Source: Candidatus Endolissoclinum faulkneri L2 (lineage in GTDB: Bacteria; Pseudomonadota; Alphaproteobacteria; Thalassobaculales; Thalassobaculaceae). Taken from it: DNA of 64,000 bases. Each line of letters starts with the position of its first letter. Within the stretch, counting starts at the first letter, position 1. The position numbers were made by a program, and so were the translations under genes. The stretch lies in contig NC_019566.1 of assembly GCF_000319385.1 (NCBI RefSeq), positions 413,015-477,014 of the forward strand, in the 5' to 3' direction. This document shows, piece by piece, positions 1 through 64,000 of the stretch. Under the pieces are notes generated by a model. The model was given only the letters and a program-made list of their open reading frames with translations, was not told the DNA's origin and made no database searches.

Positions 1-1834
<1,834 letters not shown>

Positions 1835-1888
1835 GACACTTCCTCCGTTTACACTCTGAATAAAAGTTGAGACGTGCAATTTTAGCAA

Positions 1889-2338
1889 TATAGCCGGGGT
1901 TAACTTAACTTTAAATTTTTAAGTATCTCCCGGCGAACTAAGTGAGGATGTAAGAAAAAGGCAGAAAACTGTCAAGCGTGCTAGTGCGACGATTTAATAT
2001 TATGCTGTTTATGATTGAGATTAACCTTGAATATTCTTGCATTAGTTAATATATACAAACTGTTTCTTTGTTTTGATGAGCAAACTATATATAGTGAAAT
2101 GTTTTTTAGTTAAAAATATGACTAACAGTCAATAAAATATGCAAGTTTTTTTATTTATGTTGTTTTTTTTAAATAAGTTAAAATTAAATAAGTTAAAATA
2201 AGTTAATTTAATAAAAATAAGTTAATTTAATAGTTGATGGTTTTAGATGCTTATCCCTTAGAGCTGTTATTTAAATTACCTCGAATATATTTTTTATGAA
2301 TAAACAATGATAATAACATTCTCGATTGGTAATTTGTT
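1889..2338. other. Intergenic, groES upstream to prfB downstream
   Basis: Contains the groESL promoter (1947-1976) and then very AT-rich sequence without a plausible frame. At 2173-2225 the 8-mer ATAAGTTA occurs four times in 53 bp with irregular spacing, which looks like local slippage rather than a defined repeat family. No hairpin follows prfB. Confidence 0.6.
1947..1976 (-). promoter_or_regulatory. Probable sigma-32 type promoter of groES-groEL
   Basis: On the minus strand CTTG (1973-1976) is followed after 18 bases by CTTACAT (1948-1954). This is close to the alphaproteobacterial heat-shock pattern CTTG-N17/18-CYTATnT, with one mismatch. The same DNA also reads as a perfect sigma-70 -35 box TTGACA (1970-1975), 17 bases from a weak -10 (TACATC, 1947-1952). 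The leader to groES would be about 105 nt. No CIRCE operator was seen, which favours RpoH over HrcA control. Confidence 0.6.
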
Positions 2339-3446
2339 TTACTTTGTTCTGCCTATCGATGCTTCTAGGAAAGCGTCGATATCACCGTCTAGTACTGCAG
2401 AAGGATTACTGCTCTCTTCTCCGGTACGCAAGTCTTTGACCATTTGATATGGTTGTAAAACATAGGATCTGATTTGATGACCCCAGCCAATTTCTGACTT
2501 AGAAGCCTCAGTTGCGTGCGCTTCGTCCCCTCTGCGTTGTAGCTCAGCCTCGTATAAACGAGCGCGTAGCACATTCATTGCACTAGCGCGATTACGATGC
2601 TGTGACCGGTCGTTTTGACATTGTACGACTATGCCTGACGGGATATGGGTTATGCGAATCGCAGAATCTGTACGATTAACGTGCTGTCCTCCAGCACCGG
2701 AGGCACGATATGTATCTATCTTTAAGTCTTTGTCTTCGATGAAGATATTAATTGAATCATCCACTACAGGATAGACCCATACGCTGGAAAAACTGGTGTG
2801 ACGCCGTGCTTGACTGTCGTAAGGTGATATGCGGACTAAACGATGCACCCCGCTCTCGGTTTTCAGCCAACCATGAGCATTGTGGCCTAGTATCTTGATT
2901 GTAGCTGACTTCAGTCCTGTTTCTTCGCCTGGACTCTCTTCCAACCACTCGATTTTATAGCTTTTGCGCTCAGCCCAGCGGGTATACATACGTAACAAAG
3001 TATCGGCCCAGGATTGAGCTTCAGTTCCACCAGCGCCAGCATGAACTTCTAAATAGCAGTCACATTGATCATTTTCTCCAGAAAGCATGGTAGAAATACA
3101 CATTTTTTGGGCTTTGACGAGAATTAACTCTAATTCACCTCTTGCTTCTGCAAGAGTATTTGTATCGTCTTCGGATTTGCCTAATGATAACAATATAGTT
3201 GCATCTTCAAATGCCTCTTCAAGCGCTTTCATATCTTTCATTTGTTTCTTCAGATGATTGCGCTCCTGCATTAGTTTTTGCGCTTGTTCTGGGTTTTTCC
3301 AAAAGTTTTCTTTCTGGGTTAAAGAATCAAGCCTGCATATGCGCGTTGATATAACCGCACAGTCAAACATGCCTCCTCAGCAGCTTAATTGACTGCTTGA
3401 TTTCCTCAAGGATTTCGGTAGTATCTATGTGCAACGTGTTCTCCAT
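2339..3446 (-). CDS. prfB: Peptide chain release factor 2, expressed by programmed +1 frameshift
   Basis: RF2 ends translation at UGA and UAA on the ribosome. The main frame carries the GGQ peptidyl-hydrolysis motif in SGAGGQHVNRTDSA, the SPY tripeptide in the stop-recognition position, and the C-terminus VLDGDIDAFLEASIG. Its own first ATG gives an N-truncated protein. The true start is the ATG at 3444-3446: 27 codons (MENTLHIDTTEILEEIKQ... LLRRHV) run into an in-frame TGA at 3363-3365. Moving +1 on GTT TGA C continues as DCAVISTRICRLDSL, restoring a 368-residue protein, the usual RF2 length. AGGAGG (3372-3377) sits three bases before the slip codon, exactly as in E. coli prfB. Coding is join(3366..3446, 2339..3364). 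RF2 therefore still appears to autoregulate through its own UGA. It lies downstream of mrcA with a 59-bp gap. Confidence 0.95.
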
Positions 3447-3504
3447 ATTCAGAAAGAATTTATCAACATCTAAATAGTGATCAAAAAATAATATTCAAAA
3501 TTCT

Positions 3505-5970
3505 TTAATAAATACCTGATCCGTTTCCGACAATAGGGGCTGCTGTAGGCTCTGTGTTTTTTGGGTTTGCGGGGAAAATTATACTTTGGTCATTGTCGAT
3601 TATGAGATTATCGCCTGTTGGCTCAGTGCCTGGTTTGAAAGCTTCCAGAATAGCATCAGGAGCACTCGAATTAACGCGTCGACCACTGTTTGCATCAATC
3701 CAAACCATACGTACTGTTGGCGGGATACGAAATTCAGGCGTTGTCACGTCATTCAAAGCACTTTCCATAAATAACTTGAAAATTGGCGCGGCTACACTAG
3801 CGCCTGTATCGTTAATACCAAGAGTACGCGGATGGTCAAATCCTACAAAAACTCCAACAGCAAGATCGGGGGAAAAACCTATAAACCAAGTATCTAAGTT
3901 ATTGTTAGTAGTACCAGTTTTGCCAGCAAGGGTTTTGCCTAAACTAGAAATGGAAATGCCGGTACCGCGCTGAATCACTCCTCTTAGCATAGAAACTATT
4001 TGATAGGCAGAGGCTGGATCTATAATCTGTTCGCGATTATCATGTATCTCTGGAGGTGGACCGCCGTTCCAAGTTTTTGCGTTACATCCCTCGCATAGAC
4101 GTTTATCGTATCGATAGATCACCTTACCGTGACGATTAACTATTAGATTAAATAGCGATGATTTAATTCTCTTGCCGCCATTAACGAACATCGAATAAGC
4201 GGTTGTTATGCGTAATAATGTAGTTTCAGCGGCACCAAGGGCAAACGATAAGTGTGGTTCCATATGCTCTACTACATCAAAAAGCTTGGCGTAGTTGACA
4301 ACTTTATCCATTCCTATGCTTTGAGCAAGACGAATTGTCATTAAATTTCGGGACTTCTCGATACCAAGTCTAATTGGTGTTAGTCCATGGAATCTGGCGT
4401 ATTCATAAGATTTGTTTGAGTAGTTAGATGGTTTCCATTTTGGAAGTTTTGATCCTTGGTCAAGCACTAAGGGTGCGTCTAATGACCTGGTTGCAGGTGT
4501 GTAACCGTTATCTAACGCTGCCAAGTAAACAAATGGCTTAAAAGAGGATCCAGGTTGTCGCCAAGCTTGTGTGGCTCTATTAAATTTGCTTATTTTCGAA
4601 CTGTATCCTCCGCTCATAGCGAGCACTTTGCCAGTATGCGGATCCATTGCTAAAATTGCACCCTCCACATCTGGAATTTGGCGCAAAGCTACTGTTGGCT
4701 TAGTATAAGTTTTGCCTTGACTATTTTTCTTAACAGTCTCTACTGCCACTACGTCTCCAATAGAAAGTACTTCGTGAACAAATTTAGGAACTATTCCGAA
4801 ACGTTGATCCTTTAACCTTTTACGTGCCCATTTCATCTCTAAATATGGCATCGTGGCAAAAGATCCATCAGCAAAACCGATGGTGGCAGTACTAGCATTT
4901 ACTTTCATTACAACACCTAGGCGCCAAAAACCTATTCCAGCAGGTTGTTTAATTTTAGCAAGTCTGTCTTTCCATCCTGGAGCAATGTTAATTTGCGCTA
5001 TAGGACTACGCCAGCCGTGCCGCTGATCATACTTGATTAATCCATCATGCAATGCTTTATCGGCTATACGCTGTAACTTAGGATCGAGTGTTGTAAAAAC
5101 TGACATTCCTCCCTCATACAAACACTTTTCTCCGTATTTATCTAGTAATATACGATGAACTTCATCAGCAAAATAATCAGCGTTAGTTTCATCTCTAGTG
5201 AATGGGCTGGATACAATTAATGGCTTTTTCATTACTTCTTGAGCTTGAGAATGATCAATAAAATTATTTTTTTCCATCTGTTTAATTACCCAATTACGAC
5301 GAGCTATAGCAGCATCATGCTTGCGAGTTGGGTGGTAGTTATTTGGTGCTTTTGGTAGAGCTGCTAAGTAAGCAGTTTCGGCAAAGGTAAGATCCGCTAA
5401 TGGCTTATTAAAATAATTTAAAGCAGCTGCGGCCACGCCATAAGAACCCAAACCGAGATATATATCATTCAAGTATAGCTCAAGGATGCGGTTTTTGCTC
5501 AGTGCGTGTTCAATACGAAAAGATAAGATTGCTTCTTTGATTTTGCGTTTGATTGAGGCTTCATTAGTAAGTAGGAAATTTTTAGCTACTTGTTGTGTGA
5601 TGGTTGATGCTCCTATCAGACGACGACATGTACCATAATTTTTTAGATTGATGAAGCTAGCGGAGATAAGGCTAAAAAAGTCAACGCCAAAGTGTTTGTA
5701 AAAATTTTTATCTTCAGCAGCTAGAAAAGCATTAATTACGCGTTTAGGAACTACTTCTATAGGAACGAATATTCTTTTATTGCGAGCAAATTCAACTAAT
5801 AAACTACCATCGTTTGCGTGAACGCGAGTAAGAACCGCTGGTTCGTAATCGACGAGAAATTTATAGTCTGGCAGGCCGCTACTGAGATAATAAAGCAAAT
5901 ACAGTAAAGCCACAATACCACCAATTATTACAACTAGAGTAAAAGCAAATAATCTGAATAGCCAGCGCAA
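3505..5970 (-). CDS. mrcA: Penicillin-binding protein 1A (bifunctional peptidoglycan synthase)
   Basis: A class A PBP that polymerises lipid II and cross-links peptidoglycan at the outer face of the inner membrane. The 821 residues comprise one N-terminal membrane segment (about 5-30), a GT51 transglycosylase domain with catalytic Glu86 in AAEDKNFYKHFG, a central OB-like insert, and a transpeptidase domain with active Ser475 in PGSSFK, an SRN motif, and KTGT (LAGKTGTTNN). Length is normal. The start is TTG at 5968-5970 with AGAGGA about 9 bases upstream; no in-frame ATG fits. prfB follows on the same strand. In many alphaproteobacteria amiC, mrcA and prfB are contiguous; here amiC lies about 6 kb away with plus-strand genes between. 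Confidence 0.96.
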   Translation of the reverse strand: MRWLFRLFAFTLVVIIGGIVALLYLLYYLSSGLPDYKFLVDYEPAVLTRVHANDGSLLVEFARNKRIFVPIEVVPKRVINAFLAAEDKNFYKHFGVDFFSLISASFINLKNYGTCRRLIGASTITQQVAKNFLLTNEASIKRKIKEAILSFRIEHALSKNRILELYLNDIYLGLGSYGVAAAALNYFNKPLADLTFAETAYLAALPKAPNNYHPTRKHDAAIARRNWVIKQMEKNNFIDHSQAQEVMKKPLIVSSPFTRDETNADYFADEVHRILLDKYGEKCLYEGGMSVFTTLDPKLQRIADKALHDGLIKYDQRHGWRSPIAQINIAPGWKDRLAKIKQPAGIGFWRLGVVMKVNASTATIGFADGSFATMPYLEMKWARKRLKDQRFGIVPKFVHEVLSIGDVVAVETVKKNSQGKTYTKPTVALRQIPDVEGAILAMDPHTGKVLAMSGGYSSKISKFNRATQAWRQPGSSFKPFVYLAALDNGYTPATRSLDAPLVLDQGSKLPKWKPSNYSNKSYEYARFHGLTPIRLGIEKSRNLMTIRLAQSIGMDKVVNYAKLFDVVEHMEPHLSFALGAAETTLLRITTAYSMFVNGGKRIKSSLFNLIVNRHGKVIYRYDKRLCEGCNAKTWNGGPPPEIHDNREQIIDPASAYQIVSMLRGVIQRGTGISISSLGKTLAGKTGTTNNNLDTWFIGFSPDLAVGVFVGFDHPRTLGINDTGASVAAPIFKLFMESALNDVTTPEFRIPPTVRMVWIDANSGRRVNSSAPDAILEAFKPGTEPTGDNLIIDNDQSIIFPANPKNTEPTAAPIVGNGSGIY

Positions 5971-7050
5971 AATAATTCCTCTGAAATATCATCCTTAAGA
6001 CATTAAAATAATGCAAAAAACTTCTTAAATTTTAAGGGAAATACAATATAAATTTCGTTACAAGTGAAAGTAAATAAAATAAAAAATTTTTATTATTTGT
6101 ATAATAAGAAGATTTTATGTCTTTAATGCTAACAAATATGGTTTAACGCCATCAGGCAGATGATAAAGTACCTCATAAAGTAATATTATTATATCGCGTA
6201 TTTTATGTTCTGAAGCTTAATTTTGGTAATTAACTAATATTTTATCAAAGCTACGTTTGAGAGATTTTTCCTGATTATACTAAAATATATCATCAATAAA
6301 AGTTTTCTTGGTACTTTAAGTATCAGTGAAAACTACTCAAGTAAACATTAGCTTAAAAAAAAATTATGCTTGATAGTCAAAGGAAGCTTATTCGTTGCTT
6401 AAAATATAAAGCTAGATTATTTTTACTAAATAAGCTTGTAAGCATAACAAATTGATCAGATGTAACCTATCAAAAAAAAGAACAAGTAATTTTAGACTGA
6501 CTATTAGATCAAATTAATACTAGGAGAAACATCTCCGTAATTTACTACCTTGGTGTGATTGATTATTCGAACTTCATTAAAAATGATTAAATCTCTGACT
6601 TTACCTAAGAGGACTGAATTATTATATTATAATATAAAGTTTATACTGTATAGAAAAGAACACAAATTTTAAGAGACTGCTAGTCCAATTTTTAAATTTC
6701 TTCTAAAAATATTCAGTATTGTCTTATGCTTACTAAAGTACTAAATAACCCTGGTTAGGTATAAGATCATTATAGACTACGCATAGGTGTTTATATTGGA
6801 AGATTAAGCATACCTAGCTTTGTATTTTACATTTTATCGTACTTGGTTCACTAGTTTTGTGCACTATAATTACGTACCCAATCAAACCATAAAAGCAAAC
6901 ACGCATGAGATCATTTAGCATACTCGCTTGGCAGTGGTATAACCAAAAAATTTAAATTATTGCCTTTGCTAGATACTTTTTAAGTGGATTTCGGTGGTTT
7001 TAGTTGAAAGATTTTTGTTCACAGCTTCTAAGTTAAATATTGAGAATTCA
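5971..7050. other. Intergenic, divergent mrcA / rpsD
   Basis: About 1.1 kb of AT-rich sequence with no gene-like frame. The only element I can support is the probable rpsD promoter near 6843-6870 and the long leader that follows. A frame running into rpsD from 6994 is an upstream extension of that gene, not a separate one. Confidence 0.5.
6843..6870 (+). promoter_or_regulatory. Probable sigma-70 promoter of rpsD
   Basis: A consensus -10 box TATAAT (6865-6870) lies 16 bases after TTGGTT (6843-6848). Initiation would give a leader of roughly 175 nt before the S4 start codon. That is long for this genome and long enough to hold an S4 autoregulatory structure, though I could not identify one. 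Confidence 0.45.
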
Positions 7051-7665
7051 ATGGCCAAACGTGCTTCTACAAAACATAAAATTGATCGGCGATTAGGCTT
7101 AAATCTTTGGGGAAGGCCTAAGTCTCCATTTAACGATCGTGGATACGGACCCGGTCAGCATGGTCAGGGTCGTCGTAAGCCAACTGATTACGGTGTGCAG
7201 CTTATGGCTAAACAGAAACTTAAAGGCTATTATGGCAATATAGGTGAGAAACAGTTTCGTAGATATCATGCTGAAGCTGTTCGTCGTAAAGGAGGTACTG
7301 ATGAAAACTTAATAGGTATTTTAGAGAGCCGCTTGGATGCTGTAATTTATCGTATGAAATTTGTTTCAACTGTTTTTGCTGCTCGCCAACTAGTCAATCA
7401 CGGGCATGTCAATGTTAACGGTAGACGTGTAAATATTCCATCTTACTTAGTACGTGAAGGCGACAAGGTGGAGATAAAAAAAAGCTCTCGTGAGCTACTT
7501 GTGATTTTAAATGGTATACAGTCAAGCGAACGAGATGTACCAGCATATTTAGATGTTGATCATAGTAAAATGACCGGCACTCTCATTAGCATCCCAAAAC
7601 TAGAGGAAGTACCATATCCAGTTCAGATGGAGCCAAATTTAGTAGTTGAATTTTATTCACGCTAA
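7051..7665 (+). CDS. rpsD: 30S ribosomal protein S4
   Basis: Primary 16S rRNA binding protein of the small subunit, needed for 30S assembly and decoding accuracy. The 204-residue protein [16 protein letters not shown]... carries the GPGQHGQ block, the S4 RNA-binding domain (about residues 95-155, [14 protein letters not shown] ... [13 protein letters not shown]) and ends ..VVEFYSR as is usual for S4. The frame extends to 6994, but the ATG at 7051 matches the conserved N-terminus; the ribosome binding site is weak (TGAGA). It stands alone, with a hairpin about 70 bp downstream as a possible terminator. Confidence 0.97.
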
Positions 7666-7735
7666 TTGTTATGTTTTTATATTATTCAGCGTTGTTCTTT
7701 TTACCAAAATACTGTTATCCAAAATTACTTTGAAC

Positions 7736-7760
7736 AACCCCTCTTTGGGTAGAAGGGGTT
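7736..7760 (+). terminator. Hairpin after rpsD, possible terminator
   Basis: AACCCCT (7736-7742) and AGGGGTT (7754-7760) form a 7-bp GC-containing stem with an 11-base loop, 70 bp after the rpsD stop. The bases that follow are TTACTTAC, not a true U-tract, so the assignment rests mainly on stem and position. Confidence 0.45.
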
Positions 7761-8057
7761 TACTTACAGATGAGCAGACTAAGTATTTTATTATTTTATT
7801 GAAGACTATGCAAGTGTAAATTCAAAATTTACTTTTCTATTCTTCTACTAGAATCGTAATTTCTTATTAATTAAACATTGGATATTCTACAAAATATTAC
7901 TTGCTGTGAAAACTATCAATTTGACGAAAGTATTCTTGTTATTAATCTTAATGTATTAGGAATGAGCTATTTAATTATTGAAATGTTTTTCCACGGAGAA
8001 AATGTATATATTTGGAATATACAGAGACTTTGGCAATGCAGCACAAAAATTGTAAAA

Positions 8058-8095
8058 TAGCTACTGAGGAGTAGTTTAATTTCCCTCAGTAGCTA
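8058..8095. repeat. Perfect 12-bp inverted repeat (hairpin)
   Basis: TAGCTACTGAGG (8058-8069) pairs perfectly with CCTCAGTAGCTA (8084-8095) around a 14-base loop. A T-rich run follows only when read on the minus strand (TTTTACAATTTTT). No minus-strand gene lies nearby, so this may be the terminator of a gene that is gone. Confidence 0.7.
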
Positions 8096-8670
8096 AAAGC
8101 AATTATCGACATGTCAGCGATTTTTTATTCTCATAGAAGAGTTTATTTAAATATTATCGTGCATTTGTGTATTTTTATGCCGTTAGTCTGTTTTAGCGAA
8201 CTAACATTAATACTAATAAATAGCACAATATTGTAATATTTAAAGAAAACAAAAATAAACTAATAGTATGTACTAATTAAGGTTTCTATGATCGTAACTA
8301 AGTTGAACAATCAGTAAATTTATTAGCTTTTACGTTTATAGATTTTAGTCCTATAAAAATAAAAAGATGCGTTAATATCAGTTTAAATCTTAAAAAAACA
8401 GCTTAGATTTTTTAGACATGTAAATTTTTTATTAAAGCCTATTACTTTGTTTAAAGTAGAACTATTTATTCTACCAATAGCTATAAAAATAGCTGTTGCT
8501 TTATGTTATTTCGAATTAAGGCATTTATGCACATAGTCGCAACTTCTATTTTACTATTTTAATGTAGTAGTGATTATAGTAAATAATCACATTATTTTTA
8601 GAAAACCAAAGATTTTCCTAAAGTTATTTGGTTATTGCGTTTAATCAAATGAAAATAAGTGTATATTTTT

Positions 8671-9966
8671 ATGATTTGTTCATCTAGTACATATAAATCT
8701 TCTTCTTACAAGGTAAAGACTTTTGGTTGTCGTCTGAATGCTCATGAGTCTGAAATAATCATAAAACATTTACAAGAATCTGGCGCTAGTAACACTATTG
8801 TAATTAACACTTGCGCAGTAACTGCGGAAGCTGAGCGGCGTTCACGCCAAGCAATTCGCCGTATAGTTCGGGAAAATCCTGGAACTAATATAGTTGTTAC
8901 CGGTTGTGCTGCTCAGATCAACCAAGACAATTATGCTGCAATCCCCGGAGTTACTAGAGTGGTTGGTAATGAGGAAAAGCTACGGCCGGAAACATGGAAT
9001 GCTCAGGATATTATTGATAAGCCAAAGGTATTAGTTAATGATATCATGATGGTGCGTAATACGGCTACTCACTTGGTTACTACATCTCAAGGACGCGAGC
9101 GTGCTATTGTTCAAGTTCAGCAAGGCTGTGACCATCGTTGTACTTTTTGTGTTATACCATTTGGTCGTGGCAATAGCCGTTCAGTACCAATGGAAGTGGT
9201 TGTTAAACAAGTCCGCTCCTTAGTAGCGGCTGGTTATCTTGAGATTGTGTTAAGTGGGATCGATATAACCTCTTATGGAGGAGATTTGCCAGGTAATCCT
9301 TCGTTGGGAAGGATGGTGCGAAGATTACTTGCGATGGTTCCAGAGCTCCCGCGTTTGCGATTGTCATCTGTTGATCCTGTCGAACTAGACGATGATATAT
9401 GGCGCTTATTGGAAAATGAGCAAAGGTTTATGCCTCACTTACATTTGAGCTTGCAATCTGGAGACGATATGATGCTTAAACGAATGAAACGTCGTCACTT
9501 AAGTGAAGACGTAATTCGTCTGGTTAATTATGCTCGTGCTTTACGTCCCGAGATAGCTTTTGGCGCTGATATAATTGCGGGATTCCCAACAGAGACGGAA
9601 CAAATGCACACGAATACGGTTAACATGTTACTGGATCTTGGGCTGCAATATGTTCATATATTTCCATACTCCCCTCGGCCTGGCACACCAGCCACTTACA
9701 TGCCAAAGATTCATGATGATACCCGCAAGTCGCGTGCTGCAGAACTTAGAATTATCGGTGCTGATAATCTGGTACGTTGGCTTGATACTCGTGTAGGGAG
9801 CATTGATCGGGTACTGGTTGAGCGTGACAGTGTGGGTCATGGCGAAAGTTTTGCGAAAATTAGAGTAGCTGGTGGAGCAGTTGCAGGTGAAATTGTTAAG
9901 ATCATAGTTACTGGTCGCGATGTTACTACCCTAATAGGAGAGAGAACTATCGAAACCGATAAATAA
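8671..9966 (+). CDS. mtaB: tRNA t6A37 methylthiotransferase MtaB
   Basis: Radical SAM methylthiotransferase that converts t6A to ms2t6A at position 37 of ANN-decoding tRNAs. The order is an N-terminal MTTase domain (KTFGCRLNAHESE and NTCAVTAEAERRSRQAIR, whose cysteines hold the second iron-sulfur cluster), a radical SAM domain with Cys153, Cys157 and Cys160 in CDHRCTFC, and a C-terminal TRAM-like domain. The RSRQAIR segment and overall length (431 aa) favour MtaB over MiaB and RimO. I start at the ATG at 8671; a GTG at 8659 is an in-frame alternative four codons earlier, and neither has a strong ribosome binding site. ftsY follows 38 bp downstream, a common alphaproteobacterial pairing. Confidence 0.93.
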   Translation: MICSSSTYKSSSYKVKTFGCRLNAHESEIIIKHLQESGASNTIVINTCAVTAEAERRSRQAIRRIVRENPGTNIVVTGCAAQINQDNYAAIPGVTRVVGNEEKLRPETWNAQDIIDKPKVLVNDIMMVRNTATHLVTTSQGRERAIVQVQQGCDHRCTFCVIPFGRGNSRSVPMEVVVKQVRSLVAAGYLEIVLSGIDITSYGGDLPGNPSLGRMVRRLLAMVPELPRLRLSSVDPVELDDDIWRLLENEQRFMPHLHLSLQSGDDMMLKRMKRRHLSEDVIRLVNYARALRPEIAFGADIIAGFPTETEQMHTNTVNMLLDLGLQYVHIFPYSPRPGTPATYMPKIHDDTRKSRAAELRIIGADNLVRWLDTRVGSIDRVLVERDSVGHGESFAKIRVAGGAVAGEIVKIIVTGRDVTTLIGERTIETDK

Positions 9967-10004
9967 AACTTAACTATAAAAGCTAAAATTAGTGAGACTT
10001 CTTT

Positions 10005-10952
10005 ATGATCCAATACAAAAGTTCCAATTCATCTTCTAAAGGCTGGTTTACTCGGTTGCGCACTGGATTATCTAAATCTTCTAAGCTTCTTATAGATGGT
10101 ATTGGTGAGCTGTTTACTAAGCGTAAGCTTGACGAGGCTAGTCTAAAAGAGCTTGAGGAGCTGTTAATAACAGCTGATCTTGGGGTTGAGACAGCTGTAA
10201 AGCTCACTGCCAGTTTAGCTTGTAAGAAATTTAAAAATGATGTAACTAGCGCAGAGATTCGTATCGCTTTCGCTGACGATATTGTTGAGATCCTAGATCC
10301 AGTTGCTCAGCCTCTAAGACCATTTGGGCATAAGCCATTTGTTATTTTAGCGGTTGGAGTAAATGGTTCAGGAAAAACTACTACCCTTGGTAAATTAGCA
10401 TGTCAATGGACTAGTGAAGGCATGTCGGTAATGTTGGCAGCATGTGATACTTTTCGCGCTGCTGCTGTCGATCAGCTTAAGATTTGGGGTGAGCGTGCTC
10501 AAGTACCTGTGCTCGCCAAGCCGTACGGCTCTGATGCAGCAGCTTTAGCATTTGATGCTTTGGCAAAAGCTAAAGCTGCTGCTAGTGATGTGCTTATGAT
10601 TGATACCGCTGGTAGATTACAAAATAAAAACCAACTTATGGAAGAATTGGCTAAATTAATTAGAGTGATTAAAAAACAAGACGATACTGCTCCACATGCA
10701 ACAGTACTAGTATTGGACGGAACAGTTGGTCAAAACGCTCATGCTCAAGTAAAGGCATTTAGAGAAATGGTCAATGTAACGGGTCTTATAATTACAAAAC
10801 TTGATGGTTCTTCACGCGGTGGCGTGGTTGTATCGTTAGCACAAAGTATTGGTTTACCCATGCACGCAGTCGGTGTTGGCGAAGGAGAAGATGATTTACG
10901 CTCATTTGATGCCCGATTATTCGCAAATTCTTTGATGGGTATTTCAGAGTAA
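10005..10952 (+). CDS. ftsY: Signal recognition particle receptor FtsY
   Basis: Membrane-associated SRP receptor GTPase that delivers ribosomes carrying membrane proteins to SecYEG. The 315-residue protein has a short acidic-poor A region, an N domain (about 20-100, LKELEELLITADLGVETA) and a G domain with P-loop GVNGSGKT (118-125), DTFRAAAVDQL, DTAGRL and TKLDGSSRGG. The A domain is short, as in many alphaproteobacteria. The start ATG at 10005 fits the frame. Transcribed with mtaB. A 1-kb gap follows where relatives often carry further membrane-protein genes. Confidence 0.96.
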   Translation: MIQYKSSNSSSKGWFTRLRTGLSKSSKLLIDGIGELFTKRKLDEASLKELEELLITADLGVETAVKLTASLACKKFKNDVTSAEIRIAFADDIVEILDPVAQPLRPFGHKPFVILAVGVNGSGKTTTLGKLACQWTSEGMSVMLAACDTFRAAAVDQLKIWGERAQVPVLAKPYGSDAAALAFDALAKAKAAASDVLMIDTAGRLQNKNQLMEELAKLIRVIKKQDDTAPHATVLVLDGTVGQNAHAQVKAFREMVNVTGLIITKLDGSSRGGVVVSLAQSIGLPMHAVGVGEGEDDLRSFDARLFANSLMGISE

Positions 10953-11940
10953 AATTTATCAAGTTAGTAATTAGGAAGGAAGAGATATTTGAGATAGATT
11001 TTCTCTTAGGGGGTATCTGGACAATCATAAATATAACAGATAATACCTTAAGGATATTTAAACAACAACAGGCATAATCAACGGTAAATTTGTCAAATTT
11101 AGATTTGTAAGATTTTAGTATTGTTTGGATTTATAGTTTAAAGAGTTTTCTATATTTAAAACATGCGTATAGTATGTTTTTTTATTTTTCTTAAAATGTT
11201 TTACATTTTTTATTCTTGAAAAAAACTTATCAGTTTTCTTTCAAACATATAGAAAGTGCTCGTACAAGATTGTCAGTTAAGAGTATTTTACTGATTTTGC
11301 ATTCGATATATTAATCAGCAGATATAAAAATTTTTATTTTTAAAATGAAATTTGAGTAATACTATTTTAATTACCTTATTTTAGATGATATTGTTACTTT
11401 AATTTGTAATTATTTATTTTCATTTAGATGTTTATAGATTGGTAGTTGTCGATATTATCTTTCATATATTTAAGTAAGATATTCGCACAAGGATTAAGCT
11501 ATTAATTTTTGATGTTATAATTTACTTTGTAAATTGATATTGCAATCAGTTTGTTTTTTTTAATTAATCTGGTAATTAAGATCGAAAATCATCCCATTAT
11601 CTAGGATTTAATCATTAAATAATTTAATAATTTTTACTATTATGCCCGAAAATACGATTTCCTTTTTTTTGGAAAACTCGTACCGTTTTATTATCTTAAC
11701 TAAAAACTTTTCTCAGAAAATTACTTTTCATTGCGTTATAGTTTATGTTTTCTAATTGAAGATGTTTCAAAAAGACTTAAAGTAAAGGATCTATAAGTCT
11801 TTTTGAAGAAGATTAAATATTAGCAAATGAGCTTAACGTGTATTATTTGTTATGGATCTTTATGAAAGGTTAATGATTCTTAAAACGAGAAGTTAAGTAA
11901 AAAATTATTGTATCATTTTCTAATTACCGGAATGTTGATT
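10953..11940. other. Intergenic, convergent ftsY / amiC
   Basis: Nearly 1 kb, extremely AT-rich, no gene-like frame. It contains one perfect hairpin (11766-11807) placed between the two convergent genes. Nothing else recognised. Confidence 0.5.
11766..11807. terminator. Perfect 14-bp inverted repeat between convergent genes
   Basis: TTCAAAAAGACTTA (11766-11779) and TAAGTCTTTTTGAA (11794-11807) pair perfectly with a 14-base loop. It lies about 135 bp past the amiC stop and 815 bp past ftsY. The internal A5/T5 blocks give a run of U within the 3' arm in either direction, so it could act as a bidirectional terminator. Confidence 0.55.
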
Positions 11941-13170
11941 CTAGGCTGATAGGTAATTATCGATGGCAAGCGCAAGAGCAGCAGCAATTTTGTGAAGATA
12001 TGCCGGGTTGCTGAGTAATTGATTATCTTCTTGGTTTGATAAAAAGCCTAATTCTATTAATACAGAAGGTATATTAAGCACTTTTAATACCGTAAAATTA
12101 GCAAAACGATGTGGTCGAGTTAACAATTTAGTTTTTCTTTTCATTTCCTTAATTATATATCCAGCTAGTCGTGCAGAGCAGTTTATTACTCGATCATATT
12201 TCAAGTTTAATAAAATATAGCTAACTTTTAGTTTATTTTTGCACCCACCATTCTGCAAGGTAGCATAAATTTTATTCGGCTTGATTGTTGTTTTTTTAAA
12301 ATTGTTACTCGATTTTATATCTGACAAAGTATAAACTGAAAGACCTCGTAAGGATTGATTATTGACAGAATTCGCGTGCAGCGAAATAAAAAGGTCAGCG
12401 TTTTCTTGCTGGCTAATTGCTATACGCTTACCTAAAGCTATAAAATAATCTTTGTTGCGAGTCAGTACAGCTTTATAATTGCCAGTTTTTTCTAGCAGCT
12501 TTTTTAGCTCTTTCGCTGTATTGAGCAAGATGTCTTTTTCATATATGCCTTTGTATCCGATAGCACCAGGATCACGTCCGCCATGACCAGGATCTAGTAT
12601 TATTATTTTTAGTTGGTTTTTTGATTTAGGTCTGTATGAAAGATCCTTGGTTAATTTATAGTCTGGTGAAATACTAAGAGTAGATGGCTTTAGGTTTGAT
12701 TTTTTGAGAATAGTATTTTTTGTAATCCGGATTAAATTAAGATATAAAATATATTGCAATTTTTTAAATAAATACCGGATAAAAATGGTTTTTAATTTTA
12801 CTAGAAGACTAGTAATATTGTGCGCTTTCCTGGAAAGGAATTGGGTACAAAGTAAGAAAGATATCTTTTGTTCTTTAATTGCATACAATAAAAAAAATTT
12901 TTTTGGGATACTCAAAACTATTTGATATGACTTCCATGTCAATGCTATCTCGTAATTTATTTTTTGGTTGGGAGTTATGCAGATAAAAATCTTATCTGTG
13001 TGGGTATCTACATACCAGTTGTTAGTAATAGGGGTGTTGTGAGCGATAGATAAGATAAAAGTAAAAAAAGTAATTAGCAGTAAATATAGATATAATACTA
13101 TTGTCTTCCATGAAACTATAATGAATTCATAGCATAGCGCCATTAAATAAAAACCAGCGCGTTGCATCAT
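11941..13170 (-). CDS. amiC: N-acetylmuramoyl-L-alanine amidase (AmiC-type, Amidase_3)
   Basis: Zinc-dependent periplasmic amidase that cuts the stem peptide from muramic acid during daughter-cell separation. The C-terminal Amidase_3 domain (about 188-409) is intact: zinc ligands His196 (LDPGHGGRD), Glu211 (GIYEKD) and His265 (SLHANS), and catalytic Glu373 (VLIELGF). The first 45 residues contain a hydrophobic export segment. Residues about 50-180, where an AMIN domain is usual, are rich in Lys, Ile, Leu and Tyr and poorly recognisable, suggesting drift towards AT-rich codons. The start is the ATG at 13168-13170. Divergent from rne. In relatives it neighbours mrcA and prfB; that link is broken here. 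Confidence 0.9.
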   Translation of the reverse strand: MMQRAGFYLMALCYEFIIVSWKTIVLYLYLLLITFFTFILSIAHNTPITNNWYVDTHTDKIFICITPNQKINYEIALTWKSYQIVLSIPKKFFLLYAIKEQKISFLLCTQFLSRKAHNITSLLVKLKTIFIRYLFKKLQYILYLNLIRITKNTILKKSNLKPSTLSISPDYKLTKDLSYRPKSKNQLKIIILDPGHGGRDPGAIGYKGIYEKDILLNTAKELKKLLEKTGNYKAVLTRNKDYFIALGKRIAISQQENADLFISLHANSVNNQSLRGLSVYTLSDIKSSNNFKKTTIKPNKIYATLQNGGCKNKLKVSYILLNLKYDRVINCSARLAGYIIKEMKRKTKLLTRPHRFANFTVLKVLNIPSVLIELGFLSNQEDNQLLSNPAYLHKIAAALALAIDNYLSA

Positions 13171-13776
13171 TTAAAATCCAGCAATTTATTATGGTAATTG
13201 TCTATTATAACTTAGGGGTGAAAATAAGTTAAGTACAATTAATAATATTAGCTTATGCATAAGGTATTTTATAAAACAAATAAGTAGGTATTTGTTTTGA
13301 GATGTTTTACGAAATTGAGCTTATTTTTATATTGTTGATAGGTACATAGAATAATTATGTTGAGTTGTTAATAAATTAAACTTTAGTTGTAAGCAAGAAA
13401 GGGTGAGTATTGCATACATGATTAGGAATATTAGTGGTACTTTTGTTGATTTTTATCAGTAAGTGATTCTAATGTTTTGATAGTTATGGTTAATCAAGGT
13501 TAGATTTCTAAACTGGGAAAATTTCGTTGATGATGATCTCTAAATCCTTCATCTAAATCAGATTAATTTTTTGGATAATACAGACAGCATATATTCTGCC
13601 GGACTATGACGTGCATTTATTTTAGTGATTTTATACAGTATATCGTGGATATGATGAAGGCGTGCTATACTACGCTGTTTTTTTTACGCTCGAGCTGAAA
13701 TTTTATTACGTAATCGACAGCTCGGATCTATAATCATTTTTGCAGTTATTGCGACGCGATACGGAGTTACCAACGT
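13171..13776. other. Intergenic, divergent amiC / rne; long rne leader
   Basis: 606 bp with no gene. An extended -10 element TGCTATACT lies at 13663-13671, which would give rne a leader of about 100 nt. Long leaders that permit RNase E autoregulation are known for this family, but I cannot show one from sequence. No amiC promoter was identified. Confidence 0.4.
13663..13671 (+). promoter_or_regulatory. Possible extended -10 promoter of rne
   Basis: TGCTATACT fits an extended -10 (TGnTATAAT) with one mismatch, about 105 bp before the rne ATG. No convincing -35 box is found 17 bases upstream. Confidence 0.35.
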
Positions 13777-16371
13777 ATGACCAAGCGTATGCTAATCGAT
13801 GCTGCTCATCCGGAAGAAACCCGGGTTGTGCTAGTCGACGGAAATAAGATCGATGATTTTGACCTTGAAACAGCTTCCAAAAAGCATCTTAAAGGAAACA
13901 TTTACCTTGCACGAATAACAAGAGTAGAGCCATCGTTACAAGCGGCATTTGTAGAATATGGTGGTAATCGCCACGGATTTATGGCCTTTACGGAAGTTCA
14001 TCCAGATTATTATAGAATTCCGATCGACGATCGTGAGGTATTAATTTCTGAAGAGCAAACCGACAATACGATAAAAGAAAAGCATGAAAATATGGTTGAT
14101 GAGGACGCTGCTGGTTTTGCTTCCAATTGTTCAAATAATGCTGAGGAAAATAAAGAAGTAACTGCTAATATTTCTGATTTGAATGTTCATAGTGAAATTG
14201 TCAGCAGTGATAATACCATGGATAATTTGCGCAGTAGGCGTCAGTTGCCTAGTCGACGATATAAGATTCACGAAGTAGTTGCTAGGCGTCAAATTATGCT
14301 AGTACAAGTTATAAAAGAGTCGCGTGGTAATAAGGGAGCGGCTCTCACTACATATTTATCTTTAGCAGGTCGATATTGCGTGCTGATGCCAAATACAGAT
14401 CGTGGTGGAGGTGTCAGCCGAAAAATTACTCATGTAGCAGATCGTAAACGATTAAAGCAGATCGTCGATGCCTTAAATGTACCGGAAGGCATGACAGTTA
14501 TCGTCCGCACAGCAGGTGCACAGCGCACCAAGGCTGAAATAAAACGTGATTACGAGTACCTGTTACGTTTGTGGGATGAAATCCGTAAGACTACGTTAGA
14601 TAGCACAGCGCCGTGTCTTATCTATGAGGAAGCTAATCTCATTAAACGTTCAATCAGAGATCTATACACGCGCGATTTGGATGAGGTGTTAGTTGATGGT
14701 GATGACGGCTATAAGACTGCTAAGGATTTTATGAAAACTATGATTCCCAGTCATGCTAAGAGAGTTAAACGCTATAATGATCCTCATGTACCACTGCTCC
14801 ATCGTTTCCAATTAGAAAGCCAGCTTGATGCGATTCATAACCCGATAGTGGATCTAAAGTCAGGTGGTTATATTGTAATGAACCAGACTGAGGCATTAGT
14901 CGCTATTGATGTAAATTCTGGTCGCTCTACCTCGGAACGCAGCATAGAAGAAACGGCACTTAAGACGAATTTGGAAGCTGCAGACGAAGTAGCTCGCCAA
15001 TTACGTTTGCGAGATCTTGCTGGACTGGTTGTAATTGATTTCATAGATGTTGAGGAATCTCGTAATCAACGTGCAGTTGAACGTCGTATGAAGGAAGCTA
15101 TTAAAGCTGATCGTGCGCGTATTCAAATTGGGCGGATAAGTCATTTTGGCCTTATGGGGCTCTCTCGTCAGCGCCTTCGTCCTTCCTTAGTAGAAGCCAG
15201 CACTCAGATTTGTCTGAACTGTAAGGGATTGGGATATATTCGTTCTATTGATAGCACTGCGTTGCATATCTTGCGAGTCATTGAAGAAGAAGGACTACGT
15301 AATCGAGCTGCAGAGATTGTTATACATGTCCCAGGAAAGGTTGCATTATATATTCTTAATCAGAAGCGTAACCGTCTTGCTGATATCGAATTACGTTACG
15401 GTAATCGCGTGTTTTTGGAACAAGATGCCACATTGGTACCACCAGATTATCGACTTGAACGTCTACGGTCTAAAACTGCCGAGGAAAGGGCTGCTTTCCA
15501 GATCGCGATTTCTGCTAATTCCGCTGAAATCGATAAGAAGGATAACTATTTCGTTCTGCCGGATAAGAGTGAAATTGAGGATTTTAATCTTAACGATGAA
15601 TGTAATGAGCTTAACAACATTGCTCAATCTTGCTGTGATTCAGGAGATGGCTATGTTTCTGAATTTCGAGATAGTATGAATAATTTCATACAGAAGAAAG
15701 ATAATCTTCTTAAAAATGAAACTAGTGCGGAGGGATACACTGAAGTAGATTATGAGAATGATTCTGACTACAATAAGCCTCGTTTTCGCGGGCGAAGCGG
15801 TCGTCGTCGATCACGAAAACGTCGTGATACTGGTTCTGAAGCAATCTTGAAAAATGAAAAAACAAAGACCTGCGATGTTTCTTTTTTTAATACAAAAATC
15901 TCTGATAAAGAGGGAAAGCAAGTTCTTATGGTCTCAACCAAAGCTACCAAAACTAATTATGTTTATAAAACGATGTCTGATGAAGTAATAAACGACGAGC
16001 ATACCATGAACAATACTGACTTGGAGGGGGAGCAGTTGGGCAGCAAAGGGATGATTGACCATGCATTAGTTTTTAAAGAAAATAGTAAAGAAAACAAGCT
16101 ATTGAATAATCTTAATCCTAAGCGTCCACGTCGCCGTCGACGCAGGAGTCGTGAAGAGATCCTAGCGTTTGAAAATCATAAGTTTGAGGAAAAGTCAAAA
16201 ACAATTGCTAGTCATTCTTGTAAAGAATTGGGTGACAAAACAACCAACATAATAAACTCTGGTAAGGAGAATAAAATGGTATCACAGGAACTCAATTCAA
16301 CAGGAATCATTCAGATTAAAAATTTGAATAGTGCAGTTGAAAATCCTCGTAAAGGATGGTGGCGTCGATAA
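13777..16371 (+). CDS. rne: Ribonuclease E
   Basis: Endonuclease that initiates mRNA decay and processes rRNA and tRNA, and scaffolds the degradosome at the membrane. In 864 residues: N-terminal RNase H-like and S1 region (MTKRMLIDAAHPEETRVV ... GNIYLARITRVEPSLQAAFVEYG) with an acidic insertion at about 85-160, the DNase I-like catalytic core with magnesium-binding DVNSGR (378-383), the zinc-link CLNC (479-482), then a disordered C-terminal half with Arg-rich clusters (GRSGRRRSRKRR and KRPRRRRRRSREE) and the terminal NPRKGWWRR typical of alphaproteobacteria. Length is normal. Its complex survives without truncation, unlike much of the surrounding genome. Confidence 0.95.
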   Translation: MTKRMLIDAAHPEETRVVLVDGNKIDDFDLETASKKHLKGNIYLARITRVEPSLQAAFVEYGGNRHGFMAFTEVHPDYYRIPIDDREVLISEEQTDNTIKEKHENMVDEDAAGFASNCSNNAEENKEVTANISDLNVHSEIVSSDNTMDNLRSRRQLPSRRYKIHEVVARRQIMLVQVIKESRGNKGAALTTYLSLAGRYCVLMPNTDRGGGVSRKITHVADRKRLKQIVDALNVPEGMTVIVRTAGAQRTKAEIKRDYEYLLRLWDEIRKTTLDSTAPCLIYEEANLIKRSIRDLYTRDLDEVLVDGDDGYKTAKDFMKTMIPSHAKRVKRYNDPHVPLLHRFQLESQLDAIHNPIVDLKSGGYIVMNQTEALVAIDVNSGRSTSERSIEETALKTNLEAADEVARQLRLRDLAGLVVIDFIDVEESRNQRAVERRMKEAIKADRARIQIGRISHFGLMGLSRQRLRPSLVEASTQICLNCKGLGYIRSIDSTALHILRVIEEEGLRNRAAEIVIHVPGKVALYILNQKRNRLADIELRYGNRVFLEQDATLVPPDYRLERLRSKTAEERAAFQIAISANSAEIDKKDNYFVLPDKSEIEDFNLNDECNELNNIAQSCCDSGDGYVSEFRDSMNNFIQKKDNLLKNETSAEGYTEVDYENDSDYNKPRFRGRSGRRRSRKRRDTGSEAILKNEKTKTCDVSFFNTKISDKEGKQVLMVSTKATKTNYVYKTMSDEVINDEHTMNNTDLEGEQLGSKGMIDHALVFKENSKENKLLNNLNPKRPRRRRRRSREEILAFENHKFEEKSKTIASHSCKELGDKTTNIINSGKENKMVSQELNSTGIIQIKNLNSAVENPRKGWWRR

Positions 16372-16612
16372 AGATAAATGATCTATCGATTAAAGTAATT
16401 TTTTGGATGCTTCGTAGAGCAAAAAACTAGATATTTTATTGCTTGCTATCGATAAATAGATTATTTTGGATCATTTATTGTACGGATTAGATCAATGATT
16501 AGTGTGTAAAGAGACCAATAATTATGCTATTACGCACTAAAATCTGAGTTTAAACTGAATAGTTTTTTGTACATAAGGGGTAACTTTGATTGTATAAACG
16601 ATAATTATATCT

Positions 16613-17752
16613 CTACAACCAGGCCTTTAGTCTCTTACATGCCTCCATCATATCTTTGCTGGAGCCAGCGAAAGACAGACGTATCGTTGCATGACCACGA
16701 GAAGGATCGAAATCTATTCCAGGCGTACAGGCTATTCCAATTTCAGTTAAAAGTCGCTTGCAGAATTTTCTGCTGTCGTTAGTATGTTTAGCGACATTGG
16801 CATAAATATAGAATGCTCCATCAGCCGGTGCTAGATTATCTAACCAAGCTGATGGTAACTGATTTAGCAAAATATCTCGATTGAGAGTGTAGCGGTTCAG
16901 ATTTTTCTGTGCTTCTTCGATGCAATCAAAGGCAGCGATTGCTCCAAATTGTGATATTGTAGGAGCTGAGATGAAGAAGCTAGCAATGAGTCTTTCTACT
17001 GAAGTCAGAAGTTCTGGTGGTATTACCATCCAACCAATACGCCAACCGGTCATTGAAAAGTATTTTGAAAAGCTATTGATTACTATGGCATCTGGATTGC
17101 TTTCCAGAGCAGAAATAGGACGATGTCTAAAATTAATTCCGTGATAAACCTCATCGGAGATTAGTCGGACTCCATTTGTTTGACACCAATGAGTTATTTT
17201 TTTCATAGCCTTCTCGTTAAGCATAGTACCAGTCGGATTTGATGGACTGGCTATAATCAAGCCATCTAGCTTTCCAGCTTTTTCTAGCTTTGCTACTGTA
17301 GGTTGAAATCGATCTTTTGCATCAGCAGGTAAGCATACGACTTCTGTTCCCAATGATTTTAATATGTTGCGATAAGCTGGATAGCCTGGCGAGGCAATGG
17401 CTACTCGAGATCCATGTTCTAAAGCTGACAAAACAGCAATGCTAAATCCACCAGACGATCCGGTGGTTACTGCAATGCGTTCGATAGATACCTCAATGCC
17501 GTACCATTTGCGGTAATGTTTAGAAATTTTTTCACGCATTTTTGTCATACCAAGTGGTACAGTGTAGCCAATCTTATCGTTACATAGAGCGACACGTGCT
17601 GCTTTCAGTACGCCTTTAGGCGCTGGAGTAGATGGCTGTCCGATTTCTAGGTGAAGCACATTGTCACCAGCCGCTTCGCGTTTTGTTGCATCTGACATCA
17701 TTTGCATAACAATGAATGGATCGATTTCTGCACGACTGGCTGGATTAAACAT
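16613..17752 (-). CDS. Class I PLP-dependent aminotransferase
   Basis: Fold-type I aminotransferase of the aspartate aminotransferase superfamily, cytoplasmic. In 379 residues: Asn172 in SNPTG, Asp200 and Tyr203 in SDEVYHG, Schiff-base Lys230 in NSFSKYFSMTGWRIGW, and a late Arg in TIRLSFAGS for the substrate carboxylate. The N-terminus lacks the substrate-arginine block that would fix the amino acid used, so I do not assign aspC or alaA. The start ATG at 17750-17752 fits. It is divergent from the M48 protease gene, and convergent with rne with a gap of 241 bp; an aminotransferase beside the M48-DsbA pair is a recurring arrangement in Rhodospirillales as I recall it. Confidence 0.9.
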   Translation of the reverse strand: MFNPASRAEIDPFIVMQMMSDATKREAAGDNVLHLEIGQPSTPAPKGVLKAARVALCNDKIGYTVPLGMTKMREKISKHYRKWYGIEVSIERIAVTTGSSGGFSIAVLSALEHGSRVAIASPGYPAYRNILKSLGTEVVCLPADAKDRFQPTVAKLEKAGKLDGLIIASPSNPTGTMLNEKAMKKITHWCQTNGVRLISDEVYHGINFRHRPISALESNPDAIVINSFSKYFSMTGWRIGWMVIPPELLTSVERLIASFFISAPTISQFGAIAAFDCIEEAQKNLNRYTLNRDILLNQLPSAWLDNLAPADGAFYIYANVAKHTNDSRKFCKRLLTEIGIACTPGIDFDPSRGHATIRLSFAGSSKDMMEACKRLKAWL

Positions 17753-18664
17753 AAACTAACTTTCAAATTAAAAATATTATGAAAAAATCGTGTACAGACA
17801 ATTAGTCAAGTTAAGCATATTTTACTATAAAGTAAGTGATTAATGCAAAATAGTTGTTTGTCTAAATTAAATTTATGATTATAAAATAATATTATCGAAT
17901 TTATAATTCTATAAAAATAAAGTGTATTCCTCGTTCATCTTAAATCATAGGAGATTATAAAGCATACTCATAAGTAAAGATAGGTATGATAAAAAATAGA
18001 ATTCTATATTTTAAGCTACAATTTTTAAAATATATTATTTTCTTTTATATATATATCAGGCGATGTAATTTTATTTTCTTGATTATTTTTTATATTATTA
18101 CTTAAGTAATAAGACAGTCATTAGTAGCACAAAGCAATACCTTATTTATTAAGATAATTAATTTTTAAGGATAGCCTATCTTATATAGAATCTGTAAGTA
18201 AATCTTAGCGATATTGTATCTCATATATACTGATATACACATGGTTTTATCTTATGGTATACAAAAATTTTACTAGCCTAATGATTATTCTACAATAAGG
18301 TGCGTAATAAAATAATTTGCTCTTCATTACAAACAGTGTATTTGATACACGTTGAGTATTAATAACAATGTTATCTGCTGCATTCTCAGCTAAGCTGAAC
18401 ATTGCTAGTGTATCAATTTTGTGTTATTTGACTAACTTGCAAGCTGATTTGTACAATATTTAAGTTTCTGAGACATCGCTATATATTAGTGTTTAATGTA
18501 TACTTATTTTTTAAGTCATAGCTACTAAGTAATAACTTGTAGTATATTATATAAAGTGCCTCCAATAATAGCTCATTGCTTAGCCTTAATATTGACTTGT
18601 GCTTCTCTAAGATCTGTTAACGAAATCAATATGTTTTTGTTGTTTGTTCCGATTAGGCGTTCTC
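17753..18664. other. Intergenic, divergent aminotransferase / M48 protease
   Basis: About 0.9 kb of AT-rich sequence. A frame beginning near 18556 overlaps the start of the protease gene and is not gene-like. No promoter of good quality or hairpin was found. Confidence 0.45.
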
Positions 18665-20065
18665 GTGAAACAACTAATAGTCAGAATACTTTGGCGACTT
18701 TTTATAAGAGTAAATGTAGTATTAATAGTACTTTTTCAGATATCCGTTGCTTATGCACAAAATAGCCAATTCATACGAGATGCAGAAATAGAAACTATTA
18801 TTCGAGATTTTGTTAATCCACTGCTAGATGCAGCTAAAATCAACCGTAATAGCATATCGGTTTATATTATAAATGAGGGAGGAATAAACGCTTTTGTTAC
18901 AGACGGCAATAAATTATTCTTAAATAGTGGCCTTATAATGGCTATGCAATCGCCATTGCAGCTAATTGGAGTTATTGCTCATGAAATTGGGCACATTGCT
19001 AGTGGTCATTTAGCTCAAACATCAAATACCATCGATTCTTTTGCTAAAGCCTCTATGCTCTCAGCGATTGCTGGAATTACTGTAGGATTTTTGAGTGGTC
19101 GGACTGATACAGGTGCAGCAATTGCTATGGGAGGACAGTCAGCTGTTATTAGAAGCTTTATGCAATATAGCCAAGAACAGGAATCAATAGCTGATCAAGC
19201 AGGCATGCGTTTTCTTGATGCTAGTAAACAATCTGTTAAGGGATTGCAATCTTTCTTTGAACACATGATATCTCAAGAAATGCCTAATCTAACTCGACAA
19301 TCATCTTATTTATCTACACATCCATTTACAAGGGATCGGCTAAACTCAATCAAGGCACATGTTAGTATATCGTCATATTCGAATGTCCAGGCAACACCAA
19401 AGCAAATTATCAATTTTAACCGATTATTGGCGAAGCTTCATGCATTTATTAGCTTACCTTCTCAAACTTTTTGTAAATATCCGGAAACTGATAGTAGTTT
19501 GCCTGCGAAGTTAGCTCGTGCAATTGCTTATCGTAATAAGCTAGATTATAAGCGTTCTCTTGAGCTAACAATGGAGCTAATTAAAGAATATCCTGAAGAT
19601 CCTTATCTATATGAACTAGAGGGTAAGGTTTTTTTTGAATCAGGAAATACCAAAGCTGCGCTTGCTTCTATGCTTAAGGCTCATAAACTAGCTCCTAACA
19701 TCAGTTTGATTGAAGTTTTCTTATCGCAAATCTTTTTGTCAATAAACGATTATAATTCTAATAAGCAAGCCATGCTTCATTTGCAAAACGCCAAACCTTC
19801 TGAAGGTGATTCTCCTTTTTTTTGGCATTATTTAGCGATTGCTGAAGGAAGGCTTGGCAATATCGGTGAAGCTGTACTTGCTCTCGCAGAGGAATCCGTG
19901 TGCGAAGGTAATTGGGAGATGGCAGCTAATCAATCAAAGCGTGCACAAAAAACATTAAAGCCCGCAACACCTATGATGTTGAGAGCGATTGATATTGAAC
20001 TGCTTGCGAAAAGCAAGGCTTTTACAAAAAGAAGAAACCACTCCTACGTCTCTAGCCTAGAGTAG
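18665..20065 (+). CDS. Periplasmic M48-family metalloprotease with C-terminal repeats (BepA-like)
   Basis: Zinc metalloprotease probably acting in outer-membrane quality control, as BepA does with LptD and BamA. After a signal peptide (GTG start; cut probably after SVAYA), the M48 domain carries HEIGH (106-110) and the third ligand Glu in EQESIADQAGMRF. The segment after about residue 230 (LARAIAYRNKLDYKRSLELTMELIKEYPEDPYLYEL...) looks like TPR-type helical pairs. The frame is open to a TTG at 18644, but the GTG at 18665 begins a better signal peptide with AGG upstream. A DsbA-like gene follows 60 bp downstream; the two probably form an envelope-maintenance operon. Confidence 0.88.
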   Translation: MKQLIVRILWRLFIRVNVVLIVLFQISVAYAQNSQFIRDAEIETIIRDFVNPLLDAAKINRNSISVYIINEGGINAFVTDGNKLFLNSGLIMAMQSPLQLIGVIAHEIGHIASGHLAQTSNTIDSFAKASMLSAIAGITVGFLSGRTDTGAAIAMGGQSAVIRSFMQYSQEQESIADQAGMRFLDASKQSVKGLQSFFEHMISQEMPNLTRQSSYLSTHPFTRDRLNSIKAHVSISSYSNVQATPKQIINFNRLLAKLHAFISLPSQTFCKYPETDSSLPAKLARAIAYRNKLDYKRSLELTMELIKEYPEDPYLYELEGKVFFESGNTKAALASMLKAHKLAPNISLIEVFLSQIFLSINDYNSNKQAMLHLQNAKPSEGDSPFFWHYLAIAEGRLGNIGEAVLALAEESVCEGNWEMAANQSKRAQKTLKPATPMMLRAIDIELLAKSKAFTKRRNHSYVSSLE

Positions 20066-20125
20066 CTGTAGTCGTTACTTTATGGATAAATATAATCAAT
20101 TGCCAATTATTTGTTGGGGATCTAG

Positions 20126-20920
20126 ATGATTTGGTACTTCTTCTCCTTTGTGTTATTTTCATTAATTTTTTGTTGTAGATTGGTAACCGCTACAGATCTT
20201 CCACTTTCTTTGGAAAGTAAATCCAATATTAAAGTGCTAATTCACAATTATATGCAAGACAATGGGATTGTACAGCAAGAGAATGATGTAATAAAAAATT
20301 ATTTTGTTATGCAAAGAGTTGAAGAAACTGATACATACGATATTAAACAGATTTTGAGAAATAATCAATATGCCCTAGAGTGTGATCCAGTAGATCCAGT
20401 ATTAGGTAATTTAACTGGAGACGTTACCGTAGTAGAATTTTTTGACTACCAATGCAGCTATTGCAAATTAATGACTTTGCTTTTGAAAGAACTAATCGAG
20501 AAAGATAGCAACATAAGAATTGTCTTTAAGGAATTACCGATTTTGAGCACAACATCTGAAACTGCTGCCTTAGCTTCGCTTGCTTCTCATTATCAAAATA
20601 AGTATATGAAATTTCAAACTAAATTATTTGATACGCCTGGTCAAATTACTCAAAAGATAATTTTCCAGGTGGCTCAAGAAATAGGTCTTGATATTGATAG
20701 GCTAAAGGTTGATATGGGAAATACTATAACACTCAATCAAATCCGTAAATCATTTGAACTAGCTAGGATCTTATCAATTCGAGGTACTCCAGCCTTGGTA
20801 ATAGGGAATTATTTGATTCATGGTCTCATTTCCAAGAAAAAGCTTATTCAACTTGTAGCTAAGGTTCGTCGCGAAAACAGTTTAAAACATCTGCAACATA
20901 AATCATTCGGCTGTTCGTGA
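20126..20920 (+). CDS. Periplasmic DsbA-family thiol oxidoreductase
   Basis: Thioredoxin-fold protein for disulfide handling in the periplasm. The 264 residues have a signal peptide (MIWYFFSFVLFSLIFCC...), a short helical N-terminal region (about 30-90), and a DsbA/Com1-type domain with the redox pair Cys110 and Cys113 (DYQCSYCKL) and the cis-proline loop RGTPALVIG. The CSYC dipeptide is usual in alphaproteobacterial Com1/ScsC-like proteins rather than classical DsbA. Co-directional with the M48 protease. Without a visible DsbB in this window its redox partner is unknown. Confidence 0.87.
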   Translation: MIWYFFSFVLFSLIFCCRLVTATDLPLSLESKSNIKVLIHNYMQDNGIVQQENDVIKNYFVMQRVEETDTYDIKQILRNNQYALECDPVDPVLGNLTGDVTVVEFFDYQCSYCKLMTLLLKELIEKDSNIRIVFKELPILSTTSETAALASLASHYQNKYMKFQTKLFDTPGQITQKIIFQVAQEIGLDIDRLKVDMGNTITLNQIRKSFELARILSIRGTPALVIGNYLIHGLISKKKLIQLVAKVRRENSLKHLQHKSFGCS

Positions 20921-22401
20921 TAGGCGAAATAAAAAAACCTTATATTCATAAATTATCATGTTATTTTTAAATAGTGAGTATCTTTTTTTAAAAAAAAAGG
21001 AATTTAAACCGAGTAGCCTAGATTTATCTTAGCTTTAAAATAACTTAAGTTATACAATTATAATAAATTTATTAATAAACTTTTGCATTACCAAACAATT
21101 AACTAACATACTTACAACTTCATTTATGCCAATTCTGTGCCAGAACAACAGCGATAAAATATCATAAGCTTTCTATATGTAGATGCTATTAACTTTATCA
21201 GTTTTTTAATATCTATTAGAAGAGTTTTAATATCTATTAGAAGAGTTTTAATATCTATTAGAAGAGTATAGACGGAATGTACTCTGCTTGTATCTCTTAG
21301 AGGTTTAGGCTTAGAGTTAAGGATACTGTAAAGAGTCTCAATCAGTCGTATTTGCCGATAGTCAATTGATTATGGCAAGGATTAATTTATGGGATATTTG
21401 ATAATTATTACTTATATTGTCTTCACTAAAGCTAAAAATTCTGTTATGTTTGATAATTTTTATAGATAAATAAATGAGTTATTAATCAAGATGGCCGAAA
21501 GGAAGATCCATTATAAAGGCAAAGAATGTATTTTAACCAAAGTATTAATTTAAATTAACGACAGAGCGTAATTAATCGCTTTAATATTTTTAAAACACAA
21601 ACGGTTTGTCAATTGATTAATTCAGACAATGGAAATTACGGTGTATAAAAATAAAAAATAATTGTAAAAATACAATTTAAAAATCCTACATAAAATAGTT
21701 ACCATTTTATTCTTTTGGTTTTGTGAATTAAACATAAAAAAAATAACAGTTTAAAGTGTTTTATTTTGGTATTGTTTATGGAAAACAAACATTGTTATAT
21801 GTGCTAGTACGCTGTGGTTGTAGTGCGATAATCAGTTAAAGATATCTAAATGTAGAATAAATTATTTAAAAAAACATATGATATTAATAACTCAATTATT
21901 GACTTTAAGTAAATAAAGTACTGTTTTTTTGTTTATAATCAAAAGTTACCAAGGCCATGAACAAAAATTATGTAAATGTATTATGATTCAATACCAAAAC
22001 GACAATTCCGCCGAACTACCTTTTTTGGTAAGTTTTTGCTTGATGTTATAACTTAAGTAACTTCCGATTGTAGGTTAAACGTGAGCCTATAGTAAATTAT
22101 TTACTAGTATGACAAGCAAACGTTTTATCATTATTAGTTTTAAACGAAAATATTTTTTTCGTAAGTTAAATTATCAAAATCTAACTGCAAGTTCATTTCT
22201 AATTGTTAATTGGAAAAAAATACTAACATGCTAATACCCCTTTTGGTATAGAGACTGTGTTTAGCTGTTTTTATATTAGGAGATTTGATTTATATAAGTT
22301 TAGTAAATAGTATAATAAGTTAACTTAGATTTTGTTTGACTAAAGTATTTGAAACTAATAAATAAGATTTGCTATAACCATAATTACGCATGACATCAGA
22401 C
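20921..22401. other. Intergenic, convergent dsbA-like / holA, with tandem repeat
   Basis: About 1.5 kb without a gene. Relatives often carry parB-parA after holA; I found no ParA P-loop or other trace of them. The only ordered element is the 21-bp tandem repeat at 21204-21266. Confidence 0.5.
21204..21266. repeat. Three perfect tandem copies of a 21-bp unit
   Basis: The unit beginning TTTTAATATCTATTAGAAGA (plus one G) is repeated exactly at 21204-21224, 21225-21245 and 21246-21266. A related stretch, TATCTATTAGAAGA, occurs once more near 49308. Exact identity in a noncoding, fast-drifting region suggests recent slippage duplication. Confidence 0.9.
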
Positions 22402-23463
22402 TTATATTTTAGCTGCCAAATTTTTACAATCGCTAGCTAACATGGTAGCTAATCTTGTGATATCAATCATGGCCTGGCGGCATTCTACTTTATCTGGATA
22501 TTTGGTTGTTTTGCAGAGAATTTCTGCTACGCTTAATCTCTTTAAGGCTAAGATAAGACTATAAATGTTCCAACGCTTTAATTGTTGGGTCGCGGTATCG
22601 GCAATAAGGAAGAATATACTAGAGCGCAATGACTTAATTGCTTGGGATGGAGTAACATGGTTGTTCATTCGAGTACGCGCTAAATGAAGCTGTTGGAAGT
22701 AAATTATTCCCATGCGCAATATCTGTACTGATGTGATACCTTGCTGAAATGCTCGATCGATCAGAGTTACAACTAAATCCAATCTACCATCTGCCACAGC
22801 AGACATAAACTGATTAGTATCAAATTCTGCGCTATTTCCTATAGCTGAAATAACTAAATCAAGATCAACATTTTCCCCCTCTTTTAATAAAAGCATAAAC
22901 TTTTCAATCTCTATTTTACTCACTATGGTATCACTTCCCTGGTGTGGAGCGATGAGAAATCTTTCAGCGTCTGGATCGATTTTAACAGATTTTGACGCAA
23001 GTAATTTTTGTATTGTACTCGCTCGCTCACTGGTAGTATCTGCGTAGCAGGCAAGAGCAATCATATCTTTTCTTTTATTTGAAAAAAGTCTTCGCAATTT
23101 ACTTGATGCTTTTAGATCATTAGATTCAATAACGAGTAATGTATCACCGGTATCGCCCTGAAGTGCATTGATAACAACTTCACCAATTTTATCGGTTGCA
23201 TTGTGGACCCAGACTAGGCGACGCTCTCCTGTCATGGAGAGCGCATGCATTTCATCCGATAGTCTTGCTGGATCATTGGCAATTTCGCTGGCATCCATTT
23301 CACTGAGATTGAATGGATCATTTAATGTTTTTACTACATTTTTAGCAATACGTTTGGCAAATTCCAAGACTCTAGGCAATTCTTTTCCGTATACAAGAAC
23401 TGCTTTAGTACAATACGGTGGAGCATTAATAAACTCTTCCACCTCATAGTCTACTAATTTCAT
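22402..23463 (-). CDS. holA: DNA polymerase III subunit delta
   Basis: Clamp-loader subunit that opens the beta clamp for chromosomal replication. The 353-residue protein begins MKLVDYEVEEFINAPPYCTKAVLVYGKELPRV, with the YG(x)(E/D) block typical of delta, the SLSMTGERRLVWV-like region (HALSMTGERRLVWVHNA), and the KASSKLRRLF segment. It contains no Walker motif, as expected for delta. Its ATG overlaps the lptE stop by four bases (ATGA), so it is translationally coupled and last in the operon DUF3576-leuS-lptE-holA. Confidence 0.93.
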   Translation of the reverse strand: MKLVDYEVEEFINAPPYCTKAVLVYGKELPRVLEFAKRIAKNVVKTLNDPFNLSEMDASEIANDPARLSDEMHALSMTGERRLVWVHNATDKIGEVVINALQGDTGDTLLVIESNDLKASSKLRRLFSNKRKDMIALACYADTTSERASTIQKLLASKSVKIDPDAERFLIAPHQGSDTIVSKIEIEKFMLLLKEGENVDLDLVISAIGNSAEFDTNQFMSAVADGRLDLVVTLIDRAFQQGITSVQILRMGIIYFQQLHLARTRMNNHVTPSQAIKSLRSSIFFLIADTATQQLKRWNIYSLILALKRLSVAEILCKTTKYPDKVECRQAMIDITRLATMLASDCKNLAAKI

Positions 23464-24005
23464 TGATTATCCAATCGCTCCCCGCCTGTCCTATCAAAAT
23501 ATAATGCTATGTGCAACCGAATATCATCTGCTAGTTCCGTTATTGCACGGAAGCTTGCAGCCCTTTCCGCACGTAAGTTAGCATATTCAGATGAATTAAT
23601 GAAGAAGTTTGATGTGCGCTCGTTTTGTCCATTAACGAGAGCTTTATTAGTGATAATTTCTATTAACTCCCATTTTACCTCAACAATATATTGAGCCAAA
23701 GTTAAGGTTGATTCTCGTAATAGCATTATCTCAGCTTTATCTTCTTTGATTGTAACGTCTAGGCGATATTTAGGTTTGCTAACGATACCACTTGGATTGA
23801 TTCGGTCAAATATCGCGTTGCGAAGTATTTGACTGAGACGATTGTCAGTTGTTTTGATATCAATTTGAGTAAATATTTGATTATACAGGTTATAACCTAT
23901 TATTTTTGTCGAGTATAGTGGTCGAAAATCACAGGCTAAAAAAGTACTTCCGTACAAAAATAAAATAATAGTAGCGAATGATTTAGACTGTTCTATCGAT
24001 CGCAC
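23460..24005 (-). CDS. lptE: LPS-assembly lipoprotein LptE
   Basis: Outer-membrane lipoprotein that plugs LptD and helps insert lipopolysaccharide. From a GTG at 24003-24005 (181 codons) the protein has a signal peptide with lipobox STFLAC, then DFRPLYS, a hallmark of alphaproteobacterial LptE, and a RLSQILRNAIFDRINPSG block. The frame stays open to a TTG at 24023, which would overlap leuS; the GTG gives the more normal lipoprotein signal. It sits 7 bp after leuS and overlaps holA by 4 bp. Its presence implies that the organism still exports LPS or its core, consistent with the porin nearby. Confidence 0.88.
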   Translation of the reverse strand: MRSIEQSKSFATIILFLYGSTFLACDFRPLYSTKIIGYNLYNQIFTQIDIKTTDNRLSQILRNAIFDRINPSGIVSKPKYRLDVTIKEDKAEIMLLRESTLTLAQYIVEVKWELIEIITNKALVNGQNERTSNFFINSSEYANLRAERAASFRAITELADDIRLHIALYFDRTGGERLDNQ

Positions 24006-24012
24006 CCCAAGC

Positions 24013-26580
24013 TCAAATAACAAAGTTGACTACTTTGTTAGGTACTACAATAATTTTACGAATAGTTTTGCCCTCAAGCAGTTTCAGCATACTAGGATGT
24101 TTGCTAGTCTGTGCGATAATTTCCTCCTCCAAGGTGTTTTTCTCCGTTTCAATTCTCCCGCGCAGCTTACCATTAATTTGGATAACAATAGTTACTGTTT
24201 TGCTCTCTATCAAACTAACATCCGCTTCTGGCCAAGGCACATTAGCAAGCATGTCTCTATAACCCAGTTTCAACCATAATTCTTCGCAAATATGTGGGAT
24301 TATGGGCGCCATCATTTTGATTAGTGTTTCGAAGCCAAAACGTAATGTCCATGCTTCACCTTCGCCTTTACCAGATAATGTAAATATTCGGTTAGACAAT
24401 TCGCGAATTTGTGCTATTGCACTGTTGAAACGGTATTTTTCAATGTTATCGGTCACGGAAACGATGGTCCTATGGCACTCTCTATAGATAGATTTAGCTT
24501 CTGATGATAATACACTTGGCTTTATCGTTTTAATCGATATTAAGTTAATTTTGTATTCTGTGATTTCTCGCCATAAGCGATTAATATAACGCCAGGCGCT
24601 GTCGATACCTTTTTCATTCCATTCTAAGTCTCGTTCTGGTGGGTTGTCAGACAAGATGAACAGCCGAACTGTATCAGCGCCATATTGGCTAATTATAGTC
24701 TCTGGCACTACTGTATTCCGTTTGGATTTTGACATTTTTTCTATTCGACCAGCTATTACTGGTTCATTACCTTCGATCGTAATCAAGCGGTTGCTAGCAT
24801 TTGTGGTAATTTCTTCGGGATAAAGCCAACGATTCCCCCCCCAATAAGTTTTATGGCAGACCATACCTTGAGTAATAAGTTGAGAAAATGGTTCTTTTAT
24901 AGAGAGATATCCACAATCGCGCAAAGCTCTAGTAAAAAAACGAGCATATAGCAAATGCAGTATCGCGTGCTCTACACCTCCAATATACTGGTCGACAGGC
25001 AACCAATAGTTAGCGGATTTGTGCTCAAAAGGAATGTCTGAGTTTACATCAGTTAAACGCGCAAAATACCAAGAAGATTCAAAAAAAGTATCAAGCGTAT
25101 CAGTTTCACGGATTGCGTTGTTGCCACATAATGAGCAAATCGTATATTTCCAGGTTGGATGACGATCGAGAGGATTGCCTGGGCTGCTAAAGTCGATATC
25201 CATAGGCAGTTTAATTGGTAGCTGATCTTCTGGCACGGCTACAGCTCCACAGCTTTTGCAATGGATCATTGGTATGGGACATCCCCAATAACGTTGCCTA
25301 GAAACTCCCCAGTCTCGTAAACGCCATGTGATACTACGTTTTCCTATACCACATTTCTCAAGACGCTCAATAATAGCTGATTTAGCGGTTTGGACATCCA
25401 TACCATTTAAGAAATCAGAATTGTACATTGTACCAGGCCCTGTATAAGCCTTACACCCGACTGAAAAGGTAGCTTCATTTTCTTTCGGCGGTAGTACAAC
25501 TGGAATTACTGGTAAATTGTACTTGCGTGCAAAATCCAGATCACGCTGATTGCTGGATGGGCAGCCAAAAATAGCACCAGTGCCATACTCCGCTAGTACT
25601 AAATTACTGATATAAACTGGTAAATTCTTGTCAGGCAAAAAAGGATGTTTGGCTTTAATTGCCGTACGATATCCGTTTATTTCTGAGGTATCGATATTTA
25701 CTTCACTAGTACATGTACGATTACATTTTGCGATGAAGGTTTGCAGAGTTTTATTGGTTTCTGCCAACTTATAAGCCAGCGTATGATTAGCGGAGATGGC
25801 ACAGAAACTGGCGCCAAACAACGTATCTGGCCTAGTAGTAAACACATCTAGCTTTTCTCTGACTTCTCCGGTAAGCTGGAAACTAATCAATACCCCATCT
25901 GAACGACCTATCCAATTCTGTTGCATAAGCCGAATTTTGTCTGGCCAGAGATTTTCCATATTCTTTAGGGTATCTAGCAAATCTTCTGCATAGTCGGTAA
26001 TTTTCAAGAACCACTGTTTTAGCTTACGTTTCTCAACTACGGCACCAGAGCGCCAACCAGCACCGTTAATTACTTGCTCATTGGCTAGCACTGTTTTTTC
26101 TACAGGATCCCAGTTGACCCAACTTTCTTTGTGGTACGCAAGTCCAGCTTTGACAAAATCCAGAAAAATTTTTTGTTCGTGGCGATAATAGCTAGAATCG
26201 CAGGTAACTATTTCACGATTCCAGTCATAACTCATTCCCATGCTTTTAAGGCTTTTGCGCATATTGGTGATATTATTTTTGGTCCAATCATATGGATGAA
26301 TGCCACGCTCGATCGCAGCATTCTCAGCTGGTAAACCGAAAGCATCCCAGCCTATTGGATGTAATACATTGAAGCCGCGTGCAATCTTATATCTCGCCAA
26401 TACATCCCCTAACGTATAATTGCGAACATGACCCATGTGAATGTTGCCTGATGGATATGGAAACATTTCTAATATATAAAACTTGGGTTTAGAAAGATTA
26501 ATGTTGGCTTCAAAATATCGGCACTGAGACCACTTTGATTGCCATTTTTCTTCAATTACCTTAAAATTATAGCGAGTCAT
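24013..26580 (-). CDS. leuS: Leucyl-tRNA synthetase
   Basis: Class I aminoacyl-tRNA synthetase charging tRNA-Leu. The 855 residues contain HMGH (48-51) in [15 protein letters not shown], the CP1 editing domain with the TTRPDTLFG threonine-rich motif, a zinc-type Cys region (IHCKSCG and ICSLCG), KMSKS at 615-619, and a C-terminal domain ending in the [12 protein letters not shown] block. Length is normal and no frameshift is seen. The ATG at 26578-26580 is the start. Second gene of the operon, 73 bp after the DUF3576 gene. Confidence 0.97.
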
Positions 26581-26653
26581 GGAATTTTTCTTTCTTTAAT
26601 AACTACTGTCGTAAGATTTTATGGTATAAAAAACATTATAAAATATTTCTCAT

Positions 26654-27202
26654 CTATTGAGATAATTGTCGAATACGCATTTGACGAGCGCGTGTTAGGA
26701 TGGTGTTTTCCAAATCTCTACCAAGAGTATTATCGATTATAACATCATGCCAATTTCCTGCAGGAACGCGAATCTGTCGAAAAACATTAGCACGAATGCC
26801 GTCAGAACGAAGTTTTTGATCAAGAATGTAAACAGTTACTTTAAAACGCTCTTCAGGGCTATCCGCCAAATTATACCAATCTGAGATAATCACTCCTCCA
26901 AACGGATCGGCCGAATCCAATGGCAAAAAAGATAGAGTATCCAGTGTTGCACGCCATAAAAAAGCATTGACAGTTATAGCGCTTGAATATTGACTAGAAT
27001 TATTATTCTTGCCAAACGATAAAAAGTTAATCCAGTCTGGTGTTGTTATTTTATCTTGCTTTTTGTAAGTTGGTACTCCGTCTGGACCTGTAGTTGGGTA
27101 CTGATAGATTACTGGTATATTAGAGGTACAGGATGATAATATAAAAAAACACAGCAGTATTGACGCTGAGATAGCCTGGGATTTCAAGCGCAAATAGATC
27201 AT
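26654..27202 (-). CDS. DUF3576 lipoprotein
   Basis: Small alphaproteobacterial lipoprotein of unknown function, regularly found immediately upstream of leuS. From the ATG at 27200-27202 (a GTG lies one codon upstream) it is 182 residues: signal peptide with lipobox ILSSC, then a secreted domain with the conserved ITVNAFLWRATLDTLSFLPLDSADPFGGVIISDWY pattern (residues about 80-115). It heads the leuS-lptE-holA operon, which suggests an envelope role next to LptE. No catalytic motif is evident. Confidence 0.85.
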   Translation of the reverse strand: MIYLRLKSQAISASILLCFFILSSCTSNIPVIYQYPTTGPDGVPTYKKQDKITTPDWINFLSFGKNNNSSQYSSAITVNAFLWRATLDTLSFLPLDSADPFGGVIISDWYNLADSPEERFKVTVYILDQKLRSDGIRANVFRQIRVPAGNWHDVIIDNTLGRDLENTILTRARQMRIRQLSQ

Positions 27203-27544
27203 CACATTTTATCCAATTTTGTGGTTATTTTTACTAGCACAAAGCTTTATAAGCATTACTCCTCAACACAATGTTTTTAATCTATGGGGGCGACGAGACA
27301 AGCATCGCAGCAATTTGGATTATGATTGACATTTGAACTAGTGCTTATCACGTGATAATTTGTTATATATTTTCCATATTAGGCTTGTTTTGTACTTTAA
27401 ATCACCACAGCTAAGTTGACTGTTGTCAATGATCGCTTGTAGCAATAAGGCTATCGGTCATGGATAGCGATTATTCTTTTGCGCTTTTTCCAGCATAGAC
27501 CAAGCATTATACAACAATAACCTCAAACTAGGGAGATATGGGGA
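27203..27544. other. Intergenic, divergent DUF3576 lipoprotein / porin
   Basis: 342 bp carrying the control regions of both genes. TTGTCA at 27423-27428 is a possible -35 for the porin but lacks a good -10 partner; TTATAC near 27509 is another candidate. I could not settle a promoter. GGGAG stands just before the porin ATG. Confidence 0.4.
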
Positions 27545-28606
27545 ATGAAGAAGAGTGTACTAGGTTCAACAGCTTTCGTTGCTGCGGGTCTAATCGCTGC
27601 ACCTTCCGCTATTGCAGCTGAAAGGCTACATGTTAGCGTTGGCGGTTACATGGAGCAATGGCTTGGTTACACTACAGTTGAAGATGGTTTGAGTCGTGAT
27701 ATTGACGGCTTTGACGTTAAATCAGATTCTGAAATTCACTTCGAGGGTTCTACAACTCTTGACAACGGTATTGACTTAGGTGTAAACGTCCAGCTTGAAG
27801 CAAATACCGATAAAAACGATCAGATAGATGAATCTTACCTGTTTATGAAAGGATCTTTTGGTGAGATTAACTTAGGATCCGTAAATTCAGCGATGCATAA
27901 TATGCATTTCGCTCCGAGCGATTTTGGTATAGGTATCAATTCTGGTGATCAAGCCGATTGGGCTGCTTTTTCTAACAGCAAGATTGATAAACCGCAGTAT
28001 TCGCGTAGTGTTTTGGGTTCGACATACATTGATCCTAATCCCTCACACGATTCCGAAAAATTGACGTACTATACTCCACGTTTTGCTGGTATCCAACTTG
28101 GTGCTTCTTATTCTCCAGATGATTTGCATGACAACAATCAGCCAGTGAATCGTCATTTTGATCGGAGTGATATGGTCGCGTTGGGTGCTAATTACACAGG
28201 TGATTTTTCCGGTGTCTCAATGGGAGTTTCCCTTGGATATGGTACTTTTTTAGATCAAGGATATCATCGCAACAAAGCGGAAAGTTACAATGCAGGCATT
28301 ACTCTTGGCATGGGCGGTATAGGTATTGGCGCTTCCTGGGCAGAAGCTAATGATTCCCTTGCAGATGGTTCTGCTTACAATTTGGGCTTATCTTATGAGA
28401 CCGGTCCTTTAGGTGTTAGTTTGACTTATTTGAACGGTGTAATTGACAAGGACATTGCTCAAAACACATTCCATTTATCTGGTAAGTATGCCCTTGGTCC
28501 AGGAATTGACGCGAAAGCTACTCTTGGTCACGCAAACTATGAAAAATATCATAGTGACGAGATCGATGCTACTTACTTAGTAACTGGCATTCGTGTATCA
28601 TTCTAA
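27545..28606 (+). CDS. Outer-membrane porin (Gram-negative porin family)
   Basis: General diffusion channel of the outer membrane. The 353-residue precursor has a signal peptide (MKKSVLGSTAFVAAGLIAAPSAIAA), a Gly-rich alternating beta-strand pattern throughout, the loop FMKGSFGEINLGSVNSAMHNM typical of the porin_4 family, and ends in a terminal Phe (GIRVSF) for BAM recognition. GGGAG upstream supports the ATG at 27545. A strong hairpin follows 15 bp after the stop. Base use is noticeably less AT-biased than in neighbours, which may reflect high expression. Confidence 0.93.
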   Translation: MKKSVLGSTAFVAAGLIAAPSAIAAERLHVSVGGYMEQWLGYTTVEDGLSRDIDGFDVKSDSEIHFEGSTTLDNGIDLGVNVQLEANTDKNDQIDESYLFMKGSFGEINLGSVNSAMHNMHFAPSDFGIGINSGDQADWAAFSNSKIDKPQYSRSVLGSTYIDPNPSHDSEKLTYYTPRFAGIQLGASYSPDDLHDNNQPVNRHFDRSDMVALGANYTGDFSGVSMGVSLGYGTFLDQGYHRNKAESYNAGITLGMGGIGIGASWAEANDSLADGSAYNLGLSYETGPLGVSLTYLNGVIDKDIAQNTFHLSGKYALGPGIDAKATLGHANYEKYHSDEIDATYLVTGIRVSF

Positions 28607-30131
28607 ATTTACTATACATTTATGAAGTAAGTAGCTCCTCAAAGTAGCTACTTACTTCATCTGTGCAGTAAGTATTTGTAATAAAAAAAACACCCATGGC
28701 ACATTTAATTTTTACGTTAATGTATCACTAATTAAAATTAGAATTCTAAAAATTAGACCTAATAAATGTAAATAGTACTATAAAAAGCTTGATCTTTGTG
28801 CTGTGTATAGTAAAGTGTATTTACTTTATTCTGTAATATACTTTAATTTTATTAAAAAATAATAAATCTACTGATTTATCTAAATAAATAATAAATGATA
28901 CACTTTACTTTTTATAGACTAAATAGATTGCTAAAAATCCTTTATTATTTTTTTAGTAAAATCATTAAATTAAGTAGGAAATTTCCTCACAAATCTTTTT
29001 TATTTCATTCCTAAATCCTGGAGTTTTATTTAGTTAATAAAAACAATATTACAGTGCATTTTACAATTTAGTATTAGTCATCGTTAATTATTAAAGTTTG
29101 CATTCTAACAATCAAGCTACAAGATATTATTTTATAAACTATACTTATTTATGTACATTAATAAAATAATGTGCTTATGTATTTAATAAATCAATTTACT
29201 ATAAAATTGAATATATGAATACTTTATATATCTAAGTTATGTGCTAAAAGTTTGACTATTCATATAAACTAGTAATTATAACAATATTAAATTTTAAAAA
29301 ATCCTTGATAAGATATAGGCGCAAAACTAATTTATATGCTAGATTTTTTTTAAATGAAAAACATTATTACTAGAAGTAATTTTTATGATATATATTAAGT
29401 AAGTGTGTGACAGTATTACTACTTATAATTAATTTATTAAAATTAGCAACGGTTAAATATGCCTTCATGCGCAGCTTTTGATTTTAAACTATATAGAAAA
29501 TAGTATTCTATACTTTAGTTTTCTAGAAGACTATTGATTGTATATATAATTATATAACTTGATGAGGATGTTTTGGTTTGTAATATTCGTTATAATATAC
29601 TCAGTTAAGAATTAGTTGTTGTATAAAATCTTTTAGTTTCATAATAAAGCTTACTAGACTGTTCAAATATCGAAATGATATTGATTAGCTGACTAAATGA
29701 CTGAGAATTTGATTTATTCATGTTAGCTATAGATACCTATTTTTAATATTAGGTACGAACTATAAAACGATCTATCTTAAAGAAGGTTAATGAAAAAATA
29801 AGATATAGCATATAACTAAAATAAATACAAATACTGCCTAGTATCTATTTAATTGATATTTATCAGATTTAGATTAAATCATTGTGATAATTTAATACTT
29901 TTTTAGCGAAGTAATATTAAGTATTGATGTTACATAAATTTTTTACATTAGATGATAAAACTATTACTAATCTAATTTTAGCTATAATTAGCAAGGAAAT
30001 TGTAAAGTCTCTTCCTTCCTAATACATTTCTTATCTGTAACATCAGTCTATCATTACCCAAAACTCATCTGAAGTGAAACATTTTTCTATTTAATTATTT
30101 CAGTTAATAAAGATAAAATAGATTATGCGTA
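28607..30131. other. Intergenic, convergent porin / acnA
   Basis: 1.5 kb of very AT-rich sequence with no gene. It holds the porin hairpin and a wide 12-bp inverted repeat (AGTAAAGTGTAT 28809-28820, ATACACTTTACT 28898-28909). Nothing else recognised. Confidence 0.5.
28622..28660 (+). terminator. Hairpin after the porin gene
   Basis: ATGAAGTAAGTAGCT (28622-28636) pairs perfectly over 15 bp with AGCTACTTACTTCAT (28646-28660) around a 9-base loop, immediately downstream of the porin stop. No U-tract follows, so it may stabilise the 3' end or stop decay rather than terminate by itself. Confidence 0.65.
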
Positions 30132-32816
30132 TTATGTCAACTGTCGGAGAACATAGTGCAGTATGCCACCATGTACGTAATATTTGATCTCATTCGCAGT
30201 ATCAATACAGCATAGCAACTCGACTTTTTTAGTTAATCCGTTTGTGTAGATGATAGTAAGCAATACTCGCATTCGAGGAGAAATAGCGGATGATATTCCG
30301 TTAATGTTAAAGGTTTCGTTTCCAGTCAAGCTAAGCGATTTACGGTCGATGCCTTCTGGAAATTGTAGCGGTAGCACCCCCATGCCAATGAGATTAGATC
30401 GGTGAATTCGTTCAAAGCTCTCCGCGATAATTGCTTTTATTCCTAACATATAGGTACCTTTGGCGGCCCAGTCACGAGATGAGCCAGATCCATACTCTTT
30501 ACCTGCTATAACTACTAAAGGAATATTCAACTTCCTATATTCCACAGAAGCATCAAAAATTGATATTTGCTCTCCGGTAGTTATCATTTTAGTAATTCCG
30601 CCTGATACGTTAGTAGTCATTTCATTTTGTAGACGAATATTAGCAAATGTGCCGCGCACCATGATTTCGTGATTACCTCGACGAGAACCGTAGGAGTTGA
30701 AATTTATCGGGGATATTTGGTGTTCTAAAAGAAATTTACCGCTTGGTTCATCCTTACTAATCAAGCCAGCTGGTGATATATGATCAGTCGTAACTGAATC
30801 ACCAAGTATTGCTAGCGCATGTGCAGCACTAATATTTTTAATTAATTTAGGTTTCTTCTGAAAATCAATAAAATAAGGTGGTTTTTTTACATATGTTGAA
30901 TCAGCATTCCACTCATATGTTAGGCCACTGGATACAGGGATGTTTTGCCAATCTTTATCGCCTTGAAACACATTTTTATAGCGTAATCGGTACATTTCTG
31001 GGGAAATTTGGGATTGAATTATTGAAACGATTTCGCGATTCGATGGCCAAATATCGCTTAGATAAACAGGTTTGCCATTTTTGTCTTCGCCAATAGGATC
31101 GTGTTTTAAGTTCACCAAAAGTGAACCGGCCAGAGCATATGCAACAACTAATGGCGGTGAGGCTAAGTAGCTAGCCTTAACGTGATGATTTATACGTCCT
31201 TCGAAGTTACGATTGCCTGATAGCACTGCGCAAACTGTTAGATCGCCATTTTCTACTGCCGTTTTAATCGACTCGTTAAGTGGTCCAGAATTCCCTATGC
31301 AAGTAGTGCAGCCGTATCCAACTAGATTAAAACCTAACTTATCGAGCGAATTTTGCAGACCTGCAGCTTTTAAATAGTCGGTAACGACTTGAGAGCCGGG
31401 AGCTAAAGAAGTCTTTACCCAAGGTTTCACCATCAAATTTTTTTCAATTGCTTTTTGAGCCACCAGACCAGCAGCAATAAGGGCGCTAGGGTTTGAAGTA
31501 TTAGTGCAGCTTGTGATTGCAGCAATGACGACATCACCGTCATTCAGTTGGTAATTTTTATTCTTGACTTTGATTGCTCGTTTAGTATTGGTGTTATTGC
31601 CGAGTGTGGCTTTCAGTGTTGTTTGAAAGTTTTTGACTGCTTCGGTTAGTAATACTCGGTCTTGCGGACGTTTAGGGCCGGCTATGGAAGGTAATATTGT
31701 TGATATATCGAGCTCTATAGTATCATTGAATTTGGGACAATCTGTATCGTTTTCGCGCCACATTCCTTGAGCCTTAGCATAAGCTTCAACTAGCTCGATA
31801 CGGGTTTCGTCTCTTCCAGTGAAGCGTAGGTAACTTATGGTTTCGACATCGATCGGAAAAAATCCACAAAAAGCACCGTATTCTGGCGCCATGTTGGCTA
31901 TAGTAGCTCGGTCAGCTAATGGTAATTCATTTAGACCAGAGCCGTAAAATTCGACAAACTTGCCAACAACACCCTTGGCACGTAGCATTTGAGTAATCTT
32001 TAGAACAAGATCAGTAGCGGTTGCACCTTCCGGCATTTCGCCCGTTAGTTTGAAACCAATTACCTCAGGCACTAACATCGTTAGTGGTTGGCCAAGCATC
32101 GAAGACTCGGCTTCAATTCCGCCTACACCCCAACCAAGAACACCTAGGGCATTAATCATAGTAGTGTGACTATCGGTACCTACAAGAGTATCAGGATAGG
32201 CAATGGCGGTCTTATCTCCTTCGTCATTAGTCCATACTGTTTGTGCTAGATATTCTAGATTTACTTGATGGCATATACCAGTACCTGGAGGTACAATACG
32301 AAAATTAGAAAAGGCTTTTTGACTCCATTTTAAAAACTTATAGCGCTCCTTATTGCGATTCAATTCTAGTTTGGTATTATTACTAAATGCTTCTGAATTA
32401 CCAAATTCATCTACTATCAATGAATGATCAATAACTAAATCTACTGGCAAGACTGGGTTGATCTTGCTCGGATTATCACCAATTTCATTCATGACGTCAC
32501 GCATTGCGGCAAGGTCTACTAGAGCTGGTACTCCCGTGAAATCTTGCATGAGTATGCGTGCTGGACGGTAAGCAATTTCATGAGGAGAGTATTTTTTGGT
32601 TTTAGATTGTTCTATTAGCGACAAGACATCTTCATAACTAACGCTGATGCCATCTTCATGCCGCAACAAATTTTCTAATAAAATCTTTAAAGAATAGGGT
32701 AGGTACTTCACACCAAGCTTGGTAATATCATAGTAAATGTAGCTTTTATCTGATACGTTAAGAATTGACTTAGTTTTAAAACTATTCAGGCTTGCTATCA
32801 TTGTAGTATCCTGCAT
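30132..32816 (-). CDS. acnA: Aconitate hydratase A
   Basis: TCA-cycle enzyme that isomerises citrate to isocitrate, cytoplasmic, with a 4Fe-4S cluster. The 894-residue protein holds the cluster cysteines in ITSCTNTSN and GYGCTTCIGNSGP, the catalytic GSSRDWAAKG block, and the C-terminal swivel domain. Length is standard for AcnA. The start is the ATG at 32814-32816. No frame break is seen, so the TCA cycle is probably retained. In many Rhodospirillales acnA is divergent from a ccm cluster; here the upstream DNA is a 3-kb gap and ccmB lies 30 kb away. Confidence 0.97.
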   Translation of the reverse strand: MQDTTMIASLNSFKTKSILNVSDKSYIYYDITKLGVKYLPYSLKILLENLLRHEDGISVSYEDVLSLIEQSKTKKYSPHEIAYRPARILMQDFTGVPALVDLAAMRDVMNEIGDNPSKINPVLPVDLVIDHSLIVDEFGNSEAFSNNTKLELNRNKERYKFLKWSQKAFSNFRIVPPGTGICHQVNLEYLAQTVWTNDEGDKTAIAYPDTLVGTDSHTTMINALGVLGWGVGGIEAESSMLGQPLTMLVPEVIGFKLTGEMPEGATATDLVLKITQMLRAKGVVGKFVEFYGSGLNELPLADRATIANMAPEYGAFCGFFPIDVETISYLRFTGRDETRIELVEAYAKAQGMWRENDTDCPKFNDTIELDISTILPSIAGPKRPQDRVLLTEAVKNFQTTLKATLGNNTNTKRAIKVKNKNYQLNDGDVVIAAITSCTNTSNPSALIAAGLVAQKAIEKNLMVKPWVKTSLAPGSQVVTDYLKAAGLQNSLDKLGFNLVGYGCTTCIGNSGPLNESIKTAVENGDLTVCAVLSGNRNFEGRINHHVKASYLASPPLVVAYALAGSLLVNLKHDPIGEDKNGKPVYLSDIWPSNREIVSIIQSQISPEMYRLRYKNVFQGDKDWQNIPVSSGLTYEWNADSTYVKKPPYFIDFQKKPKLIKNISAAHALAILGDSVTTDHISPAGLISKDEPSGKFLLEHQISPINFNSYGSRRGNHEIMVRGTFANIRLQNEMTTNVSGGITKMITTGEQISIFDASVEYRKLNIPLVVIAGKEYGSGSSRDWAAKGTYMLGIKAIIAESFERIHRSNLIGMGVLPLQFPEGIDRKSLSLTGNETFNINGISSAISPRMRVLLTIIYTNGLTKKVELLCCIDTANEIKYYVHGGILHYVLRQLT

Positions 32817-34287
32817 TTGGTATTATTTGTTGCAATTTTAGTGTAATCGTGATCTGGTTATTGTTAGCTTTCTTAGGGCGATATAATTTATAGTTTATCT
32901 TGATCTTAGTAAACTGCTATTATGCAGATTATATGATTTTACTAAAGCTTTAGCATATGGATACTCTAATCTAGAGCCATAGAGATTTATTTTTTTACCT
33001 CGCTACTAAAATACTAGCTGTTAACTAGGGCAGCTATTAACTTTGTATAGACATAATTGCGCTTGATTTTTTACCACTTATTTTAGCACTCTGGCATAAA
33101 GTAGTTGTTCATACTGCGCTAACTTTCTTTGTCTGCTATAATCAATTACTTATGATTTTAATTTGCTTTAATTGTTTATCTGAGATAATTGGATGTAATT
33201 CAATTCTTTTATTAGTAAGTAGTTTTTTAGCATCATTATATGTTTTGACATAATTATAGATATGCACAGCGTTGGATTGATTGTCGTTTAAGCTTAGTCC
33301 AACTTGATACGCTGATTTTAATCATTGATTTGGTTGCTTATAAGTCGTATATCGCTTTTCTTTAATCTTGGAGTATTAAACGCAATTCATCTATCGCTAT
33401 GGCATAGTGTTATTTTATGTTATAGCTTATTTATAAGATTTTATAACAGTTTCTTCTGCTATGAGAGAGATAGATTTGCCTATTAATTTAACTTTACTTG
33501 TATAAAAGCTAAAATTATTTCTTAGTTAGTTTGATTAGAGTTATATTTATCAAAATAAATTATCGTATTTGATCTTAAGAAGACGATCTTTGGTAGGATA
33601 TATAGTGGCAATAAATTTAGATAATTATTTTATCGCGCTTTTCTGATCCCCTGATCATATCGTACATGTAGAGATATCATCACACTTAAAAATTTACCTG
33701 AGTTATAGTATCATGGTAATTCAATGTTTTTTTTTGATATAGTGAAAGTTTTTTATAGTATAGTCTTAGTATTCTATTAACCAATAAAAGTAAGTAGTCG
33801 TTTGTTATTTTTACTTAAATTATTCTAACAATTAGAATGGCTGATTGTTGATATACAGTTCTAGAAGACTTATTCTTGTCATGGTTTAAGAATTTTGAAG
33901 TACAAATGGTTTAAAATGAAAATAGAATTTGTGCCAAAAGTAATGACTATTATTTGTTTTTATTGTTAAGTTAACTTAGTTAATTTTTTCTCCTTGTTAC
34001 TCGACTAAAGTAAAAAATTAGTTATCCAAGGATTGCTTTTTAGGTGCTTTTGAGGATACAAAAGCAATAATCCCTATTTCATGTTGAATTGATGATACTC
34101 TATAAAAGAGTGAATCAAAACAAAATAATCAATCTAAGTAATCAAAGTTATTGTGCTTCTCCGCAGGATCTTTAATTAAAGATAGATGCTTGATATTGAT
34201 TTAGTACTAAGATAGTCTGTTAGATAATGGAGTAGGTCTAGAAAGATATTTAGGGATTTTAGCATTGTCTTAATTAGGAGTGTATTT

Positions 34288-34344
34288 ATGAGAAGTCATT
34301 TGTGGACTTATTTAAGACTAAGCCTGTATAGGCGAATTAATTAA
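34288..34344 (+). pseudogene. Possible broken small membrane-protein gene
   Basis: AGGAG (34276-34280) stands 7 bases before ATG at 34288, an excellent ribosome binding site in a gene desert. The frame gives only 18 residues (MRSHLWTYLRLSLYRRIN). One base shift just before its stop opens a further frame to about 34442 containing a membrane-like segment (LLTVAFIFGSVLAIVQSRK). Together they would make a 50-55 residue single-span protein. I do not recognise a family; chance or a leader peptide are alternatives. Confidence 0.25.
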
Positions 34345-35074
34345 GAATGTTGATTGTGTTAATTTACTAACAGTAGCTTTCATTTTCGGCAGTGTATTAG
34401 CAATTGTACAATCGAGGAAAATAATAATCTTCAAAAGAAGATAATGATTTGTAGTGGATGATTTTTAAGGATTTTTAAATTAATACCTAAAACACATTTT
34501 TGGTCTATTAACTAAGAGGCATTGTGAAGATAACTCGAGACTTATTTTGTATTGCAATTGTTGTTCATCCTCCATCCGTTGGATTGCTTACACAAAAGTG
34601 GTCATATATTATAAAATCCCCTTTTTCTTCAACTTTTGTAAGTTTTGAGATTTAGCTCATATGGAGTGCTATTTGATCTGCAAATAGATTAAAAGCTAAA
34701 TTTATTATGTTATAGTTATTCGCTGTTTAATATTTTTTATTTACTAATAAATTATGTAAGCATAAGTACTTGAATTTCTTTTTACGAAAAAGATATGCAA
34801 TTGCATTAGTGAGATAAATATTCACTTCGAAGCAATTTTTCATATTTTAATTAATTTAAATTGGTTATCGGTATTGTTTTGGTGTATTAGCCATATACGA
34901 TTTTATCTTTTTGAGATGATTGCGAAATCAGAAATTATTAAACTTAAAATATTTTATCATGTTTTACGTATGCGATAAATAGATCATTTTTTTTTTGAAA
35001 ACGGTAAGTGTGATCAATATTGCCGCAAATAAATTCAACTAAAGCTCTTTGTTATCATTCTTACTTTTAAATAA

Positions 35075-35106
35075 AGTAACAAGTTTATAAGTATAAACTT
35101 GTTACT
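35075..35106. repeat. Perfect 15-bp inverted repeat, 2-base centre
   Basis: AGTAACAAGTTTATA (35075-35089) and TATAAACTTGTTACT (35092-35106) are perfect reverse complements separated by AG. It lies about 830 bp beyond the rpsU stop on the minus strand, in a region with no surviving gene. Confidence 0.75.
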
Positions 35107-35933
35107 AGTAAATTAGCTAGAGATATGATAGCACTAATTATAAATTATGCCATAATATTCACAAAAAAAATTAATAAATTTACATTGTAATAATGCGTAA
35201 ATTTATTGCCCTCAAAATTATAATTATCTAGAGTATTAATCGATTGTACTGGGTAAATTAGAGTAAAATTTTATCTCTTGGTTAATCGAGTAAATTTATT
35301 ATACTTGCCTTAAAGTATTATTTACAAAATTTTGTGTTTTTAATTGTTTACTTAACCCTCATAGATTAATAATTCATCTGCAAATGTTTGAGACAAAATC
35401 AAAAAAAACTTTATTTAATCAAATATGCTGCGATCGTTTTTTTTTTTTGCAATAATTTAAATTTACAAGTAAGATTAACCTATTATGCTTAATAAGCATT
35501 GATACGCACAAAAGATAAATTAATCATTCTAGTGACGCGGAAGTTTTTCTTTGTTTGTTGTGTTAGATAATACAAATGATAGTCAACATAGACTTCATGT
35601 AAAAATGAATATTAAAAGATAGATCATATATTTTACTGTCATTCTTGACGATTATAAACTCAGTTAATTAATAATGACAATTATTATAACTTTAATAATG
35701 GGTTTGCTTTAAAAGAGAAATCATCTCTCGCAATTGGGATCGAGTTTGTAAATATAACGGAAGTAAGGCGTATACAATAAAAAATTTTAGACCTGTTCTA
35801 TAACAGCTAACCTATCCTTATAATATCAAGCTACCTTAACTTGACAACAAATACAATAAAATTTAATTAACTTATCTGAGGATCAAAAAACACTTGCTTA
35901 AGAAAATATAGTTAATTACCAGATATTGGCCAA

Positions 35934-36131
35934 TTAATAGCTTTCACGTTCCATGCGCTTACGCTTCCGATAACGACGGATTGCCTCTGCTCGCTCACGT
36001 GCCTTTTTCTCAGAAGGCTTTTCGTAACTGCGACGCAGTTTTAGATCTCGGAATATACCTTCGCGCTGCATTTTCTTCTTCAGTGCACGCAAGGCTTGAT
36101 CGACATTATTATCACGAACGGATACTTGCAC
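35934..36131 (-). CDS. rpsU: 30S ribosomal protein S21
   Basis: Small-subunit protein needed for initiation on leadered mRNAs. The 65 residues ([20 protein letters not shown]...[30 protein letters not shown]) match the family fully. The start is GTG at 36129-36131; no ATG fits, since the frame upstream reaches TAG without one. An AAGGA lies 16 bases upstream, and a 6-bp hairpin (36132-36146) fills the space between them, directly against the start codon. Divergent from the COQ9-family gene, an arrangement so regular that this family was once named for it. Confidence 0.95.
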
Positions 36132-36146
36132 AGGTTTTGCAAACCT
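36132..36146 (-). promoter_or_regulatory. Hairpin between ribosome binding site and GTG start of rpsU
   Basis: AGGTTT and AAACCT pair around a three-base loop, directly before the GTG and directly after the AAGGA at 36148-36152. Its AGG arm could also pair with the anti-Shine-Dalgarno. The stem could hide the weaker site or bring the stronger one close to the start. Confidence 0.45.
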
Positions 36147-37155
36147 TTCCTTTGGCTTATGAACAAATAAATACTAAAAATAATACCATGCAATAGATTA
36201 ATTAACTGATAATTATAAGCACATAAGCATTATGTGGGTAATTATATTACAAATTCATTCAGTTAGGCAGTGCTTTTTATATATAGTCTCATTATCAATA
36301 ACGAAATCCTATAGATTTGTAAAGATAATGCAATTAACGCTTTTTATAGATAACAGGTATAAGGTAATCAATCGTTCTAAATATAACACCGATTTCTCTA
36401 TAGATTGATACTTTTATCTGACTAGAAATTAACAGAATTAAATTCTGCGTACTAAATAATTACAAAATCTAAACGATTAATACCAGTGTTTTAGCTTTAG
36501 ATAAGTCATTTATAACTTTTACTAAAGTTATAAATTTAAAATACTTCTAGGCATTTAATCAGTCTGGAATTAGGTATTTAAAATTTGCGTCTCCATTCAT
36601 TTAGTTAGATTTATGGTATATAAACCCTTTGCTTTAAGCTAAGTTGGATATGCTTTCAAAGCAATAACTTAATCTGATTTTTTAACTTATATGATTTTTC
36701 CTAGTTATATATATTAGTGGAAACTATTAGTCTAGTAAATACGCATAATACTCAGTATAATATCGAAATATGTTACAAGCAGTAATTTTTATATGAGCAT
36801 AGATTAGCCTAATTGTCTTCACCTTTATTGCTTTTATTGTGGTTAATTTTTTTTAAAAATTTGATATTACCAAATGATCTTAAGACTGATTTCAATTTGA
36901 TGAAATCAGATATTTTTTATAGCAAACTAGGCATATAAACGTATTTGTAAATTTACATTGGCATTAATATTTCTTGCGCTATCCCCGCTCTTATCGTAAG
37001 AGTATATACTTATTGCGGATTTTTGATAGATGATACTTGTGCGTGAACAAAAAGTCTGCTGTTTTTATTAGATAAGAAAATTATTATTTCTGCATATATT
37101 ATGCGAGTTCATTTTGTATACTTCAGATTAATAATGACAAATAAGTCAATATGCT
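36132..37155. other. Intergenic, divergent rpsU / COQ9-family gene
   Basis: About 1 kb, very AT-rich. Apart from the rpsU start hairpin I see no supported promoter, hairpin or frame. The divergent pair is normally separated by only 100-200 bp, so this gap has grown or lost content. Confidence 0.45.
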
Positions 37156-37839
37156 ATGAATAGAAAAAAATTTTCATACTCTTCTGATACTGTAATGAAT
37201 TTATTACGCGCAAAAATACTAGAAGCAGCTCTGCCAAACATTTTGTCCGATGGATGGACACGTAAAAGTCTAGTCAAAGGTGCATGCTCCATTGGTTATG
37301 CTCCTACTGATGTAGATATTGCCTTTCCTTTAGGTGTGCGTGAAGCTGTAATGTGTTGGCTATCACTAACCGATGCATGCATGGAATCCGATGCACGAGA
37401 TTGTGATTTAGTAAAATTAAGAATTCGCGAAAAAGTTGTACTTAGCGTACGCCTTAGATTGGAAAAAGCACTGCCTTATAAAGATGTGGTACGTCGTACT
37501 TTATCGTTTATGTGCGTACCTGGCAATATGCATATAATGACAGCTAGCTTGTTTAATACCGTGGATAGCATTTGGTTAATTTGCGGTGATATGTCTAATG
37601 ACTACACCTATTACACTAGGCGTATTCTATTGTCAGCCGTGTTTAGTTCAACTCTAATTTATTGGTTGGACGACAATTCTGATAATCATGCAGATACATG
37701 GGCTTTTCTTAATCGTAGAATTGATGATGTGATGGGGGCGTCAAAAGTGATAAATAAATTAAAAGTATTTGGGGTTTCTTTACCTAACCCACGAAGATTT
37801 TCACGTGCTTGGTACGCTTGGTACAATACAATTTCGTAA
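37156..37839 (+). CDS. COQ9 family protein (ubiquinone biosynthesis)
   Basis: Lipid-binding helper of ubiquinone synthesis, related to TetR-fold proteins; known in mitochondria to assist COQ7. The 227-residue protein contains the family pattern ALPNILSDGWTRKSLVKGACSIGY, then a region with two aromatic helices (SIWLICGDMSNDYTYYTRRILLSAVFSSTLIYWLDD) that match the COQ9 C-terminal domain, and ends with the RRFSRAW tail. Cytoplasmic or membrane-associated. It is divergent from rpsU. Its preservation suggests the cell still makes ubiquinone and respires, consistent with acnA. Confidence 0.88.
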   Translation: MNRKKFSYSSDTVMNLLRAKILEAALPNILSDGWTRKSLVKGACSIGYAPTDVDIAFPLGVREAVMCWLSLTDACMESDARDCDLVKLRIREKVVLSVRLRLEKALPYKDVVRRTLSFMCVPGNMHIMTASLFNTVDSIWLICGDMSNDYTYYTRRILLSAVFSSTLIYWLDDNSDNHADTWAFLNRRIDDVMGASKVINKLKVFGVSLPNPRRFSRAWYAWYNTIS

Positions 37840-38889
37840 AAAATTATAAATAATCTAGCTTGTAAATTCATTATGTTGATTACACTACATAGTGTTTGAT
37901 TTACTTTATTGTTTTTTGATAAGTGTAGACAGCATAACTTTTGACGATATTAATTTATTGTAATGTATTAAAGTTTTTTATTTTACTTTAATCAATATTA
38001 GTAGGTGTATTACAAATGTTAAAAATTATGGTTTATCAGTGTCATAAGTGAAAAAAATAATTAAAATTATTCCCCTTGGGCTTTTCAAAAAAGAGATTAG
38101 CTGTTGGTTTTTAGCGTTATTTGTATTTTAACTAATTAAGAAATTATTTCTATATCATTTCTAAAAAATTAATTAAGATGATATATATCCATAATGTTAT
38201 AACTTTTGATTATGAATTTTTGTGTCGTAAACTAGATTGGTAATACACTATTTGTTAAAGAATTAGCTGATTATAAAAATACCATATCGATGCTGTGATT
38301 ATCTGTGATGTATAATAGATTTAGAAAAAACAAATTTTAATTTTGATTTTTGTCAAAAAAAATAAATGAAAATAGGTTTTTTGCGTACTATTTACGCACT
38401 TTAAAAAGATTATTGTATGCTTATTACAAAGAATGTAATTATTAAATTAATTAGATGAATGATAGATATTTAAAGTATTATGTTGTTCGTCTTAAATTTT
38501 CCTTGTTTATAAACATTTCAATTAAAATGAATGATTATGTACTAAATCTCCTAGAGTAGTAAATTTCATAAAGAAGCTTGTGAAAAGAATATCTTACTAT
38601 ATAATTAAATTTTTACTCTAAAAATTAAAAGAAAAATATTCTACATTGCAGGATTATACGGCTGTTTTTGGGGTAATTGTGGTATTTATTTTTTTTTGCA
38701 TGCTTTGAATGATATCAGTTTACTGCAGCAGTTAATTAATTCAGCAGCCTTTATTCGGTAGAGATGATAGATTGTTGTGATAGGGATTTTTAAGTTGTAG
38801 CTCGTTTATGCAAGCGCCTTTGATAAGGTTATTAAGTAAAATTTTGCCGCCTGAATCGCACTATAAGATTATTTCATGCTGTAAATAGG
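37840..38889. other. Intergenic, COQ9-family gene to the 45-codon gene
   Basis: About 1 kb AT-rich DNA between genes pointing at each other. No gene, hairpin or repeat of note was found. Confidence 0.45.
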
Positions 38890-39027
38890 CTAGCGTGGGA
38901 ATTGATTGTCTGGTATAATCTTCCTAACTGGGGCTGTTGTTAGAGGTATTTCCCACTTCAGCAAGAAGATAGTGCCAACGAAAATGCTTAAAATTATCAA
39001 AAATAGCAAAAATGTAGCAAAACGCAT
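38890..39027 (-). CDS. Small single-span membrane protein, 45 residues
   Basis: A short gene easily missed. From ATG at 39025-39027 to TAG at 38890-38892 it encodes MRFATFLLFLIILSIFVGTI..., one N-terminal membrane span (about 3-23), then KWEIPLTTAPVRK and IIPDNQFPR at the end. The pattern W(D/E)IP.PT.PV.K.IPD.(R/Q)FP(R) recalls a conserved small protein of Rhodospirillales and relatives whose function is unknown to me. The coding stretch is clearly less AT-rich than the DNA on either side, supporting selection. The ribosome binding site is weak. It stands alone in a desert. Assignment as a real gene is likely; the function is not known. Confidence 0.7.
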   Translation of the reverse strand: MRFATFLLFLIILSIFVGTIFLLKWEIPLTTAPVRKIIPDNQFPR

Positions 39028-40095
39028 ATCTAAATACCAAATTGTTGTATAAGCAATACTATGCTATATAGTGAAATTATCTTAAACAGATCTATGTTTC
39101 TTCAAACGAAATCATCCATTGCTATGCTTGATTTAGAATTTAAGTCTAGCATAGCAAAAAAAGATGCCTCTCATTAAGTAGTGCATTTCAATAAAATTAG
39201 CTAAATTCCTAAGGCAGATATGCTGAAAATTTTATGCTATGTATCAAATATCGCCTTCTTAAAACAGGCAGTTATTATTAACTTGCATTATTATTAAGCA
39301 AATTTTTAGCAACGTATGCTCTATGCAATAAGAGCTGATAGATTTTTTAAATGTACAATCGATAGGTTGTTTATCACAGGAATGTAAGTATTTTATTAGC
39401 CTGTTAGATTTAGAATTTTAATATTGATGTTACTCCTCAGGAGGCTAGCTAAAAGAAGCTTGTTATTGATAATGCGATTTGATAAGGAGCGATCCATTGT
39501 TTTACATCGAGAGTAATAAATGCTTGTTTGTTAACTATATAATAATTATATTCGGTAGGATTTGTTTGTTTTAGATTAAAGATATATACCCTATGATCTA
39601 GTTTGTTAGTAAAATAGATTTTAGATTACTCATTAAAAGCTCATTAAAAATTTCAACAGAAGGTAATGAATTAGCTGTCGATGTCCGAGATATAATGTAT
39701 TTTTTTTTACTTACAATCAGCATACATTAGCTGAAAGCATTTAAAAACCATGACAATTACGATTATTTGCCTTTATAGCAGCATTGAGATGATTACAAAA
39801 TAATTATTTTGCTCAGATATCTTGTTTTTTTATTAATACCACAGATTAGTAATCGTATTAAGCAGCTCAAATTGAGTTTATTCGTACGTTGGATAACAGA
39901 ATAATCTTAACCACATATATTAAGATCAAATTGCTCATATGCTATTGCTGATATTATAAGTTAAAGTAATTGTTTAGAGGAGGAAGCAAAAGAATACTCT
40001 AGCAATTTATACTGCTTAAGTTGTGTAGTAAAGGTTGACCGATTAATCAGTATATTGGAAATATAGCGTAATCTAGTATCTTGAATAATGCTTTA
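39028..40095. other. Intergenic, small membrane gene to CNNM/CBS gene
   Basis: About 1.05 kb. Two good Shine-Dalgarno-like blocks (AGGAGG near 39438 and GAGGAGG near 39977) are not followed by a usable start codon and look like remains of lost genes. No hairpin of length noted. Confidence 0.4.
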
Positions 40096-41427
40096 ATGCG
40101 CTCCAAGACTTATCCAATGAATTTATGTTCAATCATTGATGAAGAGATAGACATTCCTATCACTATCTTTGCAATAGCTTTTTTAATATTGTTGTCCGGA
40201 TTTTTTTCTGGATCAGAAACAGCTCTTACTACTGCGAGCAAGGCAAGGCTAAGTCAGCTCGCTCGCAAAGGCAGCAGCCGAGCTGCAATAGTAATTGATC
40301 TTAAGGACAAGAGCGATAGGCTCATTGGTGCTATACTAATTGGAAATAGCATAACTAATATTTTGGCATCTGCACTAGCAACTAGTACTATGGTAGCCCT
40401 TGTCGGAGAAAGCGGCGTTGTCATCTCTACTGTTGCTATGACGGTTTTTGCAGTTATTTTTTCCGAAATGTTGCCAAAGACCTACGCCATAAATAATCCA
40501 GATAAGATGGCGCTTTTTGTTGGACCTTTAGTAAGCTCATTAGTTTTCGTTCTTACTCCCTTTACCTGGGCAACTAGAGTAATTGTAGAAGGTGTGCTAA
40601 AGTTATTCGGGATTTCATCATTTTCTAGTAGATTAGCTCATGACGAGCGAGAGGAGGAACTACGCGGATTAATCGAGATGCATAATGATGGAGGCGAAGA
40701 GTTTGATCACGAGCGAGCTATGTTGCGAAGCGTTCTCGATCTAGCTGATGTTGAGGTTGAAGAAATTATGACTCACCGCAGTGCGGTATGTATGATTGAT
40801 GCAGAATCTCCTATCGATAAACTGTTTGCTCAAGTGCTAAAAAGTTCTTTTACTCGATTGCCCTTGTATCGCGCAGATCAGAATAGTATTGTAGGTGTGC
40901 TACATGTAAATGAATTACTAAGGCGGGCAAGCTGTAATACCAAAGATATGATAGCAGAAGACTTCGACGTGATGACAATTGCTGCTAATCCTTGGATTAT
41001 CCTAAATAGCACTACCCTTCTTGATCAGCTTCAAGCATTTCGCGCAAGACGTGAGCATTTTGCTGTGGTAGTAGATAAGTATGGTAGCTTTATGGGTGTA
41101 GTTACTCTAGAGGATATTTTGGAGGAAATTGTTGGCGATATTCTTGATGAAAAAGATACGGATGTTCGTGGTGTTTGTCCACAACCTGATGGTTCATATC
41201 TTGTACAAGGATCGATGACGATTCGTGATTTGAATAGAGAGCTTGACTGGGACCTGCCGTACGGAGAAGCATCCACTGTTGCTGGGATCGTTTTATATGA
41301 ATCTCGGAAAATTCCAGAAGTTGGCCAGGAATTTTCTTTTCATGGTTTTCACTTCTTGGTTTTACGGCGTCATCGTAATCAAATGACACTTTTACGTATG
41401 ACACCGATCACCTCTAGGTTAAATTAA
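40096..41427 (+). CDS. CNNM/CBS/CorC-HlyC domain membrane protein
   Basis: Membrane protein of the CorC/HlyC (CNNM) family, linked to magnesium or cobalt handling. Order: DUF21/CNNM domain with about four hydrophobic segments and the GSETALTTASKARL motif (about residues 40-60), a pair of CBS domains (EIMTHRSAVCMID ... EHFAVVVDKYGSFMGVVTLEDILEEIVGDI), and the C-terminal CorC_HlyC domain (DGSYLVQGSMTIRDLNRELDW). The start is uncertain: TTG 40081, ATG 40096 and ATG 40117 are all in frame without a strong ribosome binding site; 40117 would suit the family N-terminus best. Stands alone here. Confidence 0.9.
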   Translation: MRSKTYPMNLCSIIDEEIDIPITIFAIAFLILLSGFFSGSETALTTASKARLSQLARKGSSRAAIVIDLKDKSDRLIGAILIGNSITNILASALATSTMVALVGESGVVISTVAMTVFAVIFSEMLPKTYAINNPDKMALFVGPLVSSLVFVLTPFTWATRVIVEGVLKLFGISSFSSRLAHDEREEELRGLIEMHNDGGEEFDHERAMLRSVLDLADVEVEEIMTHRSAVCMIDAESPIDKLFAQVLKSSFTRLPLYRADQNSIVGVLHVNELLRRASCNTKDMIAEDFDVMTIAANPWIILNSTTLLDQLQAFRARREHFAVVVDKYGSFMGVVTLEDILEEIVGDILDEKDTDVRGVCPQPDGSYLVQGSMTIRDLNRELDWDLPYGEASTVAGIVLYESRKIPEVGQEFSFHGFHFLVLRRHRNQMTLLRMTPITSRLN

Positions 41428-43170
41428 TTTTTTGATATCCGAATTATCGATTTAATTTGTTACGAGGCGGTTAATCTCTTATTATGTAATAATTAATATT
41501 TGTAATTAAGTGTAACCAACGATTAAATTATAAGTGTCATCTACAAAATTTACTACTATATAAATTATAGCATACAATAATAATTAATTATTTTTACTGA
41601 CTGTTGCTTTAGTTTTGTTAATCTTTATTAACTAGTGCCATATTAAGACATAATAAATTACTAGTTAACATTTAAAAGCGTTTGGCTTTCGTTTAAAGTG
41701 TTTGTAGTTGGTTTAGCCCATAAGAGATTTTTAATTTATTGTTTTATGACTCATACAGCTAAAAGTTTTTTTTAAGGTAGATTGCAGTATTTCCATATTG
41801 GTTTGCATGTGCTTAACTTGATGAGGTCGCAATAATAGGCATTAGCTTTATCACCTTTTTCTTTATTGATTCACTTATTTTTGTATAGTAACAATGTTCC
41901 TAAGTTGATTGACTTTTATAACGTTTTAATATTCAACATCTAATAATTTAGTATTAGGATTAATCATAAACTCTTATTTCTATCGATTAGAAAATGTTTA
42001 GCCGATTGTCGAATTTTACTACCACTAATTAGTGGTAGTTTTGGTTGTTAATGATGATAATGGATGTTTGATTGCTATACGTATTTGCTCAGTATCAAGT
42101 ATTATGGAGAACGTTTATGAGATAAAAATTATAATTAGCTGCTAGCTTTCAAATTTAGATTATTGAGGATTAGTAGCTTAATAAATTGATAATTGTGTCC
42201 TTGGTTATATTTTTTGCTTTTATTTTAAAATGTGATTAAGTTGATTTTTAAAATATATATTTTCCATTGCTCAAAATACATGTCTATGTTTAGCGTTAGT
42301 GATTGGTTATTGTATAATAAAATTATTTGCGCTTAGTCTTGGTATGGATAATTTAGTATTTTTTCTTAAAAAAAATAATTATTAAAATCAATATCTTGCT
42401 TTTGGTTATGCTGTTAATTATTACAGTAATAATTTGATATTAAATATTAATCAGTGCATCTTGTAGTGCGTTAATGTTCTCCTTTAGCGTAATTTTTTTT
42501 TAAAACATCATATTGTATCTGATTAACTATGAATGTCATAATGTCACTTATTTTAGGATAGTAAATGTTACATGTCAGCGGTATTCATGCTTGTCGAATA
42601 TATAACTTGCCTGATCTTTGTTGCCAAATTACAAATATTAAATTGTTGCATTGTCGGAGGCGGTTAATTTTAGCGCAAGATTTTTTTACTTTCACTAAAA
42701 CTCAATGATTCCGAAATACTGTTTAAGAAGGTTAGTAAGGTTCGTTTTTTACTGCTCGATTTTGATATTATGTATATTCTCGTGTTTTTATCTAAAAAAT
42801 AATTAAGCGATAAATCACAAGTTGTTTTCTTTAAAATTTTCACATTATTCATTAATAAAGAAGTGATAATTATAAACCTATGCTACTATTAGATATTTTA
42901 AAGTTAAATATCGCTAACTTAATAAATTTTTTTTAAAGTGGAAATATTACGAAGCAGAAAGTCAGCAAATTTTTTTTATCCTCAGATTACGCAGAATGCG
43001 TAGCTTAATTTGAGATTAATTGAAATATTAATTTTTATTAGTGTATGCCATAAAATCAAACAAAGAAAAATATTCTTTTGAATAATAAACAATCATGCGT
43101 AAGCCATATTCTGCAATAATATTGACTGAATTTAAATTTAGCTATTTACATACACAATAATTATTTTTAG
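41428..43170. other. Intergenic, CNNM/CBS gene to fthC
   Basis: 1.74 kb with no gene. I looked for a 6S RNA, which in many proteobacteria precedes fthC, and did not find a convincing candidate. A minus-strand 60-codon frame at 42670-42852 is low in recognisable content. A 22-bp perfect palindrome with a T-run stands at 42018-42043. Confidence 0.45.
42018..42043 (+). terminator. Perfect palindrome with T-run, possible terminator
   Basis: ACTACCACTA and its exact complement TAGTGGTAGT form a 22-bp palindrome (42018-42039, centre AATT) followed by TTTTGGTTGTT. It would work as a short plus-strand terminator, but lies about 590 bp past the nearest plus-strand stop. Confidence 0.5.
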
Positions 43171-43785
43171 GTGCTTGTAGTGATCACAACCCATACATTC
43201 GTTAATCAAAACGATTTGATTATTGATAAAATCAATATGCGTAAGCGAATTTTCCGTCAACTGAAGAGGTTGTCAGATCAAGCAGTTGGCGCTGATCATA
43301 GGCTAGCTATCAATCTTTTTGGAGCACTCTCTCTATGCTCAGGAATGGTGGTATCTGGATATTGGCCAATGCGCAAGGAGATTAATGTGCTCCCGTGCCT
43401 AAGTGCACTATTGTCTTACGGCTGCCGTACCGCTTTGCCTGTTATACTTGAGGATAAACATGCATTGATCTTCCGTGCTTGGTCACCAGGCGATCAACTG
43501 GTTAAAGGTTTATATGGTACTTTTGAGCCAAGGCCTGATGCGGAGGTAGTTTATCCTACTTTGCTGTTGGTACCTCTAGTGGCCTTTGATCGATCTGGGA
43601 ATCGTCTTGGTTATGGCGGAGGCTATTATGATCGCACACTGGTGAGCCTGCATGAACGCCATGCTATCCGGGCTATTGGGGTAGGATATGCAGGCCAAGA
43701 GGTTAACTGTGTTCCTGTAGGTGCTCATGACGTTATGCTTAACGGTTTTTTAACCGAGAACGGTTTTATTAAAATTTTGGAGTAA
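43171..43785 (+). CDS. fthC: 5-formyltetrahydrofolate cyclo-ligase
   Basis: Converts 5-formyl-THF to 5,10-methenyl-THF using ATP, in folate one-carbon metabolism. The C-terminal signature GYGGGYYDRTL and the upstream LLLVPLVAFDRSGNRL are the family hallmark, and YWPMRKEINVLP lies in the N-terminal half. The protein is up to 204 residues. The start is unclear: GTG 43171, GTG 43180 or TTG 43216; the family N-terminus would favour a later start. ymdB begins 4 bp after its stop, so the two are co-transcribed and probably coupled. Confidence 0.92.
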   Translation: MLVVITTHTFVNQNDLIIDKINMRKRIFRQLKRLSDQAVGADHRLAINLFGALSLCSGMVVSGYWPMRKEINVLPCLSALLSYGCRTALPVILEDKHALIFRAWSPGDQLVKGLYGTFEPRPDAEVVYPTLLLVPLVAFDRSGNRLGYGGGYYDRTLVSLHERHAIRAIGVGYAGQEVNCVPVGAHDVMLNGFLTENGFIKILE

Positions 43786-43789
43786 GATA

Positions 43790-44608
43790 GTGCGTGTATT
43801 GTTTTTAGGTGATATTGTTGGAAGAGCCGGGCGCGAAGCGGTAATTCATCATTTGCCTAATTTAATAAAATTTCTCGAAATTGATTTCGTTGTAGTCAAT
43901 GGTGAAAATTCTGCGCATGGATTTGGAATTACTCGCAAAATTTGCACTGAGCTTTATGATGCTGGAGTTGACGTTATTACCACAGGCAATCACGTATGGG
44001 ATCAGCGTGAGATTATTAATTTTATTGCAGACGATGATCGATTAGTGCGCCCAATTAACTTTCCTCCCGGAACTCCTGGCAAAGGAGCAGTTATTATAGA
44101 AAGCTGCAATGGGCACAGGGTTTTGGTGATTAATGTTATGTGCAGGCTTTTTATGGATCCCCTTGATGATCCATTTATTGCTGTGGAAAAGGCGATTGAT
44201 AGCATTTCTCTAGGAGGAGAAGTAGATTTTATTTTGATTGATGTACATGGTGAAGCGACAAGTGAAAAAATGGCTCTTGGACATGCATTCGACGGACGAG
44301 TTTCTTTAGTAGTTGGTACTCACACACATGTACCAACAGCTGATTTAATGGTGTTGGCCAACGGAACAGGCTACCAGAGCGATGTCGGTATGTGCGGCGA
44401 TTATGATAGCGTGATAGGGATGAAAAAAGAATATCCAATTAAACGTTTTGTTACAAAACTTCCTACTCCACGATTGGAGGCTGCCGAAGGTGAAGCTACT
44501 ATTTGTGGTATTTTTGTTGTTACTAATGATCGTACTGGCTTGGCGATTAGAATTGAGCCGTTGCGTGTTGGCGGTTTGCTTACGGAGATAATGCCAGTGA
44601 GAGCATAA
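43790..44608 (+). CDS. ymdB: YmdB-family metallophosphoesterase
   Basis: Dinuclear metal phosphoesterase of the TIGR00282 family; in Bacillus it hydrolyses 2',3'-cyclic nucleotides and controls biofilm. The 272 residues show all the metal-ligand motifs: FLGDIVGRAG, VNGENSAHG, TTGNHVWDQ, IDVHGEATSEK and GTHTHVPTAD. The GTG at 43790 is the start. Overall size is normal. It lies between fthC and yebC, a gene order common in alphaproteobacteria. Confidence 0.92.
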   Translation: MRVLFLGDIVGRAGREAVIHHLPNLIKFLEIDFVVVNGENSAHGFGITRKICTELYDAGVDVITTGNHVWDQREIINFIADDDRLVRPINFPPGTPGKGAVIIESCNGHRVLVINVMCRLFMDPLDDPFIAVEKAIDSISLGGEVDFILIDVHGEATSEKMALGHAFDGRVSLVVGTHTHVPTADLMVLANGTGYQSDVGMCGDYDSVIGMKKEYPIKRFVTKLPTPRLEAAEGEATICGIFVVTNDRTGLAIRIEPLRVGGLLTEIMPVRA

Positions 44609-44791
44609 CGTTTATTGTATTTTACTGTTAATGTTAAAAAATAATTTTAACAATTACAGAAGAAGCGATAGATGTGTTGTACATATTATAATAATGAGTA
44701 ACATGATTGTAAAATCTTGCCTACTATCTTCTTACTATTTGATAATAATCGCCTAATTGTTGTAGACAGAGAGGCAACTGGAGAATCTAAA

Positions 44792-45523
44792 ATGGCTGGT
44801 CATTCTCAGTTTAAAAACATTATGTATCGCAAGGGAGCTCAAGACAAAAAGCGCGGCAAGATTTTCGCTCGCCTTGCATGCGATATTCAGGTTGCAATTA
44901 AAGCTGGTGGTGACGATCCATATTCAAATCCAGCTCTTCGCAGCGCGATCATGTCAGCTCGTAAAGAAAATATGCCTAAGGATAATATTGAGCGCGCCAT
45001 TAAAAATGGTTTTTATGGTGGCGAAAATGTAAATTGGGAGAATGTTTGCTACGAGGGTTATGGACCCGGTGGAGTTGCTTTAATTATTGATGCATTGACT
45101 GATAATCGTAATCGTACTGCTTCGGAAGTACGTGCTGCTTTTAGTAAATTTGGCGGTAAATTAGGTGAAACTAATTCAGTTTCTTTTATGTTTAATCGAG
45201 TTGGCCGGATTGTCTATCCTGCAAATATCGGTACTGCTAGCGATGTGCTAGAAGCAGCTATTAATGCTGGTGCGGAAAATGCTGAAAGCTCAAAAGTTTC
45301 GCACGAGATTGCTTGTGATGTTGAGAAATTTAATATCGTACTTGAAGCTTTAAAAGGCATGCTCGGTAAACCACAGTCAGCAGGCTTAGCCTGGAAGCCG
45401 TTAAACACATTGGTTGTGAATGATGAACATGCTGTTAATCTGATTAAATTGTGCAAGCTTTTAAAAAGCAATAATCATGTACAGCAACTTGCTGCAAACT
45501 TTGACACTAATTTAGTTATGTAA
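44792..45523 (+). CDS. yebC: YebC/PmpR family protein
   Basis: Conserved cytoplasmic protein, described as a transcription regulator and more recently linked to resolving stalled ribosomes. The 243 residues MAGHSQFKNIMYRKGAQDKKRGK... carry the family blocks IFARLACDIQVAIKAGGDDPYSNPALR and YEGYGPGGVALIIDALTDNRNRTASEVR. The frame is open to 44717, but the ATG at 44792 with GGAG upstream matches the family start; the substitution of W by Q after the initial MAGHS is minor. In relatives ruvC is close downstream; here 2.1 kb of empty DNA follows. Confidence 0.95.
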   Translation: MAGHSQFKNIMYRKGAQDKKRGKIFARLACDIQVAIKAGGDDPYSNPALRSAIMSARKENMPKDNIERAIKNGFYGGENVNWENVCYEGYGPGGVALIIDALTDNRNRTASEVRAAFSKFGGKLGETNSVSFMFNRVGRIVYPANIGTASDVLEAAINAGAENAESSKVSHEIACDVEKFNIVLEALKGMLGKPQSAGLAWKPLNTLVVNDEHAVNLIKLCKLLKSNNHVQQLAANFDTNLVM

Positions 45524-47646
45524 TCTCTTAACTTTAGACTTGGAGTATCAAACACGATCTTGTCTACTAGGAGTTGATTTAAGAAGTTTTACTATTTTAA
45601 AATACGGGCTGTTGTCCTTCGCAAGCAACTTAATTATAATTTGTTTTACTCTAAATTCGTTTTATTAGCTAAACTGTTTGCTGGTATTATCCTCCCTTTT
45701 TGAGAAGAAAAAACTTTCAGTGTATTTGGTTCCTATAATTAATTTCTTTCTGAAGATTTTATTCGATTTTAAAAAAACTATTATTTTGTTATTACGTACT
45801 ATACAATATTATCTTTTATAACAAAAGATGATTTAAAGAAAAATGCAGTTTTACGATAATTTTTAGAAGATGCAATGTTAATCTTGGCTAAGATTGTACT
45901 ATTTAGTGAGATTTTCGTATTAGAATTTAGTTAGCTCGCGCATAGTAGAAAGTACTTTCATTGTTTAGTTAGTAATTTGCATTTCTTTGTTAGTAGGTTT
46001 GTAAAAAATGTTTAATCGAAATTATTAAAATTATCGTATTAAAGCTTTTCGCTAATCACTGTTTAATCAAACATTGTACTAATTTACAATGCACTTAAAC
46101 TATGTAAGTTGACATTGTCATATCCAGATATATTAGACAAAGGTTTACATAATATACTATACAAGTAGGTTTTTATTGTTGCTGCTAGCATCTTTATTTT
46201 CAGCATTAGAATTATCAAAAAAATAATGAAGATTATTATAGCGACTATAACCTATACTGCGTGCATTATACTATAAATGCTAATTATTAAAATTATTTCA
46301 ATAAAACATCAGTAGATAAAGCTATTTATGTCTGTTTTATTCCATTAATGCAACGCTAAAGACCTGCTTGTCTTATCCAATACGGCAATGGAAGTCTGAC
46401 AGATACGTTTGCTTTATGTTCTGCTTTCTGCAGTGAATTTCGTAATTTTGAATAATAGCTTCAGATATGCTAAGGTAGCAGCAGTAGAGTAGACGATAGT
46501 AATGTTATTTTTTAAATACCACAGTATCATGACTAGCGACAATAAAATGTATTAATATTACTATAGATAGTTTGAATTATTTAGAAGAAATTTTATTATA
46601 TTAATAAGCAATCTTATTAAGACTATTTTGCATTATAAATTCATGCAATTGTTTTAGTATAATAGATATTTAGTTTTTATTATAATTAAAAGTTGAGCTA
46701 TTTATACTTTTCTATGCTAGAGGTACTAATACAGCAATAATCGTGAAAGTGATTAACGGATTTATATTTTTGGAACTTTTGTTGAGTTAAGGAAAAATTT
46801 AAGATCGTATGATAAAGATAAATATTAGCTAATTTTTGATAAAAAAATTCATGACGTTAAATTATAAATACGATATGAATACTCCAATTCAAGCAGTTTT
46901 TAATTGGTGCTTTCTAAGCTAAGAAGCTGGTGGAAATGTCGAGCAAATTATATTCTTAAAATATTATTTTATAGAAAATTGACTATTGGCAAATATTGTC
47001 AAAGAGGAAGGTAGTACACAAATTTATATAGTTTCACATAATCTACTTAATATTTAGCTACAATCGGTGTTACATTAATTTAGATTAATTCATATTCAAT
47101 ATTATTTTTTCCAAAAAAAAGATTTTCGTTTATTTCCTTCATATTTTGTTGTGAAGTGTTCTAGGACTAATTTTTCTATTAAAATACTATTAATTTGGCT
47201 ATTAGCTAAAATGTGGAACTTTCGTGTAAATTGTCGAATTGCATCTTAGCTAGTAGCAAATAGCAGAATAAGCGAAATTAACCAAAGCGGATCTTAAGAG
47301 ATCTTTGAGATTTTTGAATAGTAATGAGATACGTATACAGCCTTTAGTAGGCTAAGTTTGAGGTTATGGTGAGCGGGTTGGTATATATAAATGTTAACGT
47401 TGATTCTGCTCGCTTTAACACATCAGCATAAACTTTTATAGTGCTGCTTTTAGTGATCACGGAAGGCTATACTACTCGCAGAAAATAATATGATCGAAAA
47501 GACTATCGATTCTTGTTGAGGGCATTGTTATCTCTCCTAGAGCGATCAGCTTACATCAAGTTTATATTGGAATGATGGTATTGTATATATAATTCGTAAA
47601 AATTATAGATGCTCAACTATATCTGCGTGAGGGGGGCGCAGAGACG
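45524..47646. other. Gene desert where ruvCAB is expected
   Basis: 2.1 kb between yebC and ybgC, where relatives carry ruvC, ruvA and ruvB. No Walker A of RuvB and no RuvC acidic motifs are readable in any frame. At 47490 an ATG gives MIEKTIDSC before a stop, loosely like a RuvA start, but too short to claim. A possible ybgC promoter (TTGGAA 47567-47572, TATAAT 47588-47593, 15-base spacing) lies at the end. Confidence 0.5.
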
Positions 47647-48084
47647 ATGTCTGAATCATTTCGATTTTCTGTTCGTGTATACTACGAAGACACTGATGCA
47701 GGTGGAGTAGTCTATCATGCAACTTATTTGCATTACGCAGAACGGGCACGCACGGAGTTTTTGCGTACTAATGGCATCGAACAACGCGTGATGAGGGAAG
47801 CAGAGAATTTTGCATTTATGGTTCGCCGTTGCACTGTTGATTATCGTGCTCCAGCACTTTTAGATGATGCACTTGAAGTACTTACTCGTTTCACATTTGC
47901 GCGTGGTGCAGTTTTGAAAGCGGTGCAAGAAGTGGTTAGACATGGAGAAAGTAAACCGCTTGTGGTGATAGATCTCGTTATTGCTGGAGTAAACGAACGA
48001 GGGCGACCAGTGCGTTTGCCACAAAAGATACGCGATATGGTTAGCGAAAATAATGAAAACAAAGAGTTATGGAGAGATGTTTAG
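47647..48084 (+). CDS. ybgC: Tol-Pal-associated acyl-CoA thioesterase YbgC
   Basis: Hot-dog-fold thioesterase of the 4-hydroxybenzoyl-CoA family; the first gene of the tol-pal cluster in most proteobacteria. The 145 residues contain the catalytic region YYEDTDAGGVVYHATYLHYAERARTEFL, with the Asp17 and GVVYH pattern. The ATG at 47647 follows GAGGGGGGC. Here its usual partners tolQ, tolR, tolA and tolB are absent from the following 2.2 kb, although pal remains. What it does without them is uncertain; phospholipid metabolism has been suggested for the family. Confidence 0.94.
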   Translation: MSESFRFSVRVYYEDTDAGGVVYHATYLHYAERARTEFLRTNGIEQRVMREAENFAFMVRRCTVDYRAPALLDDALEVLTRFTFARGAVLKAVQEVVRHGESKPLVVIDLVIAGVNERGRPVRLPQKIRDMVSENNENKELWRDV

Positions 48085-49930
48085 CAATAGTCTGAATTGT
48101 TCATATTTTTGACTTTTAATATAAAATCAAATTTTCTTGTTTAGTTATAAGTATTAGCTTTTAGTACTAAGCATAATCTAAGAAAATTATTTTGCATTAA
48201 TGTTTTTGTTATGATTTTGTTCTAAAATACTAACAAATTGCATGATGCGTTTTGTTAACATGATATCTTTTTTGCTTGGTTGTTTTGGCAGATTAAAATT
48301 TTATCGATATCAAATGCCTTATGAGGAATATAATATTAAATTATTGATACTTAACTTAAGTTATCAATCCATAATTCAGCTTTATATTCTACTGAGATAG
48401 AGGATAATATTTCATTCTACCTTATTAAGTTTTTAATTTGAGTAAAATTTAGGTAAAAAATTAATGATTGTGACTGGCTTCAATATATTTTTCTAATTAA
48501 AACAATTAAGATAATATTTTACTAGAGAAATGCTTAAAAAAAATAATCCAATCAAAATGCTAATGTTCTTCTTTGATTGTTTAATATTATAGTACGCTAA
48601 AGTCATGTATACAAATTTTAAGTTTGATATATGTTGAACCAAGACAACAATAATCATAGTTAATAATTAAACCAAAAAAAAATTTTGTAACGAATAATTA
48701 AGGGCATTATTTGTTTTGAATAATACAATCAGTGATTAACAATAAACGTATTTATTAAAAATTTTTTAGATTTAGACTAAGACTATTATTTTTGATCAAA
48801 TTAGGCATGCATAACGTCGTGCTTAAAAGTAGATGATGAGTTTATAGTTATTTTTTACAGGATACTTTATTAGAATGTTTAAAATTTATGTACAATAGTT
48901 TTTTATTTTTAGTAAAACCTTTAGAAAAATACTGGAGATGATTATAATATATTTTTATTGCTTAAGCTTTGCATATAAAGCTCTTTATCATCTTCGAATT
49001 AATAATTCTTTATCTTTGCTTTTATGAAATTTTGATGAACGATTCGATAAAGTACGTGTTGAAGCTTTGGATTAAACAATTAAAAGTTTTTGATTAATTA
49101 ACGTTTACTTTAATTGTTTATATGTATAGAGAAGTCCATTGTGACGAGAATGTCATTGGTTATGTGGCTTATTTGTAGTTTAATCATCTTGAAGTTTTAT
49201 TTCCTTTGCATTAAAACACAATGTTTTTATCTGTCGTTCTGACAAATACCGCTTAATGACTGGTATTTGTTTATTTTTATAGCAAAAATCTTTTTTTGTA
49301 TTAGTATCTATTAGAAGATCTATGCGATAGAGTAATCTAAATTAAGATAAGATGGTATTAGTTTCTAATACTAATTTAAATAAAATTTATAAATAACACT
49401 TAGCATTATTTATTATCTTGTTATAATATTTTACATAAGATTAGTTTTAGTTTAATATTTTTATTCTATTATTGAGATCTATTTTTAGTAGCTAAAAACA
49501 GAATTTATTGTATATATCATCAATTATTACATAGAATCGTTTACGGCGATATACGCATAATATAATAAGTATAGTCTTCTTTATTCTTGTATTAATCAGA
49601 TACTTTCTCAAGTATAATAAATAAAGAATAGTCATTGTCAATAATCACGATTATTAATGCTATATATTAAGTTTTATTAATTCTTTGTAGAAAGACACCT
49701 AATTAATTTATAGTATAGACTTTTGCTTTTGAGCTTTTATAGTAAGTTTTTCAAAAAGCTAATTTTAGCAAAGTTTATTGCAGGATTTTTTGTTTTGGTT
49801 AGTTCAAGCTAATCTGAATTATTTTTTATGTAAATTAATTAGGTTTAAATTTTTCTGTATTATTACGCTATGTGTATTGACAAGTTTACTGAATAGTGAC
49901 TTAATCATAACCTTCTTGTGGAAACTATGG
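48085..49930. other. Gene desert where tolQ, tolR, tolA and most of tolB are expected
   Basis: 1.85 kb of AT-rich DNA with no readable TolQ or TolR membrane motif. A terminator-like hairpin is at 49242-49280. The DNA merges into the tolB remnant that follows. Short frames near 48242 and 49043 have no family resemblance that I can defend. Confidence 0.5.
49242..49280 (+). terminator. Terminator-like hairpin with T-tract
   Basis: ACAAATACC (49242-49250) pairs perfectly with GGTATTTGT (49262-49270) across an 11-base loop and is followed by TTATTTTTAT, the best rho-independent shape in the window. The nearest upstream stop (ybgC) is 1.16 kb away, so it may belong to a lost gene. Confidence 0.55.
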
Positions 49931-50110
49931 GTTATATGGCCTGAAATTTCACTTATCGATTTTTGTTTAGTGCGAAGAATGTTCACTCCAAATGGCCCAG
50001 GTGTCGCCTCAAGGTTGTATAGTGTTGGTTTAGCCAGATCTAAAAATAACTTGAATTGAATAATGTTATGCGTTTTTTAGAACCTAGCTCGGAGTCTTTT
50101 GTTTTGTTAA
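49931..50110 (+). pseudogene. tolB: Remnant of tolB 3' end
   Basis: TolB is the periplasmic beta-propeller of the Tol-Pal system. Only its C-terminal end is readable. In the frame that includes 49937-50059 the peptide runs VIWPEISLIDFCLVRR, then MFTPNGPGVASRLYSVGLARSKNN, matching the TolB pattern TW(A/S)PNGR..MF.R.TPG.GGASRLYSVDLTGRNE. The frame then hits TGA. One base shift later, 50083-50110 reads P-ARSLLFC-stop, corresponding to the family ending DPAWSPLL, with TGG changed to CGG. The remnant sits 180 bp before pal, exactly where tolB belongs. No intact start or propeller repeats are found, so it cannot encode TolB. Confidence 0.75.
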
Positions 50111-50289
50111 GCCTTAGGGAAATATTTTAAAGAATAATCCTAATGATTGCCTAGATGAAAGTAGTCTGTGAAATTTGGCTAAGCAATTTGCGGTTTTTTT
50201 TGGGGTCAGCTTAGACTTTAAAGATACTAAACTATTAAGTTATTTACTTTGAAGCAAGCTACCATAGAATCCTTCAAAGGAGCATAATA

Positions 50290-50805
50290 TTGATCATGCG
50301 CATAAAGTTTCTCAGTATATTTGCTGCAGTATCGCTGCTTGCTGCTTGCGAAACTGCACCAACTGAGACCTCAGATCTAGAATCGAGTGGACCTAAGAAG
50401 GATGCTGCTATGCCTGCATCCACTTCAAATCCCACTGGATTAGTTTCCGGTAGTTCGGAAGATTTTGTTGCTAATGTTAGTGATCGCGTTTTTTTTGCAT
50501 TTGACAGTTTCTCTCTTGACGACAAGGCTCGCGCGATCCTTGAAAGTCAAGCTTCCTGGTTGCGCAAGCATCCAAATACTATGATTACTGTAGAGGGGCA
50601 TTGCGATACAGTTGGTACTCGCGATTATAATATGGCTCTCGGAGAGCATCGAGCTGCTGCAGTTAAGAAATATCTTGTTTCTCTGGGTACTGATGCTAGC
50701 CATATAAAGACTATTTCTTACGGAAAGGAGCGTCCAGTTAACAAGGGAGCAACCAAGAAAGATATAGCGGCAGGTAATCGTCGCAGCGTTACTTTAATTA
50801 ATTGA
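50290..50805 (+). CDS. pal: Peptidoglycan-associated lipoprotein Pal
   Basis: Outer-membrane lipoprotein anchoring the membrane to peptidoglycan by its OmpA-like domain. The 171 residues: signal peptide with lipobox LLAAC, a Ser/Thr/Pro linker (to about 60), then an OmpA-C domain with the diaminopimelate-binding segment VEGHCDTVGTRDYNMALGEHRA and a closing NRRSVTLIN. GGAG at 50279-50282 is 7 bases from a TTG at 50290 and 13 from an ATG at 50296; I prefer the TTG because of that spacing, though ATG is possible. Its normal partners TolQRAB are lost nearby. A strong terminator follows. Confidence 0.94.
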   Translation: MIMRIKFLSIFAAVSLLAACETAPTETSDLESSGPKKDAAMPASTSNPTGLVSGSSEDFVANVSDRVFFAFDSFSLDDKARAILESQASWLRKHPNTMITVEGHCDTVGTRDYNMALGEHRAAAVKKYLVSLGTDASHIKTISYGKERPVNKGATKKDIAAGNRRSVTLIN

Positions 50806-50831
50806 TAGTTTCGCTTCTGGATTAAAATCTA

Positions 50832-50880
50832 ACAAGAGGATGAAATTTTCGTTTAGGTGATTTCATCCTCTTGTATCTTT
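50832..50880 (+). terminator. Rho-independent terminator after pal
   Basis: Starting 26 bp after the pal stop, 50832-50846 and 50860-50874 pair over 15 bp (core AAGAGGATGAAAT / ATTTCATCCTCTT) around a 13-base loop, followed by ATCTTTT. Stem strength and position make this a confident terminator, so tilS is probably transcribed separately. Confidence 0.8.
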
Positions 50881-51222
50881 TATCATTGTTACTGTAGCTA
50901 TTTTGTGCTATGGCCTGTTTTGCTAATGCTAAAACGATGCTCTTTGTATATTAGCTTGTGCGGAAGCTAGCTGAGTTATCAATAATTTAATCTGCAACTT
51001 TGGGAGTTTATATCTATTGTATAGATTATTGTCGTTTTTAAGCATTATGTATTAATTTTTTCTTATTCCTAGAATCAGGATGATTTAGTCGGGAGGGATT
51101 TTCTACGAATTGCTTGCTAGGTTTCTCAATCAAGTTTTTTTTAAGTAAAAACGTATTTGGGCTAGTTTAGTTTAATTGGCATTTTTTAGTTAATGATTTG
51201 GTATTGCGTAACTTGTTAGTTT
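50875..51222. other. Intergenic, pal to tilS; expected site of cpoB
   Basis: About 350 bp where relatives place cpoB (ybgF). At about 50888-50935 a frame with one TAG reads a signal-peptide-like LFCAMACFANAKT, which could be the start of CpoB, followed by stops in all frames. This is suggestive only. No other element was seen. Confidence 0.35.
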
Positions 51223-52596
51223 GTGAAAAAAGAATCTTCTCTAGGTCAAACACCGCTGCATGATGCCGATGCGATCGAATTATTAGACATCGTTATGGCT
51301 GATGACCTTAATCTACAGAGACCAGTAGTTTTAGCTGTTTCAGGCGGCCCTGATAGCATGGCTTTGTTGTATTTTACGGATCTCTGGGCGCGGCAAAGAA
51401 AAAGGGAGTTACTAGTACTTACTGTAGATCATTCTTTGCGTCAAGAATCTGCAAATGAAGCTGCTGAAGTTGCGCGGAGAGTTATTGCAATGGGGCATAC
51501 TCACCAAGTACTAACTTGGCATGGAACTAAACCAGCTACAGGAATACAAGCAGCTGCTCGTGATATTCGTTTCACATTGCTTTCCGAGGCTTGTTATCGT
51601 GCTGGTGCGCTCACTATGCTATTTGCTCATCATCGCGATGATCAAGCAGAGACATTATTGCATCGTATAAATGGTAACACTGGTCCAGAAGGACTTGCTA
51701 GTATGTCACTGGTCACTTCTCGGAATGGTTTGCGGTTGGCTAGGCCTTTTTTGTCTGTGCCAAAGGATAGACTTTTAGCTACTTGCACGGCAGCTAGTCT
51801 TGACTACATCAATGATCCTTCTAATGAAGATTTGCGCTTTGCTCGCGCAAAGTTACGGCACTTGAAACCGGCTTTGTCTGAGATAGGTTTAACGGTTGAT
51901 CGTTTAACTCGACTATCTAGCGCTATGGGTATCGCTCGTTGTGCTATGAGGAAGATAGTCGGTAGCTGGTTAGCTCGCTATGCTGTGGTCTATGCCTGTG
52001 GTACTTGCCGACTCGATCTATTTTCACTGCAAGCTGGGCCGGATTACTTCACTGCTGTTGTTTTGCGTTGCGTATTTAATATAGTGGGCGGCTTTGGTCA
52101 TCCACCGAGCAGCGAGGCAATGACGAGGCTGATAGAGTGGATAACTGGAAAGTCAGCTGTATGGCGGCGTACTTTGCGTGGCTGTTTACTCCAAATTGAT
52201 AACGGTAGTCTTATTGTAATGCGGGAGGAGGTTGCTTGTGCGCAGCCTGTTGTTGTACGTGCTGGCCAAATTGCATGTTGGGATGGTCGTTTTTTAATAC
52301 GCAACAAGACCAACTGTACAATAAGTGTAGGTTCATGTGGTGCGAATGGGTGGCGTCAAATTAAGTGTTCTGAATTGTTTTTGATGTTATCGAAAGAAGT
52401 GCAAAATTTACCGTATCCAGCTCGTATAGCTTGGCCGCTTGTAACTAACCTTGACGGATCAATTGCTCTCCCCCACCTTGTATCAGGCGAACAAGATGCA
52501 GTAGACTCGAAAGATGTTGGGGTGACAATCTTTTTGATGTCCTTGCGTGCGCAATCGATCAGTGGCCTAAAGATTAATGGAAGGCTAAGAATGTGA
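51223..52596 (+). CDS. tilS: tRNA(Ile)-lysidine synthetase
   Basis: Modifies C34 of tRNA-Ile(CAU) to lysidine, so that it reads AUA; essential in an AT-rich genome. The 457 residues contain the PP-loop SGGPDS (40-45), then the [10 protein letters not shown] and [13 protein letters not shown] blocks. The C-terminal part is less conserved. The GTG at 51223 is the start. The ftsH start codon lies within its stop (ATGTGA, 4-bp overlap), so the two are translationally coupled, as is common in this group. Confidence 0.94.
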
Positions 52597-54563
52597 ATAA
52601 TTTTGGTAAAAATGTTGCTCTTTGGGTTATTATTGGCGTTTTGTGTATAGCGTTATTCAATCTTTTTCAGGGATCTTCGTCCCACACCGGTCAACGCAAT
52701 TTAGCCTATTCGGAATTTTTGTCTGAAGTTGAAAGTGGTCGTATTAGTCAGGTTACAATTCAAGGACAAGAAATTTCTGGCCAGTTTGTCGATGGTAATA
52801 CTTTTAGTACGTATGCTCCGCAGGACGTTAATCTTGTTGCACAACTTACTAAGTCCGGTGTGCGGATTTCTGCAGAACCGCTTGACGATGGCACATCAGG
52901 ATTGTTTCAAATATTACTCAGCTGGTTCCCTATGTTGCTTTTTATCGCTGTCTGGATTTTCTTTATGCGTCAGATGCAGGGAGGCGGAGGGAAGGCTATG
53001 GGATTTGGTCGAAGTCGCGCTAGATTGTTAGCTGAGAGAACTGGGCGTGTTACTTTTGACGACGTTGCTGGTGTTGATGAGGCAAAATCTGAATTGGAAG
53101 AGATAGTTGAATTTCTTAAAGATCAGCAACGATTTCGTCGGTTGGGCGGCAAGATTCCTAAGGGATGTTTATTAGTAGGGCCTCCTGGCACTGGTAAAAC
53201 TCTTCTTGCCCGTGCTATTGCGGGCGAAGCTAATGTACCGTTCTTCACTATTTCTGGTTCTGATTTTGTTGAAATGTTTGTAGGTGTTGGTGCTAGTCGT
53301 GTGCGCGATATGTTTGAACAGGGTAAAAAGAATGCTCCTTGCATAATTTTTATCGATGAAATTGATGCAGTTGGTCGTCATCGTGGTGCTGGGATGGGTG
53401 GTGGTAATGATGAACGTGAGCAGACTTTAAACCAACTGTTGGTTGAAATGGATGGCTTTGAGTCAAATGATGGTGTCATTTTGATCGCTGCTACTAATCG
53501 GCCAGACGTTTTGGATCCAGCTCTTTTGCGTCCTGGTCGTTTTGATCGCCAAATTGTCGTGTTGAATCCTGATATTCTTGGTCGTGAAAAAATTTTAAAG
53601 GTTCACATGCGTAAAGTACCAATTGCTTCCGATGTAGATGCACACACTATTGGACGTGGTACTCCAGGGTTTTCTGGCGCTGACCTTGCTAATTTAGTGA
53701 ATGAAGCTGCCTTGCTAGCCGCACGTAAGGGAAAGCGCGTAGTTGGTGTTACTGAGTTTGAGGAAGCGAAAGATAAGGTGATGATGGGCTCGGAGCGTCG
53801 CTCTATGGTTATGACAAACGATGAAAAAAAGCTTACTGCTTACCACGAAGCAGGGCATGCTATAGTCGCTTTGCATTGCCCTAATAGCGATCCTATTCAT
53901 AAAGCTACTATTATTCCGCGTGGTCGAGCTTTAGGTATGGTTGTACGCCTACCTGAGGGTGATCGAATATCTTTATCACGTGCAAAGCTAGAAGCTGATT
54001 TGTGTGTTGCTTGTGGTGGACGTATTGCTGAATACATGATATTTGGTTCCGAACAAATAACTACTGGTTCTTCTTCTGACATTCGCATGGTATCAGAGAT
54101 GTCTCGCCGGATGATTAGAGAATGGGGAATGAGTGATAAACTCGGGTTTTTAGCTTATTCGGCAGATCAATCTGAAATGTTTTTAGGTCATTTAGTTAAT
54201 CAGCAAACTAATGTTTCTGAGGCGACTGCTAACGTGATTGATGAGGAAATTCGCCGAATTACTGATAGTGCCTATGACTATGCTGCCCGAATATTAGAGA
54301 ATAATATAGATGATTTGCATGCTTTGGCTAAAGGATTGTTGGAATACGAAAGTCTTTCTGGTAATGAGATTCGCGCATTGTTGATAAACGGATCGATTGA
54401 TCGTTCTTGCGGTTCTGATGAAAACTCTAAAAAGCCTAGCGCCTCAGATCGTCGTCGTCGTAGAGCATCTGTACCACCTGGTGGCAGCACTGGTGTTCCT
54501 CCTGCTACGAACAGTAATAATGCTGGTGGTATTAGACCTAATCCACAGCCTGGTGATTGCTAA
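52593..54563 (+). CDS. ftsH: ATP-dependent zinc metalloprotease FtsH
   Basis: Inner-membrane AAA+ protease that degrades misassembled membrane proteins and regulators such as LpxC and sigma-32. The 656 residues: two membrane spans (about 8-25 and 105-125) around a periplasmic domain, AAA+ domain with Walker A GPPGTGKT (196-203), Walker [12 protein letters not shown] region, and M41 protease with HEAGH (418-422). The tail is Ser/Gly/Pro-rich. GTG start overlapping tilS. A 685-bp gap then precedes folP; relatives have folP almost adjacent. Confidence 0.97.
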
Positions 54564-55248
54564 CAATTGTCAGTGTCTTTAATTTGTATTGATAAACCTA
54601 TCTAGCAAAATAGGTAAATGAAACTGTAATATAGTTACTTTTAGACAAGAATACGCAATAAAAACATGGTGTCTGAATTTTTCATTAAGTTTATTTTGAC
54701 AATAAGCTAGGCTATAAAGGTCTAAAAGAGTTAGTGTTATTTAACTCAAAGATACCTATCTTGTGGTGATTGTATTATTTTGTCTATTTATTGACTGATG
54801 GAACTAATGGATTTATGCATTTCTACATTTTCGGATATTTAATGCTCTATTGACGAACTTTCTTTATGCTACGTATAAGTGTTGTATATTAATTGATCAA
54901 GCATTAAGCATATAATATCTTGCTGATTTGTTTATTTTATTCTACATAGATAATTTACATTTTATACTTTTTAATAAGCATAGTTGCACGGAGTTTATTG
55001 GATTATAGTCAATAATACTTTTCCCGTAAGTATGCAATACTTTGATAGATCGCAAGTTATTTAAATTACGCTATTTTATTTTTTTACAATCTTTGCTAAA
55101 GATGATAGTATAATACTTTTTTATTGAAGCTTGAACGTTTTTATTGTATGATCCTCTCCTAGATCTTGACGGAATATCTGATTTAAAGAGCTTTGATTAT
55201 TTATCATCGTAATTTTAAAAAATAATTAAAATTAAATCTTCTTTTTTT
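54564..55248. other. Intergenic, ftsH to folP
   Basis: 685 bp of AT-rich sequence with no frame, hairpin or repeat that I can support. Relatives usually have these genes close together, so this is probably expanded or decayed spacer. Confidence 0.45.
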
Positions 55249-56352
55249 ATGAATTTTCCTATTATCCGTGAGCCTTCACCAGGGCGTGGTTGTTCCTTGT
55301 CGGCGATAATTAACCCAGAATATGCTCGCCCAATCGATTTATTGTATGGCCCGATGGCTAAAACTGCGGTGGATTCTGGTGACGCTTTGTTGCTAGCTGG
55401 TGGACCAATTGCTTTTCGTGCTTTGCAATTGATTTGTCGGGAAGCTAATGGTTTACGTGTACAGAATGTAAATGTGCCTGAACTTGACTCAGCTTTCTTG
55501 CCGCTAGGTATGTTAGAATGCTTTACAAAGCCTCGCTCTCCTATATTGAATAATGCTATTCCAGCTATTATGGGTATAATTAATGTAACGCCGGACAGCT
55601 TCTTTGATGGTGGACGTTTTGCTGCACGAGATAAGGCAATATCACGAGGACGTCAGCTTGCCGCAGCTGGTGCTGATATTTTAGATATAGGCGGAGAATC
55701 TACTCGACCAGGGTCTACTGAAGTTACGGTTGCGGAGGAGATTGATAGGGTAGTTCCAGTAATTGAGGCGCTTGCTGTTGAAAAATATCGAATATCTATT
55801 GACACTCGCAAGGCTTCAGTAATGTATGCAGCTTTAGAAGCTGGGGCAGAGGTTGTTAATGATGTTTCTGGCTTAATGTATGATTCTAATGCACGAGAAT
55901 TATTAGCTAATAATAATTGTCCAATTGTGCTTATGCATATGCGAGGTACGCATGAAACCATGCATATTAATTCCCATTATAGTTGTGCGCCAATTGAAGT
56001 TTATGACGAGCTTTCCGAGCGTTTAGCAGTTGCGGAGAGAGCTGGAATTGCATTAGAGAGATTAATAATAGACCCTGGTTTTGGATTTAGCAAGAGTGTA
56101 TCTCATAATGTGTTAATCACAGCTTGGCTAACGATGTTTCATGGAATGGGTAGGCCAATTTTATTTGGTGGATCACGCAAGAGTTCGATTGGTGCATTGT
56201 CTCGCAATGAGCCAGTTGATGCTCGTTTACCTGGTTCTATTGCTTTAGCTTTATCAGCTTTTGAGCTTGGAGTTCAAGCAGTTCGTGTACATGATGTTTC
56301 GGAAACGGCACAGGCATTTGCTGTACGTCGAGCGATTATTAATTCATCATAA
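55249..56352 (+). CDS. folP: Dihydropteroate synthase
   Basis: Condenses p-aminobenzoate with 6-hydroxymethyl-dihydropterin pyrophosphate in folate synthesis. The 367 residues comprise an N-terminal extension (about 1-100) seen in alphaproteobacterial FolP and a TIM barrel with MGIINVTPDSFFDGG, DIGGESTRPGS, ISIDTRKASV and NDVSG, then a phosphate-binding FGGSRKSSIG. All catalytic motifs are intact. The ATG at 55249 is used; no strong ribosome binding site. It starts the folP-glmM-thiD run, of which fthC elsewhere in the window forms the one-carbon partner. Confidence 0.95.
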   Translation: MNFPIIREPSPGRGCSLSAIINPEYARPIDLLYGPMAKTAVDSGDALLLAGGPIAFRALQLICREANGLRVQNVNVPELDSAFLPLGMLECFTKPRSPILNNAIPAIMGIINVTPDSFFDGGRFAARDKAISRGRQLAAAGADILDIGGESTRPGSTEVTVAEEIDRVVPVIEALAVEKYRISIDTRKASVMYAALEAGAEVVNDVSGLMYDSNARELLANNNCPIVLMHMRGTHETMHINSHYSCAPIEVYDELSERLAVAERAGIALERLIIDPGFGFSKSVSHNVLITAWLTMFHGMGRPILFGGSRKSSIGALSRNEPVDARLPGSIALALSAFELGVQAVRVHDVSETAQAFAVRRAIINSS

Positions 56353-56430
56353 GCCCAATGCTTTAATCTATTTTGTTAAGTGGCGATATACTACTATTGC
56401 ATAAAAATTGTTAACGTATGCTATATACTC

Positions 56431-57795
56431 ATGGGACGCAAGCTTTTTGGAACAGATGGAATACGCGGCCGCGCAAATGTGGAACCGATAACCCCAGCTA
56501 TTGCCATGGCTGTAGCAATGGCATCCGGTGCACGGTTTCATAGTAACCATGGTCGCCGTAACTTGGTCTTAATTGCCAAAGATACTAGGTTGTCGGGGTA
56601 TATGTTGGAAACAGCAATGGCGGCTGGTTTCACCTCAATTGGTATGGACGTAGTACTTGTTGGACCGATGCCTGCTCCTGCTGTTGCTATGCTAGTTCAA
56701 TCTATGCGTGCTAATCTTGGAGTGATGATATCTGCTTCGCATAATCCTTACTATGACAATGGTATTAAACTTTTTGGCCCAGATGGTTATAAGTTATCAG
56801 ATGAGGTTGAAACTGAGATTGAAGAAATGTTTACTCATTGGCAAAGTCTACCATTAAGCAGTTCTGAGGCGCTAGGGAAAGCAAGTCGCTTAGAGGATCA
56901 GCAGGGTCGCTATATTGAGTTTGTTAAGTCATCTTTCCCTAGAGATTTACGCCTAGATGGTTTAAAGGTTGTTATAGATTGCGCAAATGGAGCTGCTTAC
57001 AAAGCAGCACCTCGTGTTTTGTTTGAGCTTGGTGCTGAAGTAATCTCTATGGGCGTATCACCAGACGGGTTTAATATAAACGATGGTTGTGGTGCTACCG
57101 CACCGGAAGCTATGATTGACCTGGTTCGTAATGAGGGTGCTGATGTTGGCATTTCTCTTGATGGTGATGCAGACCGATTGATCTTAGCTGACGAAACTGG
57201 ACACAAACTAGACGGTGATCAGATTCTTGGCTTAATAGGTAGCTCTTGGTTGGGCGATGGTAGGCTTAGCGGTGGGGGTATAGTAGCTACAGTAATGTCT
57301 AATCTTGGCTTAGAGAATTACCTTAAGGGGATTGGTCTTAAGTTGGTACGGGCTAAAGTAGGTGACCGATACGTGCTCGAAGCAATGCGTGCGGGTGGCT
57401 ATAATGTTGGCGGTGAACAATCTGGACATATGATCTTGGCTGATTACGGTACTACTGGTGATGGTTTAGCGGCTGCCTTACAAGTTCTAGCTGCAATGAA
57501 ACGTGCTGAAAAGCCATTATCCCAAGTTTCTAAGATTTTTGAGCCTATGCCTCAGATTTTGCGTAATGTTAGATTTGCTGGCGAAGATCCTTTGGCTGTC
57601 GATTCTGTCAAGTCTGCGATCGCCTCTAGCAAGGCAAAGTTTGCTGATAATGATCACTTAGTAATCCGTAAATCAGGCACAGAACCTTTGATCAGAGTTA
57701 TGGCACAGGGTGAAAATGAAATAGAAGTCCTGTCTGCGGTAGAAATGGTAGTGGAGGCAATTGAGCAAGTTGCAAAAAAAAAAACGATGGATTAA
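56431..57795 (+). CDS. glmM: Phosphoglucosamine mutase
   Basis: Interconverts glucosamine-6-P and glucosamine-1-P for UDP-GlcNAc, feeding peptidoglycan and LPS. The 454 residues from ATG 56431 ([19 protein letters not shown]) carry active Ser103 in [12 protein letters not shown], metal loop DGDADR, GGEQSGH, and phosphate loop [10 protein letters not shown]. The frame continues upstream to 56380, but [13 protein letters not shown] is the family start. Near the C-terminus an A11 run (57774-57784) encodes KKK ten codons from the end; slippage there would alter only the tail. thiD follows 9 bp later. Confidence 0.97.
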
Positions 57796-57804
57796 AAAAA
57801 TGTT

Positions 57805-58623
57805 ATGTCAAGATTGACAAAAGGACGTGTTTTAATTGCTGCTGGATCTGATCCTAGTGGTGGCGCAGGTATTCAAGCTGATATTAAAGTTGTTACTGCG
57901 CTTGGTGGTTATGCTATGACCGCGATTACAGCACTAACGGCCCAAAATACCAAATGTGTGTTTGATATCCATTCAGTACCAATTACTTTTTTGCGTAAGC
58001 AGCTTGAACTTATACTTGATGATATCGGTACTGATGTGATTAAAACTGGCATGCTACACTCTGGTTTAGTGATTGATGTTATTGTCGATGTAATTCAAAA
58101 TAAGGCTAGAGATATCCCATTGATAGTTGATCCTGTAATGATAGCAAAGGGGGGGGGATGTCCTTTGCTTGATCTGGATGCTATGCAAGTTCTTAAGGAT
58201 AGATTAATAATGCGAGCGCATTTGTTAACACCTAACCTACCTGAGGCTGAATATTTAACTGGTCTAGCAATAAATAATTTGGATGATATGTACCATGCCG
58301 CTGAATTACTTTTATCACTTGGTCCTTCGGCAGTTTTATTGAAGGGAGGACATCTCTTGTCAGAAACGGTGATTGATTTAATGGTTACAAAAGACAATTT
58401 GCATGAATTTAGAAGTCCACGAATTAACAGCAATAATACTCATGGAACGGGTTGTACATTAGCTTCAGCTATTGCTACAGGCTTAGCCCAGGGCTTATCT
58501 ATGAAAGATGCAGTATCGCGGGCACGTAAATACGTCTTTACAGCTATTGCTACTGCGCCAAGGTATAAAACCGCTGGTTATGGCCCTTTGAATCACGTTC
58601 ATACGGTTATTGAAAATATTTAA
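57805..58623 (+). CDS. thiD: Hydroxymethylpyrimidine (phosphate) kinase
   Basis: Phosphorylates HMP and HMP-P for thiamine synthesis. The 272 residues contain GSDPSGGAGIQADIK, TGMLHS, the DPVM block and the PfkB-type anion hole HGTGCTLASAIATGLA. Ribokinase-like fold. The ATG at 57805 follows the glmM stop by 9 bp, so the two are co-transcribed. At 58149-58157 a G9 tract lies in frame and encodes KGGG; most ThiD have KGG there, so the protein may have one extra residue. Otherwise intact. Confidence 0.94.
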   Translation: MSRLTKGRVLIAAGSDPSGGAGIQADIKVVTALGGYAMTAITALTAQNTKCVFDIHSVPITFLRKQLELILDDIGTDVIKTGMLHSGLVIDVIVDVIQNKARDIPLIVDPVMIAKGGGCPLLDLDAMQVLKDRLIMRAHLLTPNLPEAEYLTGLAINNLDDMYHAAELLLSLGPSAVLLKGGHLLSETVIDLMVTKDNLHEFRSPRINSNNTHGTGCTLASAIATGLAQGLSMKDAVSRARKYVFTAIATAPRYKTAGYGPLNHVHTVIENI

Positions 58624-60288
58624 TCTCTTTTGAGTAAATCAGAGTAAAACTAGCCTAGTTTATTATTTTTAACTTTTATTGTTATCTGTTTTTTTGCTAG
58701 TCAAGCTACTTTTTAAAAAGATTATGTAATATGTTTTTATTAGCGGATAAATCTATAATAAGTTTTATTTTTCTTTGTACATTACTAATTAATATAAAAT
58801 TTATATTGATTAATTGATTGTAAAAATCAATTATGGACGCCAATACTGATCAGTAATCATCATCTTAAATGATGGATAAAATGTTTGATAAATTTAATAA
58901 TTCTTATAAATCAATTTAACTACATTTGTTTATTTCATTGTAGCACCATTAGTAATGTATTACTCTTAATATCTATTAACTAATAAGCTTTGCTCTTAAT
59001 CTATGAAAGATAAAGCTTATATATGAATAAGCCTTATCTCAAAAGAATGATCGTAGTTTAATCGAATAATGATTTTTAGTGCTGTGTTACTGCAAAGTTA
59101 AAGCACGAGTACGCATTCTCATAGTAATTATAAAAATTATCAAAAATATAAATTAATTTAGGAAAATTCTGTTATATTATTTTAATGAAATAACAATACT
59201 AAAAGAAATTATATCATTAGTTATTAATTATAATTAATTTTGTAATTTTTTAGTCTAAAAGCTGTTAGCTTATTAAAGCAGCATAATTAGCTTTGGTTAA
59301 AAAAAATTTAAATAAAAAATAATTATATTAATACATAAAGTATTTCGAATCTATCCTATACAACGATTGCGAATTTTACTATTCTATAGGATGTACTACA
59401 TTATGGTGATATTCATCACAGCTTCAAGAAAAATACTCTAAAATTTACACTATATCAATAATATACCGTAAATTTATAAAATAAAAAAATACTAATATTA
59501 ATTCACTAGGATATTTATTATCCTAGACTAACGATCCTATTCTTCAACCTAAATAACTAAATTTTACATCTCATCTACGAGATTAGATTTGATAAAAATA
59601 ATTCTTCGCCTTAATAAACTTGCTCATAATTTTAGCGCACGAATTAAAAATTAAAAAAATCGTGATTTTATCATCACTTTGATATTTTTATTTTTAGAGT
59701 ACAATATGTATTTTGTTGCTTTAATTTAGCTTAAAAATTTCTATAAAAGTACATTTTTACAAGATTTTATGATCCATTTATTTTTTAACTTTTAGTGTGT
59801 ATAAATTATTAGCTTTGGGGCGGTTTAGATGATGTACTGAATTACACAGATATAATACAAAAATATGTGCATGTATTTTTACTAGCGAATTCTACTTTGA
59901 ACAAAATAATATTAATAAATACTCGTTATCCAATAATTAATAATAAGTATGGATTAATTTAGGGTGTGTACTTTTAGCTTTAGAGTGGAAAACAAGTGTA
60001 AAAAACATCTAACTAAATTAGCATTATTGTTACAATAATGAATATTTGTCATCGTAGGGATAGATGATAGGATCATAAAGATAATCAATTTATTTTAGCT
60101 AAAGAATAGCCACGCTACCTCAGCATTAATATCATATTATAGATATAATATGATATCTATATTATTGTTTTAGTTAAATAAAGTTTGTGACTTATGTGGG
60201 CAACTAGAGAAGATAACACATTGGCAGAGTATTATAAAAACATTTCACTTAGATCACAAAATAGTTCATTTGTAAGAATTTATTCTCA
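58624..60288. other. Intergenic, convergent thiD / gpsA
   Basis: 1.66 kb, very AT-rich. Hairpins: an 8-bp stem at 59506-59526 (CTAGGATA / TATCCTAG) and a 13-bp perfect stem at 60129-60156. No gene or known RNA seen. Confidence 0.5.
60129..60156 (-). terminator. Perfect 13-bp inverted repeat after gpsA
   Basis: ATATCATATTATA (60129-60141) and TATAATATGATAT (60144-60156) are perfect reverse complements separated by two bases, 132 bp past the gpsA stop. The stem is all A/T except for one G/C pair, so its function as a terminator is doubtful. Confidence 0.4.
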
Positions 60289-61350
60289 TTATCGTGAAAT
60301 ACAGCAATTTCTACGAACAGCATCCTCTACCTTTAGTGGACGTTGCATAAGACGCTTGATTACTTCCGCAATTTCCAAATCCTCCGATACAAGAGAACGT
60401 ACAGCTTCACATATTGGCATCTCCACACCTAATTTTCTAGCGAGGTCAGTAACAGAAACTGCGTTAACTATACCCTCTACAGTAGCCTGGTTACTACTGA
60501 GCAAAGTCTTTTTGCATTGGTGATTACTTAATGCTTTCCCAAATGACAAGTTACGGGATTGCTCAAAAGAGCAAGTTAAGGCAAGATCTCCAATGCCTGA
60601 TAAACCTGTTAAGGTTTCATCCCGCCCTCCTAAGGCCCGGGAAAGGCTCTTAATTTCATACAACCCTCGAGTGATTATTGCAGCCCAAGTATTGGCTCCA
60701 AAGCCATAGCCACTAGCAATCCCACTAGCGATAGCAATTACATTTTTTACAGCTCCTCCAATCTCGACGCCTATTAGATCATCAGAAATGTAAGGGCGGA
60801 AAGACGGCGTTGCGAGTGCCAATGATAGCCTATGCGCCAATGATCCAACTGGATTAACTATAGCATCTGCTGAAGCTATAGTTACTGCTGTTGGATGATT
60901 ACCAGCAACTTCTGAGGCAAAGCTTGGGCCAGACAGGACGGCGATAGGTTGACCAGGCATTTCTTCACTTACAACAGCTGACATTAGCTTGCCTGACTTA
61001 TGTTCTATTCCTTTACTAGCCAAGACAACCGGGACATTTTTAGGTGCTATATTGTATATCATCTTGCCAATTTTGCGAATAGCTTGAGAGGGAACTGCTA
61101 AAATAATCGCGTCAGATATAGCTACAGCTTCTGCTATCTTAGAAGTTGCAATCACATTATCGGGAATATTGTAGCCGGCTAAAAATTGAATATTCATTCG
61201 ATCTTGATTTATAGCAGCTGACAAGGCTGGATTACGAGTCCACAAAGTAACATTAGATCCGACACCACGGGCAGCAATGATCGAAAGTGCTGTACCCCAC
61301 GCCCCTGCACCAATCACGGCAAATTTTTTTATCTCATTATCAATGTTCAT
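60289..61350 (-). CDS. gpsA: Glycerol-3-phosphate dehydrogenase [NAD(P)+]
   Basis: Makes sn-glycerol-3-phosphate from dihydroxyacetone phosphate for phospholipid synthesis. The 353 residues have the Rossmann GAGAWGTAL near the N-terminus, LASKGIE, SGPSFASEVA, catalytic GAVKNVIAIASGIASG and the late TLTGLSGIGDLALTC motif. Complete. The ATG at 61348-61350 is used. Between 61393 and 61450 a long hairpin and a T8 run (minus strand) lie just upstream, in the presumed leader. ccmB is next upstream but 1.1 kb away. Confidence 0.96.
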   Translation of the reverse strand: MNIDNEIKKFAVIGAGAWGTALSIIAARGVGSNVTLWTRNPALSAAINQDRMNIQFLAGYNIPDNVIATSKIAEAVAISDAIILAVPSQAIRKIGKMIYNIAPKNVPVVLASKGIEHKSGKLMSAVVSEEMPGQPIAVLSGPSFASEVAGNHPTAVTIASADAIVNPVGSLAHRLSLALATPSFRPYISDDLIGVEIGGAVKNVIAIASGIASGYGFGANTWAAIITRGLYEIKSLSRALGGRDETLTGLSGIGDLALTCSFEQSRNLSFGKALSNHQCKKTLLSSNQATVEGIVNAVSVTDLARKLGVEMPICEAVRSLVSEDLEIAEVIKRLMQRPLKVEDAVRRNCCISR

Positions 61351-61392
61351 GCTTCAGACAACAGCCTATTCTCTATCTTTATGTAAGATAAG

Positions 61393-61450
61393 AAAAAAAA
61401 CTTTCAAAGAAAGTAATCATTATAGCTTGCATCGCAAGCTATAATGATTA
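61393..61450 (-). terminator. Hairpin plus T8 tract just before gpsA
   Basis: On the minus strand a perfect 17-bp stem (61434-61450 with 61414-61430, loop 3 bases) is followed by a small CTTTC/GAAAG stem (61401-61413) and then TTTTTTTT (61393-61400), only 42 bases before the gpsA ATG. It may terminate an upstream unit or attenuate gpsA. Confidence 0.6.
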
Positions 61451-62213
61451 AGACTTAGGGGATATTTTGCTATGCTATTGTTGTATTGTCAAACCATTAT
61501 GTTTTACTTTTGTCAAACTAAAATTTAATTAGAGCATGTATTTTAGAAATTATCCTAGCAAAAAGCATTACTAGCTAAGTAAATCAATGTAGCATACTAA
61601 CTCCAATTATACTAATTAATAGAATACCTTAATTTATTATTGCCCTAGCACTGATTGGCCGCCCTATGATAATCAAAAGTTCTAGATTATGCTTTCTTAA
61701 ATAATCCTAAAACTCATATAGAGTAGACTTGATTGCCTTATTTGACTATATCCTTTTTTCTTTATGAATCCATTCGCTTTGTTATTTAAAGCTGAATTTG
61801 CAATTGGTTTATTATTGGCCCAATACAAATGTTAATATCATTTATTGCTAAATAACTTAGGATTGCTTAGTATTTGTGATATATAGTTAATTTTTCCTGG
61901 TGTAGCTATTTTTTAAAAATTGCTAAGCTTCATGAGTTGGTCCGGCTATTATTGTTATTTTGAAAGACAAGATCTTATGTTTTATTTTGAGTCAATAACT
62001 ACGATGCGTCATAATTGGTTACTGATGTATCCATTTGCATTGATTAAAATACTGATTATCTACTTTAATGTTGAATTTTAGTACTACAACAGCACCCAAG
62101 AATACCGATTAAGATTAAGTAAATTGTAAGCAGTTATTAATGAAGAAATTCAGCTATTCGTAGAAGTCTATAATAATCAAGTTTTCAAAAAAAAAAATTA
62201 ACCGCAATTGCAA

Positions 62214-62257
62214 TGTTATTTTCATAAATGAATTTTAATTCATTTATGAAAATAACA
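62214..62257. repeat. Perfect 21-bp inverted repeat, two-base centre
   Basis: 62214-62234 and 62237-62257 are exact reverse complements (core TTTTCATAAATGAATT / AATTCATTTATGAAAA), separated by TT. On the minus strand an 11-base T run begins about 14 bases after it, so it may end ccmB transcripts, though it lies 210 bp past that stop. Confidence 0.85.
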
Positions 62258-62467
62258 AATTAATAATTTGAAATATTAATCGATCATTTACATTGAGATC
62301 TTCAAAAAATTTGAAGTAAATTTAACAGATTAAATGATGATCAATCATTTTAATTGTAAGCTCATTGCCCTTAATGATTATTCAATTTGTTTATTAATGA
62401 ATATTTTTTTATCTTTAAAATATTTTTCTTTATATTGATAATATCATTCGCTCAATAGTTTAAATAA

Positions 62468-63154
62468 TTATTCTAGCGATTGGCGCAAAACCGTACTCGC
62501 AGTTATTGCTACTAGAGGAATTGCTGCAGATAGTATTGCGCCTAAGAATAAAAGGCGTACACGAATCGCTAACCAGTCTCCAGTAACCTCGATTGCGGAA
62601 ACTGAGAAGATAAGTACTGGGATTAGTAATGGTAAAATCATTATTGCTATCAGTAAACCAGGGCGACGAGCGCTTATTACTAATGCTGCCCCTAAAGTGC
62701 CGAATAGACTAATAACAGGAGTTCCTAAAAGCATAGTCAAAATTGTGATAAGAAAAGATTTTGATGGAAGATTCAGAGCAATAGCTAAAAGTGGAGCTAG
62801 CAATAGCATCGGTAGGCCGGTTGTTAGCCAATGAGCACATGCTTTGGCTAAAGCTAGCATTGATAGAGGTAGGCCAGATAATGTAAGTTGTTCTAGCCAA
62901 CCATCTTCATAATCTTTTTGAAATAATTGATCAAACGATAATATTGCCGCAAGCAATGCGGTAACCCATAATACTGCCGGTGCTATTTTAGCGAGAAGAT
63001 CTGGAGTAGAAGCAAGTCCAAGGGGAAATAAAGCAACTACTAGAATAAAGAAACCGAGCGTCATGGCGATATCAGTGCTCTGATGTCGAGCAAGCTGCAA
63101 ATCGCGAATGATAACAGCTAGAAATAAATTCACAGTTACCAATCGTTTAAGCAT
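62468..63154 (-). CDS. ccmB: Heme exporter subunit CcmB
   Basis: Membrane subunit of the CcmABCD complex, used in cytochrome c maturation. The 228 residues form about six hydrophobic segments, with the CcmB pattern GFFILVVALFPLGL, FDQLFQKDYEDGWLEQL and LAKACAHWLTTGLPMLLLAPLLA all recognisable. Complete in length. The start ATG is at 63152-63154; a GTG at V8 is an alternative. Normally ccmA overlaps its start and ccmC follows; both flanks here are noncoding. If ccmA and ccmC are lost everywhere, this gene is a relict; if they lie elsewhere, the operon is broken up. Confidence 0.9.
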   Translation of the reverse strand: MLKRLVTVNLFLAVIIRDLQLARHQSTDIAMTLGFFILVVALFPLGLASTPDLLAKIAPAVLWVTALLAAILSFDQLFQKDYEDGWLEQLTLSGLPLSMLALAKACAHWLTTGLPMLLLAPLLAIALNLPSKSFLITILTMLLGTPVISLFGTLGAALVISARRPGLLIAIMILPLLIPVLIFSVSAIEVTGDWLAIRVRLLFLGAILSAAIPLVAITASTVLRQSLE

Positions 63155-64000
63155 TAAATACTTGAATTATTATTCAAATGTAAAGTACTTTAATTTAAAG
63201 TATATTTTTGATTTTTTCTTACTATTAGTATATAGTCAGTAAATAAAATATTTTATATCGTAAATCGAGTATGGTATTTAATAATCTTATTGGTTATTTT
63301 TATGGAAATTAATAGCTATCAAGCATCACAAGTAATATTTATAAGTCTGATTAAAACAATATTCAATTTAATTTTTAGCAATTAACGCTAAATACTATCA
63401 GTTAAGGATTATTTAATATTCATCTAATTACAAGAATACAGCTTAAAAATGCAATTAACTAATAATTTTATGTAACTATTCATATAGTACAATATTCTTT
63501 TGACCTTTTGTATTATACTATACAAACATCACTAAGCGTAGATAAAAGATGTTATACATTAATTAAAGATTATTATCTGCATTTCAAATCTTTGATATTT
63601 TTAATGATTTCAGGGATAATACCCTTACAAAGCTAAATCATTATGTTAATTTTTTTGTTGTTCAGATTTAAATTCATAGATGAATAGCTTGAACAAGCCA
63701 AGGCAATTAATTGCACGACAGCTTTAACTGTTTTATTTTAAATAGAATAAATATAAATATTTTTTGTATATAAAGGTTCAGAAAATTTGAGCAAAAGCAT
63801 TACTGGTTGTTTTAGAATTACTCTATATATTATGGAGAGGAATATTATAATAGCTTTTTAGCATAAGGCTATTGGGAATAAATATTAATTACAAAATATT
63901 TAGTATAAGTTTTGACAATAGAAGCTATTATTTTATTATTAACAATGATATAGATAATTTTATTGTCTTAGGTATTTCTTGCATAAGCTCTCGATATAGA
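63155..64000. other. Intergenic upstream of ccmB to window end
   Basis: About 850 bp to the edge, very AT-rich, where ccmA would be expected. No ABC-transporter Walker A or signature motif is readable in any frame. Nothing else recognised. Confidence 0.5.

What the first reader, a model, noticed from the sequence alone, without database searches (positions are those of the whole stretch)
38890..39027. Unannotated-size 45-codon membrane gene preserved inside a desert
A short frame of clearly higher GC content than its surroundings encodes one membrane span followed by KWEIPLTTAPVRK and IIPDNQFPR. The W.IP.PT.PV.K.IPD pattern resembles a conserved small protein of related alphaproteobacteria. 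Preservation in a genome that drops ruvCAB and tolQRAB argues for an important role, which is unknown.
Basis: partly seen in the sequence, partly recalled or inferred. Interest (0 to 1): 0.6.

Follow-up and report, generated by a model that had tools for sequence, protein, structure and literature searches.

The report
Conserved alphaproteobacterial small membrane protein
A 45-residue membrane-protein gene in a degraded tunicate-symbiont genome (Candidatus Endolissoclinum faulkneri) is real and belongs to an unnamed family found across Alphaproteobacteria; the symbiont has kept it under selection after losing the genes it normally sits with, so it probably has a job of its own, not yet known.

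Summary
Window 38890-39027 (-) encodes a single-pass 45-aa membrane protein in the tunicate symbiont Ca. Endolissoclinum faulkneri (strain L2, inferred). Homologues occur in 226 of 385 sampled alphaproteobacterial genomes, almost always in one setting: corC-aroB-aroK divergent from SMALL-BIG-xerD, BIG being a ~600-aa secreted helical solenoid without Pfam or NCBIfam match. Both sequenced symbiont strains lost aroK, aroB, BIG and xerD; tolQ is absent and no ruvB match reaches its cutoff in L2. They kept SMALL intact between COQ9 and CorC under purifying selection (second- versus third-position changes 5:23, p=0.0009; omega about 0.07, dS near saturation).

New here: BIG's start codon normally lies inside SMALL's last codons (20-nt overlap; ATG at the same place in 102 of 116 loci with BIG, 2 of 11 without). 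About five lineages kept SMALL without BIG, so it is not merely a leader for BIG.

Most likely SMALL is an N-in/C-out inner-membrane accessory subunit, co-translated with BIG but with another, unknown partner that survives in the symbiont. Kind: ordinary small membrane protein; retention pattern unusual.

The parts
38890..39027 (-). SMALL: 45-aa single-pass membrane protein gene
   Evidence: ORF; homologues in 226/385 class genomes; intact in L5 with 71% aa identity
38956..39024 (-). transmembrane helix, residues 2-24
   Evidence: AlphaFold2 helix 2-24; best 19-aa hydropathy 2.82
38893..38955 (-). C-terminal tail, residues 25-45, predicted periplasmic
   Evidence: charge bias across family, N-flank more positive in 76 of 87; conserved P28, P30, P39
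38905..38910 (-). codons (GAC AAT) at the place where relatives carry BIG's overlapping ATG; ATG absent here
   Evidence: ATG at this place in 102/116 loci with BIG, 2/11 without; none in L2 or L5
37840..38889 (.). intergenic stretch where relatives have BIG and xerD; no recognisable remnant
   Evidence: no BIG or XerD match here or in the genome
39028..40080 (.). intergenic stretch where relatives have aroK and aroB; no recognisable remnant
   Evidence: no AroK/AroB match in G000 or G001
37156..37839 (+). COQ9 family gene, new left neighbour after gene loss
   Evidence: TIGR02396, PF08511
40081..41427 (+). CorC/CNNM-type gene, surviving ancestral neighbour (true start may lie further in)
   Evidence: PF01595, PF03471, CBS; corC beyond aroKB in relatives

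Best explanation
SMALL is a translated inner-membrane protein of one helix, N-terminus in, with a proline-rich ~20-residue tail in the periplasm. In most Alphaproteobacteria examined it is the first gene of SMALL-BIG-xerD and its last codons overlap BIG's start, so ribosomes ending SMALL probably restart on BIG and the two are made together. It most likely acts as a small accessory subunit: the helix docks on a larger inner-membrane partner and the tail contacts a periplasmic one, BIG where BIG exists. In Endolissoclinum it serves a partner other than BIG, XerD, AroK and AroB. Shown by sequence analysis: the gene, the family, synteny, overlap, partner loss, purifying selection, a predicted helix. 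Inferred: translation, topology, coupling, accessory role; the partner is unknown.
For: Family and synteny. AroK, AroB, XerD and BIG absent from L2 and L5 (xerD model in L2). Selection L2-L5: dN 0.18, dS 2.7, omega 0.066, codon-position differences 12/5/23, second versus third p=0.0009. Helix prediction and charge bias. Overlap tied to BIG's presence, Fisher p=2e-6; AAT over AAC at the Asn codon 58:7 against 667:1153 in neighbouring genes, p=6e-18. Overlapping pairs are enriched for subunits of complexes (PMC10666635, which studied mainly shorter overlaps). BIG predicted as a helical solenoid, pLDDT 88.7.
Against: No partner identified and no experiment. dS is near saturation and rests on 45 codons, so omega is imprecise. 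SMALL drifts faster (71% identity) than the genome median (85.6%, PMC3851785), and the L2 copy lost a nearly invariant proline and the Gly-Gly. The tail of the L2 protein itself is net positive, which weakens the topology call for this copy. Presence counts for a 46-residue profile are approximate. p-values treat related genomes as independent.
Confidence: 0.5

Rival explanations
1. SMALL is only a leader cistron that loads ribosomes onto BIG; its peptide does not matter.
For: Fixed 20-nt overlap in most genomes, tied to BIG.
Against: Kept without BIG in about five lineages (Endolissoclinum, G114, G165/G348/L083, Azospirillum L099/G380, G048/G278), with purifying selection in Endolissoclinum; motif upstream of the overlap conserved.
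Confidence: 0.1
2. SMALL is a dedicated membrane anchor or partner of BIG and nothing else; copies without BIG are leftovers not yet decayed.
For: Co-occurrence in 385 genomes, odds ratio 10.5; adjacency and overlap.
Against: Retention in both symbiont strains, whose hosts are dated 6-31 My apart (PMC3851785), with omega about 0.07 while BIG left no recognisable remnant.
Confidence: 0.25
3. The ORF is a decaying relic that happens to be open in L2 and L5.
For: Motif erosion in L2; fast divergence; 17% of neutral simulations stay open.
Against: No simulated copy reached the observed protein identity (0 of 20,000); position bias p=0.0009; coding-level GC.
Confidence: 0.06
4. The stretch is kept for its DNA or RNA, not its protein.
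For: Raised GC continues downstream of the ORF.
Against: Changes concentrate at third codon positions, 23 against 5 at second.
Confidence: 0.04

Closest known systems
Unnamed alphaproteobacterial family upstream of xerD (e.g. Thalassobaculum litoreum NZ_FNBW01000003.1, locus L038)
   Same: Same length, helix, W-[DE]-I-P core, 58% identity; ancestral corC end of the locus kept
   Different: Symbiont copies lack aroKB, BIG, xerD and the overlapping start codon
Small bitopic accessory subunits of bacterial membrane complexes such as CydX (own knowledge)
   Same: One helix, short tail, under 50 residues, in an operon
   Different: No sequence match found; partner unknown here
FixS/CcoS (PF03597)
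   Same: Small single-helix membrane protein
   Different: Match E=0.66, 10.2 bits against a cutoff of 23.1, helix only
Translationally coupled overlapping gene pairs (PMC6728339, PMC10666635)
   Same: Downstream start inside the upstream gene's end
   Different: 20-nt overlap, longer than the common 1, 4 or 8; coupling not tested

Membership tests
Alphaproteobacterial SMALL family (defined here) | Significant match to the family profile | tested here: met
   E=4.4e-17 for the window copy (this copy is a member of the alignment); 41 of 61 relatives by single sequence
Alphaproteobacterial SMALL family (defined here) | One N-terminal helix followed by a proline-rich tail | tested here: met
   alignment
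Alphaproteobacterial SMALL family (defined here) | Typical (not defining) setting: divergent from aroK-aroB-corC and followed by BIG and xerD | tested here: not met
   Only corC remains; read as secondary loss, as corC flanks it on the ancestral side
Alphaproteobacterial SMALL family (defined here) | Typical (not defining): ATG of BIG 17 nt before the stop codon | tested here: not met
   Absent in L2 and L5, as in 9 of 11 loci without BIG
FixS/CcoS (PF03597) | Pfam gathering score | tested here: not met
   10.2 against 23.1 bits
Translationally coupled gene pair (SMALL-BIG in relatives) | Overlapping stop and start in the same direction | tested here: met
Translationally coupled gene pair (SMALL-BIG in relatives) | Downstream translation depends on upstream translation | not testable with these tools
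   needs reporter constructs
Small accessory subunit of a membrane complex | Physical association with a larger membrane protein | not testable with these tools
   needs pull-down

The most novel reading that the evidence does not exclude
SMALL is an undescribed core envelope factor of Alphaproteobacteria, needed even by a symbiont that reportedly lost ftsZ and here lacks tolQ, xerD and BIG, and paired by translation in most relatives with an undescribed periplasmic solenoid.
Probability: 0.25. Interest if true: 0.65.

Novelty: new member of a known kind. Interest (0 to 1): 0.42.

Why it matters
A short gene with no Pfam or NCBIfam match, conserved over much of a bacterial class, is hard for standard annotation to name. 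The symbiont acts as a natural deletion experiment that separates SMALL from its operon partners, which makes its independent function directly testable. The overlap also warns that a conserved end motif can reflect a neighbour's start codon and not only protein function.

Tried and rejected
Pfam and NCBIfam scans of SMALL gave nothing above cutoff; BIG gave no Pfam match above cutoff and no NCBIfam match. tblastn of a relative's SMALL in plasmid records found none. Structure search with BIG returned only generic helical-repeat matches, none at E <= 0.001. Sigma-70 and terminator scans were no better than shuffles. Paper searches found no description of the locus. Considered and rejected: BIG without SMALL as evidence against a pair, since two such genomes (G039, G057) carry a diverged small ORF at the place. 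YN00 and LWL85 failed for SMALL L2-L5 (math domain errors, probably from saturation); NG86 is quoted with that caution.

Full report
Identity of the genome. The window lies in a closed 1,481,191-bp genome. That it is L2 is inferred from size and relationship. The published picture fits: 57.2% coding, GC 40.9% coding and 24.7% noncoding, few recognisable pseudogenes.

The observation. The ORF 38890-39027 (-) encodes MRFATFLLFLIILSIFVGTIFLLKWEIPLTTAPVRKIIPDNQFPR. Its GC, 0.377, is near coding level against 0.240 and 0.284 in the flanks. No Pfam or NCBIfam family reaches its cutoff. AlphaFold2 on 87 sequences gives one helix, residues 2-24, and an extended tail (mean pLDDT 85).

Homologues. 41 of 61 relatives match the single sequence at E <= 1, and 226 of 385 class genomes match the wider profile at E <= 0.001. 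In a sample of 299 genomes of the phylum all 14 matches are in the same class, so the family looks restricted to Alphaproteobacteria within what was sampled. The consensus is TM - T-W-D-I-P-A-P-x-x-x-V-E-K-V-I-P-x-D-R-F-P-R. Named carriers include Thalassobaculum, Sneathiella, Pelagibius, Kiloniella, Magnetospirillum, Rhodovibrio and Azospirillum. Two genomes that the profile missed (G039, G057) carry diverged small ORFs before BIG, so real presence may be wider than counted.

Locus. In nearly all loci read, the order is corC-aroB-aroK divergent from SMALL-BIG-xerD, often followed by accA. Kiloniella loci lack the corC-aroB-aroK side nearby. BIG is a ~600-aa protein with a signal-peptide-like start (by eye), invariant cysteines at 223 and 245, a confident all-helical repeat fold (pLDDT 88.7), and only generic structural matches.

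What the symbiont lost. AroK, AroB and XerD queries match G002 strongly but match neither symbiont genome; AccA is found elsewhere in both. BIG is absent from both by sequence and by profile. The xerD model finds nothing in G000. SMALL remains between COQ9 and CorC in both strains.

Selection. SMALL aligns between L2 and L5 without indel or stop: 32 of 45 residues identical, 40 nucleotide differences placed 12/5/23 over codon positions; second against third position p=0.0009. NG86 gives dN 0.18, dS 2.74, omega 0.066, with dS near saturation. Neighbouring genes give omega 0.13-0.24 for CorC, COQ9 and 5-FCL and lower values for RpsU and AcnA. In a neutral simulation none of 20,000 copies kept the observed protein identity. 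SMALL is less conserved (71%) than the published median for L2-L5 proteins (85.6%).

The overlap. In most relatives BIG's likely start codon lies inside SMALL's last codons, giving a 20-nt overlap, and the frame from that ATG reads as a plausible signal peptide. Where SMALL encodes Asn followed by Asp or Glu, the Asn codon is AAT 58 times and AAC 7 times, against 667 and 1153 in neighbouring genes of the same loci (p=6e-18). The ATG is at that exact place in 102 of 116 loci with BIG and 2 of 11 without (p=2e-6); the two exceptions are L099 (Azospirillum) and L180. Among loci with BIG but no ATG there, three checked (L057, L111, L116) have a candidate start just downstream. Part of the conserved C-terminal block is thus dual-coded. 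Several loci without BIG still keep an acidic or amide pair followed by R/Q-[FL]-[PD], so some protein-level constraint seems to remain. These tests treat related genomes as independent.

Independence from BIG. SMALL and BIG co-occur strongly (odds ratio 10.5), yet SMALL persists without BIG in Endolissoclinum, G114, the G165/G348/L083 group, the L099/G380 group, and G048/G278, about five lineages by inspection, without a tree. In the others of these, xerD follows SMALL directly.

Mechanism. The N-flank is more positive than the C-flank in 76 of 87 family members, supporting N-in/C-out; the window copy alone does not show this bias. Overlapping gene pairs are enriched for subunits of complexes (PMC10666635), which makes a SMALL-BIG contact plausible. 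Since SMALL outlives BIG, it should also serve another, retained partner. I therefore favour an inner-membrane accessory subunit, at confidence 0.5. Translation, topology, coupling and partner are untested.

tolQ is not found in the genome. The ruvB model gives only weak partial matches far below its cutoff, as expected from other AAA+ proteins. The other ruv and tol genes were not tested.

Noticed in passing
L038:6119-7993 (+) and homologues: BIG: an alphaproteobacterial ~600-aa, probably secreted, helical-repeat protein with two invariant cysteines and no Pfam match above cutoff or NCBIfam match, found in 257 of 385 class genomes.
   Followed up: partly
window 38700-38889: GC stays raised (0.347) for about 190 nt downstream of the ORF with no ORF to explain it; possibly a fading remnant of BIG.
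   Followed up: no
L171 (G057) and L167 (G039), upstream of BIG: Strongly diverged SMALL-like ORFs missed by the profile, suggesting the family is wider than counted.
   Followed up: partly
L147 and L148 (G218): One genome bin holds two SMALL-BIG-xerD loci of different sequence, on two contigs; a paralogous locus or a mixed bin.
   Followed up: no
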